Shown one piece after another: positions 1-64,000 of a stretch of 64,000 nt of DNA. The notes under the pieces were generated by a model. That model did no database searches and was not told the origin of the DNA. It was given only the letters and a program-made list of their open reading frames with translations. Every line of letters starts with the position of its first letter. Position 1 is the stretch's first letter. Source of the DNA: Kitasatospora sp. NBC_00315 (GTDB taxonomy: Bacteria > Actinomycetota > Actinomycetes > Streptomycetales > Streptomycetaceae); contig NZ_CP108025.1 in NCBI RefSeq assembly GCF_041435095.1, forward strand, positions 4,960,001 to 5,024,000. The letters are read 5' to 3'. The translations under genes and the position numbers were made by a program.

Positions 1-54
1 CGCGGGATGGCCCAGACTGTCCGCCACCTCGTCACGGTCGAGGAGGTTGACTGA
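1..54 (+). CDS. rpmD: 50S ribosomal protein L30, C-terminal fragment
   Basis: The left edge opens in frame on the last 17 residues of a protein ending [12 protein letters not shown], which fits the conserved C-terminus of bacterial L30, a large-subunit protein. The stop TGA at 52-54 lies just before the rplO start, and the rplO Shine-Dalgarno sequence (GGAGG, 42-46) is inside this coding end, so the two genes are translationally close. rpmD directly before rplO is the standard spc-operon order. The rest of the gene lies outside the window. Confidence 0.9.
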
Positions 55-55
55 C

Positions 56-508
56 ATGGCGGACTCTCCGCTGAAGGTCCACAACCTGCGTCCCGCCCCG
101 GGTGCCAAGACCGCCAAGACCCGCGTGGGTCGTGGCGAGGCGTCCAAGGGTAAGACCGCTGGTCGTGGTACCAAGGGCACCAAGGCTCGCTACCAGGTTC
201 CGACGCGCTTCGAGGGTGGGCAGATGCCCCTCCACATGCGTCTGCCGAAGCTCAAGGGCTTCAAGAACCCGTTCAAGATCACCTTCCAGGTGGTCAACCT
301 CGACAAGCTGGCCGAGCTCTACCCGCAGGGTGGAGAGGTCACGGTCGAGGACCTGGTCGCCAAGGGCGCCGTTCGCAAGAACTCGCTCGTCAAGGTGCTC
401 GGCACCGGCGACATCTCGGTCGCGCTGCAGGTTTCGGTTGACGCCGTCTCCGGCTCCGCCGCCGAGAAGATCACCGCCGCCGGCGGCACCGTCACCGAGC
501 TCATCTGA
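56..508 (+). CDS. rplO: 50S ribosomal protein L15
   Basis: A 150-residue protein of normal L15 length. It begins [18 protein letters not shown] and carries the basic glycine-rich N-terminal segment typical of L15 ([19 protein letters not shown], about residues 24-42), which threads into 23S rRNA, followed by a globular C-terminal half. I chose the ATG at 56 because GGAGG at 42-46 is well spaced; an in-frame TTG at 47 would add three residues and overlaps that site. The gene starts two bases after the rpmD stop and is followed by a strong hairpin. Confidence 0.96.
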
Positions 509-521
509 GCTCGCTGACTCC

Positions 522-559
522 CGGGCCCCGTACTTCCCGCAAGGGAGGTACGGGGCCCG
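522..559 (+). terminator. Hairpin after rplO
   Basis: A 17-base-pair inverted repeat with one G-U wobble and a GCAA tetraloop begins 13 bases after the rplO stop. There is no T-run behind it, as is common for Streptomyces hairpin terminators, so it may be a terminator, an attenuator or an mRNA-stabilising 3' structure. It separates the ribosomal genes from secY. Confidence 0.6.
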
Positions 560-706
560 CTGCATTTCCCGGCCGCCCCGTCCGGCTGTCCGCGGAACGG
601 ATTCCCGCCCGGAAACGCCAAGTCTTTTGTATGGCAAAACCGGGCATCCCGTACCCCATGCGTGGGGGAGGGGCGGCACGCGCTTCTGTCGGGTGGCCGT
701 GCACTG

Positions 707-735
707 TTAGAGTCCGTGGAGTTCCCTTGTAGGCT
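707..735 (+). promoter_or_regulatory. Candidate secY promoter
   Basis: The 330-base gap between rplO and secY holds a possible vegetative promoter: TTAGAG, 17 bases, TAGGCT. The -10 matches the box used by rplM further on, but the -35 is weak. An alternative -10 (TAGAGT) overlaps at 708-713. It predicts a leader of roughly 95 bases for the secY-adk transcript. Confidence 0.35.
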
Positions 736-838
736 CGCGCAGCTCTGTCTGCGCCCGTCCGTCGGGAGCGGAACCGCAAACTCCCCCCATCAGGACCGAC
801 CCTCCCGCCGACGACGTGCGGGAGGCGCAGGAGGCACC

Positions 839-2152
839 GTGCTCAGTGCGTTCGCGCGGGCGTTCAAGACGCCCGACCTGCGCAAGAAGCTGCTGTTCAC
901 GCTGGGCATCATGGTGCTGTTCCGGCTGGGTGCGCACATCCCCATCCCAGGGGTCAGTTTCACGGCAGTGAACCAGTGTTTGTCCGGACCGGCGAAGACG
1001 AGCGGCCTGTTCGGCCTCGTCAACCTGTTCAGCGGTAACGCTCTGCTCCAGCTGACGATCTTCGCCCTCGGCATCATGCCGTACATCACGGCCAGCATCA
1101 TCCTCCAGCTCCTCACCGTCGTGATCCCGCGACTCGAGGCGTTGAAGAAGGAGGGGCAGGCCGGCACCGCGAGGATCACCCAGTACACCCGCTACCTGAC
1201 CATCGCGCTGGCCGTGCTCCAGGGCACCGGCATCGTGGCGACGGCCTCCAGCGGCGCGCTGTTCTCCGGTTGCGCCCAGGCCAACCAGATCGTGCCGGAC
1301 ACCTCGGTGTTCCGGATCGCGGTGATGGTCATCACGATGACCGCCGGCACCTCGGTGATCATGTGGCTGGGTGAGCTGATCACCGACCGCGGTATCGGCA
1401 ACGGCATGTCCATCCTGATCTTCACCTCCATCGCGGCCGGCTTCCCGGGCTCGATGTGGGCGATCAAGAAGTCGGGCACCATCGGCGGCGGCTGGGTGGA
1501 GTTCCTCTCCGTCATCGCGGTCGGCGTGATCGTTGTGATGCTGGTCATCTTCGTGGAGCAGGCACAGCGCCGGATTCCGGTTCAGTACGCCAAGCGGATG
1601 ATCGGGCGCCGCGCCTTCGGCGGCACCTCGACCTACATCCCGCTCAAGGTCAACCAGGCCGGTGTCATCCCGGTCATCTTCGCCTCGTCGCTGCTGTACA
1701 TCCCGGCTCTGCTGGTCCAGCTGACCAACAGCCAGGCCGGCTGGGCGACGTGGATCAGGACGAACTTCGTCAAGGGTGACCACCCGATCTACATGGCCAC
1801 CTACTTCCTCCTGATCGTGTTCTTCGCCTTCTTCTATGTGGCTATCTCCTTCAACCCCGAAGAAGTTGCCGACAATATGAAGAAGTATGGTGGGTTCATC
1901 CCGGGGATCCGGGCCGGCCGACCGACGGCCGAGTACCTGAACTACGTGCTCACCCGCATCACGTGGCCGGGTTCGCTCTACCTGGGCCTGATCGCGTTGA
2001 TCCCGATGATCGCCCTGGTCGCCTTCGGACAGCAGACCAACTTCCCGTTCGGCGGCACCAGCGTGCTCATCGTCGTCGGTGTCGGACTCGAAACTGTTAA
2101 GCAGATCGAGAGCCAGCTCCAGCAGCGCAATTACGAAGGGTTCCTCCGCTGA
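839..2152 (+). CDS. secY: Protein translocase subunit SecY
   Basis: The central pore subunit of the SecYEG translocon in the cytoplasmic membrane. The GTG at 839 gives 437 residues, a normal actinobacterial length, starting (V)LSAFARAFKTPDLRKK, and has AGGAGG-like spacing upstream. About ten hydrophobic segments are visible. The plug region (HIPIPGVSF), the cytoplasmic loop around GQAGTARITQYTRYLT and the late conserved stretch NPEEVADNMKKYGGFIPGIR match the family. The stop overlaps the adk start by one base (TGATG), so translation is probably coupled. Longer in-frame extensions upstream are not supported by a ribosome binding site. Confidence 0.96.
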   Translation: MLSAFARAFKTPDLRKKLLFTLGIMVLFRLGAHIPIPGVSFTAVNQCLSGPAKTSGLFGLVNLFSGNALLQLTIFALGIMPYITASIILQLLTVVIPRLEALKKEGQAGTARITQYTRYLTIALAVLQGTGIVATASSGALFSGCAQANQIVPDTSVFRIAVMVITMTAGTSVIMWLGELITDRGIGNGMSILIFTSIAAGFPGSMWAIKKSGTIGGGWVEFLSVIAVGVIVVMLVIFVEQAQRRIPVQYAKRMIGRRAFGGTSTYIPLKVNQAGVIPVIFASSLLYIPALLVQLTNSQAGWATWIRTNFVKGDHPIYMATYFLLIVFFAFFYVAISFNPEEVADNMKKYGGFIPGIRAGRPTAEYLNYVLTRITWPGSLYLGLIALIPMIALVAFGQQTNFPFGGTSVLIVVGVGLETVKQIESQLQQRNYEGFLR

Positions 2153-2805
2153 TGCGAATCGTCCTCGTCGGACCTCCAGGGGCCGGGAAGGGTACTCAGG
2201 CGCACCTGCTCGCCAAGACCCTCTCCATTCCCCACATCTCCACCGGCGACCTGTTCCGTGCCAACATCGGCCAGCGCACCCAGTTGGGGCTCGAGGCCAA
2301 GGGCTACATGGACGCGGGTCACCTGGTACCGGATGAGGTCACCATCGGTATGGCCAAGGACCGCATGGCCCAGTCGGACGCCGCAGGCGGCTTCCTGCTC
2401 GACGGCTTCCCGCGGAACCTTGTCCAGGCCAAGGCACTCGACGAGATCCTCGCCGAGTGGGGCATCGCCCTCGACGGCGTGCTCGACCTGGAGGTCCCCG
2501 AGGACGAGGTCGTCAAGCGCATCGCCGGTCGCCGGCTGTGCCGCAACGACGGCGGCCACGTGTTCCACGTGGACTACAACCCGCCCGCGGTGGCGGATGT
2601 CTGTGACGAGTGCGGCGGGGAGCTGTACCAGCGCTCCGACGACACCGAGGACAAGGTGCGGACCCGCCTGGAGGTCTACCACACCGAGACCGAGCCGATC
2701 ATCGACTACTACGCCCAGCAGGGCCTGGTCGCGACGATCCCGGCGCTCGGCAAGGTGGACGAGGTCACCCAGCGCGCGATCGAGGCGCTGAAGAAGAACG
2801 GCTGA
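2152..2805 (+). CDS. adk: Adenylate kinase
   Basis: Converts ATP plus AMP to two ADP in the cytoplasm. The 217 residues match long-form bacterial Adk. The P-loop GPPGAGKGTQ is at residues 7-16, and the AMP-binding part reads STGDLFRANI and DGFPRN. The LID carries Cys residues in the pattern CRND...CDECG, so it resembles the zinc-type LID but with Asp where the second Cys of the first pair would stand. The start overlaps the secY stop by one base. Co-transcription of secY and adk is typical of spc operons. Confidence 0.96.
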   Translation: MRIVLVGPPGAGKGTQAHLLAKTLSIPHISTGDLFRANIGQRTQLGLEAKGYMDAGHLVPDEVTIGMAKDRMAQSDAAGGFLLDGFPRNLVQAKALDEILAEWGIALDGVLDLEVPEDEVVKRIAGRRLCRNDGGHVFHVDYNPPAVADVCDECGGELYQRSDDTEDKVRTRLEVYHTETEPIIDYYAQQGLVATIPALGKVDEVTQRAIEALKKNG

Positions 2806-2835
2806 GCCCCCGAGGCCCGGCTTCATCACGTGCAT

Positions 2836-2871
2836 ACGGCCGCGGCGCCCCGAGTGGGGCGTCGCGGCCGT
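2836..2871 (+). terminator. Hairpin after adk
   Basis: A 16-base-pair inverted repeat with one G-U pair and a GAGT tetraloop lies 30 bases after the adk stop and before map. There is no T-run. It probably ends or attenuates the secY-adk transcript. Bases shortly after it (GTACGGT near 2880) could hold a -10 box for map. Confidence 0.6.
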
Positions 2872-2947
2872 ACGGCGTCGTACGGTGGTATGCGTGCAGG
2901 GCCGCCCGGCAAGGACCGGGCGGCGACCAATGGGAAGGCGTGGCCAG

Positions 2948-3787
2948 ATGGTGGAGATCAAGACCCCCGAGCAGATCGCGAAGATGCGGGTGGCCGGGCT
3001 GGTCGTGGCCGAGGCGCTCAAGGCGGCCCGTGCGGCGGTCGCCCCGGGTGTGAGTACCCAGGACCTGAACGACATCGCGGCCAAGGTGATCGCCGACCAC
3101 GGTGCCACCTCCAACTTCCGCGCCGACCACGGCGGCCTGTGGTTCCCGGGCGTGATCTGCGCCTCGGTGAACAACGAGGTCGTGCACGGCATCCCGGGCG
3201 AGCGGGTGCTGGTCGAGGGTGACGTGATCTCCATCGACTGCGGCGCGATCGTGGACGGCTGGCACGGCGACGCGGCGATCACCGTCGCGGTGGGTGAGGT
3301 CCGGCCCGAGGTGGAGATGCTCAGCCGGGTCACCGAGGGCTCGATGTGGGCGGGGATCGCCCAGATGAAGAAGAGCAACCGGCTGGCCGACGTCTCGAAG
3401 GCGATCGAGGGCTACATCCGTCGTCAGCCGCTGCCCCCCAAGGGCAAGTGGGGCATCACCGAGGGCTACGGCGGCCACGGCATCGGCACCGCGATGCACA
3501 TGGAGCCGCACGTGCTGAACTACGTCGAGCGCGGCCGGGGCAAGGGCCCCAAGCTCGTCCCCGGCACCGTGCTGGCGATCGAGCCGATGGTCTCGCTGGG
3601 CACCCCGCACACCACCGTGCTGGAGGACGACTGGACGGTCGTCACCACCGACGGCACCTGGGCCTCGCACTGGGAGCACTCGGTGGCCGTCACCGAGCAG
3701 GGCCCGCTGGTGCTGACCGCCTTCGACGGCGGCAAGGCCGAACTGGCCAAGCTGGGGATCACCGCCGCGCCGGATCCGCTGGGCTGA
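2948..3787 (+). CDS. map: Methionine aminopeptidase, type I
   Basis: Removes the initiator methionine from nascent proteins. The ATG at 2948 gives 279 residues beginning MVEIKTPEQIAKMRVAG, the usual type I start; an in-frame ATG at 2930 would add six residues and has no better ribosome binding site. Metal and substrate residues are visible in VHGIPGE, SIDCGAIVDGWHGDAA (the two Asp ligands), GYGGHGIGTAMHMEPHV (His) and LAIEPMVSLG (Glu). The neighbouring infA and rpmJ are standard, but mscL intervenes. A terminator follows. Confidence 0.95.
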   Translation: MVEIKTPEQIAKMRVAGLVVAEALKAARAAVAPGVSTQDLNDIAAKVIADHGATSNFRADHGGLWFPGVICASVNNEVVHGIPGERVLVEGDVISIDCGAIVDGWHGDAAITVAVGEVRPEVEMLSRVTEGSMWAGIAQMKKSNRLADVSKAIEGYIRRQPLPPKGKWGITEGYGGHGIGTAMHMEPHVLNYVERGRGKGPKLVPGTVLAIEPMVSLGTPHTTVLEDDWTVVTTDGTWASHWEHSVAVTEQGPLVLTAFDGGKAELAKLGITAAPDPLG

Positions 3788-3815
3788 CCTGCACCGTTGC
3801 GCACCTGGCGCCGAC

Positions 3816-3856
3816 GAAGAGCCCGCAGGCCCCGCCTCCGGGCTCTTCGTCCTTTT
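3816..3856 (+). terminator. Rho-independent terminator after map
   Basis: A 10-base-pair stem (GAAGAGCCCG with CGGGCTCTTC) and a GC-rich loop with internal pairing, followed after four bases by TTTT (3853-3856). This is the classic intrinsic form. The T-run runs into the -35 box of the mscL promoter. Confidence 0.8.
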
Positions 3857-3883
3857 CGCCACGCGTCGAACGTTCGCTATGCT
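3855..3883 (+). promoter_or_regulatory. mscL promoter
   Basis: TTCGCC, 17 bases, TATGCT fits a vegetative (HrdB-type) promoter. A start near 3890 would give a leader of about 33 bases containing the ribosome binding site AAGGGGA (3911-3917). The -35 shares bases with the T-run of the map terminator. Confidence 0.6.
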
Positions 3884-3922
3884 GCCTCGCTGACCAGCAC
3901 AAAACCACATAAGGGGACTGCG

Positions 3923-4348
3923 GTGCTCAAGGGCTTCCGGGATTTCATGATGCGCGGCAACGTCATCGACATGGCGGTCGGTGTCGTCATCGGTGCGGCC
4001 TTCACCGGGGTGGTGACCGGCTTCGTGTCGGCCTTCCTCACGCCGCTGGTCGGTGTGGTGGTCGGCGCGGCCGGCGACTTCAGCACCTACAAGTTCGGTG
4101 TGGCCGGGGTGACCTTCCCCTACGGGCAGTTCCTCAACGTGCTGATCGCCTTCGTGATGACCGCCGCGGTGCTGTACTTCTGCGTCGTGCTGCCCGTGAC
4201 CAAGGCCACCGCCCGGTACATGCCGAAGCAGCCGAAGGCCCCCAAGCGCCCCTGCCCCGAGTGCCTGACCGAGATCCCCCAGGCCGCCCGGCGGTGCGCT
4301 GCCTGCACCGCGCACGTCGAGCCGGTCGTCATCGGCGCGCAGCGCTGA
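3923..4348 (+). CDS. mscL: Large-conductance mechanosensitive channel with C-terminal zinc ribbon
   Basis: The osmotic-downshock safety valve of the cytoplasmic membrane, acting as a homopentamer. The GTG at 3923, behind AAGGGGA, gives 141 residues. The N-terminal amphipathic helix (LKGFRDFMMRGNVIDMAVGVVIG), first membrane helix and second membrane helix (about 70-92) match MscL. After a basic linker the tail has Cys111, Cys114, Cys125 and Cys128 (CPEC and CAAC), a zinc-ribbon pattern seen in some actinobacterial MscL proteins. It has its own promoter and a terminator before it, so it is a separate unit set between map and infA. Confidence 0.93.
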   Translation: MLKGFRDFMMRGNVIDMAVGVVIGAAFTGVVTGFVSAFLTPLVGVVVGAAGDFSTYKFGVAGVTFPYGQFLNVLIAFVMTAAVLYFCVVLPVTKATARYMPKQPKAPKRPCPECLTEIPQAARRCAACTAHVEPVVIGAQR

Positions 4349-4356
4349 CCCCGGTT

Positions 4357-4386
4357 TTGGCCGTACCCCCGCCACTGGCGTACGAT
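4357..4386 (+). promoter_or_regulatory. infA promoter
   Basis: TTGGCC, 18 bases, TACGAT is a good vegetative promoter nine bases after the mscL stop. The start is expected near 4393, giving a leader of about 118 bases to infA. Confidence 0.65.
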
Positions 4387-4406
4387 GGACCGTCGGCTCA
4401 CTCGTA

Positions 4407-4422
4407 GCGTGCTTTAGCACGC
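4407..4422 (+). other. Small hairpin in the infA leader
   Basis: A perfect 6-base-pair inverted repeat (GCGTGC / GCACGC) with loop TTTA about 15 bases into the predicted infA transcript. It may be a 5'-end stabilising or regulatory structure. Confidence 0.4.
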
Positions 4423-4510
4423 CCTCTTCCCCCAGGGGTCGGGGTGAACCCAGGTTCGCACGAGCGTGCCGCATACGGTAGCCGGTCCCGGAAGGTGGAT
4501 CTCGCAGTTC

Positions 4511-4732
4511 ATGGCAAAGAAGCAAGGCGCCATTGAGATCGAGGGCACCGTGATCGAGTCTCTCCCGAACGCCATGTTCAAGGTTGAGCTGCAGAACGGT
4601 CACAAGGTCCTCGCGCACATCAGCGGAAAGATGCGGATGCACTACATCCGCATTCTCCCGGACGACCGGGTCGTGGTGGAGCTCAGCCCCTACGACCTGA
4701 CGCGCGGCCGGATCGTCTACCGCTACAAGTAG
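4511..4732 (+). CDS. infA: Translation initiation factor IF-1
   Basis: Occupies the ribosomal A site during initiation. The ATG at 4511 gives 73 residues ([20 protein letters not shown]), the standard length, forming a single S1-like OB fold with the signature ending RIVYRYK. GGAAGG lies about a dozen bases upstream. It is followed by rpmJ after 55 bases, the usual order at the head of the alpha operon. Confidence 0.97.
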
Positions 4733-4787
4733 CAACCTCGCGCCAGCGAGGGACAAACGTCAGATCTAGACCCGGAGAACCTGAACC

Positions 4788-4901
4788 ATGAAGGTCAAGC
4801 CGAGCGTCAAGAAGATCTGCGACAAGTGCAAGGTGATCCGCCGTCACGGCCGGGTCATGGTGATCTGCGACAACCTGCGCCACAAGCAGCGCCAGGGCTG
4901 A
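4788..4901 (+). CDS. rpmJ: 50S ribosomal protein L36
   Basis: A 37-residue protein starting [15 protein letters not shown]. It keeps the zinc-binding set Cys11, Cys14, Cys27 and His32, so it is the zinc-containing (C+) form of L36 rather than the zinc-free version made under zinc starvation. It sits between infA and rpsM as expected. Confidence 0.95.
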
Positions 4902-4965
4902 TCCACCCGCATTTCTCGTAGTACTTCGCGCGACGCGAAAAAACGTCATAGCGCGGGCTGCCCGA

Positions 4966-5012
4966 TCCGTCCCCCCGCGGGACGGACTGCCACCCCCGGT
5001 CAGAGGCCGGGG
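4966..5012 (+). other. Two hairpins in the rpmJ-rpsM gap
   Basis: The 177-base gap between rpmJ and rpsM holds two consecutive perfect inverted repeats: an 8-base-pair stem at 4966-4986 with a 5-base loop, and a 6-base-pair stem (CCCCGG/CCGGGG) at 4994-5012. They could be 3' processing structures or an autogenous leader for the alpha operon. A short A-run (4938-4943) precedes them. Confidence 0.4.
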
Positions 5013-5078
5013 CTCCCGAACCGAGAGGTTGCGGAGTAGGCAGCCCGTCAGACCTCTGAAGAACCACAGGAGCCATGA

Positions 5079-5459
5079 ATGGCACGCCTTGCCGGCGTTG
5101 ATCTCCCCCGCGAGAAGCGGATCGAGATCGCCCTCACGTACGTCTACGGCATCGGCCGTACCCGCGCCCAGCAGTCGCTGGCCGAGACGGGCGTGAACCC
5201 CGACATCCGGGTCCGCGACATTTCCGAGGAAGACCTCGTCAAGCTCGCGCAGTGGATCGACGCCAACTACACGGTCGAGGGTGACCTCCGCCGCTCGGTG
5301 GCCGCCGACATCCGCCGCAAGGTCGAGATCGGCTGCTACGAGGGTCTGCGTCACCGCCGTGGCCTTCCGGTCCGCGGTCAGCGCACCCACACCAACGCGC
5401 GTACCCGCAAGGGCCCGCGTCGCGCGATTGCCGGCAAGAAGAAGCCGGGCAAGAAGTAG
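5079..5459 (+). CDS. rpsM: 30S ribosomal protein S13
   Basis: A 126-residue head protein of the small subunit that contacts the P-site tRNA and L5. It starts [26 protein letters not shown] and has the basic tail [25 protein letters not shown] lies upstream. An out-of-frame ATG at 5075 precedes the true ATG at 5079. It is followed by rpsK with a 73-base gap. Confidence 0.97.
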
Positions 5460-5532
5460 TCCGCCCGTCAACCGGACATCCCTCCGGCCCGCGGGTTAGC
5501 GGACCGACCACCTCAGTAGGAGAAACAGACTT

Positions 5533-5940
5533 ATGCCCCCCAAGGGTCGTCAGGCTGCCGGCGCGAAGAAGATCCGCCGCAAGGAGAAGAAGAACGTCGC
5601 CCACGGGCACGCTCACATCAAGAGCACGTTCAACAACACCATCGTTTCGATCACGGACCCCGCGGGCAACGTGATCTCCTGGGCCTCTGCCGGCCACGTC
5701 GGCTTCAAGGGCTCGCGCAAGTCCACCCCGTTCGCCGCGCAGATGGCCGCCGAGGCCGCTGCCCGTCGCGCGCAGGAGCACGGCATGCGCAAGGTCGACG
5801 TCTTCGTGAAGGGTCCGGGCTCCGGCCGCGAGACCGCGATCCGCTCGCTCCAGGCCACCGGCCTGGAGGTGGGTTCGATCCAGGACGTCACCCCCACCCC
5901 GCACAACGGCTGCCGCCCGCCGAAGCGCCGCCGCGTCTGA
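5533..5940 (+). CDS. rpsK: 30S ribosomal protein S11
   Basis: A 135-residue platform protein of the small subunit. The core motifs [24 protein letters not shown] and the basic end [16 protein letters not shown] are diagnostic. Spaced after rpsM with AGGAGAAA upstream (5517-5524). No rpsD follows, consistent with streptomycetes, where S4 is encoded elsewhere. Confidence 0.97.
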
Positions 5941-6012
5941 CGCGCGCTTCCCTCCCCCTCGCCTCCGGGCACCGGGGGAGACGCCCACGGGCACGCAGGC
6001 TGCTTCACACCG

Positions 6013-6047
6013 CGTACGGGGTCCCGTTCTCCACGGGACCCCGTACG
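6013..6047 (+). terminator. Perfect hairpin between rpsK and rpoA
   Basis: A 15-base-pair perfect inverted repeat with a TCTCC loop, 72 bases after rpsK and 57 bases before rpoA. No T-run follows. As rpoA must be strongly expressed, this may be an attenuator or processing site rather than a full stop. Confidence 0.55.
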
Positions 6048-6104
6048 CTGGTTCTGTTCGGCATCAAATAGTGGGTGCCGAAGACAACTGGAGGATCTGA
6101 ACAC

Positions 6105-7127
6105 ATGCTGATCGCTCAGCGCCCCTCGCTGACCGAAGAGGTCGTCGACGAGTTCCGCTCGCGGTTCGTTATCGAGCCGCTCGAGCCGGGCTTCGGCTAC
6201 ACCCTCGGCAACTCGCTCCGCCGCACGCTCCTCTCCTCGATCCCCGGTGCCGCTGTCACCAGCATCCGGGTCGACGGTGTCCTGCACGAGTTCACCACCG
6301 TGCCGGGCGTCAAGGAGGACGTGACCGACCTCATCCTCAACATCAAGCAGCTGGTCGTCTCCTCGGAGCACGACGAGCCGGTCGTGATGTACCTGCGCAA
6401 GCAGGGTCCGGGTGTGGTCACCGCCGCCGACATCGCGCCCCCGGCCGGTGTCGAGGTGCACAACCCCGAGCTGGTCCTCGCCACGCTCAACGGCAAGGGC
6501 AAGCTGGAGATGGAGCTGACCGTCGAGCGCGGTCGCGGCTACGTCTCCGCCGTCCAGAACAAGGCTTCCGGCCAGGAGATCGGCCGGATCCCGGTCGACT
6601 CGATCTACAGCCCCGTGCTGAAGGTCACCTACAAGGTCGAGGCCACCCGTGTCGAGCAGCGGACCGACTTCGACAAGCTCATCGTCGACGTCGAGACCAA
6701 GCCCGCCATGCGCCCCCGTGACGCCATGGCCTCGGCCGGCAAGACCCTGGTGGAGCTGTTCGGTCTCGCCCGCGAGCTGAACATCGACGCCGAGGGCATC
6801 GACATGGGCCCGTCCCCGACGGACGCCGCCCTGGCCGCCGACCTGGCGCTGCCGATCGAGGAGCTCGAGCTCACCGTTCGGTCGTACAACTGCCTCAAGC
6901 GCGAGGGCATCCACACCGTGGGTGAGCTCGTCGCCCGCTCCGAGGCCGACCTGCTCGACATCCGCAACTTCGGTGCGAAGTCGATCGACGAGGTCAAGGC
7001 GAAGCTGGCCGGCATGGGCCTGGCCCTCAAGGACAGCCCGCCCGGATTCGACCCGACCGCCGCCGCCGACGCCTTCGGCGCCGACGACCTGGACGACGCG
7101 GGTTACGCGGAGACCGAGCAGTACTGA
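6105..7127 (+). CDS. rpoA: DNA-directed RNA polymerase subunit alpha
   Basis: The assembly scaffold of RNA polymerase and a target of activators. The ATG at 6105, behind GGAGG (6090-6094), gives 340 residues starting [17 protein letters not shown]. The N-terminal dimerisation domain contains [18 protein letters not shown] and the C-terminal domain has the helix-hairpin-helix segment around [40 protein letters not shown]. An acidic tail follows. The longer frame beginning at 6075 has no support. Confidence 0.97.
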
Positions 7128-7136
7128 TTTTGGCCG

Positions 7137-7200
7137 GGGGCGGCCTCCGGGCCGCCCCTGTTCGATGCAAGAAAGCCGTCCGGGCAACAGTGCCCGGACG
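7137..7200 (+). terminator. Tandem hairpins between rpoA and rplQ
   Basis: Two adjacent perfect stems: 9 base pairs at 7137-7158 (loop TCCG) and 10 base pairs at 7177-7200 (loop ACAG). Neither has a T-run. They probably modulate read-through from rpoA into rplQ. Confidence 0.5.
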
Positions 7201-7249
7201 CCCGTTCCGGTACCTGACACGGCCGGATTCGGAGATTTGAGGAGCTACC

Positions 7250-7723
7250 ATGCCCCGTCCCACGAAGGGCGCCCGCCTCGGCGGCGGCCCGCACCACGAG
7301 CCGCTGCTGCTCGCCGGCCTGTGCCGTGAGCTGTTCCAGTACGGCCGCATCACCACGACCGAGGCCAAGGCCCGTCGGATGCGCCCGCTGGCCGAGCGTC
7401 TGATCACCAAGGCGAAGGTCGGCGACATCCACAACCGCCGCATCGTCCGCAAGACCATCACCGACGTCTCGGTGCTGCACACTCTCTTCACCGAGATCGC
7501 GCCGCGCTACGAGAACCGCCCCGGTGGCTACACCCGCATCACCAAGATCGGTCCCCGTCGTGGCGACAACGCCCCGATGGCCGTGATCGAGCTGGTCGAG
7601 GCCCTGACCGTCGCGCAGACCGCCGTCGGCGAGGCCGAGGGTGCCACCAAGCGCGCCGTCAAGGAGGCCGACCAGGCCGCCGAGACCAAGGCCGACGAGA
7701 CCCCCGAGGTCGAGACCGCCTGA
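7250..7723 (+). CDS. rplQ: 50S ribosomal protein L17
   Basis: A 157-residue protein beginning [21 protein letters not shown], with the conserved L17 core ([47 protein letters not shown]) and an actinobacterial acidic/alanine-rich tail from about residue 125. TTGAGGAGC upstream is the ribosome binding site. It is the last gene of the alpha operon and is followed by a strong terminator. Confidence 0.97.
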
Positions 7724-7743
7724 ACACCCTGATGAGGTGTTGG

Positions 7744-7788
7744 ACGGGCCCGTTCTCCCAGTTCTGCTGGGGGAGCGGGCCCGTTTCC
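7744..7788 (+). terminator. Terminator after rplQ
   Basis: An 18-base-pair stem with two G-U pairs, a TTCTG loop and a short pyrimidine tail TTTCCTC, 20 bases after the rplQ stop. It ends the alpha operon before truA. Confidence 0.75.
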
Positions 7789-7829
7789 TCTGTCCCGACC
7801 TGAGCAGCAGCCCGACTGGAGTAGCAGCA

Positions 7830-8759
7830 GTGCTCAAGGAATGTGCCGAGACCGCGGGCCCCCGGCCGGACGGCCCCGCCGAGGGGTCGGTCCGGATCCG
7901 GCTCGACCTCGCGTACCACGGCGCCGAGTTCTCCGGCTGGGCCCGCCAGCCGGGCCGTCGCACCGTCCAGGAGGAGATCGAGAACGCCCTGAAGGTCGTC
8001 ACCCGCAGCGAGGAGACGTACGCCCTCACGGTGGCCGGGCGCACCGACGCCGGGGTGCACGCTCGCGGCCAGGTCGCGCACGTCGACCTGCCGGTGGAGC
8101 TGTGGGCCGCGCACCGCGGGAAACTGCTGCGCCGGCTGGCCGGCCGGCTGGCCGGCGACATCCGGATCTACGGCCTGAGCGAGGCGCCGAGCGGGTTCGA
8201 CGCCCGGTTCGCGGCGATCTGGCGCCGGTACGCCTACCGGGTCGCGGACCACCCGGGCGGGGTCGACCCGCTGCTGCGCGGGCACGTGCTCTGGCACGAC
8301 CGGCCGCTGGACGTCGAGAAGATGAACGAGGCCGCCGAGCTGCTGCTCGGCGAGCACGACTTCGCGGCGTACTGCAAGAAGCGCGAGGGCGCGACCACCA
8401 TCCGCACCCTGCTCGACCTGTACTGGGAGCGGGTGCCGGCCGACAGCCACACCGCCGGCGTGGCGGGCTCGCTCGCGGTCGCCACCGTGCGTGCCGACGC
8501 CTTCTGCCACAACATGGTGCGCGCCCTGGTCGGCGCCATGCTGCTGGTCGGCGACGGGCGCAAGCCGGTGGGGTTCCCCGGCCAGGTGCTGGCGGGCGGG
8601 GTGCGCCACTCCGCCGTCAACGTCATCCGGCCGTACGGGCTGACGCTGGAGGAGGTCGGCTACCCGGCCGACGACCGGCTGGCCGAGCGGGGCCGGGCCG
8701 CCCGCCGGATGCGGACCCTGCCGGGGCAGCCGGTGCCCGCCGGGCAGGCCGAGGAGTAG
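7830..8759 (+). CDS. truA: tRNA pseudouridine(38-40) synthase TruA
   Basis: Isomerises uridines 38-40 in the anticodon arm of tRNAs. From the GTG at 7830 the protein has 309 residues. The catalytic Asp is in [17 protein letters not shown] (Asp73). [14 protein letters not shown] and the C-terminal region are also typical. The start is uncertain: the upstream TGGAG is weak and another start a few codons inside is possible, since homology begins near [11 protein letters not shown]. truA directly after rplQ is the usual order. Confidence 0.92.
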
Positions 8760-8796
8760 CCCCGGGGGCCGTCCGCGGAGAGTCCGGCTAATCCGT

Positions 8797-8826
8797 TTGG
8801 GCCTGGGGCCGTTCTCTTGGCAAAAT
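8797..8826 (+). promoter_or_regulatory. Promoter of the ABC-F gene, predicted leaderless
   Basis: TTGGGC (8797-8802), 18 bases, CAAAAT (8821-8826). The expected transcription start, about 7 bases after the -10 box, falls on or next to the ATG at 8834, and no Shine-Dalgarno sequence precedes the gene. The mRNA is therefore predicted to begin at the start codon. Confidence 0.6.
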
Positions 8827-8833
8827 CCGCCAT

Positions 8834-10492
8834 ATGGGACACGTCGAGATTTCGCACCTGGAGTACTACCTGCCGGACGGGCGGGTGCTGTTCGACGACG
8901 CGTCGTTCCGGGTGGGGGAGGGCTCCGCGGTCGCCCTGGTGGGCGCCAACGGGGCCGGCAAGACCACACTGCTGCGCATGATCGCGGGCGACATCCAGCC
9001 GCACGGCGGCAGCGTGACGATCAGCGGCGGGCTCGGCGTGATGCGCCAGTTCGTCGGCACCACCGGCCGGGAGGACCAGCGCGACACGCCCGGCGCGCTG
9101 CCCGCCGACGCCTCCGTACGGGACCTCCTGGTCTCGGTGGCGCCGCCCCGGATCGCCAAGGCGGCCAAGGCGGTGGACGCCGCCGAGCTGGCGATGATGG
9201 CGCAGGACGACGAGAAGACCCAGATGGCGTACGCGCAGGCGCTCTCCGACTGGGCGGACGTCGAGGGCTACGACTACGAGACCGACTGGGACGTCTGCAC
9301 CATGGCGGCCCTCGGGATGCCCTTCGACCGCGCCCAGTTCCGTGGCCTGAACACGCTCTCCGGCGGTGAGCAGAAGCGGCTCGTCCTGGAGGCCCTGCTG
9401 CGCGGCCCGGAGGAGGTGCTGCTGCTGGACGAGCCGGACAACTACCTGGACGTCCCCGGCAAGCGCTGGCTGGAGGAGGCGATCAGGTCGACCTCCAAGA
9501 CGGTGCTGTACATCTCGCACGACCGCGAACTGCTCTCCCGGACCGCCGAGAAGATCATCTCGGTCGAGTCCGGAGCCGGTGGCAGCAGCGTCTGGGTGCA
9601 CGGCGGCGGCTTCGACTCCTTCCACGAGGCCCGCAAGGCCCGCTTCGCGCGTTTCGAGGAGCTCGGCCGGCGCTGGGACGAGGAGCACGCCAAGCTCAAG
9701 AAGCTCGTCGTGACGCTGCGCCAGGCGGCCTCGGTCAGCCACGCGCTCGCCACCCGCTACGCCGCCGCGCAGACCCGGCTGAAGAAGTTCGAGGACGCGG
9801 GCCGGCCGGAGGAGCCCCCGCGCGAGCAGTCCATCAGCATGCGGCTCAAGGGCGGCCGCACCGGCGTGCGGGCGTTCACGCTGGAGCAGCTGGAGCTCAC
9901 CGGTCTGATGAAGCCCTTCGACCTGGAGGTCTACTACGGCGAGCGGGTCGCCGTGCTGGGCTCCAACGGCTCGGGCAAGTCGCACTTCCTGCGGATGCTC
10001 GCGGGCGACGACAGCGTCGCGCACACCGGCAGCTGGAAGCTCGGCGCGCGGGTCGTCCCCGGGCACTTCCGGCAGACCCACGCGCATCCCGAGCTGTTCG
10101 GGCGCACCGTGCGCTCGATCATCGAGGAGGAGCACGCGCTCAGCCGCAGCGCCGCGATGGGCGCGCTGCGCCGCTACGAGCTGGACCGCCAGGAGGAGCA
10201 GCGCTTCGAGTCGCTCTCCGGCGGCCAGCAGGCCCGTCTGATGATCCTCAAGCTCGAACTCGACGGCGTCACCGCGCTGCTCCTGGACGAGCCGACCGAC
10301 AACCTGGACCTGGAGAGCGCCGAGGCGCTCCAAGAGGGCCTGGAGGCCTTCGACGGGACGGTTCTCTGCGTCACGCACGACCGCTGGTTCGCCCGGACCT
10401 TCGACCGTTTCGTGGTCTTCGGCTCCGACGGGCGGGTCTACGAGGCACCCGAGCCGGTCTGGGACGAGACCCGCGTGGTCCGCGACCGCTGA
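8834..10492 (+). CDS. ABC-F family ATPase
   Basis: A 552-residue soluble tandem ATPase without membrane segments. The first ATPase domain has Walker A GANGAGKTT (about residues 38-46), signature LSGGEQKR and Walker B LLLDEPDNYLD. The second has GSNGSGKS, LSGGQQAR and LLLDEPTDNLD. A charged linker of about 80 residues (around 260-340) corresponds to the P-site tRNA interaction motif. ABC-F proteins act on ribosomes, either as translation factors or in resistance to ribosome-targeting antibiotics. Location between truA and rplM in a ribosomal neighbourhood suggests a housekeeping role; the specific subtype cannot be told from reading. It stands alone between its own promoter and a strong terminator. 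Confidence 0.92.
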   Translation: MGHVEISHLEYYLPDGRVLFDDASFRVGEGSAVALVGANGAGKTTLLRMIAGDIQPHGGSVTISGGLGVMRQFVGTTGREDQRDTPGALPADASVRDLLVSVAPPRIAKAAKAVDAAELAMMAQDDEKTQMAYAQALSDWADVEGYDYETDWDVCTMAALGMPFDRAQFRGLNTLSGGEQKRLVLEALLRGPEEVLLLDEPDNYLDVPGKRWLEEAIRSTSKTVLYISHDRELLSRTAEKIISVESGAGGSSVWVHGGGFDSFHEARKARFARFEELGRRWDEEHAKLKKLVVTLRQAASVSHALATRYAAAQTRLKKFEDAGRPEEPPREQSISMRLKGGRTGVRAFTLEQLELTGLMKPFDLEVYYGERVAVLGSNGSGKSHFLRMLAGDDSVAHTGSWKLGARVVPGHFRQTHAHPELFGRTVRSIIEEEHALSRSAAMGALRRYELDRQEEQRFESLSGGQQARLMILKLELDGVTALLLDEPTDNLDLESAEALQEGLEAFDGTVLCVTHDRWFARTFDRFVVFGSDGRVYEAPEPVWDETRVVRDR

Positions 10493-10508
10493 AAGCGCTG
10501 ATGGGAGG

Positions 10509-10551
10509 GCCCGCCCGCCGCCGGAGCACCCGGTGGCGGGCGGGCGTTTTT
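10509..10551 (+). terminator. Strong intrinsic terminator after the ABC-F gene
   Basis: A 16-base-pair GC stem with one wobble pair and loop AGCAC, followed at once by CGTTTTT. This is the best rho-independent terminator in the window. The last two T bases are also the first two bases of the rplM -35 box. Confidence 0.88.
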
Positions 10552-10578
10552 GACCCTCGCGGATGTGGCCGGTAGGCT
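10550..10578 (+). promoter_or_regulatory. rplM promoter
   Basis: TTGACC, 17 bases, TAGGCT is close to the streptomycete vegetative consensus. The predicted start near 10585 leaves a leader of about 168 bases. The -35 overlaps the end of the preceding terminator. Confidence 0.75.
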
Positions 10579-10584
10579 GGTCGC

Positions 10585-10752
10585 TTGTTGTGCGTATTGG
10601 CTCGCTCCATCTCACGTGAGAGGTCGGTACGCCGGAGATACCCGGCCGATGATCAGCGGCTCCCCTTGAATTGCGTCCAAGGCGAGCCAGGCTGTCTTTT
10701 CGTCCAGGTGCTCCTGTCAGGACTCACTCACTGAAAAGCGAAGGCTACGACC
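10585..10752 (+). other. Long untranslated leader of rplM
   Basis: About 168 bases from the predicted transcription start to the GTG of rplM, with no reading frame of note. Its length suits a ribosomal-protein leader that binds L13 or S9, but I cannot assign it to a known leader family by eye. Function is inference. Confidence 0.35.
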
Positions 10753-11199
10753 GTGCGTACGTACAGCCCCAAGCCCGGCGACGTCCAGCGTCAGTGGCAC
10801 GTCATCGACGCGACCGACGTCGTGCTCGGCCGCCTGGCCTCCCAGGCCGCGAACCTCCTCCGGGGCAAGCACAAGGCGATCTACGCGCCGCACGTTGACA
10901 CTGGTGACTTCGTCATCATCATCAACGCGGACAAGGTGCACCTCTCGGGTAACAAGAAGACCCAGAAGCTGGCCTACCGCCACAGCGGGTTCCCGGGCGG
11001 TCTCCGCTCGGTCCGCTACGACGACCTCCTGGACAAGAACCCGGAGAAGGCCGTCGAGAAGGCCATCAAGGGCATGATCCCGAAGAACACCCTGGGCCGC
11101 CAGATGCTCTCCAAGCTGAAGGTCTACTCGGGCGACCAGCACCCGCACGCTGCGCAGCAGCCGGTGCCGTTCGAGATCACCCAGGTCGCACAGCAGTAA
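10753..11199 (+). CDS. rplM: 50S ribosomal protein L13
   Basis: A 148-residue protein starting (V)[29 protein letters not shown], with the conserved core [18 protein letters not shown] and MLPKNTLGR-like segment [18 protein letters not shown]. The GTG start has GCGAAGG upstream. It is co-transcribed with rpsI, 45 bases downstream, in the invariant L13-S9 pair. Confidence 0.97.
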
Positions 11200-11244
11200 G
11201 TCCGGCCACCAAAACCCCATCACTAGCAGGAGCTGAGGAACACC

Positions 11245-11751
11245 GTGGCCGAGACCACTGAAACCCTTGAGGTCGACTTCAACGACGAGACCGTCGTCGA
11301 GGGCGAGTACACCTCCGAGGAGAGCTACACCTCCGAGTCGCTGGCCGGCCGCTTCGGCGAGGCCACCCCGGGCGCCGGCCTCGGCCGTCGCAAGGAGGCG
11401 ATCGCCCGCGTGCGCATCGTTCCCGGCACCGGCGTCTGGAAGATCAACGGTCGCACCCTGGAGAACTACTTCCCCAACAAGGTGCACCAGCAGACCGTCA
11501 ACGAGCCCTTCAAGCTGCTCGAGCTCGACGGCCGCTACGACGTCGTCGCCCGCATCTCGGGTGGCGGCACCTCCGGTCAGGCCTACGCGCTGCGCCTCGG
11601 TGTGGCCCGCGCCCTGAACGAGGCCGACGTGGACAACAACCGCGCCGCCCTGAAGAAGGCCGGCTTCCTGATGCGTGACGCGCGTGCCGTCGAGCGCAAG
11701 AAGGCCGGTCTCAAGAAGGCCCGCAAGGCGCCGCAGTACAGCAAGCGCTAG
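11245..11751 (+). CDS. rpsI: 30S ribosomal protein S9
   Basis: A 168-residue protein. The first 45 or so residues form an acidic extension ([20 protein letters not shown]) common in actinobacterial S9; the conserved domain starts near [17 protein letters not shown]. The basic tail [12 protein letters not shown] reaches the P-site tRNA and ends in the universal Ser-Lys-Arg. AGGAGCTGAGG lies upstream of the GTG start. It is the last gene of the rplM operon. Confidence 0.97.
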
Positions 11752-11806
11752 TCGCGCCCCGGGGGAGCGCAGCGCCTTGGTGGTGCGCGCCCCCGGAAGC
11801 GCTCAT

Positions 11807-11872
11807 ACGCCCCGGAGTACCTCGTGTACTCCGGGGCGTCGTGCTCCCCGGCCGCTGTGCGGCGGCCGGGGA
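11807..11872 (+). terminator. Double hairpin after rpsI
   Basis: A perfect 14-base-pair stem with loop CTCGT (11807-11839) and a second 11-base-pair stem (11845-11872, CCCCGGCCGC with GCGGCCGGGG plus a T-A pair). There is no long T-run. They lie between rpsI and glmM. Confidence 0.7.
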
Positions 11873-11915
11873 ATCGACCGGATTACTGCCAGCAGCGGCG
11901 ATGGAGGACAGGACA

Positions 11916-13283
11916 GTGGGACGACTCTTCGGTACGGACGGCGTACGCGGTGTGGCCAACGAGGGCCTCACCGCGGAACTGGCGCTCGGCCTCTCCGTGG
12001 CCGCCGCGCACGTGCTCGGTGACGCGGGCGCCTTCGACGGCCACCGTCCGGTCGCCGTGGTCGGCCGTGACCCCCGGGCGTCCGGCGAGTTCCTGGAGGC
12101 CGCGGTGATCGCGGGCCTGGCCGGCGCGGGCGTGGACGTCCTGCGGGTCGGGGTGCTCCCCACCCCCGCCGTGGCCTACCTGACCGGCGCGCTCGGCGCC
12201 GACCTCGGCGTGATGCTGTCCGCCAGCCACAACGCGATGCCCGACAACGGCATCAAGTTCCTCGCCCGCGGCGGCCACAAGCTGGACGACCGCATCGAGG
12301 ACGCCATCGAGGCGCACTACCAGCGCTACCGGGAGGGCGCGGGGGAGAGCTGGAAGCGGCCCACCGGCGCCGCCGTCGGCCGGGTCCGCGAGTACACCGA
12401 GGGCTTCGACAAGTACGTCGCGCACCTGATCGGCGTCCTGCCCAACCGCCTGGACGGTGTGAAGGTCGTCATCGACGGCGCGCACGGCGCGGCCGCCCGG
12501 GTCGCCCCGGAGGCGTTCGCGCGGGCCGGCGCCGAGGTCGTGCACACCCTGGGGGCGGAGCCCACCGGCCTCAACATCAACGACGGCGTGGGCTCCACCC
12601 ACCTCGACAAGCTCCGGGCCGCGATGACCGAGCACCGCGCCGACCTCGGCATCGCGCTCGACGGCGACGCAGACCGCTGCCTGGCCGCCGACGCCGACGG
12701 CAACGAGGTGGACGGCGACCAGATCATCGCCGTCCTCGCTGTCGCGATGCGCGAGGCCGGCACGCTGCGCGGCAACACCGCGGTCGCCACCGTGATGTCC
12801 AACCTGGGCTTCAAGCTGGCGATGGAGCGCGAGGGCATCAACCTCGTCCAGACCGCGGTCGGCGACCGCTACGTCCTGGAGGAGATGAAGCAGCACGGTT
12901 TCGCGCTCGGCGGCGAGCAGTCCGGCCACGTCATCCTGCTGGACCACGCGACCACCGGCGACGGCACGCTGACCGGCCTGATGCTCGGCGCCCGGCTGGC
13001 CGCCAGCAAGAAGTCGCTGGCCGAGCTCGCGAGCGTGATGACCCGGCTGCCGCAGCTGCTGATCAACGTCAAGGACGTCGACCGGACCAGGGTGGGCACC
13101 TGCCCGGAGCTGACCGAGGCGGTCGCCGAGGCGGAGGCCGAACTCGGCGCGACCGGCCGGGTGCTGCTGCGTCCCTCCGGTACGGAGCCGCTGGTCCGGG
13201 TGATGGTGGAGGCCGCCGACCAGGTGCAGGCGAAGGCCGTCGCCGAGCGGCTGGCCGAGGTCGTGCGCAAGTACCTGGGCTGA
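11916..13283 (+). CDS. glmM: Phosphoglucosamine mutase
   Basis: Interconverts glucosamine-6-phosphate and glucosamine-1-phosphate on the way to UDP-GlcNAc and peptidoglycan. The GTG at 11916 gives 455 residues starting (V)[18 protein letters not shown] and has GGAGG eight bases upstream; an ATG at 11901 overlaps that site. The phosphoserine loop is [19 protein letters not shown] (Ser102), the metal loop is DGDADRC, the sugar loop is GGEQSGH and the phosphate loop is [12 protein letters not shown]. It pairs functionally with glmS about 1 kb downstream. Confidence 0.96.
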
Positions 13284-13304
13284 GGCGCCGTCAGCGCGTA
13301 CGCC

Positions 13305-13346
13305 GTCGGCGGCCCGTGACCCCCTTCGGGGTCGCGGGCCGCCGAC
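13305..13346. terminator. Bidirectional terminator between glmM and coaA
   Basis: A 19-base-pair stem with one wobble and a CTTC loop sits between the convergent stops of glmM and coaA, six bases from the coaA stop. It can serve both strands. Confidence 0.7.
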
Positions 13347-13352
13347 ATGTGG

Positions 13353-14351
13353 TCAGAGCTTGCGCAGCAGGGCGCGGCGGACCTTGTGGTCGGCTCCCTT
13401 CTGGAGGATCAGGGTGGCCCGCCCCCGGGTGGGGAGGACGTTCTCCAGCAGGTTGGGCTTGTTGATGGTGCGCCAGACCTGGCGGCCGTAGTCCAGCGCC
13501 TCGTCCTCCGGCACCTCGGTGAAGCGGCGGAAGTAGGAGCTCGGGTCCTGGAAGGCGGTGTCCCGCAGCTTCTTGAAGCGGGAGAGGTACCAGTTCTCGA
13601 TGTCGTCGGTGCGGGCGTCGACGTAGATCGAGAAGTCGAAGTAGTCGGCCACGGCCAGCCGGGTGCGGCCGTCGGTGCCCGGCAGGGCCGGCTGGAGGAC
13701 GTTCAGGCCCTCCACGATCAGGATGTCCGGCCGTTCCACGGTGAGCCGGCGGTCCGGCACGATGTCGTAGAACAGGTGCGAGTAGACCGGGGCGGAGACC
13801 TGGTCCTTGCCGGCCTTCACGTCCGCGACGAAACGCATCAGCGCCCGGCGGTCGTACGACTCGGGGAAGCCCTTGCGGGCCATCAGGCCGCGTCGGCGCA
13901 GCTCGGCGTTGGGCAGCAGGAAGCCGTCGGTGGTGACCAGTTCGACCCGGGGGTGCTCGGGCCAGCGGGCCAGCAGCGCCTGGAGCAGTCGCGCGGTGGT
14001 CGACTTGCCGACCGCGACCGAACCGGCGACCCCGATGACGAAGGGCGTGCGGGTGCGTTCGGTGTCGCCGGTGTCCAGGAAGCTGCCCACCGCCCCGCGC
14101 AGTTCGTGGGTGGCGTGGATGTAGAGGTTCAGCAGCCGGGACAGCGGCAGGTAGACGTCCCGGACCTCGTCCAGGTCGAGGGCGGTACCGAGCCCGCGGA
14201 GCCGTTCCACCTCTTCGGCGGTCAGTGGGAGCGGAGTGCGCTCGCGCAGGGCGCTCCACTCGGCCCGGCTCAGGTCCACGTACGGCGAGGGTGAGGGTCC
14301 GCCGGAGGCGGCGGCGCCCGGCGTACAGAGTTCGGTCAGCACATGCTCCAT
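13353..14351 (-). CDS. coaA: Type I pantothenate kinase
   Basis: Phosphorylates pantothenate, the first step of coenzyme A synthesis. The 332 residues contain Walker [13 protein letters not shown] (107-118) and the type I signatures [27 protein letters not shown] and VEGLNVLQP. The C-terminal end [25 protein letters not shown] is also conserved. It runs opposite to the glm genes, is monocistronic, and is divergent from glmS across a 115-base gap. Confidence 0.95.
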
Positions 14352-14453
14352 TGTGGGCCGTGCGGGCCGTCGGGGCTGCTGTGGTGTCGGTCACGCGACG
14401 TGTGTCCCGGAGTGACCGGCTCTGAGCCGCCGAGCGGTGGACCGACGGGCCCT

Positions 14454-14459
14454 TATGCT
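14454..14459 (+). promoter_or_regulatory. -10 box of glmS, possible leaderless start
   Basis: TATGCT ends eight bases before the glmS ATG at 14467, and no Shine-Dalgarno sequence is present. A transcript from this box would begin at or within a base of the start codon. No convincing -35 is seen at 17-18 bases. Confidence 0.45.
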
Positions 14460-14466
14460 GGCACGC

Positions 14467-16323
14467 ATGTGCGGAATTGTTGGATATGTGGGCGCTCAGC
14501 CCGCTCTTGACGTAGTAATCGCAGGCCTGCAACGGCTGGAGTACCGGGGGTACGACTCCGCCGGTGTGGCCGTGCAGACCCTGGGCTCCGACGGGCAGTG
14601 GAGCCTCGCCACCGACAAGCGGGCCGGCAAGCTCGCCAACCTTGAGAAGTCGCTCGCCGAGGCCCCTCTCCCCGGCGGCACCACCGGAATCGGGCACACC
14701 CGCTGGGCCACCCACGGCGGCCCGACGGACGCCAACGCCCACCCCCATCTGGACGACACCGCGAAGGTCGCGGTCGTCCACAACGGCATCATCGAGAACT
14801 TCGCCCAGCTGCGGGCGGAGCTCGCCGAGCGCGGCCACACGCTGCGCTCGGAGACCGACACCGAGGTCGTCGCCCACCTGCTGGGCGAGGCGTTCGACGG
14901 CGACCTGGCCGAGGCCATGCGGGCGGTCTGCGGCCGTCTGGACGGCGCGTTCACCCTGGTCGCGGTGCACGCGGACGCGCCGGACGTGGTGGTCGGCGCC
15001 CGCCGCAACTCGCCGCTGGTGGTCGGGCGCGGCGAGGGCGAGAACTTCCTCGCCTCCGACGTCGCCGCGTTCATCGCGCACACCCGCGAGGCGGTCGAGC
15101 TGGGTCAGGACCAGGTCGTCGAGCTGCGCCGGGACGGCGTGACCATCACCAACTTCGACGGCACCCCGGCCGAGGTGCGCGAGTACCACGTGGACTGGGA
15201 CGCCTCGGCCGCCGAGAAGGGGGGTTACGACTACTTCATGCTCAAGGAGATCGCCGAGCAGCCGAAGGCCGTCGCCGACACCCTGCTCGGCCGGATCGGC
15301 ACCGACGGCCGGCTCACCCTCGACGAGCTGCGGATCGCCGACGCGGACCTGCGCGCCGTCGACAAGGTCGTCATCGTCGCCTGCGGGACCGCCTTCCACG
15401 CCGGCATGATCGCGAAGTACGCGATCGAGCACTGGACCCGGATCGCCTGCGAGGTCGAGGTCGCCTCCGAGTTCCGCTACCGGGACCCGATCCTGGACGA
15501 GCGGACGCTGGTCATCGCCATCTCGCAGTCCGGCGAGACCATGGACACCCTGATGGCCCTGCGGCACGCCCGGGAGCAGGGCGCCAAGGTGCTGGCGATC
15601 TGCAACACCAACGGCTCGACCATCCCGCGCGAGTCGGACGCGGTGCTCTACACGCACGCCGGCCCCGAGGTCGCGGTCGCCTCGACCAAGGCGTTCCTGA
15701 CCCAGCTGGTCGCCTGCTACCTGGTCGCGCTCTACCTCGGCCAGGTGCGCGGCACCAAGTGGGGCGACGAGATCTTCGCCGTGATCAAGGAGCTCGGCCA
15801 GGCGCCGAAGGCCATCGAGCAGGTCCTGGAGACGATGGAGCCGGTCCGTGAGCTGGCCCGCTCGCTCGCGGACGCCAAGTCGGTGCTCTTCCTCGGCCGG
15901 CACGTGGGCTTCCCGGTCGCACTGGAGGGCGCGCTCAAGCTCAAGGAGCTGGCGTACATGCACGCCGAGGGCTTCGCGGCGGGCGAGCTCAAGCACGGCC
16001 CGATCGCGCTGATCGAGGAGGGGCTGCCGGTCGTGGTGGTCGTTCCCTCGCCGCGCGGGCGGTCGATCCTGCACGACAAGATCGTCTCCAACATCCAGGA
16101 GATCCGGGCCCGCGGCGCGCGGACCATCGTGATCGCCGAGGAGGGCGACGAGGCGGTCGTGCCGTACGCCGACCACCTGATCCGCATCCCGGTCACGCCG
16201 GTGCTGCTCCAGCCGCTGGTGTCGACGGTGCCGCTGCAGGTCTTCGCCTGCGAGCTGGCCACCGCCAAGGGCCACGAGGTGGACCAGCCGCGCAACCTGG
16301 CGAAGTCCGTCACGGTCGAATAG
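14467..16323 (+). CDS. glmS: Glutamine--fructose-6-phosphate aminotransferase
   Basis: Makes glucosamine-6-phosphate from fructose-6-phosphate and glutamine, the entry to amino-sugar and cell-wall synthesis. The ATG at 14467 is required because Cys2 of MCGIVGYVG is the processed nucleophile; this gives 618 residues. The N-terminal glutaminase contains [18 protein letters not shown] and HNGIIENF. Two SIS domains follow, with [18 protein letters not shown] and [30 protein letters not shown], ending [10 protein letters not shown] see no ribozyme-type leader, as expected outside Firmicutes. Confidence 0.97.
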
Positions 16324-16534
16324 GCCGGGCGGGCGCCCCTGCGGTGGCCGCGTTCCACCGCAGGGGCGCCGCGGCCGGCGCGCGGGAGACCGGCGCGGGC
16401 AGGCCGAGCGGCTCGCCGAACAGCACCCGGCGGGCGTACCGGCCGGTGGCGAAGGGGGTTCGCAGCGGCTCTCACCCCGAAGGCGTGCCGTAAGGTCCCC
16501 GGCAGCGAGGGACTGCGGCGGAGGAGTGTGGGGC

Positions 16535-16903
16535 GTGATCATCGGGGTCGGGATCGACGTGGCCGGGATCGACCGGTTCGGGGAGGCCCTGCAGCGCACG
16601 CCGGGGATGGCCGAGCGCCTGTTCACCGAGGCCGAGCTGGTGCTGCCGTCCGGATCGCGGCGGGGGACGGCCTCCTTGGCGGCGCGGTTCGCCGCCAAGG
16701 AGGCGCTGGCCAAGGCGCTCGGCGCGCCCGGCGGGCTGAACTGGCACGACGCCGAGGTGCACACCGAGGCGTCCGGCCGGCCGGTGCTGCGGGTCACCGG
16801 GACGATCGCGGCGCGCGCCGCCGAACTGGGCGTAGCCTCGTGGCACGTGTCGCTCAGCCACGACGCGGGCGTAGCGTCGGCGGTAGTCATCGCCGAGGGC
16901 TGA
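16535..16903 (+). CDS. acpS: Holo-[acyl-carrier-protein] synthase
   Basis: Transfers phosphopantetheine from CoA to the apo acyl carrier protein. I chose the GTG at 16535 because it gives (V)[14 protein letters not shown], the exact family start, with GGAGG-like GAGGAG at the proper distance; a GTG at 16526 would add three residues. The 122-residue protein has the Mg-binding Asp8 in GIDV and the Glu in [13 protein letters not shown]. It is 18 bases before the NAD(P)HX repair gene, and the order acpS-nnr-alr is typical of streptomycetes. Confidence 0.95.
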
Positions 16904-16921
16904 GCCACTGGAGGCCGGGGA

Positions 16922-18442
16922 ATGCGTCACGCACACACCGTCGAGCGGATCCGGGCGGCCGAGGCCGAGCTGATGGCCCGGCTGCCGGAGGGCACGTTGA
17001 TGGGGCGGGCGGCCGCCGGTCTCGCCGCGACCTGCGCCAGGCTGCTGGCGGACCACCGGGGGAGGGTCTACGGCAGCCGGGTGACGGTGCTCGCCGGCAG
17101 CGGGGACAACGGCGGTGACGCCCTGCACGCGGGCGCGCTGCTGGCCCGGCGCGGCGCCGCCGTCACCGCCGTCCTGCTGGCGCCCGACCGGGCGCACGCC
17201 GACGGCCTGGCCGCCCTGCGGTCGGCCGGCGGTCGGGTGCTGACGGAGCCGGCGGCCGGCCTGGCCGCCTTCACGGCCGCGGACCTCGCGCTGGACGGGA
17301 TCGTCGGTATCGGCGGCCGGGGCGGCCTGCGGGCCGGGGCGCAGCCGTACGCCACCGCCCCGCGCCCCGCCCTGGTGGTCGCGGTCGACGTGCCGAGCGG
17401 CGTCGACGCCGACACCGGCGAGGTGCCGGGGGCGGCGCTGCGGGCCGACGTGACGGTGGTGTTCGGCAGCCACAAGCCCGGTCTGCTGGTCGATCCCGGC
17501 GCCTCCCACGCCGGTGCGGTTCAGCTCGTGCCGATCGGCCTCGACCTGCCGCCGGCGGCTCTGACGGCGCTGCAGCACACGGACGTGGCCGCGCTGCTGC
17601 CCCGACCCGGCACGGAGAGCGACAAGTACCGGCGCGGTGTGGTCGGGGTGGCGGCGGGCTCCGCGAAGTACCCGGGGGCGGCGGTTCTGGCGGTCTCCGG
17701 CGCGCTGCGCGGCGGTGCGGGCGCGGTGCGGTACGTGGGCACGGCGGCGGAGGAGGTGGTCCGGCGCTTCCCCGAGGTGCTGGTCACCGAGGGCGGGCCG
17801 GCCGGCGCCGGCCGGGTCCAGGCCTGGGTGGTCGGACCGGGCGGCGGTGACGGCGCCGAGCAGGCGCTGCGGGAGGCGCTGGCGGCCGACGTGCCCGTCC
17901 TGGTCGACGCGGACGGCCTGACCGAGCTGGCCCGGCTCGGCCCCGCCGTGCTCGCCGCGCGCACCGCACCGACCCTGCTGACCCCGCACACCGGCGAGGC
18001 GGCCCGGCTGCTCGCGGGCGTGGACGGCGGCCCGCCCCCGGACGCCGGGCAGCTCGCGGCGGCCCGGCTGCGCACCGCCCGCCGGCTCGCGGCCGGCTAC
18101 CGGGCGACCGTCCTGCTCAAGGGCTCCAGCACGGTCGTCGCCGAGCCCACCGGCCAGGCCCGGGTCAACCCGACCGGCACCTCCTGGCTGGCCACGGCCG
18201 GCAGCGGGGACGTCCTGGCCGGCCTGGCGGGCTCGCTGCTGGCAGCCGGCCTCACCCCGCTGGACGCCGCCTCGGCCGCCGCCTACCTGCACGGTCTGGC
18301 CGGACGCCGGGCGGCCGGTACCGGCGCGGACGGTGGGGGCGCGCCGGTGGCGGCGAGCGATCTGGCCCGGGAGCTGCCGGCGGTCTGGCGCGACGTCCGC
18401 GCGGCCGCGCCCGCCGGCCGGGCGGGCCGCCGGGACGGGTGA
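16922..18442 (+). CDS. nnr: Bifunctional NAD(P)HX epimerase and dehydratase
   Basis: Repairs hydrated NAD(P)H. The 506-residue protein fuses two domains: an N-terminal YjeF-type epimerase (about 1-210, with GSGDNGGDALHAGALLARRG and AVDVPSGVDADTGE) and a C-terminal ribokinase-like ADP/ATP-dependent dehydratase (about 230-500, with LTPHTGEAARLL and NPTGTSWLATAGSGDVLAG, whose Asp is catalytic). GGAGG lies 9-13 bases upstream. It is 18 bases after acpS and its stop is 74 bases before the alr start. Confidence 0.94.
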   Translation: MRHAHTVERIRAAEAELMARLPEGTLMGRAAAGLAATCARLLADHRGRVYGSRVTVLAGSGDNGGDALHAGALLARRGAAVTAVLLAPDRAHADGLAALRSAGGRVLTEPAAGLAAFTAADLALDGIVGIGGRGGLRAGAQPYATAPRPALVVAVDVPSGVDADTGEVPGAALRADVTVVFGSHKPGLLVDPGASHAGAVQLVPIGLDLPPAALTALQHTDVAALLPRPGTESDKYRRGVVGVAAGSAKYPGAAVLAVSGALRGGAGAVRYVGTAAEEVVRRFPEVLVTEGGPAGAGRVQAWVVGPGGGDGAEQALREALAADVPVLVDADGLTELARLGPAVLAARTAPTLLTPHTGEAARLLAGVDGGPPPDAGQLAAARLRTARRLAAGYRATVLLKGSSTVVAEPTGQARVNPTGTSWLATAGSGDVLAGLAGSLLAAGLTPLDAASAAAYLHGLAGRRAAGTGADGGGAPVAASDLARELPAVWRDVRAAAPAGRAGRRDG

Positions 18443-18516
18443 GCGCGCCGCGCCCGGGACACGGCCTGACCGGGCCGTCCGGCGGGCACCCGGACCGGTC
18501 TGGGAGACTGACCCCG

Positions 18517-19740
18517 ATGACAACTGCGAACACGACCGGGGCGGCCACCACCGCCGATGCCCCCGGCCGACACCACCGGGCCGAGGCGACCATCGATCTG
18601 GCCGCCCTGCGCGCGAACGTGGCCGCCCTGCGCGAGCGCACCGGCGGTCCCGCCGTGATGGCCGTGGTCAAGGCGGACGCCTACGGCCACGGCGCGCTGC
18701 CGTGCGCCCTGGCGGCCCTGGAGGCCGGGGCCACCTGGCTGGGCACCGCCACCCCGGAGGAGGCGCTGGCCCTGCGCGCGGCCGGCATCGGGCCGGACCG
18801 GGCCCGCATCCTGTGCTGGCTCTGGACCCCGGGCGCTCCCTGGGAGCAGGCGCTGCGCGCCGGCGTCGACATCTCGGTCAGCGGCCGATGGGCGCTCGAC
18901 GAGCTGCTGGCGGCCGTCCGGGCCTGCGGCGTGCCGGCCCGGGTGCACCTGAAGGCCGACACCGGCCTCGGCCGCAACGGCTGCCAGCCGCACGACTGGC
19001 CCGACCTGGTCGCCGCCGTCCTGCGGGCCGAGGCCGAGGGCCTGCTGACGGCCGCGGGCGTCTGGTCGCACTTCGCCGCCGCCGACGAGCCGGGCCACCC
19101 GTCCATCCAGGCCCAGCTGGACGGCTTCGCGGCCGCGCTCGCGTACGCGGAGGGCGCCGGGCTGCGCCCCGAGGTCCGGCACCTGGCCAACTCGCCGGCC
19201 ACCCTGCTGCTCCCGCAGGCGCACTACGACCTGGTCCGCCCGGGCCTGGCGACCTACGGGCTCTCGCCCGTCCCGGAGGTCGGCGGACCGGCCGACTTCG
19301 GGCTGCGCCCGGTGATGTCGCTGACCGCCCGGCTGGCCCTGGTCAAGGAGGTGCCCGGCGGTCACGGCGTCAGTTACGGCCACCACTACACGACGCCGGG
19401 TGCCACCACGCTGGGCCTGGTCCCGCTGGGCTACGCGGACGGCATCCCCCGGCACGCCAGCAACACCGGGCCGGTGCAGATCGCCGGCAAGTGGCGCACG
19501 GTCGCCGGCCGGGTCGCGATGGACCAGTTCGTGGTGGACCTCGGCGGTGACACCCCCCGGGTCGGCGAGGACGTGCTGCTCTTCGGCACCGGCGAGCAGG
19601 GTGAGCCCACGGCCGAGGACTGGGCCCGGGCCTGCGGCACGGTGTCGTACGAGATCGTCACCCGGATCGGCGGCCGGGTGCCGCGCCGGTACGTCGGCGC
19701 CGTCCCCGGCGCGCCGTCCGCCGGTGGTGCCACGGCATGA
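18517..19740 (+). CDS. alr: Alanine racemase
   Basis: Supplies D-alanine for peptidoglycan. The ATG at 18517, behind GGGAGA, gives 407 residues; a GTG at 18439 overlapping the previous stop would add 26 residues and is less likely. The PLP lysine is Lys52 in AVVKADAYGHG, and the catalytic tyrosine is Tyr287 in HGVSYGHHY. The stop overlaps the next start (ATGA), so alr is translationally coupled to the hydrolase. Confidence 0.95.
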   Translation: MTTANTTGAATTADAPGRHHRAEATIDLAALRANVAALRERTGGPAVMAVVKADAYGHGALPCALAALEAGATWLGTATPEEALALRAAGIGPDRARILCWLWTPGAPWEQALRAGVDISVSGRWALDELLAAVRACGVPARVHLKADTGLGRNGCQPHDWPDLVAAVLRAEAEGLLTAAGVWSHFAAADEPGHPSIQAQLDGFAAALAYAEGAGLRPEVRHLANSPATLLLPQAHYDLVRPGLATYGLSPVPEVGGPADFGLRPVMSLTARLALVKEVPGGHGVSYGHHYTTPGATTLGLVPLGYADGIPRHASNTGPVQIAGKWRTVAGRVAMDQFVVDLGGDTPRVGEDVLLFGTGEQGEPTAEDWARACGTVSYEIVTRIGGRVPRRYVGAVPGAPSAGGATA

Positions 19741-21128
19741 GCGAGCAGGACGGCGGCAACCCGATCGCGGCGGTGGCCCGCGCCGCCGGCAGCGCCTCGG
19801 CCGGGGTGAGCCGGGCCGGGCTGATCGGCATCTCGGTCGGTGTGGTCGCGGCGGGCGCCGCCGCCGGTGTGGCGGTCGAGCGCCTCACCGTCGGGCGGGC
19901 GATGCGCCGCCGGGCCCGGGAGGCGCTGGACGCCACCGCCCCGTACGGGTCGCTGCGCGGGCGTCCGCGGACCGTCGGCGCGCCGGACGGCACCGAGCTG
20001 TACGTCGAGCTGGACGGCACCGGCTGGCCGGGCCCCGTCCAGCCGCAACCCGAGGAGCCGGGCCGGGGCGCCAGGCGCGCCTGGTTCGCCCGGCGGCGCA
20101 CCGACGGGGGTGCGGTCGACCGCACCGGACTGCCCGGGGTGCTGGCCGGCTCCGGCGCACTGCTCCGGGCGGGCGGCCGCAGGAGCCCGGGCGGGCCGCC
20201 GCCCGCCGTGGCCGCGCCGCTCACCGTGGTGTTCTGCCACGGCTACTGCCTCAACCAGGACAGCTGGCACTTCCAGCGCGCCGCGCTGCGCGAGGGCATG
20301 CGGCTGGTCTTCTGGGACCAGCGCAGCCACGGGCGCTCCGAACGCTCCCGCACCTTCCTGGCGGGCGAGGCCGCGAGCATCGACCAGCTGGGTGGGGATC
20401 TCATGGCGGTCCTGGACGCCGTGGCGCCCGAGGGCCCGATCGTACTGGTCGGTCACTCGATGGGCGGCATGACGGTGATGGCGCTCGCCGCCCAGTACCC
20501 CGAGCTGTTCGGCGCGGGGGCGTCCCCCACCGGGGGCGGCGGGAGGGTCGCCGGGGTCGCGCTGATCGGCACGCTGGCCAGCGACTGGGACAGCGTCACA
20601 CTCGGCCTGCCGGCCGTCGGGGCCAAGCTGTTCCGCCGGGTCGCCCCGGGGATGATGAAACTGCTCGGCCGCCAGGTCGAGCTGGTCGAGGCCACCCGGC
20701 GGTTCGGCGCGGACTTCGCGGCCGTCTTCTACCGGAGGTTCTCCTTCGGCGGCAAGGACGTCGACCCCGGTGTGGTGCGCTTCGCCGAACAGCTGCTGGA
20801 CGCCACCCCGATCGACGTGGTCGCCGAGTTCTACCCGGCCTTCGGGACGCACGACAAGCTCGACGCGCTCGCCGCCCTCCACGGCATCCCGGCCCTGGTC
20901 CTGGCCGGTACCAGGGATCTGCTCACCCCGCCCGGGCACAGCGAGGCGATCGCCCGCGCGCTGCCCGGCGCCGAACTCGTCCTGGTGGAGAACGCCGGCC
21001 ACCTGGTGATGCTGGAGCGCCCGGAGCTGGTCGACCGGCACCTGGCCGGGCTGCTCCGGCGGGCCGTCGAGTACGCCGGCGCGCAGCCGCTGCCGCAGGC
21101 CGTCCAGGAGCTCGCCGAACCGCAGTGA
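19737..21128 (+). CDS. Membrane-anchored alpha/beta hydrolase
   Basis: A 463-residue protein with one hydrophobic segment near residues 26-48 (LIGISVGVVAAGAAAGVAVE), then a linker and an alpha/beta-hydrolase fold. VVFCHGYCLNQDSWHF provides the oxyanion hole, GHSMGG the nucleophilic serine and NAGHLVMLERPEL the histidine. The substrate is unknown. The ATGA overlap with alr and the nearby tsaE make it part of a conserved actinobacterial alr-hydrolase-tsaE operon, so a cell-envelope lipid or ester substrate is possible, but this is inference. Confidence 0.85.
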   Translation: MSEQDGGNPIAAVARAAGSASAGVSRAGLIGISVGVVAAGAAAGVAVERLTVGRAMRRRAREALDATAPYGSLRGRPRTVGAPDGTELYVELDGTGWPGPVQPQPEEPGRGARRAWFARRRTDGGAVDRTGLPGVLAGSGALLRAGGRRSPGGPPPAVAAPLTVVFCHGYCLNQDSWHFQRAALREGMRLVFWDQRSHGRSERSRTFLAGEAASIDQLGGDLMAVLDAVAPEGPIVLVGHSMGGMTVMALAAQYPELFGAGASPTGGGGRVAGVALIGTLASDWDSVTLGLPAVGAKLFRRVAPGMMKLLGRQVELVEATRRFGADFAAVFYRRFSFGGKDVDPGVVRFAEQLLDATPIDVVAEFYPAFGTHDKLDALAALHGIPALVLAGTRDLLTPPGHSEAIARALPGAELVLVENAGHLVMLERPELVDRHLAGLLRRAVEYAGAQPLPQAVQELAEPQ

Positions 21129-21244
21129 CCGCTCCGCGGCCGGGCGCGGGCGGCCCCGGCACGCCGCCGCCCGCCGGTGTGGCACCGTAGCGGTGGCGGC
21201 GGCCGGACGGCGGCTCCGCACGGATCGAAGGGCACGACACAGGC

Positions 21245-21802
21245 ATGGGCGCGCAAGCCACACTCACCGTCGCCACTCCCGAGCGGATGGGCCGGCTCGG
21301 CCGGGACCTGGCCGCGCTGCTGCGCCCGGGTGACCTGGTGCTGCTCTCCGGCGAACTGGGCGCGGGCAAGACCACGCTGACCCGGGGCCTGGGCGCGGGG
21401 CTCGGGGTACGCGGCGCGGTCACCTCGCCGACCTTCGTGATCGCCCGGGTGCACCCCTCCCTGGTGGGCGGACCGGCACTGGTGCACGTCGACGCCTACC
21501 GGCTGGGCGGCGGCCTCGACGAGATGGAGGATCTCGACCTGGACGTCTCGCTGCCGGAGTCGGTGGTGGTGGTCGAGTGGGGTGAGGGCAAGGTCGAGCA
21601 GCTCTCCGAGAACCGGCTCGAAGTACGGATCGAGCGCGCGCTCGGCGGCGCCCCGCAGGACGGGGTGGCGGACGGCCGGGCGGCGGACGGTACCGCCTCG
21701 CCGGACCGGGCGGACGACGACGAGGACCCGCGCCTGGTCCGGCTCACGGGGCTCGGGGCGCGCTGGGCCGGGGTGGAGCTGGCAGCGCTGGCCGGGGGCT
21801 GA
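21245..21802 (+). CDS. tsaE: tRNA threonylcarbamoyladenosine biosynthesis ATPase TsaE
   Basis: The P-loop ATPase that drives turnover of the TsaB-TsaD complex making t6A37 in tRNA. The 185 residues contain Walker A GELGAGKTTLTRGLG (about 37-51), SPTFVI and HVDAYRLGG, with the catalytic region VVVVEWGEGKVE. A low-complexity acidic insert (about 138-160) precedes the last strand. It lies apart from tsaB-rimI-tsaD by two unrelated genes. Confidence 0.93.
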   Translation: MGAQATLTVATPERMGRLGRDLAALLRPGDLVLLSGELGAGKTTLTRGLGAGLGVRGAVTSPTFVIARVHPSLVGGPALVHVDAYRLGGGLDEMEDLDLDVSLPESVVVVEWGEGKVEQLSENRLEVRIERALGGAPQDGVADGRAADGTASPDRADDDEDPRLVRLTGLGARWAGVELAALAGG

Positions 21803-21890
21803 GGCTCCGGACCGCCGGGGCGGTTTTCCGACAGGCTGTCGGCAAGGTGTTGCGGGCAGGGCGCCGGGCATGGTGGGATGGGCGTTGCGG

Positions 21891-21909
21891 TTAGGTATGC
21901 CTAACTAGG
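21891..21909 (+). promoter_or_regulatory. Candidate DtxR/IdeR-type iron box
   Basis: The 19 bases starting TTAGGTATGCCTAAC match the DtxR-family consensus at 13 of the first 15 positions and contain the perfect half-sites GTTAGG and CCTAAC around a 4-base centre. The box abuts the ribosome binding site GGGAGG (21908-21913) of the following small gene, so a bound iron-loaded repressor would block its transcription. No motif search was run. Confidence 0.6.
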
Positions 21910-21917
21910 GAGGCGCC

Positions 21918-22151
21918 ATGTCGAGCACCACCCCCGCCCCGGAGCGCGCGCCGCGCGACCGGGCCGGCGAAGTCGCCCGGTCCGCTCCCGGAGCCGTACC
22001 GCCGGCCGATCCCGCCGACGCGCCGGGGCCCGGCGCCGGGGTCGCGATGCGTACGCTGCTGGCGGCCTGCGCCGCCGCGGAGGCCGTGTCCACCCCGCCC
22101 GCGTACCGGCGCCAGGGCGCCAGGCCGCCCGTGCACCGGACGGCCGCCTGA
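21918..22151 (+). CDS. Small protein behind an iron box
   Basis: A 77-residue Ala/Pro-rich protein starting MSSTTPAPERAPRDRAGE. The first 40 residues look disordered; a short helix-prone stretch (MRTLLAACAAAEAVST, about 44-59) and a basic end follow. I recognise no family. The start is supported by GGGAGG five bases upstream. The iron-box operator directly before it suggests iron-repressed expression. It points the same way as tsaE but is convergent with the next gene (stop to stop 30 bases). Confidence 0.6.
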   Translation: MSSTTPAPERAPRDRAGEVARSAPGAVPPADPADAPGPGAGVAMRTLLAACAAAEAVSTPPAYRRQGARPPVHRTAA

Positions 22152-22180
22152 GCCGGGACGCCCGGCGGACGGGCCGCGGG

Positions 22181-22765
22181 TCAGGCGACGACCACGACCT
22201 TCGTCCCGGTGGGTGCGAAGTCCCAGAGCAGCTGGCCGTTCTGCCGGCTCTGCCGGATGCCGCCGGTCTTGGCGGCCGGATCGGCCGTCGGGGTGGCGCC
22301 GTCCACGGCCGCGCTGAAGCCGAACACGATGCCGTTCTGCTGGGTGAACAGCACCACGTGCTCGATCTGCTTGCCGTCGCTGCCCGTGGTGGCGGCCTTG
22401 CGGCTGTAGACCGAGTACACGCCCACCGGCGGCTCCACCGCGCCCGGCGTGACCGTGAACGCCCCCTGCACCTGCGGGGTCTTCTTCGGGTCGACCAGCC
22501 ACACGTGGTGGGAGCCCAGCGAGTACACCACCCGCAGGCCGGCTCCCGAGGCGGCCGGCACCGGGGGCACGGTCGGGGTGGCCGAGGCGCTGGGCGCGGC
22601 GGCCGGGGCCGAGGAGGACGGCCCGGCGGAGGTGGCGCTCGCGGCGGGCTTCGGGCCGCCCGCGCGGTCCTGCGCACCGCTGGCCTGGAACGCCAGCAGG
22701 CCCACCACCGCCAGGGCCCCCAGGGTCAGCCCGGTGACCACCACTCCAGGACCCATCTTCGCCAC
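22181..22765 (-). CDS. Membrane-anchored protein resembling a catalytically dead L,D-transpeptidase
   Basis: From the GTG at 22765 (GGGAG upstream) the protein has 194 residues: one N-terminal membrane segment (VVVTGLTLGALAVVGLLAF), a Ser/Pro/Ala-rich extracytoplasmic linker, then a beta-rich domain. The domain has the feel of a YkuD fold (VYSLGSHHVWLVD, then FTVTPGAVEPPVGVYSVYSR), but the HG-C catalytic motif of L,D-transpeptidases is absent and I see no Cys at all. This resemblance is by eye only. It is divergent from tsaB and convergent with the small iron-box gene. Confidence 0.7.
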   Translation of the reverse strand: MAKMGPGVVVTGLTLGALAVVGLLAFQASGAQDRAGGPKPAASATSAGPSSSAPAAAPSASATPTVPPVPAASGAGLRVVYSLGSHHVWLVDPKKTPQVQGAFTVTPGAVEPPVGVYSVYSRKAATTGSDGKQIEHVVLFTQQNGIVFGFSAAVDGATPTADPAAKTGGIRQSRQNGQLLWDFAPTGTKVVVVA

Positions 22766-22884
22766 GTGTGCTCCCGCTGCCGTCAGAACCGTCGGCCCCA
22801 ATCGTGCCAGGTCCGCCGGGCGGGGCCGCACCGATCCGGACGTGTGTTCCGAACCGGAACGGAAATACGGTCCCGGCGACCAAC

Positions 22885-22890
22885 TAACCT
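22885..22890 (+). promoter_or_regulatory. -10 box of tsaB, possible leaderless start
   Basis: TAACCT ends seven bases before the tsaB GTG at 22897, and no ribosome binding site is present. Transcription would begin at the start codon. The -35 is not clear. Confidence 0.4.
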
Positions 22891-22896
22891 TGACCC

Positions 22897-23550
22897 GTGC
22901 TGCTGCTCGCGTTCGACACCGCCACCCCCGCCGTCACCGCCGCCGTCCACGACGGCCGGGCCGTCCTGGCCGAGGCCTTCCAGGTCGATGCCAGACGCCA
23001 CGGCGAACTGCTGCTCCCCGCCGTCGACCGGGTGCTGCGGGAGGCCGGCGTCGACAAGCACCGGCTGACCGGCATCGCGGTCGGCGTCGGCCCCGGTCCC
23101 TACACCGGCCTGCGGGTCGGGCTGGTGACCGCCGCCGCCCTCGGCGACGCCCTCGGCATCCCGGTGCACGGCGTCTGCACCCTGGACGCGATCGCCCACC
23201 AGGCCCGCGCCGAGGGCCTCACCGGTCCGTTCACGGTGGCCACCGACGCGCGCCGCAAGGAGGTCTACTGGGCCTCCTACGACGAGGCCGGCGCCCGGAC
23301 CGAGGGCCCCGCGGTCGACCGCCCCGCCGAACTCGACGGGGCCGCGCGATCGGTCGGCGCCGGCGCGCTGCTCCACCCCGACGCCTTCCCCGGGGCCGGC
23401 GGGCCCGAGCACGTCTCGGCCGGCGCGCTGGCCGCCTTCGCCGCCGCCGAACTGGCCGCCGGGCGCGAGCTGCTGCCCTGCGTCCCGCTGTACCTGCGCC
23501 GCCCGGACGCCCAGGTCCCGGCCGGGTACAAGGCGGTGCTCCCGGCGTGA
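22897..23550 (+). CDS. tsaB: tRNA threonylcarbamoyladenosine biosynthesis protein TsaB
   Basis: The structural partner of TsaD in t6A synthesis. The 217 residues begin (V)LLLAFDTATPAVTAAVHDG and hold the ASKHA-fold features VGVGPGPYTGLRVGL and TDARRKEVYWA. The stop overlaps the rimI start in GTGA, showing coupling. The order tsaB-rimI-tsaD is conserved across actinobacteria. Confidence 0.95.
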   Translation: MLLLAFDTATPAVTAAVHDGRAVLAEAFQVDARRHGELLLPAVDRVLREAGVDKHRLTGIAVGVGPGPYTGLRVGLVTAAALGDALGIPVHGVCTLDAIAHQARAEGLTGPFTVATDARRKEVYWASYDEAGARTEGPAVDRPAELDGAARSVGAGALLHPDAFPGAGGPEHVSAGALAAFAAAELAAGRELLPCVPLYLRRPDAQVPAGYKAVLPA

Positions 23551-24131
23551 CTCCCGGCCCGAACGCCACCACGCTGCGTCCGATGCGCTGGTGGGACATC
23601 GCCCCGGTGATGGAGCTGGAGCTGCGGCTGTTCCCCGAGGACGCCTGGTCCAGTGCCATGTACTGGTCCGAGCTGGCCGAGGCCCGTCCCGGCGGCACCC
23701 GGCACTACACCGTCGCCACCACCCCCGACGGAGCCCTCGCCGGCTACGCGGGCCTGATGGTGGTGGCCGGCGAGGGCGACGTCCAGACCATCGCCGTCGA
23801 CCAGCGGCGACAGGGCGGCGGCCTGGGCGCGGCGCTGCTCGACGACCTGGTCCGGGAGGCCGGCCGGCGCGGCTGCGCCGAACTCCTGCTGGAGGTCCGG
23901 GTCGACAACCCGCGCGCCCAGCGCCTCTACGAGCGGTTCGGCTTCGAGCCGGTCGGCATCAGGCGCGGTTACTACCAGCCCGCCGACGTGGACGCGCTGG
24001 TGATGCGCCTCGACCGCCCGGGGGCCGCGGCCCCGGCGGCCCACGCCCCGACGAACGACGCCCCGGCGGCCCACGCCCCGATGAACGACGCCCCGACGAA
24101 CGACGTGCATAAGGACCCCCGCCATGGCTGA
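23547..24131 (+). CDS. rimI: Ribosomal-protein-alanine N-acetyltransferase RimI, with repetitive tail
   Basis: A GNAT-family N-acetyltransferase; RimI modifies the N-terminal alanine of S18 and, in actinobacteria, possibly other proteins. The GTG at 23547 overlaps the tsaB stop and gives 194 residues. Motif A is [23 protein letters not shown] and the C-terminal part reads [23 protein letters not shown]. After about residue 160 the protein ends in an Ala/His/Asn/Asp tail built from a 10-residue repeat ([10 protein letters not shown]) encoded by tandem 30-base units. It overlaps tsaD by 8 bases. Confidence 0.93.
24031..24105 (+). repeat. Tandem 30-base repeat in the rimI 3' end
   Basis: Two 30-base copies (24031-24060 and 24061-24090) differing at one position, plus the last 15 bases of a third copy (24091-24105). 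All are in frame and encode the tail of RimI. The pattern suggests recent slippage expansion. Confidence 0.9.
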
Positions 24132-25230
24132 CGAACCGCTCGTCCTCGGTATCGAGACCTCCTGCGACGAGACCGGCGTCGGCATCGTGCGCGGTACCAC
24201 GCTGCTCGCCGACGCGGTCGCCTCCAGCGTCAACGACCACGCCCGCTTCGGCGGCGTCGTCCCCGAGATCGCCAGCCGCGCGCACCTGGAGGCGATGATC
24301 CCGACCATCCGCCGGGCGCTGGACACCGCCGGGGTCAAGCCCTCCGACCTGGACGGCATCGCCGTCACCGCCGGCCCCGGTCTGGCCGGCGCGCTGCTGG
24401 TCGGCGTCTCCGCGGCGAAGGCCTACGCCTGGGCGCTCGACAAGCCGCTGTACGGGGTCAACCACCTCGCCTCGCACATCTGCGTGGACCAGCTGGAGCA
24501 CGGCCCGCTGCCGTCGCCCACGATGGCCCTGCTGGTCTCCGGCGGGCACTCCTCGCTGCTCCTCAGCGAGGACATCACCAGCGACGTCCGCCCGCTCGGC
24601 GCGACCATCGACGACGCGGCCGGCGAGGCCTTCGACAAGGTCGCCCGGGTGCTCGGCCTGGGCTTCCCCGGCGGCCCGGCGATCGACCGCCGCGCCCGCG
24701 AGGGGGATCCGCGGGCCATCGCCTTCCCGCGCGGCCTGACCGGCCCCAGGGACCCGGAGTACGACTTCTCGTTCTCCGGTCTGAAGACGGCCGTCGCCCG
24801 CTGGGTCGAGGCGAAGCGCCGGGCCGGGGAGGACGTCCCGGTCGCCGACGTCGCGGCCTCCTTCCAGGAGGCGGTCACCGACGTGCTCACCCGCAAGGCC
24901 GTCAAGGCCTGCAAGGACAGCGGCGTCGACCACCTGATGATCGGCGGCGGCGTGGCCGCCAACTCGCGGCTGCGCGAGATGGCCCAGCAGCGCTGCGACA
25001 AGGCGGGGATCCGGCTGCGCGTACCGCGACCGGGGCTGTGCACCGACAACGGGGCGATGGTCGCGGCGCTGGGCGCCGAGATGGTTCGCCGCGGCCGCCC
25101 GGCCTCCGCCACCGACCTGTCCGCGGATTCCTCGCTGCCCGTCACCGAGGTGCACGTCCCGGCCGCGGACGGCGCCGGCCACGGTGACGTGCACGGCCAC
25201 GCCTACCGGGCGCTGGGCGGGGGGCGGTGA
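24124..25230 (+). CDS. tsaD: tRNA N6-adenosine threonylcarbamoyltransferase TsaD
   Basis: The catalytic subunit that transfers threonylcarbamoyl to A37. The 368 residues begin [22 protein letters not shown]. The metal-binding HxxxH is in VNHLASHI, followed by [11 protein letters not shown] and the nucleotide-binding segment [34 protein letters not shown] and the late Asp in CTDNGAMVA complete the site. It overlaps rimI by 8 bases and the next small gene by 4 (GTGA). Confidence 0.96.
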
Positions 25231-25532
25231 CCACCACCGCCGCCATGTGGGAGGCCCGGGCGGCCGACGGACGGGGCGCGGAGCTGTCCGCCTGGGTGCG
25301 CGCCGAAGCGCTGCCCGCGCTGCGTGGCGCTGCGGGCCCGATCCGGGCCGAGGTGTTCGCGGCGCCGGGCGACCGGGTCCTGTTGATCACCTGGTGGACG
25401 GGCGAGCCGCGGCCGGTGGCCGACCCGCCCGCCGGGCTGCTCGCCCGGCCCGTCCACCGCTGGGCCTTCACCAGCGAGCACGTCGAGGCCCCGGGGACGT
25501 CGAGGTCTCAGACCCCTCCTGAGCCCTTCTGA
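25227..25532 (+). CDS. Small conserved-looking protein coupled to tsaD
   Basis: A 101-residue protein whose GTG overlaps the tsaD stop, so it is probably translated with the t6A operon. The sequence [28 protein letters not shown], then [21 protein letters not shown], has the strand-helix-strand look of a small ferredoxin-like (antibiotic biosynthesis monooxygenase-type) dimer, but I would not assign a function. The end runs into a 10-base tandem repeat, and the stop lies inside it. Confidence 0.7.
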
Positions 25533-25560
25533 GCCCTCCTGAGCCCTCCTGAGCCCTCCG
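25511..25560 (+). repeat. Five 10-base tandem units
   Basis: Five consecutive units close to GAGCCCTCCT (25511, 25521, 25531, 25541, 25551) with one or two changes each. The array covers the end of the small gene after tsaD and the start of the intergenic region. The period is about one DNA helical turn. It may be replication slippage or a protein-binding array. Confidence 0.85.
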
Positions 25561-25704
25561 CTCCGCCAAGCCCTCCGAACCGCGGCGGCCGGCGACCCCT
25601 GGGGACACGTCGGGCGCGCCGAGTGGACCGGTGCGGGAGCCCACCGTCCGGGCCGATAGCGTGCTTCCTGGGAGTCGGCTGGACGAATTCGGGGAGCGGG
25701 CGCG

Positions 25705-26601
25705 GTGGAGCGGTACGGCTGGAGCAGGACGAGGACGTACACGGTGGGGGCGCTGGCGCTCGGCGCGCTGGTGAGCGGCTGCGGGGGCGGCGTGCCGGCG
25801 GCGAGGAAGAACCCGCCGGTGCCGACGGCCCCGCCGAGTTCGTCCTCCTCGCCGAGCACGTCCCGCTCGCCGCAGGGCGGCGGCCCGGCCGCCGACGCGG
25901 CCGCTCCGGCCTGGGCGAAGTGGAAGCTCACGCCGCTGCCGGCCGCCCCGCCGCCGCCCGCCGACAAGCCGGTCAAGCTCACCGCCACCGGCACCGTTCC
26001 GGTGTTCAGCGAGGTGCGGACCACCGACAGGGTCGTCTTCGTCACCCTCGACGACGGCGCCGAGAAGGACCCCCGGTTCGTCGAGATGCTGACCGACCTC
26101 AAGGTGCCGGTCTCGATGTTCCTGACCCGCGACATCGTCAAGAACGACTACGGCTATTTCAAGCCGTTGCAGGCCCTCGGCAACCACATCCAGAACCACA
26201 CCGTCGACCACCCGGTGATGAGCAAAATCACGGCGGACAAGCAGAAGAGCGAGGTCTGCGACGACCAGGCCGCGCTCACCCAGCAGTACGGCAGGGCGCC
26301 GCTGCTCTTCCGCCCGCCCTACGGGGACGGCGCCGACACCGCCGCGCTCAACATGGCGGTCCAGCAGTGCGGGCCCCGGGCGATCGTGCTCTGGCGCGAG
26401 TCCATGCAGATCCACGACATGCAGTACCAGGCGGCGGACAAGAAGCTGAAGCCCGGTGACATCATCCTGGCGCACTTCCGCGGGCCCAAGGACCTCAAGG
26501 GCGAGACCATGACCCAGATGTTCGGCGAGCTGCTCGGCCGCATCCAGGAACAGGGCTTCGCGGTGGCGCGGCTGGAGGACTACATCCAGCCACCCGCCTA
26601 G
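25705..26601 (+). CDS. Polysaccharide deacetylase lipoprotein
   Basis: A 298-residue exported lipoprotein with lipobox LVSGC (Cys26) after a basic N-terminus, a Ser/Pro-rich linker, and a NodB-type deacetylase domain (about 105-290). Catalytic motifs are TLDDG (catalytic Asp and metal Asp), NHTVDHP (the two His ligands), RPPYG and LAHF. Likely substrates are N-acetyl groups on peptidoglycan or another envelope glycan. The GTG at 25705 has GGGGAG eight bases upstream. Transcribed alone; the next gene converges. Confidence 0.88.
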   Translation: MERYGWSRTRTYTVGALALGALVSGCGGGVPAARKNPPVPTAPPSSSSSPSTSRSPQGGGPAADAAAPAWAKWKLTPLPAAPPPPADKPVKLTATGTVPVFSEVRTTDRVVFVTLDDGAEKDPRFVEMLTDLKVPVSMFLTRDIVKNDYGYFKPLQALGNHIQNHTVDHPVMSKITADKQKSEVCDDQAALTQQYGRAPLLFRPPYGDGADTAALNMAVQQCGPRAIVLWRESMQIHDMQYQAADKKLKPGDIILAHFRGPKDLKGETMTQMFGELLGRIQEQGFAVARLEDYIQPPA

Positions 26602-26672
26602 GTCCCGTCCGGTCGTCGCCGCCGTTGCTGCCGTTCCGACCGGGTGCGCGGGTGCGCGGGTGGTCGGGACGG

Positions 26673-27845
26673 CTAGGGCAGCACCGGGTTGCCGAGCATC
26701 ATCAGGTGGCCGTCGCCGACCCGCGAGAGGATCACCGTCACGCTGTTCGGCCCCTCCGGCTTCAGTTTCCTGCGCAGCTCCTCGGGGGTGGTCGCGAGCC
26801 CACGCTTCTTGATCACCACGGTGCCGGCGCCGCGCTCGCGCAGCAGGGCCCTCAGCCGCTTGACGTTGTACGGCAGGACGTCGGTGAGCTCGTAGGCGTG
26901 CGCGTGCGGGGTGGACACCAGGCGGTCCGAGGTCAGGTACGCGATCATCGGGTCGATCAGCCGGCCGTCCACCTCGCCGGCCACCTCGGCCACCAGGTGG
27001 GCGCGGATCACCGCGCCGTCGGGCTCGTAGAGGTAGCGCCCGACCGGCCCGGGGGCCGGGTCCGGCAGGTCGCCGCCGGTGAGGCTGGCGCCGTGCGGGA
27101 GCAGGGTCGCCCGGTGCCGGTGCGCGGCCCCGGTGCCGAACCAGAGCACCGCCTCCTTCACGTCGCCGTGGTCCGAGACCCACTCCGCCTCGGCGTCCTC
27201 GGGCACCAGCTCGTGCGGGACGCCCGGCGCGATCTTCAGGGCGCCGACCGGTGTGCGGCGGGCCGCCGTGATCGCCCAGGACAGCGGCGGGGAGTACGCC
27301 TCGGGGTCGAACACCCTGCCCTTGGAGGTCCGGCGGGCGGGGTCGGTGAACACCGCGTCGTAGCCCGCCACGTCGATCTCCCCGACGTCCGAGCAGCGCA
27401 CCTCGATCAGTTCGGCCAGGCCCAGCGCCGCCGCGTTGGCCACGGCGGCCGCGCAGGCCGCCGGGTCGCGGTCGACGGCGAGCACGGCGATCCCCTGCCG
27501 GGCCAGCGCGATCGCGTCCCCGCCGATCCCGCAGCACAGGTCGGCCAGCCGGCGGACACCGAGCGCGGCGAAGCGCCGGGCCCGCCACTCGGCGACGCTG
27601 CGCCGGGTGGACTGCTCGACCCCGTTCGGCGTGAAGTACATCCGCGCGGCGTCGTCCCCGAACTTGGCCTGCGCCCGCTGCCGCAGCCTGGCCTGCGCCA
27701 GGGCGGCCGACACCAGCTCCGCCGGGTGGTCCCGGCGCAGCCGGGTGGCCAGCGCCAGCTCGTCGCCGGGGGCGTACGCCCGCAACTCGGCGAGCAGCGA
27801 CTGCCCCTCGGGGGTCAGCAGGGCCTGAAAGCTCTCGGTCTCCAC
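26673..27845 (-). CDS. Class I SAM-dependent methyltransferase with THUMP-like domain
   Basis: The GTG at 27845, preceded by GGGGAGA, gives 390 residues. The middle holds a Rossmann methyltransferase: LADLCCGIGGDAIALARQG (motif I), VLAVDRDPAA, and FTDPARR (a DPxR active-site motif of nucleic-acid methyltransferases). The C-terminal part (VVIKKRGLATTPEELRRKLK) matches the THUMP-like domain of this actinobacterial family. An rRNA or tRNA substrate is likely but unknown. It is divergent from groES across the CIRCE region. Confidence 0.8.
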   Translation of the reverse strand: METESFQALLTPEGQSLLAELRAYAPGDELALATRLRRDHPAELVSAALAQARLRQRAQAKFGDDAARMYFTPNGVEQSTRRSVAEWRARRFAALGVRRLADLCCGIGGDAIALARQGIAVLAVDRDPAACAAAVANAAALGLAELIEVRCSDVGEIDVAGYDAVFTDPARRTSKGRVFDPEAYSPPLSWAITAARRTPVGALKIAPGVPHELVPEDAEAEWVSDHGDVKEAVLWFGTGAAHRHRATLLPHGASLTGGDLPDPAPGPVGRYLYEPDGAVIRAHLVAEVAGEVDGRLIDPMIAYLTSDRLVSTPHAHAYELTDVLPYNVKRLRALLRERGAGTVVIKKRGLATTPEELRRKLKPEGPNSVTVILSRVGDGHLMMLGNPVLP

Positions 27846-27963
27846 CCGGCCATTCTCCCCGGCCGGCCGGGTCGCTCCCGCTGACCGGCCCGGCCGCTCG
27901 GGCGGTCCGTGCACCCGTGCGGCCCGTACGCGCTTGCGGTTTCGGTAATCGCCCCGCGCGCCG

Positions 27964-27990
27964 TTGGCACTCTGGTTGACTGAGTGCTAA
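27964..27990. promoter_or_regulatory. CIRCE operator 1
   Basis: TTGGCACTC, 9 bases, GAGTGCTAA: the HrcA-binding CIRCE element with one mismatch (TTGG for TTAG) and canonical spacing. It covers the -35 of the groES promoter. Confidence 0.88.
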
Positions 27991-28004
27991 CCGCCGCCTA
28001 TGGT
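27976..28004 (+). promoter_or_regulatory. groES promoter
   Basis: TTGACT, 17 bases, TATGGT fits a strong vegetative promoter. The start near 28011 falls at the left arm of CIRCE 2, so both operators bracket the promoter. The leader to groES is about 120 bases. Confidence 0.75.
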
Positions 28005-28009
28005 CATCG

Positions 28010-28037
28010 TTAGCACTCCCCACCGGGTGAGTGCTAA
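28010..28037. promoter_or_regulatory. CIRCE operator 2 with 10-base spacer
   Basis: Perfect arms TTAGCACTC and GAGTGCTAA (extendable to 11 base pairs each) separated by 10 bases instead of the usual 9. It lies over the predicted transcription start. Confidence 0.85.
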
Positions 28038-28096
28038 CGGTGAAGCGTGTCTGACCCCCGCGACGGCAGGCACGCAGTCACCACAAAGACCTGTAG

Positions 28097-30184
<2,088 letters not shown>

Positions 30185-30226
30185 TCCACCGACGCCCTGC
30201 CGGCGAGCGAGCCGGTGAGTCGGTGA

Positions 30227-30271
30227 CCGCGGGCCCGGTACGCACCCTGGTGGTGCGTACCGGGCCCGCGG
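30227..30271 (+). terminator. Terminator after groEL1
   Basis: A perfect 20-base-pair inverted repeat with loop CTGGT, 42 bases after the stop. No T-run. Given its strength it should end the groES-groEL1 transcript. Confidence 0.72.
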
Positions 30272-30325
30272 CGTTGCGGGCCCGGGCGTCCGCTGTTCCA
30301 ACGTTCAACCACATATCAGAGGAAT

Positions 30326-30354
30326 TTTGCGCTCCGCAAAGAATGCCTTATAAC
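30326..30354 (+). promoter_or_regulatory. LysR gene promoter and palindromic operator, predicted leaderless
   Basis: TTGCGC (30327-30332), 16 bases, TATAAC (30349-30354); the ATG at 30361 is seven bases after the -10 box and there is no ribosome binding site, so the mRNA probably starts at the ATG. A perfect palindrome TTTGCG-CTC-CGCAAA (30326-30340) of the LysR-type T-N11-A form covers the -35, suggesting autorepression. Confidence 0.6.
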
Positions 30355-30360
30355 TGAGCC

Positions 30361-31362
30361 ATGATCGAGGCCCGCCATCTCCGCGTCCTGCGAGCCGTCG
30401 CGCGGACCGGCTCCTTCTCCGCCGCCGCCCGCGAGCTCGGCTGCACCCAGCCGGCCGTCAGCCAGCAGATGAAGGCCCTGGAGAAGTCCGTCGACACGCC
30501 GCTGGTGGTGCGGGCCGGGCGCGGCATGCAGCTCAGCGAGGCGGGCCTGGTGCTGCTCAAGCACGCCAACGGCATCCTGGCCGGGCTGTCCGCCGCGGAG
30601 GAGGAGGTGGCCGCGATCGCCGGCCTGCGGGCCGGGCGGGTACGGCTGGTCTCGTTCCCGACCGCGAGTTCCACCCTGGTGCCGCCCGCCGTCGCCCGCC
30701 TGCGGGCGAGCCATCCGGGCGTGCGGGTCTCGCTGGTCGAGGCGGAGCCGACGGAGTCGCTGTCGATGCTGCGCGCCGGCGAGTGCGAGGTCGCGCTGGC
30801 CTTCCGGTACCCGGACTCCCGGGGCGGCGCCGTCCTGCCCTCCCCGCACAACACCCCGCGCGAGGCCCGCGCCGAGGCCACCCTGGAGGCCGCCGCCGCG
30901 GCGGCCGCCGGCGACTGGTCGGACCTGGTCGTCCGGCCGCTGCTGGACGACCCGCTGGTCGGCCTGCTGCCCGCCGCGCACCCGCTGGCGGGCCGTGACG
31001 GGCAGCGGACGGTGGACCTGGCCGAGCTGGCGCGGGAGCAGTGGATCGCCGGCTGCCCGCAGTGCCGGGGTCATCTGGTGGAACTCTGCGAGGCAGCGGG
31101 TTTCGAGCCCCGGATCGACTTCGCCACGGACGACTACCCGGCCGTGGTCGGCCTGGTCGCGGCCGGGCTCGGGGTGGCGGTGCTGCCGGGGCTGGCGCTG
31201 GACTCGGTGCGCCACGAGGGTGTGTCGGCGGTGCCGCTGCGGGCCGCCTCCGGCGCGCCGGCGATCCGGCAGGTGGTCGCCCTGACGCTCGCGGACCTCG
31301 CCGACGTCCCGGCCGTCTCGCTGATGCTCGACCGGCTGACGGAGTCCGCGGCCGGGCGGTGA
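30361..31362 (+). CDS. LysR-family transcriptional regulator
   Basis: A 333-residue regulator. The winged helix-turn-helix occupies residues 1-60 (HLRVLRAVARTGSFSAAARELGCTQPAVSQQMKALE). The effector domain runs from about 90; it carries an Ala-rich insert (about 160-185) and a C-x2-C motif in GCPQCRGH (about 232). The effector and targets are unknown. The gene is single, with its own promoter, and convergent with whiD. Confidence 0.9.
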   Translation: MIEARHLRVLRAVARTGSFSAAARELGCTQPAVSQQMKALEKSVDTPLVVRAGRGMQLSEAGLVLLKHANGILAGLSAAEEEVAAIAGLRAGRVRLVSFPTASSTLVPPAVARLRASHPGVRVSLVEAEPTESLSMLRAGECEVALAFRYPDSRGGAVLPSPHNTPREARAEATLEAAAAAAAGDWSDLVVRPLLDDPLVGLLPAAHPLAGRDGQRTVDLAELAREQWIAGCPQCRGHLVELCEAAGFEPRIDFATDDYPAVVGLVAAGLGVAVLPGLALDSVRHEGVSAVPLRAASGAPAIRQVVALTLADLADVPAVSLMLDRLTESAAGR

Positions 31363-31525
31363 CCGTCCGTCACGGGACCGGCGTGTCGGGAGGCTCCGGC
31401 GTGCCGCGGTGCCCTGGGCGTGTCGCGGCGTCGCGGGGTTCCGGGCGTGCCGCGGTGTACCCGGGCGGGCAGCCGGGCCGGGGCGCCCCCTGGCCTCCCG
31501 ACATGGCCCGCGGGCACCGGGGAGA

Positions 31526-31549
31526 CCGTGAAGAAACGTTTCTTCACGG
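31526..31549. terminator. Perfect 24-base palindrome between the LysR gene and whiD
   Basis: A perfect 24-base palindrome (arms CCGTGAAGAA and TTCTTCACGG with an ACGT centre) 17 bases beyond the whiD stop. As RNA it folds into a 10-base-pair stem with a 4-base loop on either strand, so it can terminate both convergent genes; as DNA it could also be an operator. The 204-base gap holds nothing else except a repeated GGCGTGCCGCGGTG. Confidence 0.65.
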
Positions 31550-31566
31550 CGGGGGAGACGATGGCT

Positions 31567-31893
31567 CTAGCGTCGGACGCCCGTCGGCATGGTCAGGGGA
31601 ACCTCGGCCAGCCGGTTGCGCGAGCGGCCCATCAGCTCCTCGCGCTCGTCCTCGGTGAGGCCGCCCCAGACGCCGTACGGCTCGCGTACCGCCAGGGCGT
31701 GGGCGGCGCACTCGGTGCGCACCGGGCACCGCATGCAGACCTCCTTGGCGCTGGCCTCGCGCGAGCTGCGCGCGGCCCCGCGCTCGCCCTCCGGGTGGAA
31801 GAAGAGCGAGCTGTCCACGCCCCGGCAGGCTGCGGAGAGCTGCCAGTCCCAGAGATCCGCGTTGGGGCCGGGAAGGCGGGAGAAATCTGCCAT
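31567..31893 (-). CDS. whiD: WhiB-family iron-sulfur regulator WhiD
   Basis: A 108-residue WhiB-like protein whose first 35 residues (MADFSRLPGPNADLWDWQLS...) match WhiD, the late-sporulation regulator of Streptomyces. The [4Fe-4S] ligands are Cys23, Cys53, Cys56 and Cys62, followed by the GVWGG turn (74-78) that contacts the primary sigma factor, and a basic end. WhiD proteins bind sigma HrdB and are nitric-oxide sensitive. AAGGGA precedes the start. The position beside bldM supports the name. Confidence 0.93.
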   Translation of the reverse strand: MADFSRLPGPNADLWDWQLSAACRGVDSSLFFHPEGERGAARSSREASAKEVCMRCPVRTECAAHALAVREPYGVWGGLTEDEREELMGRSRNRLAEVPLTMPTGVRR

Positions 31894-32255
31894 GGCTCAT
31901 TCCCTTCAAGGGCTCGTCGGCGACTCGCCGGCCCGGTCTCTGCTCGGCGAGGCTTCAGTGCGCTGGTGTGGACACCTGGAAATATGACTTAAGGCAACCT
32001 CATGGACAAGTCACCCACAGAGTGGCACAACAGTCAATGACCGTACAAAAGCTATAAAAACGGGCAAAGTGGGCATGTAGTTCGGCGGGCGGGACTGCGT
32101 CAATCGAGTGGCCGGTGCGGGCGTGCGGTCCCGCACCGGCGTGCGCGTCGCGCGCCGACCGCGCACGAGCTGCGGAAAAGTGCGGCACGCGCCCCGCGAT
32201 GCGGCTGATCCGTAATGGGTTGGCCACGTACAGTGGTGGAGATGGCCCGGAAGGC
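31894..32255. other. AT-richer part of the whiD-bldM intergenic region
   Basis: The divergent gap between whiD and bldM is 543 bases. Its whiD-proximal half is unusually A/T-rich for this genome (notably 31980-32070, with AAAAGCTATAAAAACGGG). A minus-strand TTGCCC-16-TACGGT near 32045-32070 is a possible whiD promoter. I see no gene. Developmental regulators are expected to bind here, but no site beyond the sigma-BldN promoter is clear. Confidence 0.4.
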
Positions 32256-32283
32256 CGTAACTCATTCGGGTGACGGTCGTTGG
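32256..32283 (+). promoter_or_regulatory. bldM promoter of the sigma-BldN type
   Basis: CGTAAC, exactly 16 bases, CGTTGG. This matches the CGTAAC-N16-CGTTGA form known for sigma-BldN-dependent promoters, and bldM is the classic BldN target in Streptomyces. The predicted leader is about 145 bases. A CGGGTGA half-site, similar to the BldM target, lies within the spacer. Confidence 0.75.
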
Positions 32284-32436
32284 ATGTGCGGAGGCGGTTG
32301 GCGGGCGTCGGACGTCGGGAAGGATCGCGGGGAGAACCGGCGGTCAGCACGGGGTCTGTCGCCGAACGGCCGTGTCGGAGAGATTCGTACCAGCCAGGAG
32401 GCTCAACGTGACGCGGATCAGCAGCGGAGGACGGTC

Positions 32437-33048
32437 ATGACTTCCGTTCTCGTTTGCGACGATTCCCCGCTTGCCCGCGAGGCGCTTCGCCGCGCGGTCG
32501 CGACCGTACCCGGCGTCGACCGGGTCACCACCGCGACGAACGGTGAGGAGGTCCTCCGCCGCTGGGTGGCCGACCGTTCCGACCTCGTCCTGATGGACGT
32601 CCGGATGCCCGGACTCGGCGGCGTCGAGACGGTCAGGCGGCTGCTGTCCGCCGACCCGGGCGCACGCATCATCATGCTCACCGTCGCCGAGGACCTCGAC
32701 GGCGTCGCGCTCGCGGTGGCCGCGGGGGCACGGGGGTACCTGCACAAGGACGCCTCGCGCGCCGAACTGCGGGCCACCGTCACCCAGGCGCTCGCCGACC
32801 CGACCTGGCGGCTCGCGCCGCGCCGGCTGCGCAGCCCCGACATGGGTGCGGCGCCGACGCTGACGGCGCGTGAGATCCAGGTGCTGGAGGGCATGAGCCA
32901 CGGCCGCAGCAACGCGGAGATCGGCCGGGAGCTCTTCCTGTCCGAGGACACCGTGAAGACGCACGCCCGGCGCCTGTTCAAGAAGCTCGGCGCCTCGGAC
33001 CGCGCGCACGCGGTGGCCCTGGGATTCCGGTGGGGCCTGGTCCGCTGA
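32437..33048 (+). CDS. bldM: Orphan response regulator BldM
   Basis: A developmental regulator needed for aerial hyphae and sporulation, acting as a homodimer or a heterodimer with WhiI. The ATG at 32437, behind GGAGG, gives 203 residues starting [21 protein letters not shown]. The receiver has the conserved Asp54 (LMDVRMPG) and the LuxR-type helix-turn-helix is at about 140-195 ([43 protein letters not shown]). The near identity to BldM as I recall it and the BldN-type promoter support the call. Confidence 0.95.
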
Positions 33049-36190
<3,142 letters not shown>

Positions 36191-36210
36191 GCACACCCGC
36201 CCAGGCGCTC

Positions 36211-36243
36211 GCGAGGCCCGTCACCACCGGTGGCGGGCCTCGC
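36211..36243 (+). terminator. Hairpin after guaB
   Basis: A 15-base-pair stem with one wobble and loop ACC, 20 bases after the guaB stop. No T-run. It likely separates guaB and guaB3 transcripts. Confidence 0.65.
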
Positions 36244-36352
36244 CGCACGTCCGCCCGTCGGCCGCTGCGCCGCGCCGGCCCGCGGGTGCGGGATACTGGG
36301 GGCGGCCGGGGTGACCCGGCAGGTATGAGCGAGAAAACCGGAAGGGCTCGAA

Positions 36353-37480
36353 GTGACTGAGATCGAGATCGGGCGAGGCAAGCGCGGACGCCGGGCGTAC
36401 TCCTTCGACGACATCGCCGTCGTCCCCAGCCGCCGTACGCGGGACCCGAAGGAGGTCTCGATCGCCTGGCAGATCGACGCCTACCGCTTCGAGCTGCCGT
36501 TCCTGGCGGCTCCGATGGACAGCGTGGTCTCGCCGCAGCAGGCCATCGCCATCGGGCGGCTCGGCGGGCTCGGCGTGCTGAACCTCGAAGGTCTCTGGAC
36601 CCGCTACGAGGACCCGCAGCCGCTGCTCGACGAGATCGCCGCGATCACCGACCAGGCCGCCGCCACCCGCCGCCTGCAGGAGATCTACGCGGCCCCGATC
36701 CAGGCCGACCTGATCGGCCGGCGGATCAAGGAGGTCCGCGAGTCGGGCGTCGTGACGGCCGCCGCGCTCTCCCCGCAGCGGACCGCCGAGTTCTCCAAGG
36801 CCGTGGTGGACGCCGGCGTCGACGTCTTCGTCATCCGGGGCACGACGGTCTCCGCCGAGCACGTCTCCGGCGCGGCCGAGCCGCTCAACCTCAAGCAGTT
36901 CATCTACGAGCTGGACGTCCCGGTGATCGTCGGCGGCTGCGCCACGTACACCGCCGCCCTGCACCTGATGCGCACCGGCGCGGCCGGCGTGCTCGTCGGT
37001 TTCGGCGGCGGCGCCGCGCACACCACCCGCAACGTGCTCGGCATCCAGGTGCCGATGGCGACCGCGGTGGCCGACGTCGCCGCCGCGCGCCGCGACTACA
37101 TGGACGAGTCCGGCGGCCGCTACGTGCACGTCATCGCCGACGGCGGCGTGGGCTACAGCGGCGACCTCGCCAAGGCGGTCGCCTGCGGCGCGGACGCGGT
37201 GATGATCGGTGCCGCGCTGGCGCGGGCCACCGACGCCCCCGGCCGCGGCTTCCACTGGGGCATGGAGGCCGTCCACGACGAGCTGCCGCGCGGCAAGCGG
37301 GTGGACCTCGGTACGGTCGGCACCACGGAGGAGATCCTCAGCGGCCCGTCGCACACCCCCGACGGCACGATGAACCTCTTCGGCGCCCTGCGCCGCGCGA
37401 TGGCCACCACCGGCTACTCGGAGCTCAAGGAGTTCCAGCGGGTCGAGGTCACCGTCAACCCGGCGCTGCACCACGGCTGA
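36353..37480 (+). CDS. guaB3: GuaB3 family IMP dehydrogenase-like protein
   Basis: A 375-residue TIM-barrel paralogue of IMP dehydrogenase without CBS domains, starting (V)TEIEIGRGKRGRRAYSFDDIAVVPSRRTRDP. Where the enzyme has GPGSICTTR, this protein has GFGGGAAHTTR (about 216-226), so the catalytic Cys is absent. Phosphate-binding and flap-like regions (ADGGVGYSGDLAKAVACGADAVMIG) remain. The function of actinobacterial GuaB3 is, as far as I know, unsettled. It follows guaB after 160 bases, a conserved arrangement. Confidence 0.92.
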   Translation: MTEIEIGRGKRGRRAYSFDDIAVVPSRRTRDPKEVSIAWQIDAYRFELPFLAAPMDSVVSPQQAIAIGRLGGLGVLNLEGLWTRYEDPQPLLDEIAAITDQAAATRRLQEIYAAPIQADLIGRRIKEVRESGVVTAAALSPQRTAEFSKAVVDAGVDVFVIRGTTVSAEHVSGAAEPLNLKQFIYELDVPVIVGGCATYTAALHLMRTGAAGVLVGFGGGAAHTTRNVLGIQVPMATAVADVAAARRDYMDESGGRYVHVIADGGVGYSGDLAKAVACGADAVMIGAALARATDAPGRGFHWGMEAVHDELPRGKRVDLGTVGTTEEILSGPSHTPDGTMNLFGALRRAMATTGYSELKEFQRVEVTVNPALHHG

Positions 37481-37490
37481 CGACGCTCCA

Positions 37491-37532
37491 CGTCGAGGAG
37501 GCCCCCGCCGGTCGGCGGGGGCCTCCTCGACG
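37491..37532. terminator. Bidirectional terminator between guaB3 and a minus-strand membrane gene
   Basis: A perfect 20-base inverted repeat separated by two bases (effectively about 18 base pairs with a small loop), between convergent stops at 37480 and 37547. Confidence 0.75.
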
Positions 37533-37546
37533 TCCGGGGGGCGGAC

Positions 37547-38119
37547 TCAGCGCTCGTAGCCGAAGCGCCGGGTGGTGAGCCCGCCCGCCATGAGGGCGAT
37601 GCCGTAGAAGAGCACGTCGTAGACGCCGCGATTGGCCTGCCAGAGCTGGAAGGTGACGTCGCGGTCGGTGCCGAGCAGATCACCGACGGACGCGCCGGAG
37701 ACCTCGTGCAGCACGAGCGTCGCGTAGAAGAACTGGCCGAGGAAGAGCGCGGCCACCGCCAGCACCGCGCCGATCACCGGGAGCGCGGCGCCGCGGCCAC
37801 CGAGCCTGCCCAGCGGCCAGCCGATCGCCGCGCCCAGCCCGATCACCAGCCAGCTGAACTCGTGTTCGAGGGCCTTCATCACGAAGCCGTAGGCGAGTGC
37901 GCCGACCACGACCGCGGCCAGCGCCGCCGCGATCGCGCCGCCGAGGTTCGGCTCCCGCTTGGCGGTGGCGATCAGCGGGGCGTAGGCGTACGGCGTGGGG
38001 GCACCGGGCATGCCGGGAGCCACGTAGCCGGCCGGGGCCTCGTCGTGCCAGGCGGGCACGGAGTAGTGCGGAGCGGCCGGGCCCGCCGGGCCGTCGTGGC
38101 CGGGCTCGGATGCGGTCAT
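37547..38119 (-). CDS. Four-helix membrane protein with proline-rich head
   Basis: A 190-residue protein. The first 48 residues are Pro/Ala/Tyr-rich and cytoplasmic-looking (GYVAPGMPGAPTPYAYAPL); four hydrophobic segments follow (about 59-80, 88-101, 110-133 and 165-182). I recognise no family beyond an uncharacterised actinobacterial membrane protein. ATG behind GGGGGGAA. It is divergent from the first kinase gene across 276 bases, which hold no other feature I can support. Confidence 0.75.
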   Translation of the reverse strand: MTASEPGHDGPAGPAAPHYSVPAWHDEAPAGYVAPGMPGAPTPYAYAPLIATAKREPNLGGAIAAALAAVVVGALAYGFVMKALEHEFSWLVIGLGAAIGWPLGRLGGRGAALPVIGAVLAVAALFLGQFFYATLVLHEVSGASVGDLLGTDRDVTFQLWQANRGVYDVLFYGIALMAGGLTTRRFGYER

Positions 38120-38395
38120 GGTGGTTCCCCCCGGGGAAGCGTCGACACTCGGCGTCGAACGCTAGCAGCGCCGACGGCCGTGCGGACACAGCGTTTTGAT
38201 CACGGCTCGGGCACGAAGCGCCGGTTGTGCGCCGGTTCTCCACGGGCCGCCCCGGGGCGCCGCCCGGCGCAACGGACGGGCCGGGTGGTCGAGGACGTCC
38301 CCGACAGGGGATGATGGAGGCTTCGCGTCCGGGCCCGACCAGGGGTCGACGCGCCGTCACTTCGACCGCCGGCACCACATGGGGGAACACGCCAG

Positions 38396-40300
38396 ATGAC
38401 CGAGGCGCAGGGTTCCACCGGCCGTCTCCTGGCCGGACGTTACCGGCTGGACGCGGTGCTGGGTCGCGGCGGTATGGGTACCGTCTGGCGGGCCGAGGAC
38501 GAGATGCTCGGCCGGATCGTCGCCGTCAAGGAACTGCGCATGCACGGCGGCGTCGACGAGGAGGAGAAGCACCGGCTGATCGTCCGGACGCTGCGCGAGG
38601 CCAAGGCGACCGCGCGGATCAGGCACACGGCCGCGGTCACCGTCTTCGACGTGGTCGAGGAGGACGACCGGCCCTGGATCGTCATGGAGCTGGTGGAGTC
38701 CCGTTCGCTGGCCGAGGTGATCAAGGAGGACGGTCCGCTGACCCCCGTCCGGGCCGCCGAGATCGCGCTGGACCTGCTCGGCGTGCTCGGCGCCGCGCAC
38801 AGCCACGGCATCCTGCACCGGGACGTGAAGCCGTCCAACGTCCTGATCGGCGAGGACGGCAGGGTCGTGCTGACCGACTTCGGCATCGCGAGCGTCGAGG
38901 GCGATCCCTCGGTGACCTCCACCGGGATGCTGGTCGGCGCCCCGTCCTACATATCCCCCGAGCGGGCCCGCGGGCAGAAGCCCGGTCCGCCGGCCGACCT
39001 GTGGTCCCTGGGCGGGACGCTCTACGCGATGGTCGAGGGCCGGCCGCCCTACGACCGGGGTTCGGCGCTGGCCACGCTCACCGCGGTGATGACGGAGGAC
39101 CTGGGCACCCCGCACAACGCCGGGCCGCTGCGCCCGGTCATCGAAGGACTGCTGGAGAAGGACCCGGCCCGCCGCCTGGACGCCTCCGCGACCCGGGCGA
39201 TGCTCAGGCGGGTCGTCGCCGAGCACACCGTGAAGGCCGAGTCCACCACCCAGCAGGCCGTCCCGATCGAACCCGCCGACGCGCCGCCGGAGCCCGCTCC
39301 GAAGCGCGCGGTGAGCGGTCTGCTCGGGACGGTACGGGTGGGCAGCCGCTCGAAGGGCGACAAGTCCGCCGCCGCGCCCGTTCCCGCCCCCGGACCCGCC
39401 GCGCCCGCGACCCCGTCGCCCGTCGAGCCCGCCGCGCAGAGCGCCCGGCCGGCCGCTCCCGTCGCCGGGACGTGGTCCCGGGGCGAGACGCTGAGCGCCC
39501 GTGGCGCCGCCGGCGCGTCCTGGTGGGCCGCGAGCGCCCGCCGGCGCGCCGTGGTGGTGGCGGTGGTCCTGCTGCTGCTGATCGCCGGGGTGGTCGTGGC
39601 CACCCGGGCCCTGGGCGGATCGGACCGGACCGGGACCGGCGCCGCTCCCGCGGTGGGCGCCTCGACCACCGGCACGGGCCCGGCACCGGCCCAGGACGCC
39701 CAGAGCCCGGCCCCGGCGCAGAGCCCGGTCCAGAGCGCGGCCGTGAGCGGCCCCCCGGCTCCGGCCTCCCCGGCGGACCCGCAGCCCACCTCCACGGCGA
39801 GCACCACGGTGACCTCCGGGCCGGCTCCGGCGACCAACCCCGGTACGGCGGCGGTGCCGGCCGGCTACCGGCTGTTCGCCGACGCCTCCGGGTTCTCGAT
39901 CGTGCTGCCCGAATGGCTGGCCGACGGCGGCGCGGGCTACCACGCCACCAGCCGGAAGTTCGAGGGCCGCGGCGTGCGGCTGCTCGTCGACTGGACGCAG
40001 CCGGGCGGCGCGAGCGCGCTCGCCGACTGGCAGAACAGCGAGTCGAGCCAGAAGGGCCACAACTACCAGCGGGTCGCCCTGCAGGCCGTCACCTACCGGC
40101 AGTGGACCAACGCCGCCGACTGGGAGTGGACCTTCGACGGCAGCTCCCAGCGGATGCACTCGCTCAACCGGGGCTTCGTCACCGGGGGCGGCAAGTACGG
40201 CTACGCCCTCTACTGGACGATGCCCGACGCGGACTGGGCCTCGCCCGACTTCGCGCAGGCGCGGCAGACCGGGTTCGACACCTTCCAGCCGGCCCCGTAG
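38396..40300 (+). CDS. Transmembrane Ser/Thr protein kinase 1
   Basis: A 634-residue Hanks-type (PknB-like) receptor kinase. The N-terminal kinase domain is complete: glycine loop GRGGMGTV (23-30), Lys45 in VAVKEL, catalytic HRDVKPSN (141-148), DFG (161-163) and SPERARG. A Pro/Ala-rich juxtamembrane stretch leads to one membrane helix at about 382-402 and an extracytoplasmic part: a Ser/Thr/Pro linker, then a domain of about 145 residues (GYRLFADASGFSIVLPEWLADGG...). No PASTA repeats are present. The same outer domain type recurs in kinase 2 (41938-43620). Confidence 0.92.
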   Translation: MTEAQGSTGRLLAGRYRLDAVLGRGGMGTVWRAEDEMLGRIVAVKELRMHGGVDEEEKHRLIVRTLREAKATARIRHTAAVTVFDVVEEDDRPWIVMELVESRSLAEVIKEDGPLTPVRAAEIALDLLGVLGAAHSHGILHRDVKPSNVLIGEDGRVVLTDFGIASVEGDPSVTSTGMLVGAPSYISPERARGQKPGPPADLWSLGGTLYAMVEGRPPYDRGSALATLTAVMTEDLGTPHNAGPLRPVIEGLLEKDPARRLDASATRAMLRRVVAEHTVKAESTTQQAVPIEPADAPPEPAPKRAVSGLLGTVRVGSRSKGDKSAAAPVPAPGPAAPATPSPVEPAAQSARPAAPVAGTWSRGETLSARGAAGASWWAASARRRAVVVAVVLLLLIAGVVVATRALGGSDRTGTGAAPAVGASTTGTGPAPAQDAQSPAPAQSPVQSAAVSGPPAPASPADPQPTSTASTTVTSGPAPATNPGTAAVPAGYRLFADASGFSIVLPEWLADGGAGYHATSRKFEGRGVRLLVDWTQPGGASALADWQNSESSQKGHNYQRVALQAVTYRQWTNAADWEWTFDGSSQRMHSLNRGFVTGGGKYGYALYWTMPDADWASPDFAQARQTGFDTFQPAP

Positions 40301-40681
40301 GCCGCGCCCGCCGGACGCGGCGGCGCCGCCACGCCCCGGCCACGCGCCCGCCACGCCCCGCTCCGGGGCGGCTTCGGGACGGATCCGGGCTCCGACGCAA
40401 CCGGCGGTGGCCCTGCGTCGTCCTCGGGGAGAGCGGCCCGGGCCGGATGCGCCGTCCACGCACGGACGCGCCCGGGGTGTCGGGCGGCCGTTGCCGCCAC
40501 CGGCCGCCCGCCGGTGCGATGGTGGCCTCTGGTCGTGTCCGACCGTTCGCGTCGGACCAGCGCGCGGCCACGCCGTCCGGTGCCGAGCGGGTCGAAGGCG
40601 GCGAGGAGCGGGATCGGTCCGGTCCGTGGGATCGAGCGCGGCCGGGCGGCCACGTACGCTGGCGGTGACGAGAGGACAGGC
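40301..40681. other. Gap between kinase 1 and the pseudokinase gene
   Basis: 381 bases with no supported gene. TACGCT at 40655-40660 is a possible -10 for the pseudokinase gene. The remainder is GC-rich with no clear hairpin or operator. Confidence 0.35.
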
Positions 40682-41770
40682 ATGCTGGCGGGCCCGGGGC
40701 AGGTGTTGGCAGGGCGGTACCGCGTGACGGACCGTCCGGAGTACCTGCGGGTGCTCGCGAGGGACGAACAGAACGGCACCGCGGTCCGGTTGCGGGGCCT
40801 TGAGCTGCCCGGCCTGCTGTCGGCCGGTCCGACGGCGGAGGATCCGGTGCCGGCGCAGGGCGCGCGGCTCGCGCGGCGGGCGGCGCAGGCCGCGGCGGCG
40901 GCGCCCTCGCACCACCGGCTGCTGCGGGGCGGCGAGGCTTTCGTGGACGGCGAGTTGCTCTGGCTGGTGGAGGAGTACCCGGCCGGGGCCCCGCTGGACG
41001 TGCTCGCGCTCGACGGGCCGGTGCCGGTCCACCGGGTCGCCGAGCTGGCGGCGGATCTCGCGGGCGCGCTACGGGCCCTGCACGAGGCCGGTCTGACACA
41101 CGGAAACGTTTCGGCCGCGTCGGTGCTGGTCTGCGAGGACGGCGCCGCCCTGCTCGGCGGCCTGACCTCGGGCGTGGCGGAGGAGGCGCTCTGCGAGGAG
41201 CTCGGCGGCCCGGCCGGGCGCCGCCGGTACGAGGTGCGGGCCGGGCTGCTCGGGCCCCGGGCGGAGCGCTGGCCGATGGACGGCGGCCCGGCCGGGGACT
41301 GCTGGGCCCTGGGCGTGCTGCTGTACCGCCTGCTGACCGGCGTCGCGCCGTACCCCGAGGACGACCTGCCCACCCTGCTCGGCGCCGTCCGGGACGGCCG
41401 GCGTGCCCCCGCGTACGACTGCGGCGCGCTGGGGCCGCTGGTCGAGCGGCTGCTCCAGCCGGACCACGCGCTGCGCCCGACGGCGGTGCAGGTGTGGCGG
41501 GAGGCGACCGAGGTACTGGCTGGCGCCCCGGAGCCGTACGGTACGGCGCCGCCCGTCCTGCTGCCGGTGCCGCGGCCCGAGGCGGGGCCGTTGGTGCCCC
41601 GTCAGCGCCCGGGCCGGCGAGGGGCCGGCCCGGTGGAGGGCGAGGCGCGGGGCGGTCCGCCGCGCCGGGCGCCGCGGCTGCCGCCGGCGCTGCTGGGCCC
41701 TCTGGTGGTGGCCGGTGTGCTGGTGGCGCTGGTGCTGGGACTGGCCGGTGTGGTGTTGTTCGCAGGCTGA
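40682..41770 (+). CDS. Membrane-anchored pseudokinase
   Basis: A 362-residue protein with a kinase-like fold that lacks the catalytic residues. The ATG at 40682 has GAGAGGA upstream. It opens with LAGRYRVTD like the flanking kinases, but the glycine loop is absent, the catalytic loop is HGNVSAAS (140-147) instead of HRDVKPSN, and DFG is replaced by LGGLTSG. The C-lobe structural motif GDCWALGVLLYRLLTGVAPY is kept. The end is a basic linker and one membrane helix (about 336-360) with almost nothing outside. It probably binds or modulates rather than phosphorylates. Confidence 0.85.
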   Translation: MLAGPGQVLAGRYRVTDRPEYLRVLARDEQNGTAVRLRGLELPGLLSAGPTAEDPVPAQGARLARRAAQAAAAAPSHHRLLRGGEAFVDGELLWLVEEYPAGAPLDVLALDGPVPVHRVAELAADLAGALRALHEAGLTHGNVSAASVLVCEDGAALLGGLTSGVAEEALCEELGGPAGRRRYEVRAGLLGPRAERWPMDGGPAGDCWALGVLLYRLLTGVAPYPEDDLPTLLGAVRDGRRAPAYDCGALGPLVERLLQPDHALRPTAVQVWREATEVLAGAPEPYGTAPPVLLPVPRPEAGPLVPRQRPGRRGAGPVEGEARGGPPRRAPRLPPALLGPLVVAGVLVALVLGLAGVVLFAG

Positions 41771-41937
41771 CGGGCCGTGCCGCAGATCACGGGGCGGTCA
41801 CGTGGCCGGGGCGGGAGCCCGGGTGCCCGCCGGGCGGCCTAATCTGTGCGTGAGAGAGATGTTCGAACGGTGGTCAGTGCGGTGCACCGGGCCCTCCGTC
41901 ACGGTGACGGCAGGTGGATGAGGGGGAGCGGTCGCCA

Positions 41938-43620
41938 ATGGGCGTTCAGGATCGGCCGGGGGCGGCCGCGGCGGAGCGGCTGCTGGCCGGCCGGTACGAG
42001 CTGGGGGAGCGGCTGGGCCGGGGCGGCATGGGCACGGTCTGGCGTGCCCGGGACCGGATGCTGGACCGCGAGGTCGCGGTCAAGGAGTTGACGGTCAGCC
42101 ACCTCCCCGAGGAGGAGCTGGAGATCCTCAACGCCCGGATGAAGCGGGAGGCGAGCGCCGCCGCCCGGATCAAGCACCCCGGCGTGATCACCGTCCACGA
42201 CGTGCTGGAGCAGGACGGCCGGCCCTGGATCGTGATGGAGCTGGTCGACGGCCGCTCGCTGGCCGACGTGATCAGCCAGGACGGCACGCTGATGCCCAGG
42301 GAGGCCGCCGAGGTCGGCGCCCAGGTGCTGGCCGCGCTGCACCGGGGGCACCAGCTCGGCGTGCTGCACCGGGACGTCAAGCCCGGGAACGTGCTGCTGG
42401 AGCGGGGTACCGGCCGGGTCGTCCTGCTGGACTTCGGCATCGCCACGTACGAGGGCTCGGCCGAGCTGACCCGCCCGGGTGATCTGGTCGGGTCGCCCGA
42501 CTACCTCGCCCCCGAGCGGGCCCAGGGCGAGCGGCCGGGCCCGGCCTCCGACCTGTGGGGCCTGGGCGCGACGCTGTACGCGGCGGTGGAGGGGGAGTCC
42601 CCCTTCCGCCGCACCTCGCCGCTGACCACGCTGGCCGCGGTGGTCGGCGACCCGCTGCCGGAGCCGCGCCGGGCGGGCGCGCTGGGGCCGGTGCTGGCCG
42701 CGCTGATGGCCAAGGACCCGGCCGAGCGGCCCACCGCCGACGAGGCGCTGCGGATGCTCGCCGAGGTGACGGCCGGGCACACGATGGGCTTCAAGGCGGT
42801 GCCCGGGAGCGTGCCGAAGGTGCCGACCCAGGCGGTGCCGGTGGTGGACCGGACCGGTACGGCCGGCGGCGCGCCCGAGACCGGGGAGGCGGTCACCGTG
42901 CCCCGCCCGGACGCGGCCGTGGCTCCGGCCACGGTGCCGGACGCCCCGGCCGCGCCGGTGGCGCCCGACGCGGCCGCCGCCCCGGCCGCCGCCGGGAAGG
43001 CCGGGCGCCGCCGCGGCCGGCTGGTGCTGAAGGTGGCGGTGCTGGGGCTGGTCACCGCGCTGCTGGCCGGTACGGGGGCGTACCTGGCGGCCAGCCGGCG
43101 GCACGGGGACGGCGGCGTGGCCGCCCCGACCCCGACGGTGGGCCAGCAGTCCGTCAGTCCGGGGGCGGCCGCACCGGCCGGCTACCGCTGGACGGACGAC
43201 CCGGGCGGCTTCCGCTTCCTCCTCCCGCTCACCGGCGGGGTCTGGCAGCGCAGCATGGACAGCAACCAGATCTACTACAGCCCCGACGCCAAGTCGCACT
43301 ACCTGCAGTTCGCGGTGACCGTCGGCCAGTCGACCCGTCCGCGCGACCACCTGGCCGAGCTGGAGGCCACGGTCAGCAAGAACCTGACCGGGTACGCCCA
43401 GCTCAGGCTGGCGGACGCCAAGGTCAAGGGCCACGACGCGGCGGTCTGGGAGTTCTCGTACGCGGCGAAGGAGGGCGGGCGCCGGCACGCGATCGAGGCC
43501 GAGTTCATCGACGGCCAGGGCACCGCGTACGCCGTCTACCTGTCCTGCCCGGACAAGGACTGGACCGAGGGCCAGCAGCGCTTCACCACGGTGCTGAACA
43601 GCTTCGAGCCCACGGGCTGA
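41938..43620 (+). CDS. Transmembrane Ser/Thr protein kinase 2
   Basis: A 560-residue receptor kinase from the ATG at 41938 (GAGGGGGAG upstream; a GTG at 41914 would add eight residues). Kinase motifs are intact: GRGGMGTV (27-34), Lys49, HRDVKPGN (144-151), DFG (165-167) and APERAQG. One membrane helix at about 362-385 is followed by a linker and an outer domain (GYRWTDDPGGFRFLLPLTGGVWQR...) of the same type as in kinase 1. It is 167 bases after the pseudokinase gene; TAATCT at 41840 could be its -10. Confidence 0.92.
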   Translation: MGVQDRPGAAAAERLLAGRYELGERLGRGGMGTVWRARDRMLDREVAVKELTVSHLPEEELEILNARMKREASAAARIKHPGVITVHDVLEQDGRPWIVMELVDGRSLADVISQDGTLMPREAAEVGAQVLAALHRGHQLGVLHRDVKPGNVLLERGTGRVVLLDFGIATYEGSAELTRPGDLVGSPDYLAPERAQGERPGPASDLWGLGATLYAAVEGESPFRRTSPLTTLAAVVGDPLPEPRRAGALGPVLAALMAKDPAERPTADEALRMLAEVTAGHTMGFKAVPGSVPKVPTQAVPVVDRTGTAGGAPETGEAVTVPRPDAAVAPATVPDAPAAPVAPDAAAAPAAAGKAGRRRGRLVLKVAVLGLVTALLAGTGAYLAASRRHGDGGVAAPTPTVGQQSVSPGAAAPAGYRWTDDPGGFRFLLPLTGGVWQRSMDSNQIYYSPDAKSHYLQFAVTVGQSTRPRDHLAELEATVSKNLTGYAQLRLADAKVKGHDAAVWEFSYAAKEGGRRHAIEAEFIDGQGTAYAVYLSCPDKDWTEGQQRFTTVLNSFEPTG

Positions 43621-43736
43621 CACCCGCCGGTGCCGGGCGCGGCCCCGCCCGGCACCGGCGGGCCGGGCCGGTGACACCGCGCGGGCCACGGACAATTTCT
43701 GGTTACTGGCGGGTACCGGACCGGCCGCCGAGCGCC

Positions 43737-43742
43737 TAGGCT
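43737..43742 (+). promoter_or_regulatory. -10 box of the aldehyde dehydrogenase gene, possible leaderless start
   Basis: TAGGCT, the same box as in the rplM promoter, ends eight bases before the ATG at 43750, and there is no ribosome binding site. A transcript would begin at the start codon. The -35 is weak. Confidence 0.4.
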
Positions 43743-43749
43743 TCGCCGC

Positions 43750-45378
43750 ATGACGGACCTCACGGCAGACGCACCGGCCCCCGCCCAGCCCGGCCGCAAC
43801 CCCGCCGCCCCGGGCGCCGCCCGCACGGTGGCCTCCGTGGTGACCCCGGCGCTCGTCGCCCGGCTGGCCGCGGGTGTCACCGCGACCGGCGAGCCCGAGT
43901 GCGCGCAGACCGTCGCCCCGCTGACCGGCGAGCACCTCGCCACCCTGCCGCGGTCCACACCGGCCGACGTCGAGGTGGCGTACGAGGTGGCCCGCCGCGC
44001 CCAGCGCAGCTGGGCCGCGCTGCCCGTGCGCCGTCGCGCCGCCGTCCTGCTGCGCTTCCACGACCTGCTGCTGCGCCGCCAGGACGAGGTGCTCGACCTG
44101 ATCCAGGCCGAGACCGGCAAGGCCAGGCTGCACGCCTTCGAGGAGGTGATGGGCGCCGCGCTCGCCGCCCGGCACTACGGCCGGACCGCGCACCGCTACC
44201 TGCGCGACCGCCGCCGCGGCGGCGCCGTGCCCGGGCTCACGCACACCGTCGAGGCGCGCCGTCCGAAGGGCGTGATCGGGCAGATCTCGCCGTGGAACTA
44301 CCCCCTGGAGCTGTCGGTCGGCGACGCGCTGCCCGCCTTCGTGGCCGGGAACGCGGTGGTCAACAAGCCGGACACGCAGACCGCGCTGACCGCCCTGTGG
44401 GCCCGCGAGCTGCTGGTCGAGGCCGGCCTGCCCGCCGACCTGTGGCAGATCGTGATCGGCGACGGCCCGGTGATCGGCCCGGCCGTCGTGGAGCACGCCG
44501 ACTACGTCTCGTTCACCGGCTCGACCCGCACCGGCCGCGAGGTCGCCCAGCGGGCCGCCGCCCGGCTGGTCGGCGCCTCGCTGGAGCTCGGCGGCAAGAA
44601 CGCCCTGCTGGTGCTCGCCGACGCCGACCTGGACAAGGCCGCCGAGGGCGCCGTCCGGGCCTGCTTCTCCTCGGCGGGCCAGCTCTGCATCTCGGTCGAG
44701 CGGCTCTTCGTGCACCGCTCGGTCGCCGACGACTTCCTGGCCCGTTTCGCGGCCCGCACCGGCGCGCTGCGGCTCGGCGGCGGGCTCGCCTACGGCGCCG
44801 AGATGGGCTCGCTGGTCTCCGACCGGCAGCTGGAGGTCGTCACCCGGCACGTCGAGGAGGCGGTCAAGGGCGGCGCCACGGTGCTGGCCGGCGGTCGGCC
44901 CCGCCCGGACCTCGGCCCGCTGTTCTTCGAGCCGACCATCCTGGACGGCGTCACCGAGGGCATGACGGTCTGCGCCGAGGAGACCTTCGGCCCGGTCGTC
45001 TCGGTCTACCGCTTCGACACCGAGGACGAGGCCGTCGCCGCCGCCAACTCCACGCCGTACGGACTGAACTCCAGCGTCTGGACGAAGGACGCCCGGCGCG
45101 GCCGGGCGGTCGCGGCCCGGCTGCGCACCGGCACCGTCAACGTCAACGAGGCGTACGCGGCGGCGTACGGCTCGGTCGCCTCGCCGATGGGCGGGATGGG
45201 CGACTCCGGGCTCGGTCGCCGGCACGGCTCCGAGGGCATCCTGCGCTTCACCGAGGGGCAGACCATCGCCACCCAGCGGCTGCTGCCGATCGGCCCCTCC
45301 CTGGGGCTGGACGACGAGCGGTTCGCCGCCCTGTTCACCACCGGCCTGAAGGCGATGAAGACCTTCCGGTTCAAGTAG
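43750..45378 (+). CDS. gabD2: Succinate-semialdehyde dehydrogenase (NADP+) family
   Basis: A 542-residue aldehyde dehydrogenase close to the actinobacterial GabD2 group, which oxidises succinic semialdehyde to succinate. The NAD(P) site is GQISPWNYPLEL and FTGSTRTGREVA, the general base is Glu279 in LELGGKN and the nucleophile is Cys313 in SSAGQLCISVER. The first 40 residues are a poorly conserved Ala/Pro-rich extension. The exact substrate is not certain. It is 87 bases upstream of the GMC oxidoreductase on the same strand. Confidence 0.85.
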   Translation: MTDLTADAPAPAQPGRNPAAPGAARTVASVVTPALVARLAAGVTATGEPECAQTVAPLTGEHLATLPRSTPADVEVAYEVARRAQRSWAALPVRRRAAVLLRFHDLLLRRQDEVLDLIQAETGKARLHAFEEVMGAALAARHYGRTAHRYLRDRRRGGAVPGLTHTVEARRPKGVIGQISPWNYPLELSVGDALPAFVAGNAVVNKPDTQTALTALWARELLVEAGLPADLWQIVIGDGPVIGPAVVEHADYVSFTGSTRTGREVAQRAAARLVGASLELGGKNALLVLADADLDKAAEGAVRACFSSAGQLCISVERLFVHRSVADDFLARFAARTGALRLGGGLAYGAEMGSLVSDRQLEVVTRHVEEAVKGGATVLAGGRPRPDLGPLFFEPTILDGVTEGMTVCAEETFGPVVSVYRFDTEDEAVAAANSTPYGLNSSVWTKDARRGRAVAARLRTGTVNVNEAYAAAYGSVASPMGGMGDSGLGRRHGSEGILRFTEGQTIATQRLLPIGPSLGLDDERFAALFTTGLKAMKTFRFK

Positions 45379-45465
45379 GCCCCCCGCCGGGCGGGTTCGC
45401 CGCCCGGCCCGGCCGGGCACGTCGGGTTCGGCACGTCGATCGGATGGGCGAGGGAGCAGCGGGCG

Positions 45466-47295
45466 ATGGCAGCGACACCTGCGGGTACGGAAGGCACCGG
45501 CGGCGAGGAGTACGACTACGACGTGGTCGTCGTCGGCTCCGGCTTCGGCGGTTCGGTCACGGCCCTGCGGCTGACCGAGAAGGGCTACCGGGTCGCCGTG
45601 CTGGAGGCCGGCCGCCGGTTCCGGGCCGACGAGCTCCCGAAGACCTCCTGGGACACCAGGAACTACCTCTGGGCACCGGCGCTCGGCCTGTACGGCATCC
45701 AGCGGATCCACCTGCTGGCCAACGTGCTGATCCTGGCCGGCGCGGGCGTCGGCGGCGGCTCGCTCAACTACGCCAACACCCTGTACGTCCCGCCGAAGGC
45801 GTTCTTCGAGGACCGGCAGTGGCGGCACATCACCGACTGGCAGGAGGAGTTGGCACCCTTCTACGACCAGGCCCAGCGGATGCTCGGGGTCCGCCTCAAC
45901 CCGACCGTCACCCCCGCCGACGTCCATCTGCGGGCGGCCGCCGAGAAGATGGGGGTCGGGGACACCTTCCACCTCGCCCCGGTCGGGGTGTTCTTCGGCG
46001 ACGGCGAGGACGCGGACGGCGCCACCCGGGCCGCGCCCGGCGAGGCCACCGGGGATCCGTACTTCGGCGGGGCCGGCCCCGCCCGGCGGGCCTGCACCGA
46101 GTGCGGGGAGTGCATGACGGGCTGCCGGCACGGCGCGAAGAACATGCTGACCGAGAACTACCTCCACCTCGCCGAGCGCAACGGCGCCGAGATCCACCCG
46201 CTCACCACCGTCGCGCGGATCCGCGAGCTCGGCGGGGGCTTCGCCGTCGACGTGCGGCGCACCGACGCGCGCTCCAGGGACCGGGTGAAGGCCGGTGCCC
46301 GGACGATCACGGCGGCCCGGGTGGTGGTCGCGGCCGGCACCTACGGCACCCAGAGCCTGCTGCACCGGATGCGCGACGGCGGCCACCTGCCCGGCCTCTC
46401 GGCCCGGCTCGGCGAGCTGACCCGCACCAACTCCGAGGCCCTGGTCGGCGCGCAGACCAGCGACCGGCGGTACGGCTCGAAGGCGGACTTCACCAAGGGC
46501 GTCGCCATCACCTCCTCGATCCACCCCAACGAGAACACCCACATCGAGCCGGTCCGCTACGGCAAGGGATCCAACGCGATGGGCGCGCTCTCGGTGCAGC
46601 AGATCGCGGGCGGCGGCCGGGCGCCGCGCTGGCTGACCTACGCGGTGACGGCGGTCACCCACCCGCTCAACTTCGCCCGCTCGATGAGCCTGCGCCGGTG
46701 GTCGGAGAAGACCATCATCGGCCTGGTGATGCAGTCGCTGGACAACTCCATCACCGTCTCGATCAAGCAGAAGGGCCTCGGCAAGGGGAAGCTGACCTCC
46801 ACCCAAGGCCACGGCGAGCCGAACCCGACCTGGATCCCGGCGGCCGAGGAGGGCGCCAGGGCGCTCGCCGCGGAGATCAACGGCTTCCCCGGCGGCACCG
46901 TGGGCGAGATCTTCGACATCCCGATGACCGCGCACTTCCTCGGCGGCTGCCCGATCGGGGACTCCCCGCTGACCGGCGTGGTCGACCCCTACCACCGGCT
47001 CTACGGGCACCCGGGGATCAGCGTGGTGGACGGCTCCGCCGTCTCCGCCAACCTCGGCGTCAACCCCTCGCTCACCATCACCGCCCAGGCCGAGCGGGCG
47101 ATGTCGATGTGGCCCAACAAGGGGGAGGCCGACCCGCGCCCGGCGCCGGGCGAGGAGTACCGGCGCGTCGCCGCGGTGGCCCCCGTCCGGCCCGCGGTGC
47201 CGAAGGGTGCCTTCGGCGAGCTGCGGCTTCCGCTGCTCGCGGTGCCGGCGGTGCCGCGCCGGAAGGCCCCGAAGGCCGCGAAGGAGCGGGACTGA
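45466..47295 (+). CDS. GMC-family oxidoreductase, cholesterol-oxidase-like
   Basis: A 609-residue FAD enzyme. The dinucleotide motif is VVVGSGFGGSVTALRL (GSGFGG at 24-29), followed by GAGVGGGSLNYANT. The centre has Cys210, Cys213, Cys216 and Cys220 (CTECGECMTGC), a ferredoxin-like pattern shared with the mycobacterial ChoD group that lies near guaB3. HFLGGCPIG and the end VVDGSAVSANLGVNPSLTITAQAERAMS match the GMC C-terminal domain. The substrate is unknown; sterol oxidation is only one option. GAGGGAG lies nine bases upstream. Confidence 0.85.
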   Translation: MAATPAGTEGTGGEEYDYDVVVVGSGFGGSVTALRLTEKGYRVAVLEAGRRFRADELPKTSWDTRNYLWAPALGLYGIQRIHLLANVLILAGAGVGGGSLNYANTLYVPPKAFFEDRQWRHITDWQEELAPFYDQAQRMLGVRLNPTVTPADVHLRAAAEKMGVGDTFHLAPVGVFFGDGEDADGATRAAPGEATGDPYFGGAGPARRACTECGECMTGCRHGAKNMLTENYLHLAERNGAEIHPLTTVARIRELGGGFAVDVRRTDARSRDRVKAGARTITAARVVVAAGTYGTQSLLHRMRDGGHLPGLSARLGELTRTNSEALVGAQTSDRRYGSKADFTKGVAITSSIHPNENTHIEPVRYGKGSNAMGALSVQQIAGGGRAPRWLTYAVTAVTHPLNFARSMSLRRWSEKTIIGLVMQSLDNSITVSIKQKGLGKGKLTSTQGHGEPNPTWIPAAEEGARALAAEINGFPGGTVGEIFDIPMTAHFLGGCPIGDSPLTGVVDPYHRLYGHPGISVVDGSAVSANLGVNPSLTITAQAERAMSMWPNKGEADPRPAPGEEYRRVAAVAPVRPAVPKGAFGELRLPLLAVPAVPRRKAPKAAKERD

Positions 47296-47322
47296 CGGGC
47301 CGCCGGCTCGCGTCGAAGCCGG

Positions 47323-47352
47323 TTGACAGTCTCCGAGGGCCGGTGGGATAAC
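47323..47352 (+). promoter_or_regulatory. Promoter of the zinc-ribbon membrane protein gene
   Basis: TTGACA (perfect -35), 18 bases, GATAAC. A start near 47359 gives a leader of about 33 bases with GGGGGAG before the ATG. Confidence 0.72.
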
Positions 47353-47391
47353 GGGGCCTCATCGGGGGATCGGCGACGGGGGAGTACCGGT

Positions 47392-49140
47392 ATGGCGGTC
47401 TGTGCATCATGTGGGGCGGCGTCGGCGGCGGGGGCGCAGCGCTGCGCCTCCTGCGGACGGCCGCTGGCGCCCCCGCCGCCGCCCGGGCCGCCGCCCACCG
47501 GGCGGCCCGGCCCGGCCCGCTCCGCCGTCGGCCCACCGACGCTCGGCCCGCCGCCGCCGCTCGCGCCACCCGTGGCGGGCCGCTGGGGCGCCGGTACGGC
47601 GTACGACCCGGCTGCCGCGCAGGCGCCCGTGCTGCGCTGGCTGACCGGCTCCGACTGGCGGCCGGCGCTGCGGGCGGTGATCGCGCCGACCGCTGTACTG
47701 CTGCTCGCCGCGTTGCTGACGGCCCTGCCCAGCAGCTACGGCGATCTGTACGCCGCGCCGTTCGGCACGCGGTTCGGCGCCGCGCTGGCCGCCGCGCTGG
47801 CGGCGCTCGGCGCGCCCTTCGAGGTGCACATGTCGATGCCGATCGGCTCGGGCGGAACCGGGCTGTCCTACGAGTACCTGCTGCGCGCGCTGCCGATGAC
47901 CGTCGCGGCCCTGTGGCTGCTGGCGCTATGGCTCGGCCTGCGCGCCGGGCTGACCCGGTGGCAGGCCCGGACCGGGGAGCAGGTGACCCGGCCGCGGGCC
48001 TTCGGCGAGGCGGCCCGTACCGGTCTGGTCGCGGCGGCCGTCACGCTGCTCCTCGGCCTGCTCTGCGGCAGTGACTGGCAGCCGCCGCGCGGCGCCGACG
48101 ACGTGCCGGACCTCTCCGGCGGGTTCCTCGCCGGCTTCGGCTTCACCGTGGACGCCGGCTGGTGGGAGGCGCTCGGGTGGAGCTTCCTGCTCGCCGCGCT
48201 GACGGCCCTGGTCGTGTACGGGACGGACGCGATGCGCTGGGCGGCCTGGCGAAACGCCGGGGTGCGCGGCTGGGCGGTGGCCGCACTGGCGGCGGGCCGC
48301 GTGCTGCTCGTGGTGGTGGGGGTGGCCTCGGCCGCAGCGTTCGTGGTCGTGGCCGCCCAGGGCGAGGACGCCCCGACGCTGGCCGCCCTGGCCTTCCTGC
48401 CGAACCTGGGGCTGCTGCTGCTCGGGTACGGCTCCGGCGCGACCTTCGAGCTGGGCCGCGACCACGGCACGGCCTCGTACCTGAGCGCGGCGGAGGCCGG
48501 GCAGCGCGCCCAGTACTCCTTCTTCGAGATGAGGGACCTCACCGGTGACTGGCGCTGGGCCGGGCTGCTGGCGCTGGCGGCGGCGCTGCTGCTCGGCTGG
48601 ACGGCCCTGCGGCGCGGGCTGGACACGGCCGACCGGCTCAGGCTGGCGGTCGTCCACGGGGCGGGGCTGAGCCTGCTGATGCTGCTCGCCGGCGCCGGGT
48701 TGACCGTCACCGTGCCGGGGCTGGAGCGGTTCACGGCCTCCGCGACGGGCGGCGCCCCGGTCGAGCACGGTTCGGGCGGGCTCACCTTCGCCACCCTGCT
48801 GGCGGCCAACCTGATCTGGGCGGCGGCCGGCGCGCTCGGCGTGCCGCCGCTGCTGACGGCCCTCGGGGTGCGCGCGCCCCTCCGGGGCGCGGTGGCCGGG
48901 GAGGGGAGCGGTGCGCCCGGGCAGGACGGGTACGCCGCGGACCTCTCGGCGTCGCCCACGGAGGCGTCGCCCTCGGCCGCGCCGCCGTCGCCCGGGCCGG
49001 CCGCGGTGGTGCCGGCCACGACCGACCTGCTGGACTCGCACGACCGTTCCGCCCCGGCCGTGCCCCCGCAGGGGCCGGCCCGGAGCGCCGGGGGCGACGA
49101 CGCCTCGGTGTGGCGCAAGCAGGAGCCGGCGGACGGCTGA
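47392..49140 (+). CDS. Polytopic membrane protein with N-terminal zinc ribbon
   Basis: A 582-residue protein of unknown function. It starts with a double-Cys zinc ribbon (CASC at 4-7 and CASC at 19-22), then a Pro-rich linker to about residue 75, then about ten hydrophobic segments up to residue 500, and a Ser/Ala/Pro-rich end. The layout, a zinc-ribbon head on an integral membrane domain, recurs in actinobacterial streptomycete membrane proteins of unknown role. It has its own strong promoter and a terminator. Confidence 0.8.
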   Translation: MAVCASCGAASAAGAQRCASCGRPLAPPPPPGPPPTGRPGPARSAVGPPTLGPPPPLAPPVAGRWGAGTAYDPAAAQAPVLRWLTGSDWRPALRAVIAPTAVLLLAALLTALPSSYGDLYAAPFGTRFGAALAAALAALGAPFEVHMSMPIGSGGTGLSYEYLLRALPMTVAALWLLALWLGLRAGLTRWQARTGEQVTRPRAFGEAARTGLVAAAVTLLLGLLCGSDWQPPRGADDVPDLSGGFLAGFGFTVDAGWWEALGWSFLLAALTALVVYGTDAMRWAAWRNAGVRGWAVAALAAGRVLLVVVGVASAAAFVVVAAQGEDAPTLAALAFLPNLGLLLLGYGSGATFELGRDHGTASYLSAAEAGQRAQYSFFEMRDLTGDWRWAGLLALAAALLLGWTALRRGLDTADRLRLAVVHGAGLSLLMLLAGAGLTVTVPGLERFTASATGGAPVEHGSGGLTFATLLAANLIWAAAGALGVPPLLTALGVRAPLRGAVAGEGSGAPGQDGYAADLSASPTEASPSAAPPSPGPAAVVPATTDLLDSHDRSAPAVPPQGPARSAGGDDASVWRKQEPADG

Positions 49141-49194
49141 CCGGCGGACGGCGGGCCGGACGGTGGCCGGGACCGGCGGCGCACCGGGAAAGGG

Positions 49195-49226
49195 CAAAGG
49201 GCCCCGCGGGGGAACGGGGCCCTTTG
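49195..49226. terminator. Terminator after the zinc-ribbon membrane protein gene
   Basis: A perfect 12-base-pair stem (CAAAGGGCCCCG / CGGGGCCCTTTG) with an 8-base loop, 54 bases after the stop. A/T ends on both strands make it usable in both directions. Confidence 0.75.
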
Positions 49227-50276
49227 TCGATCAGCACGCGGCGTCAGGGCTGCGCCGGTGCTGGAGGTGACGACGCCGGGGGAAGAGCGCCGTCGGGTCG
49301 GATGGTTCGTGGGGCGCTGCCGCCGCCGACCCGGGTGCGCCGGGGTGTCGCGGGCGTCGCGCGGGTGCGCGGTCGTACGCGGACGGTCGGGCGCAGGTCT
49401 GCGCGAGCGCTCCGTTCACTCAGCGTGAGGTGATAACCGTTGTCGCCGTCGGGTCGCGGCGGCACCGGAACGGACCCGCCGCCGACCTGACCGCAGTCGC
49501 CGGGCGAACCCCTCAATCAGCATCGTGGTGGACAGAGCCCGTGCTCTGCAACCGATTCGACATACTTCGGCACAGTCCATTTGGCGCTGTTCCGCCGCGA
49601 CCCCGCCGTGGCCCCCTGCGGGCGCGGTCGGAGGCGGCGCCGCCGGGACCGGCGGGGAATGATCACGTTGCGTAGTGACGGTGGGCCGGAGCGCATGGGG
49701 ACGCGCGTAGCGGCGCGCCGCAGTGCCGCCCGCGCGCCGGTGGCAGAGCCGGTGGGACGCACGGAGCGCGGCGCTCCGGTGGGACGGTGGCCGGGACAGC
49801 CGGGACAGCCGGGGTGGAGGTGCGGCGGTCGGCTCCCGGGCGTCCCCGGGCGCCGGCCGCCGCACCTCCTGCGGTCCAGTCGGGGCCGGGGTCGCTGTCC
49901 CCTGCTCGCCGGCCTGGCACCCGCGCACGGTCCCACGGCGGGCCGCCCCCGGCACAGACCGGGAGGGCGGCGGCGCCACGTGCGCCGGTGGACTGGAATG
50001 AGAGCTCCACGCGTGGTCCTGCAACCCGCACGGCACCACCCCGGAACGGGGCCGCGGCGCCGCACCTGGCGGGTGCGACGCGGTCGTACGGTTGTCAGGA
50101 GCAACGATTCGGCGGCCCGGGCGGTCACGGGCCCATCAGGGTGACGTACCGGGGAGCCGGGAGGCCCCGGGCGGGCCGGTAGACTGGGGAAAGACACCCC
50201 CACAAGCCACCTGCCGCAGCCCTGCCGGGCGCCCGCTGCCGGTGGCACCTCCCGTTCCGCTGCCGGAAGGCCGTTC
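49227..50276. other. 1.05 kb region without a confident gene, upstream of guaA
   Basis: All long frames here look like GC shadows. The best candidate is a minus-strand frame of up to 90 codons (49244-49516, TTG start), containing DGDNGYHLTLSERSARADLRP, which ends just before the preceding bidirectional terminator; its upstream lacks a clear ribosome binding site. An A/T-richer island (49545-49590) with a 6-base-pair hairpin (49533-49548) looks regulatory. TAGACT at 50180-50185 is a candidate -10 for guaA. Confidence 0.35.
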
Positions 50277-51872
50277 GTGTCCTCTGCTACCCCCGACCAC
50301 TCCGTACAGCCGGCCGACACCGTTCTGGTCGTCGACTTCGGCGCCCAGTACGCCCAGCTCATCGCCCGTCGCGTCCGTGAGGCGCGGGTCTACAGCGAGA
50401 TCGTGCCGAGCACGATGCCCGTGGAGGAGATGCTGGCCAAGAACCCCCGGGCGATCATCCTCTCCGGCGGTCCGTCGTCGGTGTACGCCGAGGGCGCGCC
50501 GACCGTCGACCGCGCCCTGTTCGAAGCCGGCGTCCCGGTCTTCGGCATGTGCTACGGCTTCCAGCTGATGGCGGCGACGCTCGGCGGCACGGTCGACGAC
50601 AACGGTGCCCGCGAGTACGGCCGCACCCCGCTGTTCGTCTCCCAGAGCGGCTCGACCCTCTTCGAGGGCACCCCGGACGAGCAGTCGGTGTGGATGTCGC
50701 ACGGCGACGCCTGCTCCGCCGCGCCGGAGGGCTTCACCGTCACCGCGTCCACCGACGTGGTCCCGGTCGCCGCCTTCGAGAACGACGCCAAGAAGCTGTA
50801 CGGGGTCCAGTACCACCCCGAGGTGATGCACTCCACGCACGGCCAGCAGGTGCTGGAGCACTTCCTGTACCGGGGCGCCGGCATCGAGCCGAACTGGACC
50901 ACCACCAACGTGGTCGAGGAGCAGGTCGCGCTCATCCGCGAGAAGGTCGGCGCCAAGCGCGCGATCTGCGGGCTCTCCGGCGGCGTCGACTCCGCGGTCG
51001 CCGCGGCGCTCGTGCAGCGGGCCATCGGCTCCCAGCTGACCTGTGTGTACGTCGACCACGGTCTGATGCGCAAGGGCGAGACCGAGCAGGTCGAGAAGGA
51101 CTTCGTCGCGGCCACCGGCATCCGGCTCAAGGTCGTCGACGCCGAGGAGCGCTTCCTGAACGCCCTCGCCGGGGTCACCGACCCCGAGGAGAAGCGCAAG
51201 ATCATCGGCCGCGAGTTCATCCGGGTCTTCGAGCAGGCCCAGGCCGAGATCGTGGCCGAGGCGGGCGCGTCCGGTGAGGACGTCGCCTTCCTCGTCCAGG
51301 GCACGCTGTACCCGGACGTGGTCGAGTCCGGCGGCGGCACCGGCACCGCCAACATCAAGTCGCACCACAACGTCGGCGGCCTGCCCGACGACATCGAGTT
51401 CGAGCTGATCGAGCCGCTGCGCCAGTTGTTCAAGGACGAGGTCCGGATGGTCGGCCAGGAGCTCGGCCTGCCGGAGGAGATCGTCCAGCGCCAGCCGTTC
51501 CCCGGCCCGGGCCTGGGCATCCGGATCGTCGGCGAGGTCACCAAGGCGCGCCTGGACCTGCTCCGCGAGGCCGACGCGATCGCCCGCGAGGAGCTCACCG
51601 CGGCCGGTCTGGACCGCTCGATCTGGCAGTGCCCGGTGGTGCTGCTGGCCGACGTCCGCAGCGTCGGCGTGCAGGGCGACGGCCGGACCTACGGCCACCC
51701 GATCGTGCTGCGCCCGGTCTCCTCCGAGGACGCCATGACGGCCGACTGGTCGCGGGTGCCCTACGAGGTGCTCGCGAAGATCTCGACCCGGATCACCAAC
51801 GAGGTCGACGAGGTGAACCGCGTCGTGCTGGACGTCACCAGCAAGCCGCCGGGCACCATCGAGTGGGAGTAG
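50277..51872 (+). CDS. guaA: GMP synthase (glutamine-hydrolysing)
   Basis: Converts XMP to GMP using glutamine ammonia and ATP. The 531-residue protein combines a class I glutamine amidotransferase (Cys92 in GMCYGFQL, His180 and Glu182 in QYHPE) with a PP-loop synthetase (SGGVDS at 234-239) and the dimerisation domain ending [15 protein letters not shown] precedes the GTG start. It lies about 14 kb from guaB and has its own terminator, so it is not in a gua operon. Confidence 0.97.
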
Positions 51873-51902
51873 GGCCCGCGCAGAACCGGGCCGCCCGGAA
51901 TT

Positions 51903-51954
51903 GAACGGCCGCGCCGTCGCACCCGTACCCGTGGGAGCGACGGCGCGGCCGTTC
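51903..51954 (+). terminator. Terminator after guaA
   Basis: A perfect 18-base-pair stem with a 16-base loop that can pair further, 30 bases after the guaA stop. No T-run. Confidence 0.7.
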
Positions 51955-52025
51955 GTGGTGCGGGGCGCCCACGGGGTGGGCCCCTCCCACCGAAACGGCC
52001 CGGCAGCGGGCAGAATCGGACCGGA

Positions 52026-52044
52026 CCTGTCAGTGGCTGACAGG
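52026..52044. promoter_or_regulatory. 19-base palindrome upstream of the DoxX-Rieske gene
   Basis: A perfect CCTGTCAG-TGG-CTGACAGG inverted repeat 20 bases before the ATG. A CAGAAT box ending near 52014 would place the transcription start just upstream, so a regulator bound here could block initiation. Confidence 0.55.
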
Positions 52045-52064
52045 CCGTGAGGGAAGGTGGAGGG

Positions 52065-53090
52065 ATGTCGGAGGCCAGCAACGACGGGGCCGGCAGGGAG
52101 CCCGGCGGCCCAGCCGCGCGGGCGGATCGGCTCAGGGGGATCGCTTCGCGGTACGCGACTCTGCCGCTGCGGCTCTTCCTCGGAGTGACCTTCGTCTACG
52201 CGGCGCTGGACAAGCTCTCCGACGCGCACTACCTGGCGGGCGCCGGCGACCCGGCCTCGTTCGTCTCGCAGACCCAGGCGGCCCGGGCCGGCAGCCCGAT
52301 CTCCTTCCTGCTCGGCCCGGCCCTGGACGCGCCGACCTTCTTCGCGCTCCTCATCGCCTTCGGCGAGCTGGCGGTCGGCCTCGGCACGCTGTTCGGCCTC
52401 TGGGGGCGGATCGCGGCCACCGGCGGCGCGCTGATCAGCGCCAGCCTCTGGTTCACGGTGAGCTGGAACGTCTCGCCGTACTTCCTCGGCAACGACCTCG
52501 TCTACCTGATGGCCTGGACCGTCCTGGTGCTGGCGGGCACCCCGTACCTGTCGGTGGACGGCTACCTCGCCGCGCGGGCCGGGCGGGACCGCGCACGCGG
52601 CCTGGACGACGCGAGGATCCGGCGCCGGGCCCTGGTGGACGGCTCCATCGCGGCCGTCGCGATCGGCGGCGCGGGGCTGCTCACCGGCTCCCTGACCGCC
52701 ACCTTCGGCCGGGACCGCACCGTCACCCCCCGGCCCTCGGCCGCGCCGTCCCCCGGGGCCACCGCGAGCGCCGGGGCGCCGCCGGTCGCGGTGGCCGCCT
52801 CCGCCGTGCCGGTGGGGGGATCGGCCCAGGTCAAGGACCCGGTCAGCGGCGACGCCGTCTACATCGTGCAGCCGAAGGCCGGGCAGTACTGCGGCTTCTC
52901 CTCGATCTGCACCCACGCGGGCTGCGCGGTCGCCGCGCCCAAGGACGGCCAGATGTACTGCCCCTGCCACGGTTCCAAGTTCGACGCGGCCACCGGCGCC
53001 GTGATCACCGGCCCGGCGACCAAGCCGCTGCCGAAGTACACCGTCACCAAGGACGGCGACCAGCTGCACCTCGGCGCCGTCCAGAGCTGA
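52065..53090 (+). CDS. DoxX-Rieske fusion membrane protein
   Basis: A 341-residue fusion. The N-terminal part (about 30-165) is a four-helix DoxX/TQO small-subunit-like membrane domain (LPLRLFLGVTFVYAALDKLSD...). After a second hydrophobic stretch (about 190-215) and an Ala/Pro linker comes a Rieske [2Fe-2S] domain with ligands Cys282, His284, Cys299 and His302 in CTHAGC and CPCHGS; Cys287 and Cys301 can form the stabilising disulfide. This suggests a quinone-linked redox function outside the membrane. GGTGGAGGG lies just before the ATG. Confidence 0.88.
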   Translation: MSEASNDGAGREPGGPAARADRLRGIASRYATLPLRLFLGVTFVYAALDKLSDAHYLAGAGDPASFVSQTQAARAGSPISFLLGPALDAPTFFALLIAFGELAVGLGTLFGLWGRIAATGGALISASLWFTVSWNVSPYFLGNDLVYLMAWTVLVLAGTPYLSVDGYLAARAGRDRARGLDDARIRRRALVDGSIAAVAIGGAGLLTGSLTATFGRDRTVTPRPSAAPSPGATASAGAPPVAVAASAVPVGGSAQVKDPVSGDAVYIVQPKAGQYCGFSSICTHAGCAVAAPKDGQMYCPCHGSKFDAATGAVITGPATKPLPKYTVTKDGDQLHLGAVQS

Positions 53091-53111
53091 CCGGGGCGCC
53101 CGGGGGCGGCC

Positions 53112-53432
53112 TCAGCGCCCGCCCTCGGGGCCCTCGCCGCCGCGCTCCCGCCGGCCGAGCAGGCCGAGGTCGCGCAGCTGCGAGTCCAGGTCGCCCTCCG
53201 GGGTGCCGGGGGCGAGCGGGGGCGCGGCCGGCGGCTGCGCCCGGCCGCGCCGGGCCATCGCCAGCACCGCCGAGGCCAGGCCGCCGACGCCGAGCACGAT
53301 GAACGTCACCGGGATGACGACCCGGCCGTTCACCGAGAAGTCGTTCAGCGAGGCCACCAGGTAGAGCGTGGCGATCACGGTGAAAAGGCCGCCCGCGATC
53401 AGCGAGAACAGGTCGAGCCGGTGCTTCCTCAT
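53112..53432 (-). CDS. Small membrane protein coupled to the PspC gene
   Basis: A 106-residue protein with two hydrophobic segments (about 8-28 and 38-60) and a charged C-terminal part ending in a Gly/Glu/Arg-rich run. Its ATG overlaps the stop of the upstream PspC gene (ATGA), so the two are translated together. No family recognised; it is a usual partner of PspC genes in streptomycetes. Confidence 0.8.
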   Translation of the reverse strand: MRKHRLDLFSLIAGGLFTVIATLYLVASLNDFSVNGRVVIPVTFIVLGVGGLASAVLAMARRGRAQPPAAPPLAPGTPEGDLDSQLRDLGLLGRRERGGEGPEGGR

Positions 53433-54883
53433 CGCTGGACCACCTTGATGTCGCCGAACCCGACCGCCAGTGAGAGGTCGAGCGTTCCCTTCGGAGCCGT
53501 GCCGTCCGGCGGGTGCAGTTCGAACGTGCGGTCGTTGCTGCCGCCGGTGTCCTCGACACCGGTGATCTGTACGTTGCCGACGATGTGCCGGGCCCGCACG
53601 TGGACGACGACATCCGGGGGTACGGCCACCGTCAGGTCGCCGGCGCCCAGGCGGGCCCGGGTGGCCAGGGTGGCGCCGGCCGGGTCGAGCCCCTGCAGGT
53701 CGAGCGTCAGGTTGCCGGCCGCCAGGCGGTACTCGTGGTGCAGGTCGGCCGCGGAGACCGGCGTCCAGACCCGGTCGCCGAAGGACTCCCGGACCAGGGT
53801 CCGCGAGTTGCCGGCGGTGGCCAGCAGCAGGGTCAGCACCAGCCCGGGCACCACCAGCCCGCGGGCCCGGCCGAACTTCGCGCCGATCAGCAGCGTCACG
53901 CCGATCCCGAGCAGCAGGGCCGCCGCCACGGTGGACAGCAGCAGGTCCTCGCCGGGGCGTCCGCCCGGCAGCAGGACGGCGAGGGCCACCGCGGACAGCG
54001 TGACCAGCAGTCCGAGGGAGCCGAGGAACGAGCGCCCCCGGTGGTGCGCCACGGCGGACGGCGCGGGGCACGAGGGGGGCACCGGGGCGCTCTTGCGCAG
54101 CGGATCGCCCTGCGGCAGGTCGGTCCGCTGCCACCACGGCCGGGTCGGGGCGCCGGGGGGCGGGGTCCGGCCGCCGTACGGATCGCGTTCCGGGTGGCGC
54201 GGGTCCCAGAGGTAGCCGGTCGGCCCGGCGTGCGGAACGTCCGGCGGCACGGTGCCGGCCGCGCGTTCGTGGGCGTGCAGTTCACGGGCCAGCCGCTCGC
54301 GCAGGCCGTCGGCGTGGGCCTGGGCGGCCGCCGCCCAGGCGTCCTGCGCGGCGCCGTACGGCGACTCCGGGGAGAGCCGGTCGTACGGGCCGCCCGCCGG
54401 TGTGCGGCGGCGCGTACGGCGCCCGCGCCACCCGCCGCGACGGGCCCGCCGCTGCTCGGGGTCGTGGCGCACCGCCAGGAAGACCAGGCCGCCGAGCAGC
54501 AGCAGCGGGAACAGCTGGTCGCCGTCGCCCATCGAGGAGAAGAACACCCCGGTGCCGATCACGGTCAGCAGCACGGCGCCGATCGACTGGCCGTCCACCC
54601 GCCCGGTCAGCACCCGCTGCAGCTCGGTGCGCCCGTGCCGGCCGTCCGCCGCCTCGGCCGGGACGACCAGCCACGCCAGCCCGTACAGGAACAGTCCGAG
54701 GCCGCCGGAGAGGCAGAGCACCGCGATCACCACCCGGAAGACCACCGGGTCGATGTCCAGGTGCCGGCCCAGCCCGCCGCAGACACCCGCCACCACGCGA
54801 TGGTGTTCGCTGCGGGTCAGCGGCGGCCGTTCGGTCTCGGGTGGGCCGGGCGTGCCCGCGGCCGGCGTGTGGTCGTCCGTCAT
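53429..54883 (-). CDS. PspC-domain membrane protein with LiaF-like C-terminal domain
   Basis: A 484-residue protein from the ATG at 54883 (GGGAGGA upstream). The N-terminal PspC domain (about 20-80: LTRSEHHRVVAGVCGGLGRHLDIDPVVFRVVIAVLCLSGG) is followed by more hydrophobic segments, a long polar middle (about 140-300), three further helices and a beta-rich C-terminal domain (LHHEYRLAAGNLTLDLQGLDP...TRARLGAGDLTVAVP) like LiaF/DUF4097 sensors of envelope stress. It is divergent from the PspC-type histidine kinase, with which it probably forms one signalling unit. Confidence 0.85.
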   Translation of the reverse strand: MTDDHTPAAGTPGPPETERPPLTRSEHHRVVAGVCGGLGRHLDIDPVVFRVVIAVLCLSGGLGLFLYGLAWLVVPAEAADGRHGRTELQRVLTGRVDGQSIGAVLLTVIGTGVFFSSMGDGDQLFPLLLLGGLVFLAVRHDPEQRRARRGGWRGRRTRRRTPAGGPYDRLSPESPYGAAQDAWAAAAQAHADGLRERLARELHAHERAAGTVPPDVPHAGPTGYLWDPRHPERDPYGGRTPPPGAPTRPWWQRTDLPQGDPLRKSAPVPPSCPAPSAVAHHRGRSFLGSLGLLVTLSAVALAVLLPGGRPGEDLLLSTVAAALLLGIGVTLLIGAKFGRARGLVVPGLVLTLLLATAGNSRTLVRESFGDRVWTPVSAADLHHEYRLAAGNLTLDLQGLDPAGATLATRARLGAGDLTVAVPPDVVVHVRARHIVGNVQITGVEDTGGSNDRTFELHPPDGTAPKGTLDLSLAVGFGDIKVVQR

Positions 54884-54934
54884 GGTTCCATCCTCCCGGC
54901 CCGCGCGGCGCCGTGGAGCCCCCCGCGGCCCTGT

Positions 54935-54980
54935 CCGGACCCTGACTTGTCCCTGAGAGATCCTCGGGGCCGGACCCTGA
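54935..54980. repeat. Direct repeats in the PspC divergent promoter region
   Basis: The 11-base CCGGACCCTGA occurs at 54935-54945 and 54970-54980, and the core CCCTGA also at 54951-54956, in the 133-base gap between the divergent PspC gene and the histidine kinase gene. The spacing of the first two cores is 11 bases. A LuxR-type response regulator could bind such an array. Confidence 0.5.
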
Positions 54981-55016
54981 TGCGCCGGGGGTGGCGCGCG
55001 TGGAACCATCGGTGGC

Positions 55017-56486
55017 GTGGCAGCACCCGGTACCGAACCGAACCCCCTCGTCCCTGACGCGCCGTCGGCCGCGGGCGCCGACCAGGCGTCCCCCGCCGAG
55101 GGGCGGCCGCCGTACCGCCGGCTCTACCGCAGCCCGCACGGACGGATGCTCGGCGGCGTCGCGCACGGCCTCGCCGTCCACCTCGGGCTGCCGGTCACCT
55201 GGGTCCGGGCCGCCTTCGTCCTGCTCTTCTTCGCCCAGGGGATAGGGGCGCTGCTGTACGCGGCGTTCTGGTTCGTGGTGCCGATCGGGATCGGCGAGCC
55301 GCTGCCCGGCAGTGCGGCGCACTGGGCGTACGTCGACGGCGCGTTCGTGCCGGCGTCCCCCGGCCAGGGCGCCGCCGCGCTGCGCAAGGGCGGGCACGGG
55401 CGGCTGGCCAGGCTCCGGGAGCTGCTGCAGCGCACCTTCCAGGGCGAACCGGCGGTGGCGGGCGGCGTCGACCCGCAGAACGGCCCGGCGGGCCAGGGCG
55501 CGGCCGGCGGCGGCCGGCAGGGGTTCGGCCAGCTCGCCGCACTGGTGATGCTGGTGATCGGCGTCATGGCGCTGCTCAACGCCCTGAACATCCAGACCGC
55601 CAAGCCGTACACCTGGCCGCTGCTGGCGATCGGTGTCGGTGTCGCGCTGGTCTGGCGCCAGGCCGACGACTCGCGCTGGCAGCGCTGGTTCGGCCTGGAG
55701 GAGGGCGAGCGGCGGCGCGGCGCCTACACCAGGGTCGGCGCGGGCGTGCTGTTGGTGGTGGCGGGCATCATCGGCTTCCTGATCCTGCAGGGCACCGGAT
55801 CCACGATCGGCTCGGTCGTCGAGGCCTCGATCGCGGTGCTGGCCGGGGTCCTGGTGCTGGTCGGCCCGTACGCGCTGCGCATGTGGCAGGACCTCGGCGC
55901 CGAGCGCACCGCCCGGATCCGGGCCCAGGAGCGGGCCGAGATCGCCGCCCACGTCCACGACTCGGTGCTGCACACGCTCACCCTGATCCAGCGCCGCGCC
56001 GAGGACCCGAAGGAGGTCCTGCGCCTGGCCCGCGCGCAGGAGCGCGAGCTGCGCCTGTGGCTGTACCGCCCGGAGGCCGCCGCCGAGGCCGCGCCCGACA
56101 CCCTGGCCGAGCGGCTGCGCGCCGTCGTCGCCGAGGTCGAGGACCGGCACGGCGTACCGGTCGAGCTGGTCTGCGTCGGGGACTGCCCGATGGACGAGCG
56201 GGTGGCCGCGCAGATCCAGGCCGCGAGGGAGGCGACGGTCAACGCGGCCAAGTACGGTGGCGGTGGGCCGGTCCAGGTCTACGCCGAGGTGGAGGGGCGG
56301 ACGGTGTCCGTGTTCGTACGCGACCACGGCCCCGGCTTCGACCCGGACGAGGTGCCCGAGGACCGGATGGGCGTACGCGAGTCGATCATCGGCCGGATGA
56401 AGCGCAACGGCGGCACCGCCAGGGTGCGGCCCGCGCCGGACGGCGGGACCGAGGTCGAACTGGAGATGGAGCGAACTGATGACTGA
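55017..56486 (+). CDS. PspC-domain sensor histidine kinase
   Basis: A 489-residue NarL-system kinase. A PspC domain (about 35-95: YRSPHGRMLGGVAHGLAVHLGLPVTWVRAAFVLLFF) and additional membrane helices (about 175-200, 240-300) precede the dimerisation helix ERAEIAAHVHDSVLHTLTLIQRRA with His314 as phosphoacceptor, and an HATPase domain with AAREATVNAAKYGG (N box) and VRDHGPGFDPDEV (G1). The GTG at 55017 is the first plausible start. The stop overlaps the response regulator start by 8 bases. Confidence 0.9.
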   Translation: MAAPGTEPNPLVPDAPSAAGADQASPAEGRPPYRRLYRSPHGRMLGGVAHGLAVHLGLPVTWVRAAFVLLFFAQGIGALLYAAFWFVVPIGIGEPLPGSAAHWAYVDGAFVPASPGQGAAALRKGGHGRLARLRELLQRTFQGEPAVAGGVDPQNGPAGQGAAGGGRQGFGQLAALVMLVIGVMALLNALNIQTAKPYTWPLLAIGVGVALVWRQADDSRWQRWFGLEEGERRRGAYTRVGAGVLLVVAGIIGFLILQGTGSTIGSVVEASIAVLAGVLVLVGPYALRMWQDLGAERTARIRAQERAEIAAHVHDSVLHTLTLIQRRAEDPKEVLRLARAQERELRLWLYRPEAAAEAAPDTLAERLRAVVAEVEDRHGVPVELVCVGDCPMDERVAAQIQAAREATVNAAKYGGGGPVQVYAEVEGRTVSVFVRDHGPGFDPDEVPEDRMGVRESIIGRMKRNGGTARVRPAPDGGTEVELEMERTDD

Positions 56487-57195
56487 GCCTGCAGGCGGGC
56501 CCGTGGGGGGATCTTCGGTCGGGGGGACACCCCCGGGGAGGGTGGCTCGGGTGGTGCTGGTCGACGACCACCGGATGTTCCGCACGGGGGTCCGGGCCGA
56601 GATCGGCCGGACCGAGGCCACCGGGATCGACGTGGTCGGTGAGGCCGACGACGTCGAGTCGGCGGTCCGGGTGGTCGCCGGGACCAGGCCGGACGTCGTC
56701 CTGCTCGACGTCCACCTGCCCGGTGGCGGCGGGGTCGAGGTGCTGCGCCGCTCCGCCGCGCTGATGGCGGATCCGCACGGGGTCCGCTTCCTGGCGCTGT
56801 CGGTGTCGGACGCCGCGGAGGACGTGATCGGGGTGATCCGGGGCGGCGCCCGCGGCTACGTCACCAAGACCATCACCGGGACCGACCTGGTGGACGCGAT
56901 CTTCCGGATCTCCGACGGCGACGCCGTCTTCTCGCCCCGGCTGGCGGGCTTCGTCCTGGACGCGTTCGCGGCCACCGACACCCCGCCGGTGGACGAGGAC
57001 CTCGACCGGCTCACCCAGCGCGAGCGCGAGGTGCTGCGGCTGATCGCACGCGGCTACGCGTACAAGGAGATCGCCAAGCAGCTCTTCATCTCGGTGAAGA
57101 CGGTGGAGAGCCACGTCTCGGCGGTGCTGCGCAAGCTCCAGCTGAGCAACCGTCACGAACTGACCCGCTGGGCGACGGCCCGCCGGCTGGTCTGA
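56479..57195 (+). CDS. LuxR/NarL-family response regulator
   Basis: A 238-residue partner of the preceding kinase. After a 20-residue Gly-rich head the receiver begins VVLVDDHRMFRTGVR with phospho-site Asp77 (VVLLDVHLPGGGG); the helix-turn-helix reads LTQREREVLRLIARGYAYKEIAKQLFISVKTVESHVSAVLRKL. The 8-base overlap shows coupling. It is a candidate to regulate the divergent PspC genes and itself. Confidence 0.93.
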   Translation: MTEPAGGPVGGSSVGGTPPGRVARVVLVDDHRMFRTGVRAEIGRTEATGIDVVGEADDVESAVRVVAGTRPDVVLLDVHLPGGGGVEVLRRSAALMADPHGVRFLALSVSDAAEDVIGVIRGGARGYVTKTITGTDLVDAIFRISDGDAVFSPRLAGFVLDAFAATDTPPVDEDLDRLTQREREVLRLIARGYAYKEIAKQLFISVKTVESHVSAVLRKLQLSNRHELTRWATARRLV

Positions 57196-57275
57196 CGCCG
57201 CCGGGGGCGCCGGCGTACCGGGGCGGTGGTGCACCGGTGCTCCCCGGGCGGGGTGCGCGGAGCGGCCGGCCGCCG

Positions 57276-57301
57276 CCGTCCTCGGGCCGGCCCGAGGACG
57301 G
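57276..57301 (+). terminator. Hairpin after the response regulator gene
   Basis: Perfect 13-base arms (CCGTCCTCGGGCC and its complement) directly abutting, i.e. an 11-base-pair stem with a 4-base loop, nested in a longer GGCCGCCGCC / GGCGGCGGCC outer repeat. No T-run. Confidence 0.65.
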
Positions 57302-57366
57302 CCGCAACGGCGGCGGCGGCCGGTCCGGCGGGTGGTGTCGGTGCCGGGTCATAGACTCGGAGTGCC

Positions 57367-60048
57367 ATGAGTAGCCTCTTTGACGACCTCCCGCTCCCCG
57401 GCTTCGAACTGCCCGCCGCCCGCAAGCCCGCCGCCGGCCCGAAGCGCCCCGCCGCCGCCACCGCGCCCGTCGACGGGCCCCACGACGTGCCGTACGACGT
57501 GCCGTACGACCGGGCACCCCACGACGAGGAGCCCCCGCCCCACGAGGAGGACGCCTCGTACGCCGCCTACGAGGAGGACATCCCGGCGGACCTCTTCCGG
57601 ACCGACCACGCGGCGCAGGCCGAGCGGGACGCCTGGCACCGCAACGGCGCCGCCCGGACGGTGGTCGACCCGGTGCAGCTGCTGGAGGGCATGAACGACC
57701 CGCAGCGCGAGGCCGTCCTGCACGCCGGTTCACCGCTGCTGATCGTGGCCGGCGCCGGATCCGGCAAGACCCGGGTACTGACCCACCGGATCGCGTACCT
57801 GCTCGGCGCGCGGCACGTGCAGCCCGGCGAGATCCTGGCGATCACCTTCACCAACAAGGCCGCCGGCGAGATGCGCGAGCGCGTCGAGCAGCTGGTCGGC
57901 CCGCGGGCCCGGGCGATGTGGGTCTCCACCTTCCACAGCGCGTGCGTGCGGATCCTGCGCCGGGAGAGCAAGCTGCTCGGCTTCACGTCCAGCTTCTCGA
58001 TCTACGACTCGGCGGACTCCCAGCGGCTGATGGCCCTGGTCTGCCGGGATCTGGACCTCGACCCGAAGCAGTACCCGCCGAAGTCCTTCACCTCGAAGAT
58101 CAGCAACCTCAAGAACGAGCTGATCGACGAGGAGACGTACGCCGACCAGGCGGCCAACCCGATGGAGAAGAAGCTGGCCGAGGCGTACGCGCTCTACCAG
58201 CGGCGCCTGCGCGAGGCCAACGCGCTGGACTTCGACGACATCATCATGACGACGGTCAACCTGCTGCAGGCCTTCCCGGCCGTCGCCGAGCACTACCGCC
58301 GCCGGTTCCGGCACATCCTGGTGGACGAGTACCAGGACACCAACCACGCCCAGTACATGCTGGTCCGCGAGCTGAGCGGCGGCACCGCGACGGCCGCGCC
58401 CCGGCGCACCGTGGACGGGGACCTGGTGAACCCGGCCGCGGCCGGGCTCGCCGAGGTGCCGCCCGCCGAGCTGTGCGTGGTCGGTGACGCGGACCAGTCG
58501 ATCTACGCCTTCCGCGGCGCCACGATCCGCAACATCCTCCAGTTCGAGGAGGACTACCCGAACGCCACCACCATCCTGCTGGAGCAGAACTACCGCTCCA
58601 CCCAGACCATCCTGAGCGCCGCCAACGCGGTCATCGAGCGGAACACCAGCCGCCGCGAGAAGAAGCTCTGGACGGCCGGCGAGGACGGCGAGAAGGTCGT
58701 CGGCTACGTCGCGGACGACGAGCACGGCGAGGCCCAGTTCATCGCCGACGAGATCGACCGGCTCACCGACGCGGGCGACGCCCGCCCCGGGGACGTGGCG
58801 ATCTTCTACCGGACGAACGCCCAGTCCCGCGTGTTCGAGGAGGTGTTCATCCGGGTCGGCCTGCCCTACAAGGTCGTCGGCGGTGTGCGCTTCTACGAGC
58901 GCAAGGAGGTCCGGGACGTCCTCGCCTACCTGCGGGTGCTCTCCAACCCCGAGGACACCGTGCCGCTGCGCCGGATCCTCAACGTCCCCAAGCGGGGCAT
59001 CGGCGACCGTGCCGAGGCGATGATCGACGCGCTCGCCTCCCGCGAGCGGATCAGCTTCGCGCAGGCGCTGGTCCGGGTCGACGAGGCGTACGGGCTGGCC
59101 GCGCGCTCCGCCAACGCGGTGAAGAAGTTCAACACCCTGTTGGCCGGGCTGCGCCAGGTGGTCGAGTCGGGCGCCGGCCCGGCCGCCGTGCTGGAGGCGG
59201 TGCTGGAGGAGACCGGCTACCTCGCCGAGCTGCAGTCCTCCACGGATCCGCAGGACGAGACCCGGGTGGAGAACCTCCAGGAGCTCGCCTCGGTGGCCCT
59301 GGAGTACGAGCAGGACCCGGGCGAGCGGCCGGAGGCGGAGGAGGGGGACGCCACCCCGCCGCTCGGCTCGCTGGCCGACTTCCTGGAGCGGGTCGCGCTG
59401 GTCGCCGACTCCGACCAGATCCCGGAGGACGACGACGGCGCGGGCGTCATCACGATGATGACCCTGCACACCGCCAAGGGCCTGGAGTTCCCGGTGGTCT
59501 TCCTGACCGGCATGGAGGACGGGATCTTCCCGCACATGCGGGCGCTCAACCAGGTCAAGGAGCTGGAGGAGGAGCGCCGGCTCGCCTACGTCGGCCTCAC
59601 CCGGGCCCGGCAGCGGCTCTACCTGACCAGGTCGGTGCTGCGCAGCGCCTGGGGCCAGCCCTCGTACAACCCGGCCTCGCGGTTCCTGGAGGAGATCCCG
59701 GAGCCGCTGGTGGACTGGAAGCGCAAGGGCGCGGCCTCCGCGCCGCCCCCGCGCAGCTCGTACAGCGGCTCGGGCTTCAGCCCGAGCAGCGGCGGCTCGC
59801 GCGGCTCCTCGCGCGGCGGCGCCACGGCCGCCCCGCCCAAGGCGGGCTGGGGCCAGTCGGCGCGCCGGGTGGTCGAGCGCGAGGTGGTGGGGCTGGCGGT
59901 CGGCGACCGGGTGACCCACGACTCCTTCGGGCTCGGCACGGTGGTGGCGACCAGCGGCGTCGGCGACAAGGCGCAGGCCACGGTGGACTTCGGCGCGGCC
60001 GGGCGCAAGCAGCTGCTGCTGCGCTACGCGCCGGTGGAGAAGCTCTGA
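57367..60048 (+). CDS. pcrA: ATP-dependent DNA helicase PcrA/UvrD
   Basis: A superfamily 1A 3'-5' helicase for repair and replication restart. The 893-residue protein has a non-conserved acidic 100-residue head (including a DVPYDVPYD repeat), Walker A GAGSGKT (129-135), TFTNKAAGEM, DEYQDTN (about 319-325), GDADQSIYAFRGA, QNYRST, TAKGLEFPVVFL and VGLTRARQRLYL. A 25-residue insert follows LVRELSGG before motif III. The C-terminal 60 residues form the Tudor-like module VGDRVTHDSFGLGTVV that binds RNA polymerase in PcrA. TAGACT at 57352-57357 could be its -10. Confidence 0.95.
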   Translation: MSSLFDDLPLPGFELPAARKPAAGPKRPAAATAPVDGPHDVPYDVPYDRAPHDEEPPPHEEDASYAAYEEDIPADLFRTDHAAQAERDAWHRNGAARTVVDPVQLLEGMNDPQREAVLHAGSPLLIVAGAGSGKTRVLTHRIAYLLGARHVQPGEILAITFTNKAAGEMRERVEQLVGPRARAMWVSTFHSACVRILRRESKLLGFTSSFSIYDSADSQRLMALVCRDLDLDPKQYPPKSFTSKISNLKNELIDEETYADQAANPMEKKLAEAYALYQRRLREANALDFDDIIMTTVNLLQAFPAVAEHYRRRFRHILVDEYQDTNHAQYMLVRELSGGTATAAPRRTVDGDLVNPAAAGLAEVPPAELCVVGDADQSIYAFRGATIRNILQFEEDYPNATTILLEQNYRSTQTILSAANAVIERNTSRREKKLWTAGEDGEKVVGYVADDEHGEAQFIADEIDRLTDAGDARPGDVAIFYRTNAQSRVFEEVFIRVGLPYKVVGGVRFYERKEVRDVLAYLRVLSNPEDTVPLRRILNVPKRGIGDRAEAMIDALASRERISFAQALVRVDEAYGLAARSANAVKKFNTLLAGLRQVVESGAGPAAVLEAVLEETGYLAELQSSTDPQDETRVENLQELASVALEYEQDPGERPEAEEGDATPPLGSLADFLERVALVADSDQIPEDDDGAGVITMMTLHTAKGLEFPVVFLTGMEDGIFPHMRALNQVKELEEERRLAYVGLTRARQRLYLTRSVLRSAWGQPSYNPASRFLEEIPEPLVDWKRKGAASAPPPRSSYSGSGFSPSSGGSRGSSRGGATAAPPKAGWGQSARRVVEREVVGLAVGDRVTHDSFGLGTVVATSGVGDKAQATVDFGAAGRKQLLLRYAPVEKL

Positions 60049-60072
60049 CCCTCGGGGCGGGCGGCCCGCGTC

Positions 60073-60100
60073 GGCGTCGGCCGGGGCCTCGGCCGACGCC
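60073..60100. terminator. Hairpin between pcrA and the M23 peptidase gene
   Basis: An 11-base-pair perfect stem (GGCGTCGGCCG / CGGCCGACGCC) with loop GGGCCT, in the gap between convergent genes. The motif GGGGCCTCGGCCG recurs directly after it. Confidence 0.6.
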
Positions 60101-60173
60101 TCGGTAGGGGCCTCGGCCGGGGGTTCGGCGGGGCTCCGAGCGGTGGGGCCGGTTCGGGGGTTCGGCGGGGGTC

Positions 60174-60941
60174 TCAGCGCGGGTCGAGGCCCTGGCCGAG
60201 CAGCCAGGGCAGCGGGTCGACCGGGGCGCCGCCGCCCGGGCGGACCTCGAAGTGCAGGTGCGGGCCGGTGCTGTTGCCGCTGCTGCCGGAGTAGGCGATC
60301 ACGTCCCCCGCCTTCACCTGGCCCTTGCGGACCCGGTAGGTGCGCAGATGGCAGTACCAGGTCTCGATGCCGTCCGGCGAGGTCACGATCGCCATGTAGC
60401 CGTACGCCGAGTTCCACTGCGTGCGGACGGTGCCGTCGGTGGCGGCCATCACGGGGGTGCCGCCCTGGACGGGGAAGTCGATCCCGGTGTGCCGGGCCGT
60501 CCAGTGGGTGCCGGCCTCGCCGAAGGTGGCGCTCAGGCCGTGCTCGGCGACCGGCAGCACCACCGCCGGGCGGGCGGGGGTGGGCGCCGGCGCCGGTGCG
60601 GCGGCGGGTCCGGGAGAGGACTGCTGGGTCGGGAGCGCGGTCCGGGCGTCACCGCGGGAGGCGTGGGCGGCGTCGCTCGCGCCGTCCGGGCCGGGCGACC
60701 TGCCGTCGGTGGGCAGGAGCGCCTCGGGGGCCGGCGCTGCGGACACCCGGCGGGCGGCGTCGCCGTGCACCGTCACGGCGGCCGCGCCGACCACTCCCAG
60801 CGCGGCCAGGGAGGGCAGCGCGACGCCCAGCAGCGCCGAGCGGGTGGCCGCCCCGGCGGCGCCGCGGCGCTCGGCACGCGACTGTGCGCGGGCGGCCAGC
60901 CGTAGCTCCGCACGGGTGGGGCGGGCTGCTGCGTCGGCCAT
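60174..60941 (-). CDS. M23-family peptidoglycan endopeptidase
   Basis: A 255-residue exported protein: a basic head (to about 33), one membrane segment (about 37-58), an Ala/Pro-rich wall-spanning linker and a C-terminal LytM domain. Zinc ligands are in HTGIDF (His and Asp) and HLHFEV (the HxH pair), with GSSGNSTGPHLHF as signature. It should cleave peptide crosslinks in peptidoglycan. Only one N-terminal anchor is present, with no LysM or SH3 module. Confidence 0.88.
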   Translation of the reverse strand: MADAAARPTRAELRLAARAQSRAERRGAAGAATRSALLGVALPSLAALGVVGAAAVTVHGDAARRVSAAPAPEALLPTDGRSPGPDGASDAAHASRGDARTALPTQQSSPGPAAAPAPAPTPARPAVVLPVAEHGLSATFGEAGTHWTARHTGIDFPVQGGTPVMAATDGTVRTQWNSAYGYMAIVTSPDGIETWYCHLRTYRVRKGQVKAGDVIAYSGSSGNSTGPHLHFEVRPGGGAPVDPLPWLLGQGLDPR

Positions 60942-61172
60942 CCGGGCGCCGCCTCCTCGGGGTTCTCGGGGGAGGGAGAAATCAGCCGAGACTGTAGCCG
61001 TTCGGTCGGAGAGCGGACAAAAGGGCGGGCTGTCAAGAGGCCGGACGGTCGTTCGGTGGCCGCGGGGCCGATGGCCCGGGCAACCCGGGTGCGCGCTCGT
61101 CCGGACGGCCGAGAACGGCTCGGGGCGGTGGCCGCGGAGCGCCGATGGCCCACCGCAGGCCCCGGCGGTGCT

Positions 61173-61988
61173 TCAGGCGGCCCGGTCCCCCGGCGGGGCG
61201 GCGTCCCGGCCGGTCGCCAGGATCCGGCGTACCGCCTCCACCACCCGCCGGTCCACCGGCAGGCCCGCGTGGCCGACGCCCGGTACCCGGATGTTCTCGG
61301 CGCGGAGGTCCGGGTGGCGCAGCCGGGCGTTGCGGGCGGGCAGCACCACCTCGTCCAGCTCGCCCCAGAAGGCGGTGAACCGGGCCCGGCAGTGCGGGGC
61401 GGGCCGGTCCAGCTCGGTGAGCAGGTCGCTACCGGGGCGCAGCTGCCGGGTGACCGGGAAGGGACTCGGGAGGTGGGCGGCGAGCGTGCCCTCGTGCGGT
61501 GCGGCCAGCGTGATCACCAGCGGCACGTGGGCGTCCCCGCCGAGCCGCTGCACGTAGTACCGGGCGATCAGACCGCCCAGGCTGTGCCCGACCAGGGTGA
61601 CCGGCGCGCCCGAGTGGGCCCGCCCGGCCCACTCGACGTGCCGGCCGAGCAGCACGGCGGCGGTCCGGACGTCGCTGGTCAGCGGAGAGTGGTTGAGGGC
61701 GTGCAGATGGGTGCGGCCGTCCCGGTGCAGGGCGCGGAGCATGGGGTGGAAGACGGCGCGGTTGTCGGCGAAGCCGTGCAGGAACAGCACCGGGCCCGCG
61801 GTCGGCCCGTCGGGCCCGGGCGGACAGGACCGGCCGGTGGCCGGACGTGGCTCGTCGGTCAGGCCGCTGGGGTATCTGGCCAGGTGGCCGGCGAGCGCGG
61901 CGGCCTCGGCGCCGGCGCCGCGGGCGACGGCCGCGGCGCGCCGGAAGGGTTCGGATCGGAAGGGCACGGACCGGATGGGCAGAGACAT
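61173..61988 (-). CDS. Lipase/esterase of the alpha/beta-hydrolase fold
   Basis: A 271-residue protein from the ATG at 61988 (GGGGAG upstream); an in-frame extension of 60 residues is low-complexity and unlikely. VLFLHGFADNRAVFHPML supplies the oxyanion hole, GHSLGGLIARYYVQRLGG the serine nucleophile, GELDEVV the acid and VGHAGL the histidine. The LIARYY element is typical of triacylglycerol-lipase/PGAP1-like enzymes. No signal peptide is evident. It is on the same strand as the M23 peptidase gene, 231 bases upstream of it. Confidence 0.82.
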   Translation of the reverse strand: MSLPIRSVPFRSEPFRRAAAVARGAGAEAAALAGHLARYPSGLTDEPRPATGRSCPPGPDGPTAGPVLFLHGFADNRAVFHPMLRALHRDGRTHLHALNHSPLTSDVRTAAVLLGRHVEWAGRAHSGAPVTLVGHSLGGLIARYYVQRLGGDAHVPLVITLAAPHEGTLAAHLPSPFPVTRQLRPGSDLLTELDRPAPHCRARFTAFWGELDEVVLPARNARLRHPDLRAENIRVPGVGHAGLPVDRRVVEAVRRILATGRDAAPPGDRAA

Positions 61989-62137
61989 GCGGCGGCTCCC
62001 CGGGGTGGTGGCGGGGGCTGGGCGGTGACGCCCGGTCGGGCGGCACGGATCGGCCCGTCGGTCCGGAGCGCGGTCCGGTGCGCCGACCGGTGGCCCGGTG
62101 GCGGCGGGACCGCGAAGGACGACGGGGTCCTGTGATT

Positions 62138-62153
62138 TTCCCCTCGTGGGGAA
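62138..62153. other. Small inverted repeat upstream of the lipase gene
   Basis: A perfect 6-base-pair TTCCCC-TCGT-GGGGAA repeat in the 289-base divergent gap between the lipase gene and icmB. It may be an operator for either gene. Confidence 0.35.
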
Positions 62154-62207
62154 GGGCGAAACGACCAACCGACCCCGGTGGCGCTACCCTCCCCTCAGAC
62201 TAGTTAT

Positions 62208-62222
62208 CGATGGTTAACATCG
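62208..62222. promoter_or_regulatory. Palindrome upstream of icmB
   Basis: CGATG-GTTAA-CATCG lies in an A/T-rich island (62199-62222) that stands out from the GC-rich surroundings. CACAAT at 62234-62239 is a possible -10 about 40 bases before the start codon, so the palindrome would overlap the -35 region. Confidence 0.5.
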
Positions 62223-62277
62223 CCCGGACCGGACACAATCCGGTGGGGTGGCGTCCGACCTCGTCCAGGAGGCAGTG

Positions 62278-62685
62278 ATGGGTGTGTCAGGGCCGATCCG
62301 CGTGGTGGTCGCCAAGCCGGGGCTGGATGGTCACGACCGTGGCGCCAAGGTGATCGCGCGCGCGCTGCGCGACGCCGGCATGGAGGTCATCTACACGGGA
62401 CTGCACCAGACGCCCGAGCAGGTGGTGGACACCGCGATCCAGGAGGACGCGGACGGCATCGGCCTGTCGATCCTCTCCGGGGCGCACATGACGCTCTGCG
62501 CCCGGGTGCTGGAGCTGCTCAGGGAGCGGGACGCCGCGGACATCAAGGTCTTCTGCGGCGGGATCATCCCGGAGGCGGACATCATCGAACTCAAGGCACT
62601 TGGTGTCGCGGACATCTTCACGCCGGGCACGCCCACCCGGGACGTGGTGGCCTGGGTGGAGGCGAATCTGCGCGCCGCGGTCTGA
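62278..62685 (+). CDS. icmB: Isobutyryl-CoA mutase small subunit (adenosylcobalamin-binding)
   Basis: A 135-residue free-standing B12-binding domain. AGGAGG lies five bases before the ATG. The cobalamin motif DGHDRG (Asp17, His19, Gly22; His19 is the lower axial ligand) is followed by LSILSGAHM and [11 protein letters not shown], the standard set for mutase B12 domains. Its size matches IcmB, which pairs with a separate large subunit to interconvert isobutyryl-CoA and n-butyryl-CoA, and its place after pcrA, M23 peptidase and lipase genes matches my memory of streptomycete synteny. The large subunit is not in the window. Confidence 0.85.
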
Positions 62686-62706
62686 CGGCCGCCGCCGGGG
62701 CGGCCG
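62686..62706. terminator. Hairpin between icmB and the DUF5691 gene
   Basis: An 8-base-pair stem (CGGCCGCC / GGCGGCCG) beginning at the base after the icmB stop, between convergent genes. Further GC-rich repeats fill the gap to 62795. Confidence 0.5.
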
Positions 62707-62795
62707 GACAGGTCGGGCGACCGGCCGGGTGACCGGGCGACCGGCCCGTCGGCCGGCCGCCGCCGGGTTCACCCCGGCCCGGGCGGCCCGCACCG

Positions 62796-64000
62796 TCAGG
62801 CGTCCGGCGTGGCCGCTCCCTCGGGTGAGCGCCCCTCCGGTGCCTCGTCCCGCGGTGTCCGCACCGCCGGTGCCTCCTGCGCCGGTGCCTCCTGCCGCGC
62901 CGGTGCTTCCGGGCCCGGTCCGGCGCCGTCCGGGCCGGCCTGTGTCAGTTCGGCCAGCATCGCGGCGCGGAAGCGAAGCGTCCCGGCGAGCCGGGCGAAG
63001 GTCTCCGCCCAGGCCGAGTCGGGCGCGGCGTCCGCCGCCAGCGCCTCGACGGCCGGCGCGGTCTCCGGGGCGAGGGCCCGTTCGGTCATACCGAGTACTC
63101 CACTGTGGCTCCACGGGTACGCCCCGGAGCCGGCCGCCCGCTCCAGCGCCGCCACCACGGCGGTGGACAGCGGGGGCGTCCAGGGTGTGGCGCAGGCCCC
63201 CAGGAGCTGGAACGCCTCGCCCAGTCCGTACGCCCGGATGAACGCCGCCGTCCAGGCCGCCCGCTCCGGTGCGGGCAGCACGGACAGCAGCTTGGCGGGC
63301 GCGCCCGCCGTCGGGACGGCCCGGGCGCCCGGGCCCGGCCGGGGCGCGGGCCCCAGCAGCGCCCGGGCCCAGTCGGCGTCGTGCTGCCGCACGGCGGCCC
63401 GGGCCCAGGCCTCGCGCAGGTCGTCGGCCCAACTGCTGTCACCGGCTCCGCCGTCGCCGGCGGCGTTCGCGGCGTCGCCGACCGGGAGGGCGAGCAGCCC
63501 GCCCGGCGTGAGCCCCGTGGCATCCGTCCAGGTGCGCAGCGGGGTGGCCGCGACGAGTTCGCCGAACCACCAGGCCCGCTGACCGCGACCGGTCGGCGAG
63601 GCGAGCGGTATGCCGTCCCGTTGCATCGCGGCGTCGCACTCGGTCGGCGGGGAGACCGACAGTCGCCCGCCGCTGCCGCAGAGGCGCACGGCGGCCCGGG
63701 CGCGCTCGGCCATCCGGGCGGCCAGGGCGGAGCCGGGGAGGCTGGAGAGCAGTTCGGCGGCCGTCGCCCGGACGTTCCGGCTGCGGTCCCCGAGAGCGGC
63801 CTCCAGGAACGGTTCGTCCGCCGGGGAGAGGCCGTCCTGGAGGGCGTCCAGAAAGAGCAGGCGGTCCTCCGCGCGCTCGGTCGGCCACGTGCCGCGGAGC
63901 AGGGCGAGGCCCGAGGCCGGGGCGCTGCGGCGCAGCATGGTCAGGTACGTGACGCGCTCGGCGAACAGCCCCTCGTGCCAGATCCGGTCGGCGGGGGAGC
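62796..64000 (-). CDS. DUF5691 family protein, 5' end cut by the window
   Basis: The frame is open to the right edge (in-frame residues ...WHEGLFAERVTYLT precede the ATG at 63938), so the start lies outside. At least 400 residues are present. A short HEAT-like segment (FLEAALGDRSRNVRATAAELLSSLPG) precedes a region with few recognisable motifs and a low-complexity Pro/Glu/Ala end. I assign it to DUF5691 from overall resemblance only. Such genes usually sit in clusters with SWIM zinc-finger, MoxR-type AAA and VWA genes. Confidence 0.6.
   Translation of the reverse strand, partial: SPADRIWHEGLFAERVTYLTMLRRSAPASGLALLRGTWPTERAEDRLLFLDALQDGLSPADEPFLEAALGDRSRNVRATAAELLSSLPGSALAARMAERARAAVRLCGSGGRLSVSPPTECDAAMQRDGIPLASPTGRGQRAWWFGELVAATPLRTWTDATGLTPGGLLALPVGDAANAAGDGGAGDSSWADDLREAWARAAVRQHDADWARALLGPAPRPGPGARAVPTAGAPAKLLSVLPAPERAAWTAAFIRAYGLGEAFQLLGACATPWTPPLSTAVVAALERAAGSGAYPWSHSGVLGMTERALAPETAPAVEALAADAAPDSAWAETFARLAGTLRFRAAMLAELTQAGPDGAGPGPEAPARQEAPAQEAPAVRTPRDEAPEGRSPEGAATPDA

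Follow-up and report, generated by a model that had tools for sequence, protein, structure and literature searches.

A tail-anchored pseudokinase related to ActPs2 beside receptor kinase K1 in a putative SCO4775-4779-type spore-wall cluster

What could a kinase-like membrane protein without a catalytic site do between two intact receptor kinases? The question is raised by three consecutive genes, here termed K1, PsK and K2, in the window (the whole 64,000-nucleotide stretch analysed). The first-pass annotation proposed that the pseudokinase scaffolds or allosterically controls the two kinases, which is plausible as an inference, and that the three genes form a self-contained signalling module. 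The features concerned are as follows; conservation is given for the 66 loci of the window's genus and for 102 PsK sequences (24 receptor-type and 78 tail-anchored, L095 and L128 being left out).

36353 to 37480, + strand: guaB3 (IMP dehydrogenase-related), upstream synteny marker for the locus
38396 to 40300, + strand: K1, receptor Ser/Thr kinase, 634 aa, placed as the PkaH (SCO4775) counterpart
39803 to 40297, + strand: K1 outer domain, of a PsbP-like family and related to that of K2 by pairwise and profile comparison
40682 to 41770, + strand: PsK, tail-anchored pseudokinase, 362 aa, placed as the SCO4776 counterpart
41099 to 41107, + strand: PsK residues 140-142, HGN replacing HRD (HG in 66/66 and HGN in 61/66 genus loci; Asn142 in 97/102 PsK)
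41264 to 41272, + strand: PsK residues 195-197, ERW motif in the P+1 loop region (E195 and W197 in 102/102 PsK)
41525 to 41536, + strand: PsK residues 282-285, juxtamembrane APEP motif (98/102 PsK)
41699 to 41758, + strand: PsK C-terminal transmembrane helix by hydropathy (helix 335-361 in a low-confidence model)
41938 to 43620, + strand: K2, receptor Ser/Thr kinase, 560 aa, closest to the PkaD (SCO4777) slot
43123 to 43617, + strand: K2 outer domain, PsbP-like (Pfam PsbP E 1.7e-6; profile match to PsbP structure 2xb3, E 1.4e-6)
43750 to 45378, + strand: aldehyde dehydrogenase, downstream synteny marker for the locus

Both flanking genes are open frames with high Pkinase scores (152.9 bits for K1, 159.3 for K2) and intact motifs, namely GRGGMG, VAVK, HRDVKPSN and TDFG in K1 and GRGGMG, VAVK, HRDVKPGN and LDFG in K2, whose start was taken as ATG 41938 where the earlier frame began at GTG 41914. 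The β3 lysine, the HRD aspartate and the DFG aspartate are each kept in 63/64 K1-class and 66/66 K2-class sequences from the genus loci, the former set including two fragments of one split gene and the latter one further kinase, from L067. K1 and K2 share 29% identity across 163 aa of their outer domains (E 9e-9; profile probability 99.65), and no PASTA match was found for either protein in Pfam at E up to 1. The kinase domains do align with the kinase segment of the PASTA-kinase (PknB/Stk1 family) model, but with a score of 242-243 against a cut-off of 450, and the outer domains are PsbP-like instead. The description of two intact transmembrane kinases with related non-PASTA outer domains is therefore upheld.

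The middle protein, which likely starts at ATG 40682 preceded by GAGAGG, scores just 31.5-32.2 bits for Pkinase against a cut-off of 31.7, and the kinase fold of its family is recognized by sequence in 22/22 members scanned (Pkinase E up to 0.01, best 4.8e-15). As first described, it has HGNVSAAS for HRDVKPSN and neither glycine loop nor DFG, and the motif comparison adds VRLR for VAVK and GGLT for TDFG. PsK is a pseudokinase in which the three catalytic residues are lost, each being found in 0/66 genus loci with GG at the DFG place in all 66, and from its sequence it is probably catalytically dead. Because these residues are missing throughout the genus while K1 and K2 retain theirs, the defect is ancient. 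The protein stops 3 residues past its C-terminal hydrophobic helix, in agreement with a tail-anchored protein without an outer domain. The statement that it retains the kinase C-lobe stands only in part, as a degenerate N-lobe is kept as well: R12, Y13, D28 and V35 are each conserved in at least 95% of sequences, a level reached by 57 positions across the 102-sequence set. The structure models of the window's own proteins are poor (pLDDT 52.0 and 47.1) and offer weak fold support at most; a search with the PsK model (pLDDT 52) finds kinases at E 1.2e-9, although its TM-scores, 0.32-0.36 when normalized to query length, are low.

A published pseudokinase family, ActPs2, provides the closest comparison. 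In a 2025 review (O'Boyle et al., PMC12599244), the functions of conserved bacterial pseudokinase families, ActPs2 among them, are given as unknown, and ActPs2 is described with an activation-loop insert of about 250 aa and a β3-αC insert of about 32 aa, each in about 90% of the family. In a Streptomyces-like genus, PsK has complete receptor architecture, HRN at the HRD place and a long insert in the activation loop, the HxN-to-ERW span being 298-436 aa in 8/8 loci against 55 aa in the window. These receptor-type PsK share with ActPs2 the β3 arginine, the HxN asparagine, the absence of DFG and a C-terminal transmembrane region, and by sequence those of the Streptomyces-like genus, with the long insert, appear to match ActPs2. 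The window PsK likewise has the β3 arginine, asparagine for the HRD aspartate (N142; 24/24 of the receptor type, 73/78 of the tail-anchored type), a lost DFG and the C-terminal transmembrane region, but differs by HGN and by having neither long inserts nor an outer domain. Its β3-αC stretch is about 7 residues longer than that of K1, with no insert like the 32-aa one of ActPs2; receptor-type PsK seem longer there. The window PsK is a stripped form, found in four genera, whose lack of an outer domain seems to have arisen by loss in one clade and not to be the original design.

In S. coelicolor, SCO4775-4779 correspond to pkaH, SCO4776, pkaD, pkaI and pkaJ, described as five kinases, and loss or extra dosage of the cluster genes impairs spore walls (Ladwig et al. 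2015, PMC4416010). SCO4776 is counted as a kinase in the two open papers that name it, and the word pseudokinase is absent from PMC4416010. The window's locus shares with this cluster the place after guaB/SCO4771-type genes (SCO4770/4771 being IMP dehydrogenases in PMC3293853) and the order of the first three genes, PsK being the second kinase-family gene, directly after the K1/pkaH slot; the S. coelicolor cluster has five genes, whereas the window's genus has just K1, PsK and K2 here. In the Streptomyces-like genus the slot-4 kinase is the best match to a published PkaI activation-loop peptide in 7/7 loci (11-14 of 14, other slots 5-9), a comparison that leaves out L125 with its three kinases, and with a second published PkaI peptide slot 4 comes out best in just 4/7 loci, which weighs against the assignment, as does the presence of exactly five kinase genes in no more than 4/8 loci of that genus. 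Back-translated PkaI peptides had no match in a scan of genome contigs. On gene order and one PkaI peptide, the window's locus is assigned as a SCO4775-4779-type cluster in three-gene form, and PsK would be the orthologue of SCO4776.

Within the window's genus the order K1, PsK, K2 is plain in 61/66 loci, the five exceptions being contig ends (L060, L061), an N run (L095), a split K1 (L070) and, in L067, another kinase in the K1 slot that resembles K2 more than K1; the PsK of L095 (genome G050) seemed truncated, its sequence entering the N run. A strong PsK orthologue is present in 68/70 genus genomes, with an inner stop in none of the matches listed. In G044 the K2 orthologue lies 348 bases into its contig, so that PsK would drop off, and in G048, an assembly of about 1290 contigs, K2 is matched at 43% identity at best, so that loss and assembly gap are indistinguishable. 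PsK was found in 14/17 genera sampled. The family sample held 61 genomes, nine of the window's genus and 52 others, from which 40 loci were fetched and 12 genomes left out. Eight of these 12 (G070, G073, G086, G088, G090, G096, G098, G104; genera g2, g5 and one of g8) have best matches no stronger than 8.3e-19, and PsK may be absent from them; the other four (G102, G105, G111, G114) have PsK matches of 3.4e-26 or better. L132 (g15) has no PsK by profile score, and the stretch taken as L127 contains no PsK, which in that genome (G092) lies elsewhere.

Outside the genus, the nearest upstream kinase is K1 in 37/38 PsK loci, the 38th stopping at a contig edge, and in three g3 loci about 11 nt separate K1 from PsK; the K1 branch, which includes the window's K1, comes from a tree that has short-search support only and excludes three PsK without the sought motif and, by a start-motif filter, most further kinases. 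Downstream, in 6/38 loci PsK is followed by the aldehyde dehydrogenase with no kinase in between, and many other genera have further kinases there; a 700-nt count of downstream neighbours overlooks kinases without a recognized start motif, and separate synteny counts are given too. The Streptomyces-like genus has the order guaB, guaB3, K1, PsK, K2, further kinases and aldehyde dehydrogenase, in line with the published S. coelicolor gene assignments, with three to six kinase-family genes per cluster and exactly five in 4/8 loci. K1 is therefore the constant neighbour of PsK, and K2 is dispensable outside the window's clade. The expectation that the three genes are conserved together holds within the genus, but in the family at large K1-PsK is the one constant pair, and with further kinases elsewhere in the cluster the proposal of a self-contained three-gene module finds no support. 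Linkage alone is weak evidence, as the guaB-to-GMC order is conserved as a whole. Among plasmids, tblastn with PsK as query (16 records) turned up no place that spans 80% of the protein.

Evolution is faster in PsK than in the K1 and K2 kinase domains. Median dN/dS across 1606 pairs (Nei-Gojobori, probably inflated by synonymous saturation at high GC) is 0.71 for PsK, 0.26 and 0.29 for the K1 and K2 kinase domains, and 0.79 and 0.97 for their outer domains; against the three closest relatives the values are 0.37-0.42 for PsK, 0.03-0.11 for the kinases and 0.46-0.55 for the outer domains. These rate tests, from which L095, L060, L067 and L070 were dropped, are not strong evidence either way. 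Rate covariation within the genus is stronger for PsK-K2 (partial r 0.65 and 0.71) than for PsK-K1 (0.24 and 0.44), with one control gene at 0.42. This covariation, given that K1 is the constant neighbour, speaks against a partner role for PsK, as do its faster evolution, the partial retention of PknB-type dimer residues and a PsK-like gene on a Streptomyces plasmid with no kinase neighbour within the stretch examined.

The reading that we favour, by a little over an even chance, combines the cluster identity with PsK as an inherited pseudokinase, a non-catalytic membrane partner that would bind K1, and probably K2, and tune the spore-wall kinases. PsK would be a membrane neighbour of K1 (PkaH) that acts without phosphotransfer; its kinase-like domain and conserved juxtamembrane motif may bind K1 and, in the window's clade, probably K2, and it could thereby set the strength of kinase pairing and of action on the spore-wall machinery (MreC, PBP2), MreC being encoded in the window's genome. 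The loss of catalytic residues beside intact neighbours, the long conservation and the fixed position after K1 favour such a partner, and the shared outer-domain family is equally established, though binding to K1 and K2 and control of their activity are inferred. The five S. coelicolor genes are transcribed separately, SCO4776 constitutively, and pkaH was undetected by RT-PCR (PMC4416010), so that a fixed stoichiometry of PsK and kinase is not suggested.

PsK might instead be the product of a tandem kinase duplication and serve other partners, its linkage to K1 reflecting ancestry and gene-order inertia. The homologous outer domains of the cluster members, the conserved guaB-to-GMC order and the lone plasmid gene would all fit, but K1-PsK adjacency persists while K2 and the other cluster kinases come and go, and this reading is considered unlikely. 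Much the same low weight, if not slightly lower, is given to a phospho-adaptor, in which K1 or K2 would phosphorylate the cytoplasmic part of PsK and a phosphothreonine-binding protein would be recruited to wall synthesis. The mycobacterial pseudokinase MviN (ActPs3, M. tuberculosis), like PsK an actinobacterial membrane pseudokinase tied to wall synthesis, acts in this way according to the review, which gives its motifs as VALT, Lsidhpsr and Y-- where PsK has VRLR, HGNVSAAS and GGL (PMC12599244). PsK adjoins two intact kinases and has a stretch between its kinase-like domain and membrane helix, but APEP, the most conserved juxtamembrane element, contains neither Ser nor Thr, and MviN belongs to another pseudokinase family. 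Its pseudokinase domain is part of a larger transmembrane protein, a lipid flippase, and is not set between receptor kinases.

Nucleotide binding or a non-kinase transfer, as in SelO or SidJ, seems very unlikely for PsK. The review models ATP so that R42 and R177 of an ActPs2 protein lie at the phosphate (PMC12599244), and the receptor-type PsK have arginine at the β3 position in 20/24 and at the second contact position in 12/24; under an assumed start, the β3 arginine is residue 42 in 7/8 Streptomyces-like loci and residue 177 is arginine in 2/8, both just in L126, a numbering that is not taken as proof. Although the window PsK keeps the first as R38, most of its clade has lost these proposed contacts (arginine in 23/78 and 11/78), and DFG and the HRD aspartate are gone. 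Decay of a gene without function would agree with the fast evolution of PsK but hardly with its persistence across the genus, its presence in most genera sampled or its 57 near-invariant positions, and this already disfavoured explanation is scarcely credible.

Returning to the partner reading, what is new is an unassigned pseudokinase family with a link to a spore-wall cluster that is amenable to genetics in a laboratory model organism. A second copy of SCO4776 is harmful, an effect read as "overbalancing kinase activity", and deletion and second-copy strains are published. If SCO4776 is indeed the counterpart of PsK, which has lost its active site, phosphorylation is hardly the source of this effect, and a catalytically dead SCO4776 would have to do its reported harm through binding. 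A stronger version, in which SCO4776 and its relatives would be obligate, dosage-critical, non-catalytic partners of PkaH that set spore-wall phosphorylation, with the window form as the core, is put forward tentatively, at somewhat less than an even chance. If true, ActPs2 would gain a biological role and the overbalancing effect would be reinterpreted, and the stripped, tail-anchored PsK of the window's clade, a natural minimal version of the family, would show which part is needed.

The window covers G000:C1:4960001-5024000 in a genome of 8.3 Mb. The locus has the order guaB, guaB3, a 190-aa frame on the minus strand, K1, PsK, K2, aldehyde dehydrogenase and GMC oxidoreductase, with the three kinase-fold genes placed as follows in the window:

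38396-40300, K1, receptor Ser/Thr kinase
40682-41770, PsK, tail-anchored pseudokinase of 362 aa
41938-43620, K2, receptor Ser/Thr kinase

K1 and K2 each have a complete Pkinase domain, a membrane helix and an outer domain, and the outer domains share 29% identity over 163 aa (E 9e-9; profile-comparison probability 99.65), so the first-pass annotation was right to describe two intact membrane kinases with related outer domains. Its statement that these domains are not of the PASTA type is likewise correct, as profile and Pfam searches indicate that they are PsbP-like: a 28-sequence profile matches the PsbP structure 2xb3 (E 1.4e-6) and the chloroplast NDH subunit 9grx (E 9.2e-5), and Pfam PsbP scores 28.6 bits on the K2 outer domain of the window (cut-off 23.5) and is found in 10 of the 28 members at E up to 0.1. 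Foldseek with a poor outer-domain model also places PsbP-type chains at the top, with E values of only 0.03-0.2.

PsK has a kinase fold by sequence, at the cut-off only (31.5-32.2 bits with Pfam Pkinase, cut-off 31.7). The glycine loop is absent, VRLR replaces VAVK, HGNVSAAS replaces HRDVKPSN and GGL replaces DFG; the C-terminal hydrophobic helix is 3 residues from the protein end, and the middle protein is therefore the tail-anchored, degraded kinase that had been claimed. The gap between K1 and PsK (window 40301-40681) is 381 bases, where the genus median is about 480 and three loci of genus g3 have only ~11; this suggests that the two genes have their own promoters in one genus and are coupled in another. 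Elsewhere in the same genome (G000:C1:2080443-2082143), a 1584-aa open frame has two separate weak kinase-domain matches (57.8 and 38.9 bits) and may be either a double kinase or a kinase joined to a pseudokinase.

Strong PsK orthologues, at E 4e-47 or better, are present in 68 of 70 genomes of the genus, that of the window included. The genus set comprises 66 loci, 65 of the 67 from other genomes plus the window; the two omitted, G023 and G047, have PsK at a contig end. The β3 Lys, the HRD Asp and the DFG Asp are each found in 0/66 PsK, HG is present in 66/66, HGN in 61/66 and GG at the DFG place in 66/66, and the Glu of the ERW motif (195-197) is kept in 65/66, the last falling in an N run. 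Each catalytic residue is kept in 63 of 64 sequences classed as K1 and in all 66 classed as K2. In a wider alignment of 102 PsK from 13 genera (78 tail-anchored, 24 of a receptor type with an outer domain), at least 95% conservation is seen at 57 positions; E195 and W197 are invariant (102/102) and APEP (282-285) is present in 98. Judged from these alignments, the defect is old and held, a protein without catalytic residues having stayed conserved.

Two forms of PsK can be distinguished. The HGN, tail-anchored form occurs in genera g1 (that of the window), g3, g4 and g12. An HRN form occurs in g6-g10, g13, g14 and g16, its outer part spanning 185-228 residues in the sequences with a called helix; g11 is an exception, with HRN and 45 residues beyond the helix. 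Among 98 PsK with a called helix, 2-4 residues lie beyond it in 74, 8 in one, 45 in one and 185-228 in 22, and position 141 is G in 78/78 tail-anchored and R in 24/24 receptor-type sequences. The receptor form has an outer domain homologous to the ones in K1, K2 and further kinases of the cluster (profile probabilities 97.95-99.85). HxN and ERW are 298-436 residues apart in the Streptomyces-like genus g10 (8/8 loci) versus 55 in the window; the activation-loop stretch of the g10 proteins (L119-L126) is very variable in length, though its flanks align well. In an unrooted tree, all PsK lie on one side of a single branch (SH-aLRT 100), the tail-anchored PsK form one branch (99), K1 and K2 form one branch each, and four slot-3 kinases of g10, those retained by the filter, group as sisters to K2 (98). 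As the tree is unrooted, the direction rests on the outer domain common to the receptor form and the cluster kinases, from which the PsK of the window would be a derived, stripped form.

The plain order K1, PsK, K2 is seen in 61 of the 66 genus loci, the exceptions being contig ends (L060, L061), an N run (L095), a K1 split between two frames (L070) and another upstream kinase (L067), which is closer to K2 than to K1. Forty loci were fetched outside the genus, 38 with PsK by profile score; in 37 of these K1 is the first kinase met upstream, within 700 nt, and the 38th (L099) is a contig edge. Tail-anchored PsK is followed by a K2 kinase domain within 700 nt in 65/66 genus loci and 13/13 others, 12 of the latter scoring >500 with the K2 profile and the 13th being cut off. 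No kinase downstream of a receptor-type PsK scores >500 with that profile (0/25); some kinase follows in 18 of the 25, none lies between PsK and the aldehyde dehydrogenase in six (L105, L115, L116, L118, L129, L138), and L128 ends directly downstream of PsK. The pairing of K2 with the tail-anchored type traces to one tree branch, not many events. Since K1 is nearly always upstream and the downstream kinase varies, the constant pair is K1-PsK; conservation of the three genes together thus holds within the genus and not across the family.

Among published families, ActPs2 is mostly actinobacterial and has a β3 Arg, Asn for the HRD Asp, a DFG deletion in most members, a 32-aa insert before αC, a disordered activation-loop insert of 250 aa and a transmembrane region at the C-terminus (PMC12599244). 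This description, in the available part of that review, fits the receptor-type PsK of g10; the PsK of the window matches it in the three motifs and in the transmembrane region, has neither insert, and is therefore a stripped relative of ActPs2 rather than a plain member.

The S. coelicolor cluster is described as five kinase genes, each transcribed separately: SCO4775 (pkaH), SCO4776, SCO4777 (pkaD), SCO4778 (pkaI) and SCO4779 (pkaJ) (PMC4416010). SCO4770 and SCO4771 carry IMP dehydrogenase-type annotations (PMC3293853) and are listed under nucleotide biosynthesis (PMC6344877). The g10 loci of sufficient length have the order guaB-guaB3-K1-PsK-kinase(s)-aldehyde dehydrogenase, with five kinase-family genes in 4/8; the remaining loci have three, four, six and six, where short stretches may hide some. 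A published 14-residue activation-loop peptide of PkaI matches the slot-4 kinase best in 7/7 g10 loci (11, 13, 12, 14, 13, 12 and 13 of 14; other slots 5-9), L125, with three kinases, being left out; a second PkaI peptide favours slot 4 in four of the seven (12/14 in L122) and another slot in three. From gene order and the first peptide, PsK likely corresponds to SCO4776, K1 to PkaH, and K2 to PkaD or its sister. We infer that g10 is Streptomyces and the genus of the window a sister such as Kitasatospora. A named Streptomyces offers a check at one remove: on a linear plasmid of sp. NBC_01456 (L150:3905-5911), WP_329155944.1, annotated as a protein kinase, reaches 230 bits against the PsK profile versus 98 for K1 and 58 for K2. 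This receptor-type relative has HRN, lacks DFG and carries an outer domain as well as a long activation loop. No other kinase was found in the 9-kb stretch with this gene, and the match on a plasmid of NBC_01454 has identical figures.

In a sample of the family (61 genomes, 17 genera), PsK is found in loci of 14 genera; it was not seen in the one g15 locus examined, and g2 and g5 gave only weak matches in genome searches. In an order sample, strong matches (E 1.1e-68 or better) occur in 25/25 g10 genomes and in 0/15 outside the family, where the best (6e-19) are probably ordinary kinases. Nonomuraea keeps guaB-guaB3, with no kinase found within 9 kb either side of guaB3. On these matches, the cluster appears to have arisen in a single family.

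The kinase cluster and the pseudokinase type are both already known. The two open PMC papers found to name SCO4776 count it among the kinases and do not use the word pseudokinase, and the accessible portions of the literature searched contain neither a connection of cluster and pseudokinase, nor the pseudokinase nature of the SCO4776 counterpart, nor the stripped tail-anchored form; the 2025 review, as far as available, gives no function for ActPs2 (PMC12599244). The five-fold deletion mutant has 16.81% dead spores and vancomycin-sensitive germinating spores and is restored by no single gene (PMC4416010). Introducing second copies of the individual genes, with SCO4776 among those tested, causes a sporulation defect (figure legends) and, save for pkaI, vancomycin sensitivity (strain M145 or the pkaI mutant), read by Ladwig et al. 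as an imbalance of kinase activity; SCO4776 transcription is constitutive and none was seen for pkaH, though a microarray study with high pkaH is noted (PMC4416010). Proteomics detected four of the five cluster proteins, PkaI being the exception, and MreC is phosphorylated by PkaI and PkaH (PMC9739823).

PsK has lost its catalytic residues, is long conserved, holds a fixed place after K1, is membrane-anchored and, in its receptor form, shares the outer-domain family of the cluster. The first-pass annotation proposed that it scaffolds or allosterically controls both kinases; its observation was confirmed and its interpretation as a whole is partly supported. PsK would bind K1 and tune it; hints in this direction come from the dosage effect in the literature, from conservation of the ERW and APEP motifs and from partly kept PknB dimer residues. 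Of the latter, which we take to be R10, L33 and D76, the receptor type keeps the counterparts of R10 and D76 (24/24) with L33 replaced, and the tail-anchored type keeps R10 in 76/78 and D76 in only 6/78. Rate covariation over 58 genus genomes (K2 0.71 and 0.65; K1 0.44 and 0.24; four neighbouring control genes 0.42, 0.26, 0.03 and 0.03) favours K2 over K1 in the clade of the window and is only partly above the controls.

Instead of tuning K1, PsK might serve as a phospho-adaptor or act as an independent partner. It might also retain residual nucleotide chemistry: R42 and R177 of ActPs2 are possible ATP contacts (PMC12599244), and the β3 Arg of g10 PsK is residue 42 in 7/8 loci (assumed starts), both residues coinciding only in L126. 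On a slight balance of probability, the locus is a cluster of the SCO4775-4779 type in which PsK is an inherited pseudokinase beside K1, working without phosphotransfer; the second PkaI peptide and the number of kinase genes, being less clean, slightly lower confidence in this explanation. Should SCO4776 be dead, its part in the second-copy effect must be non-catalytic.
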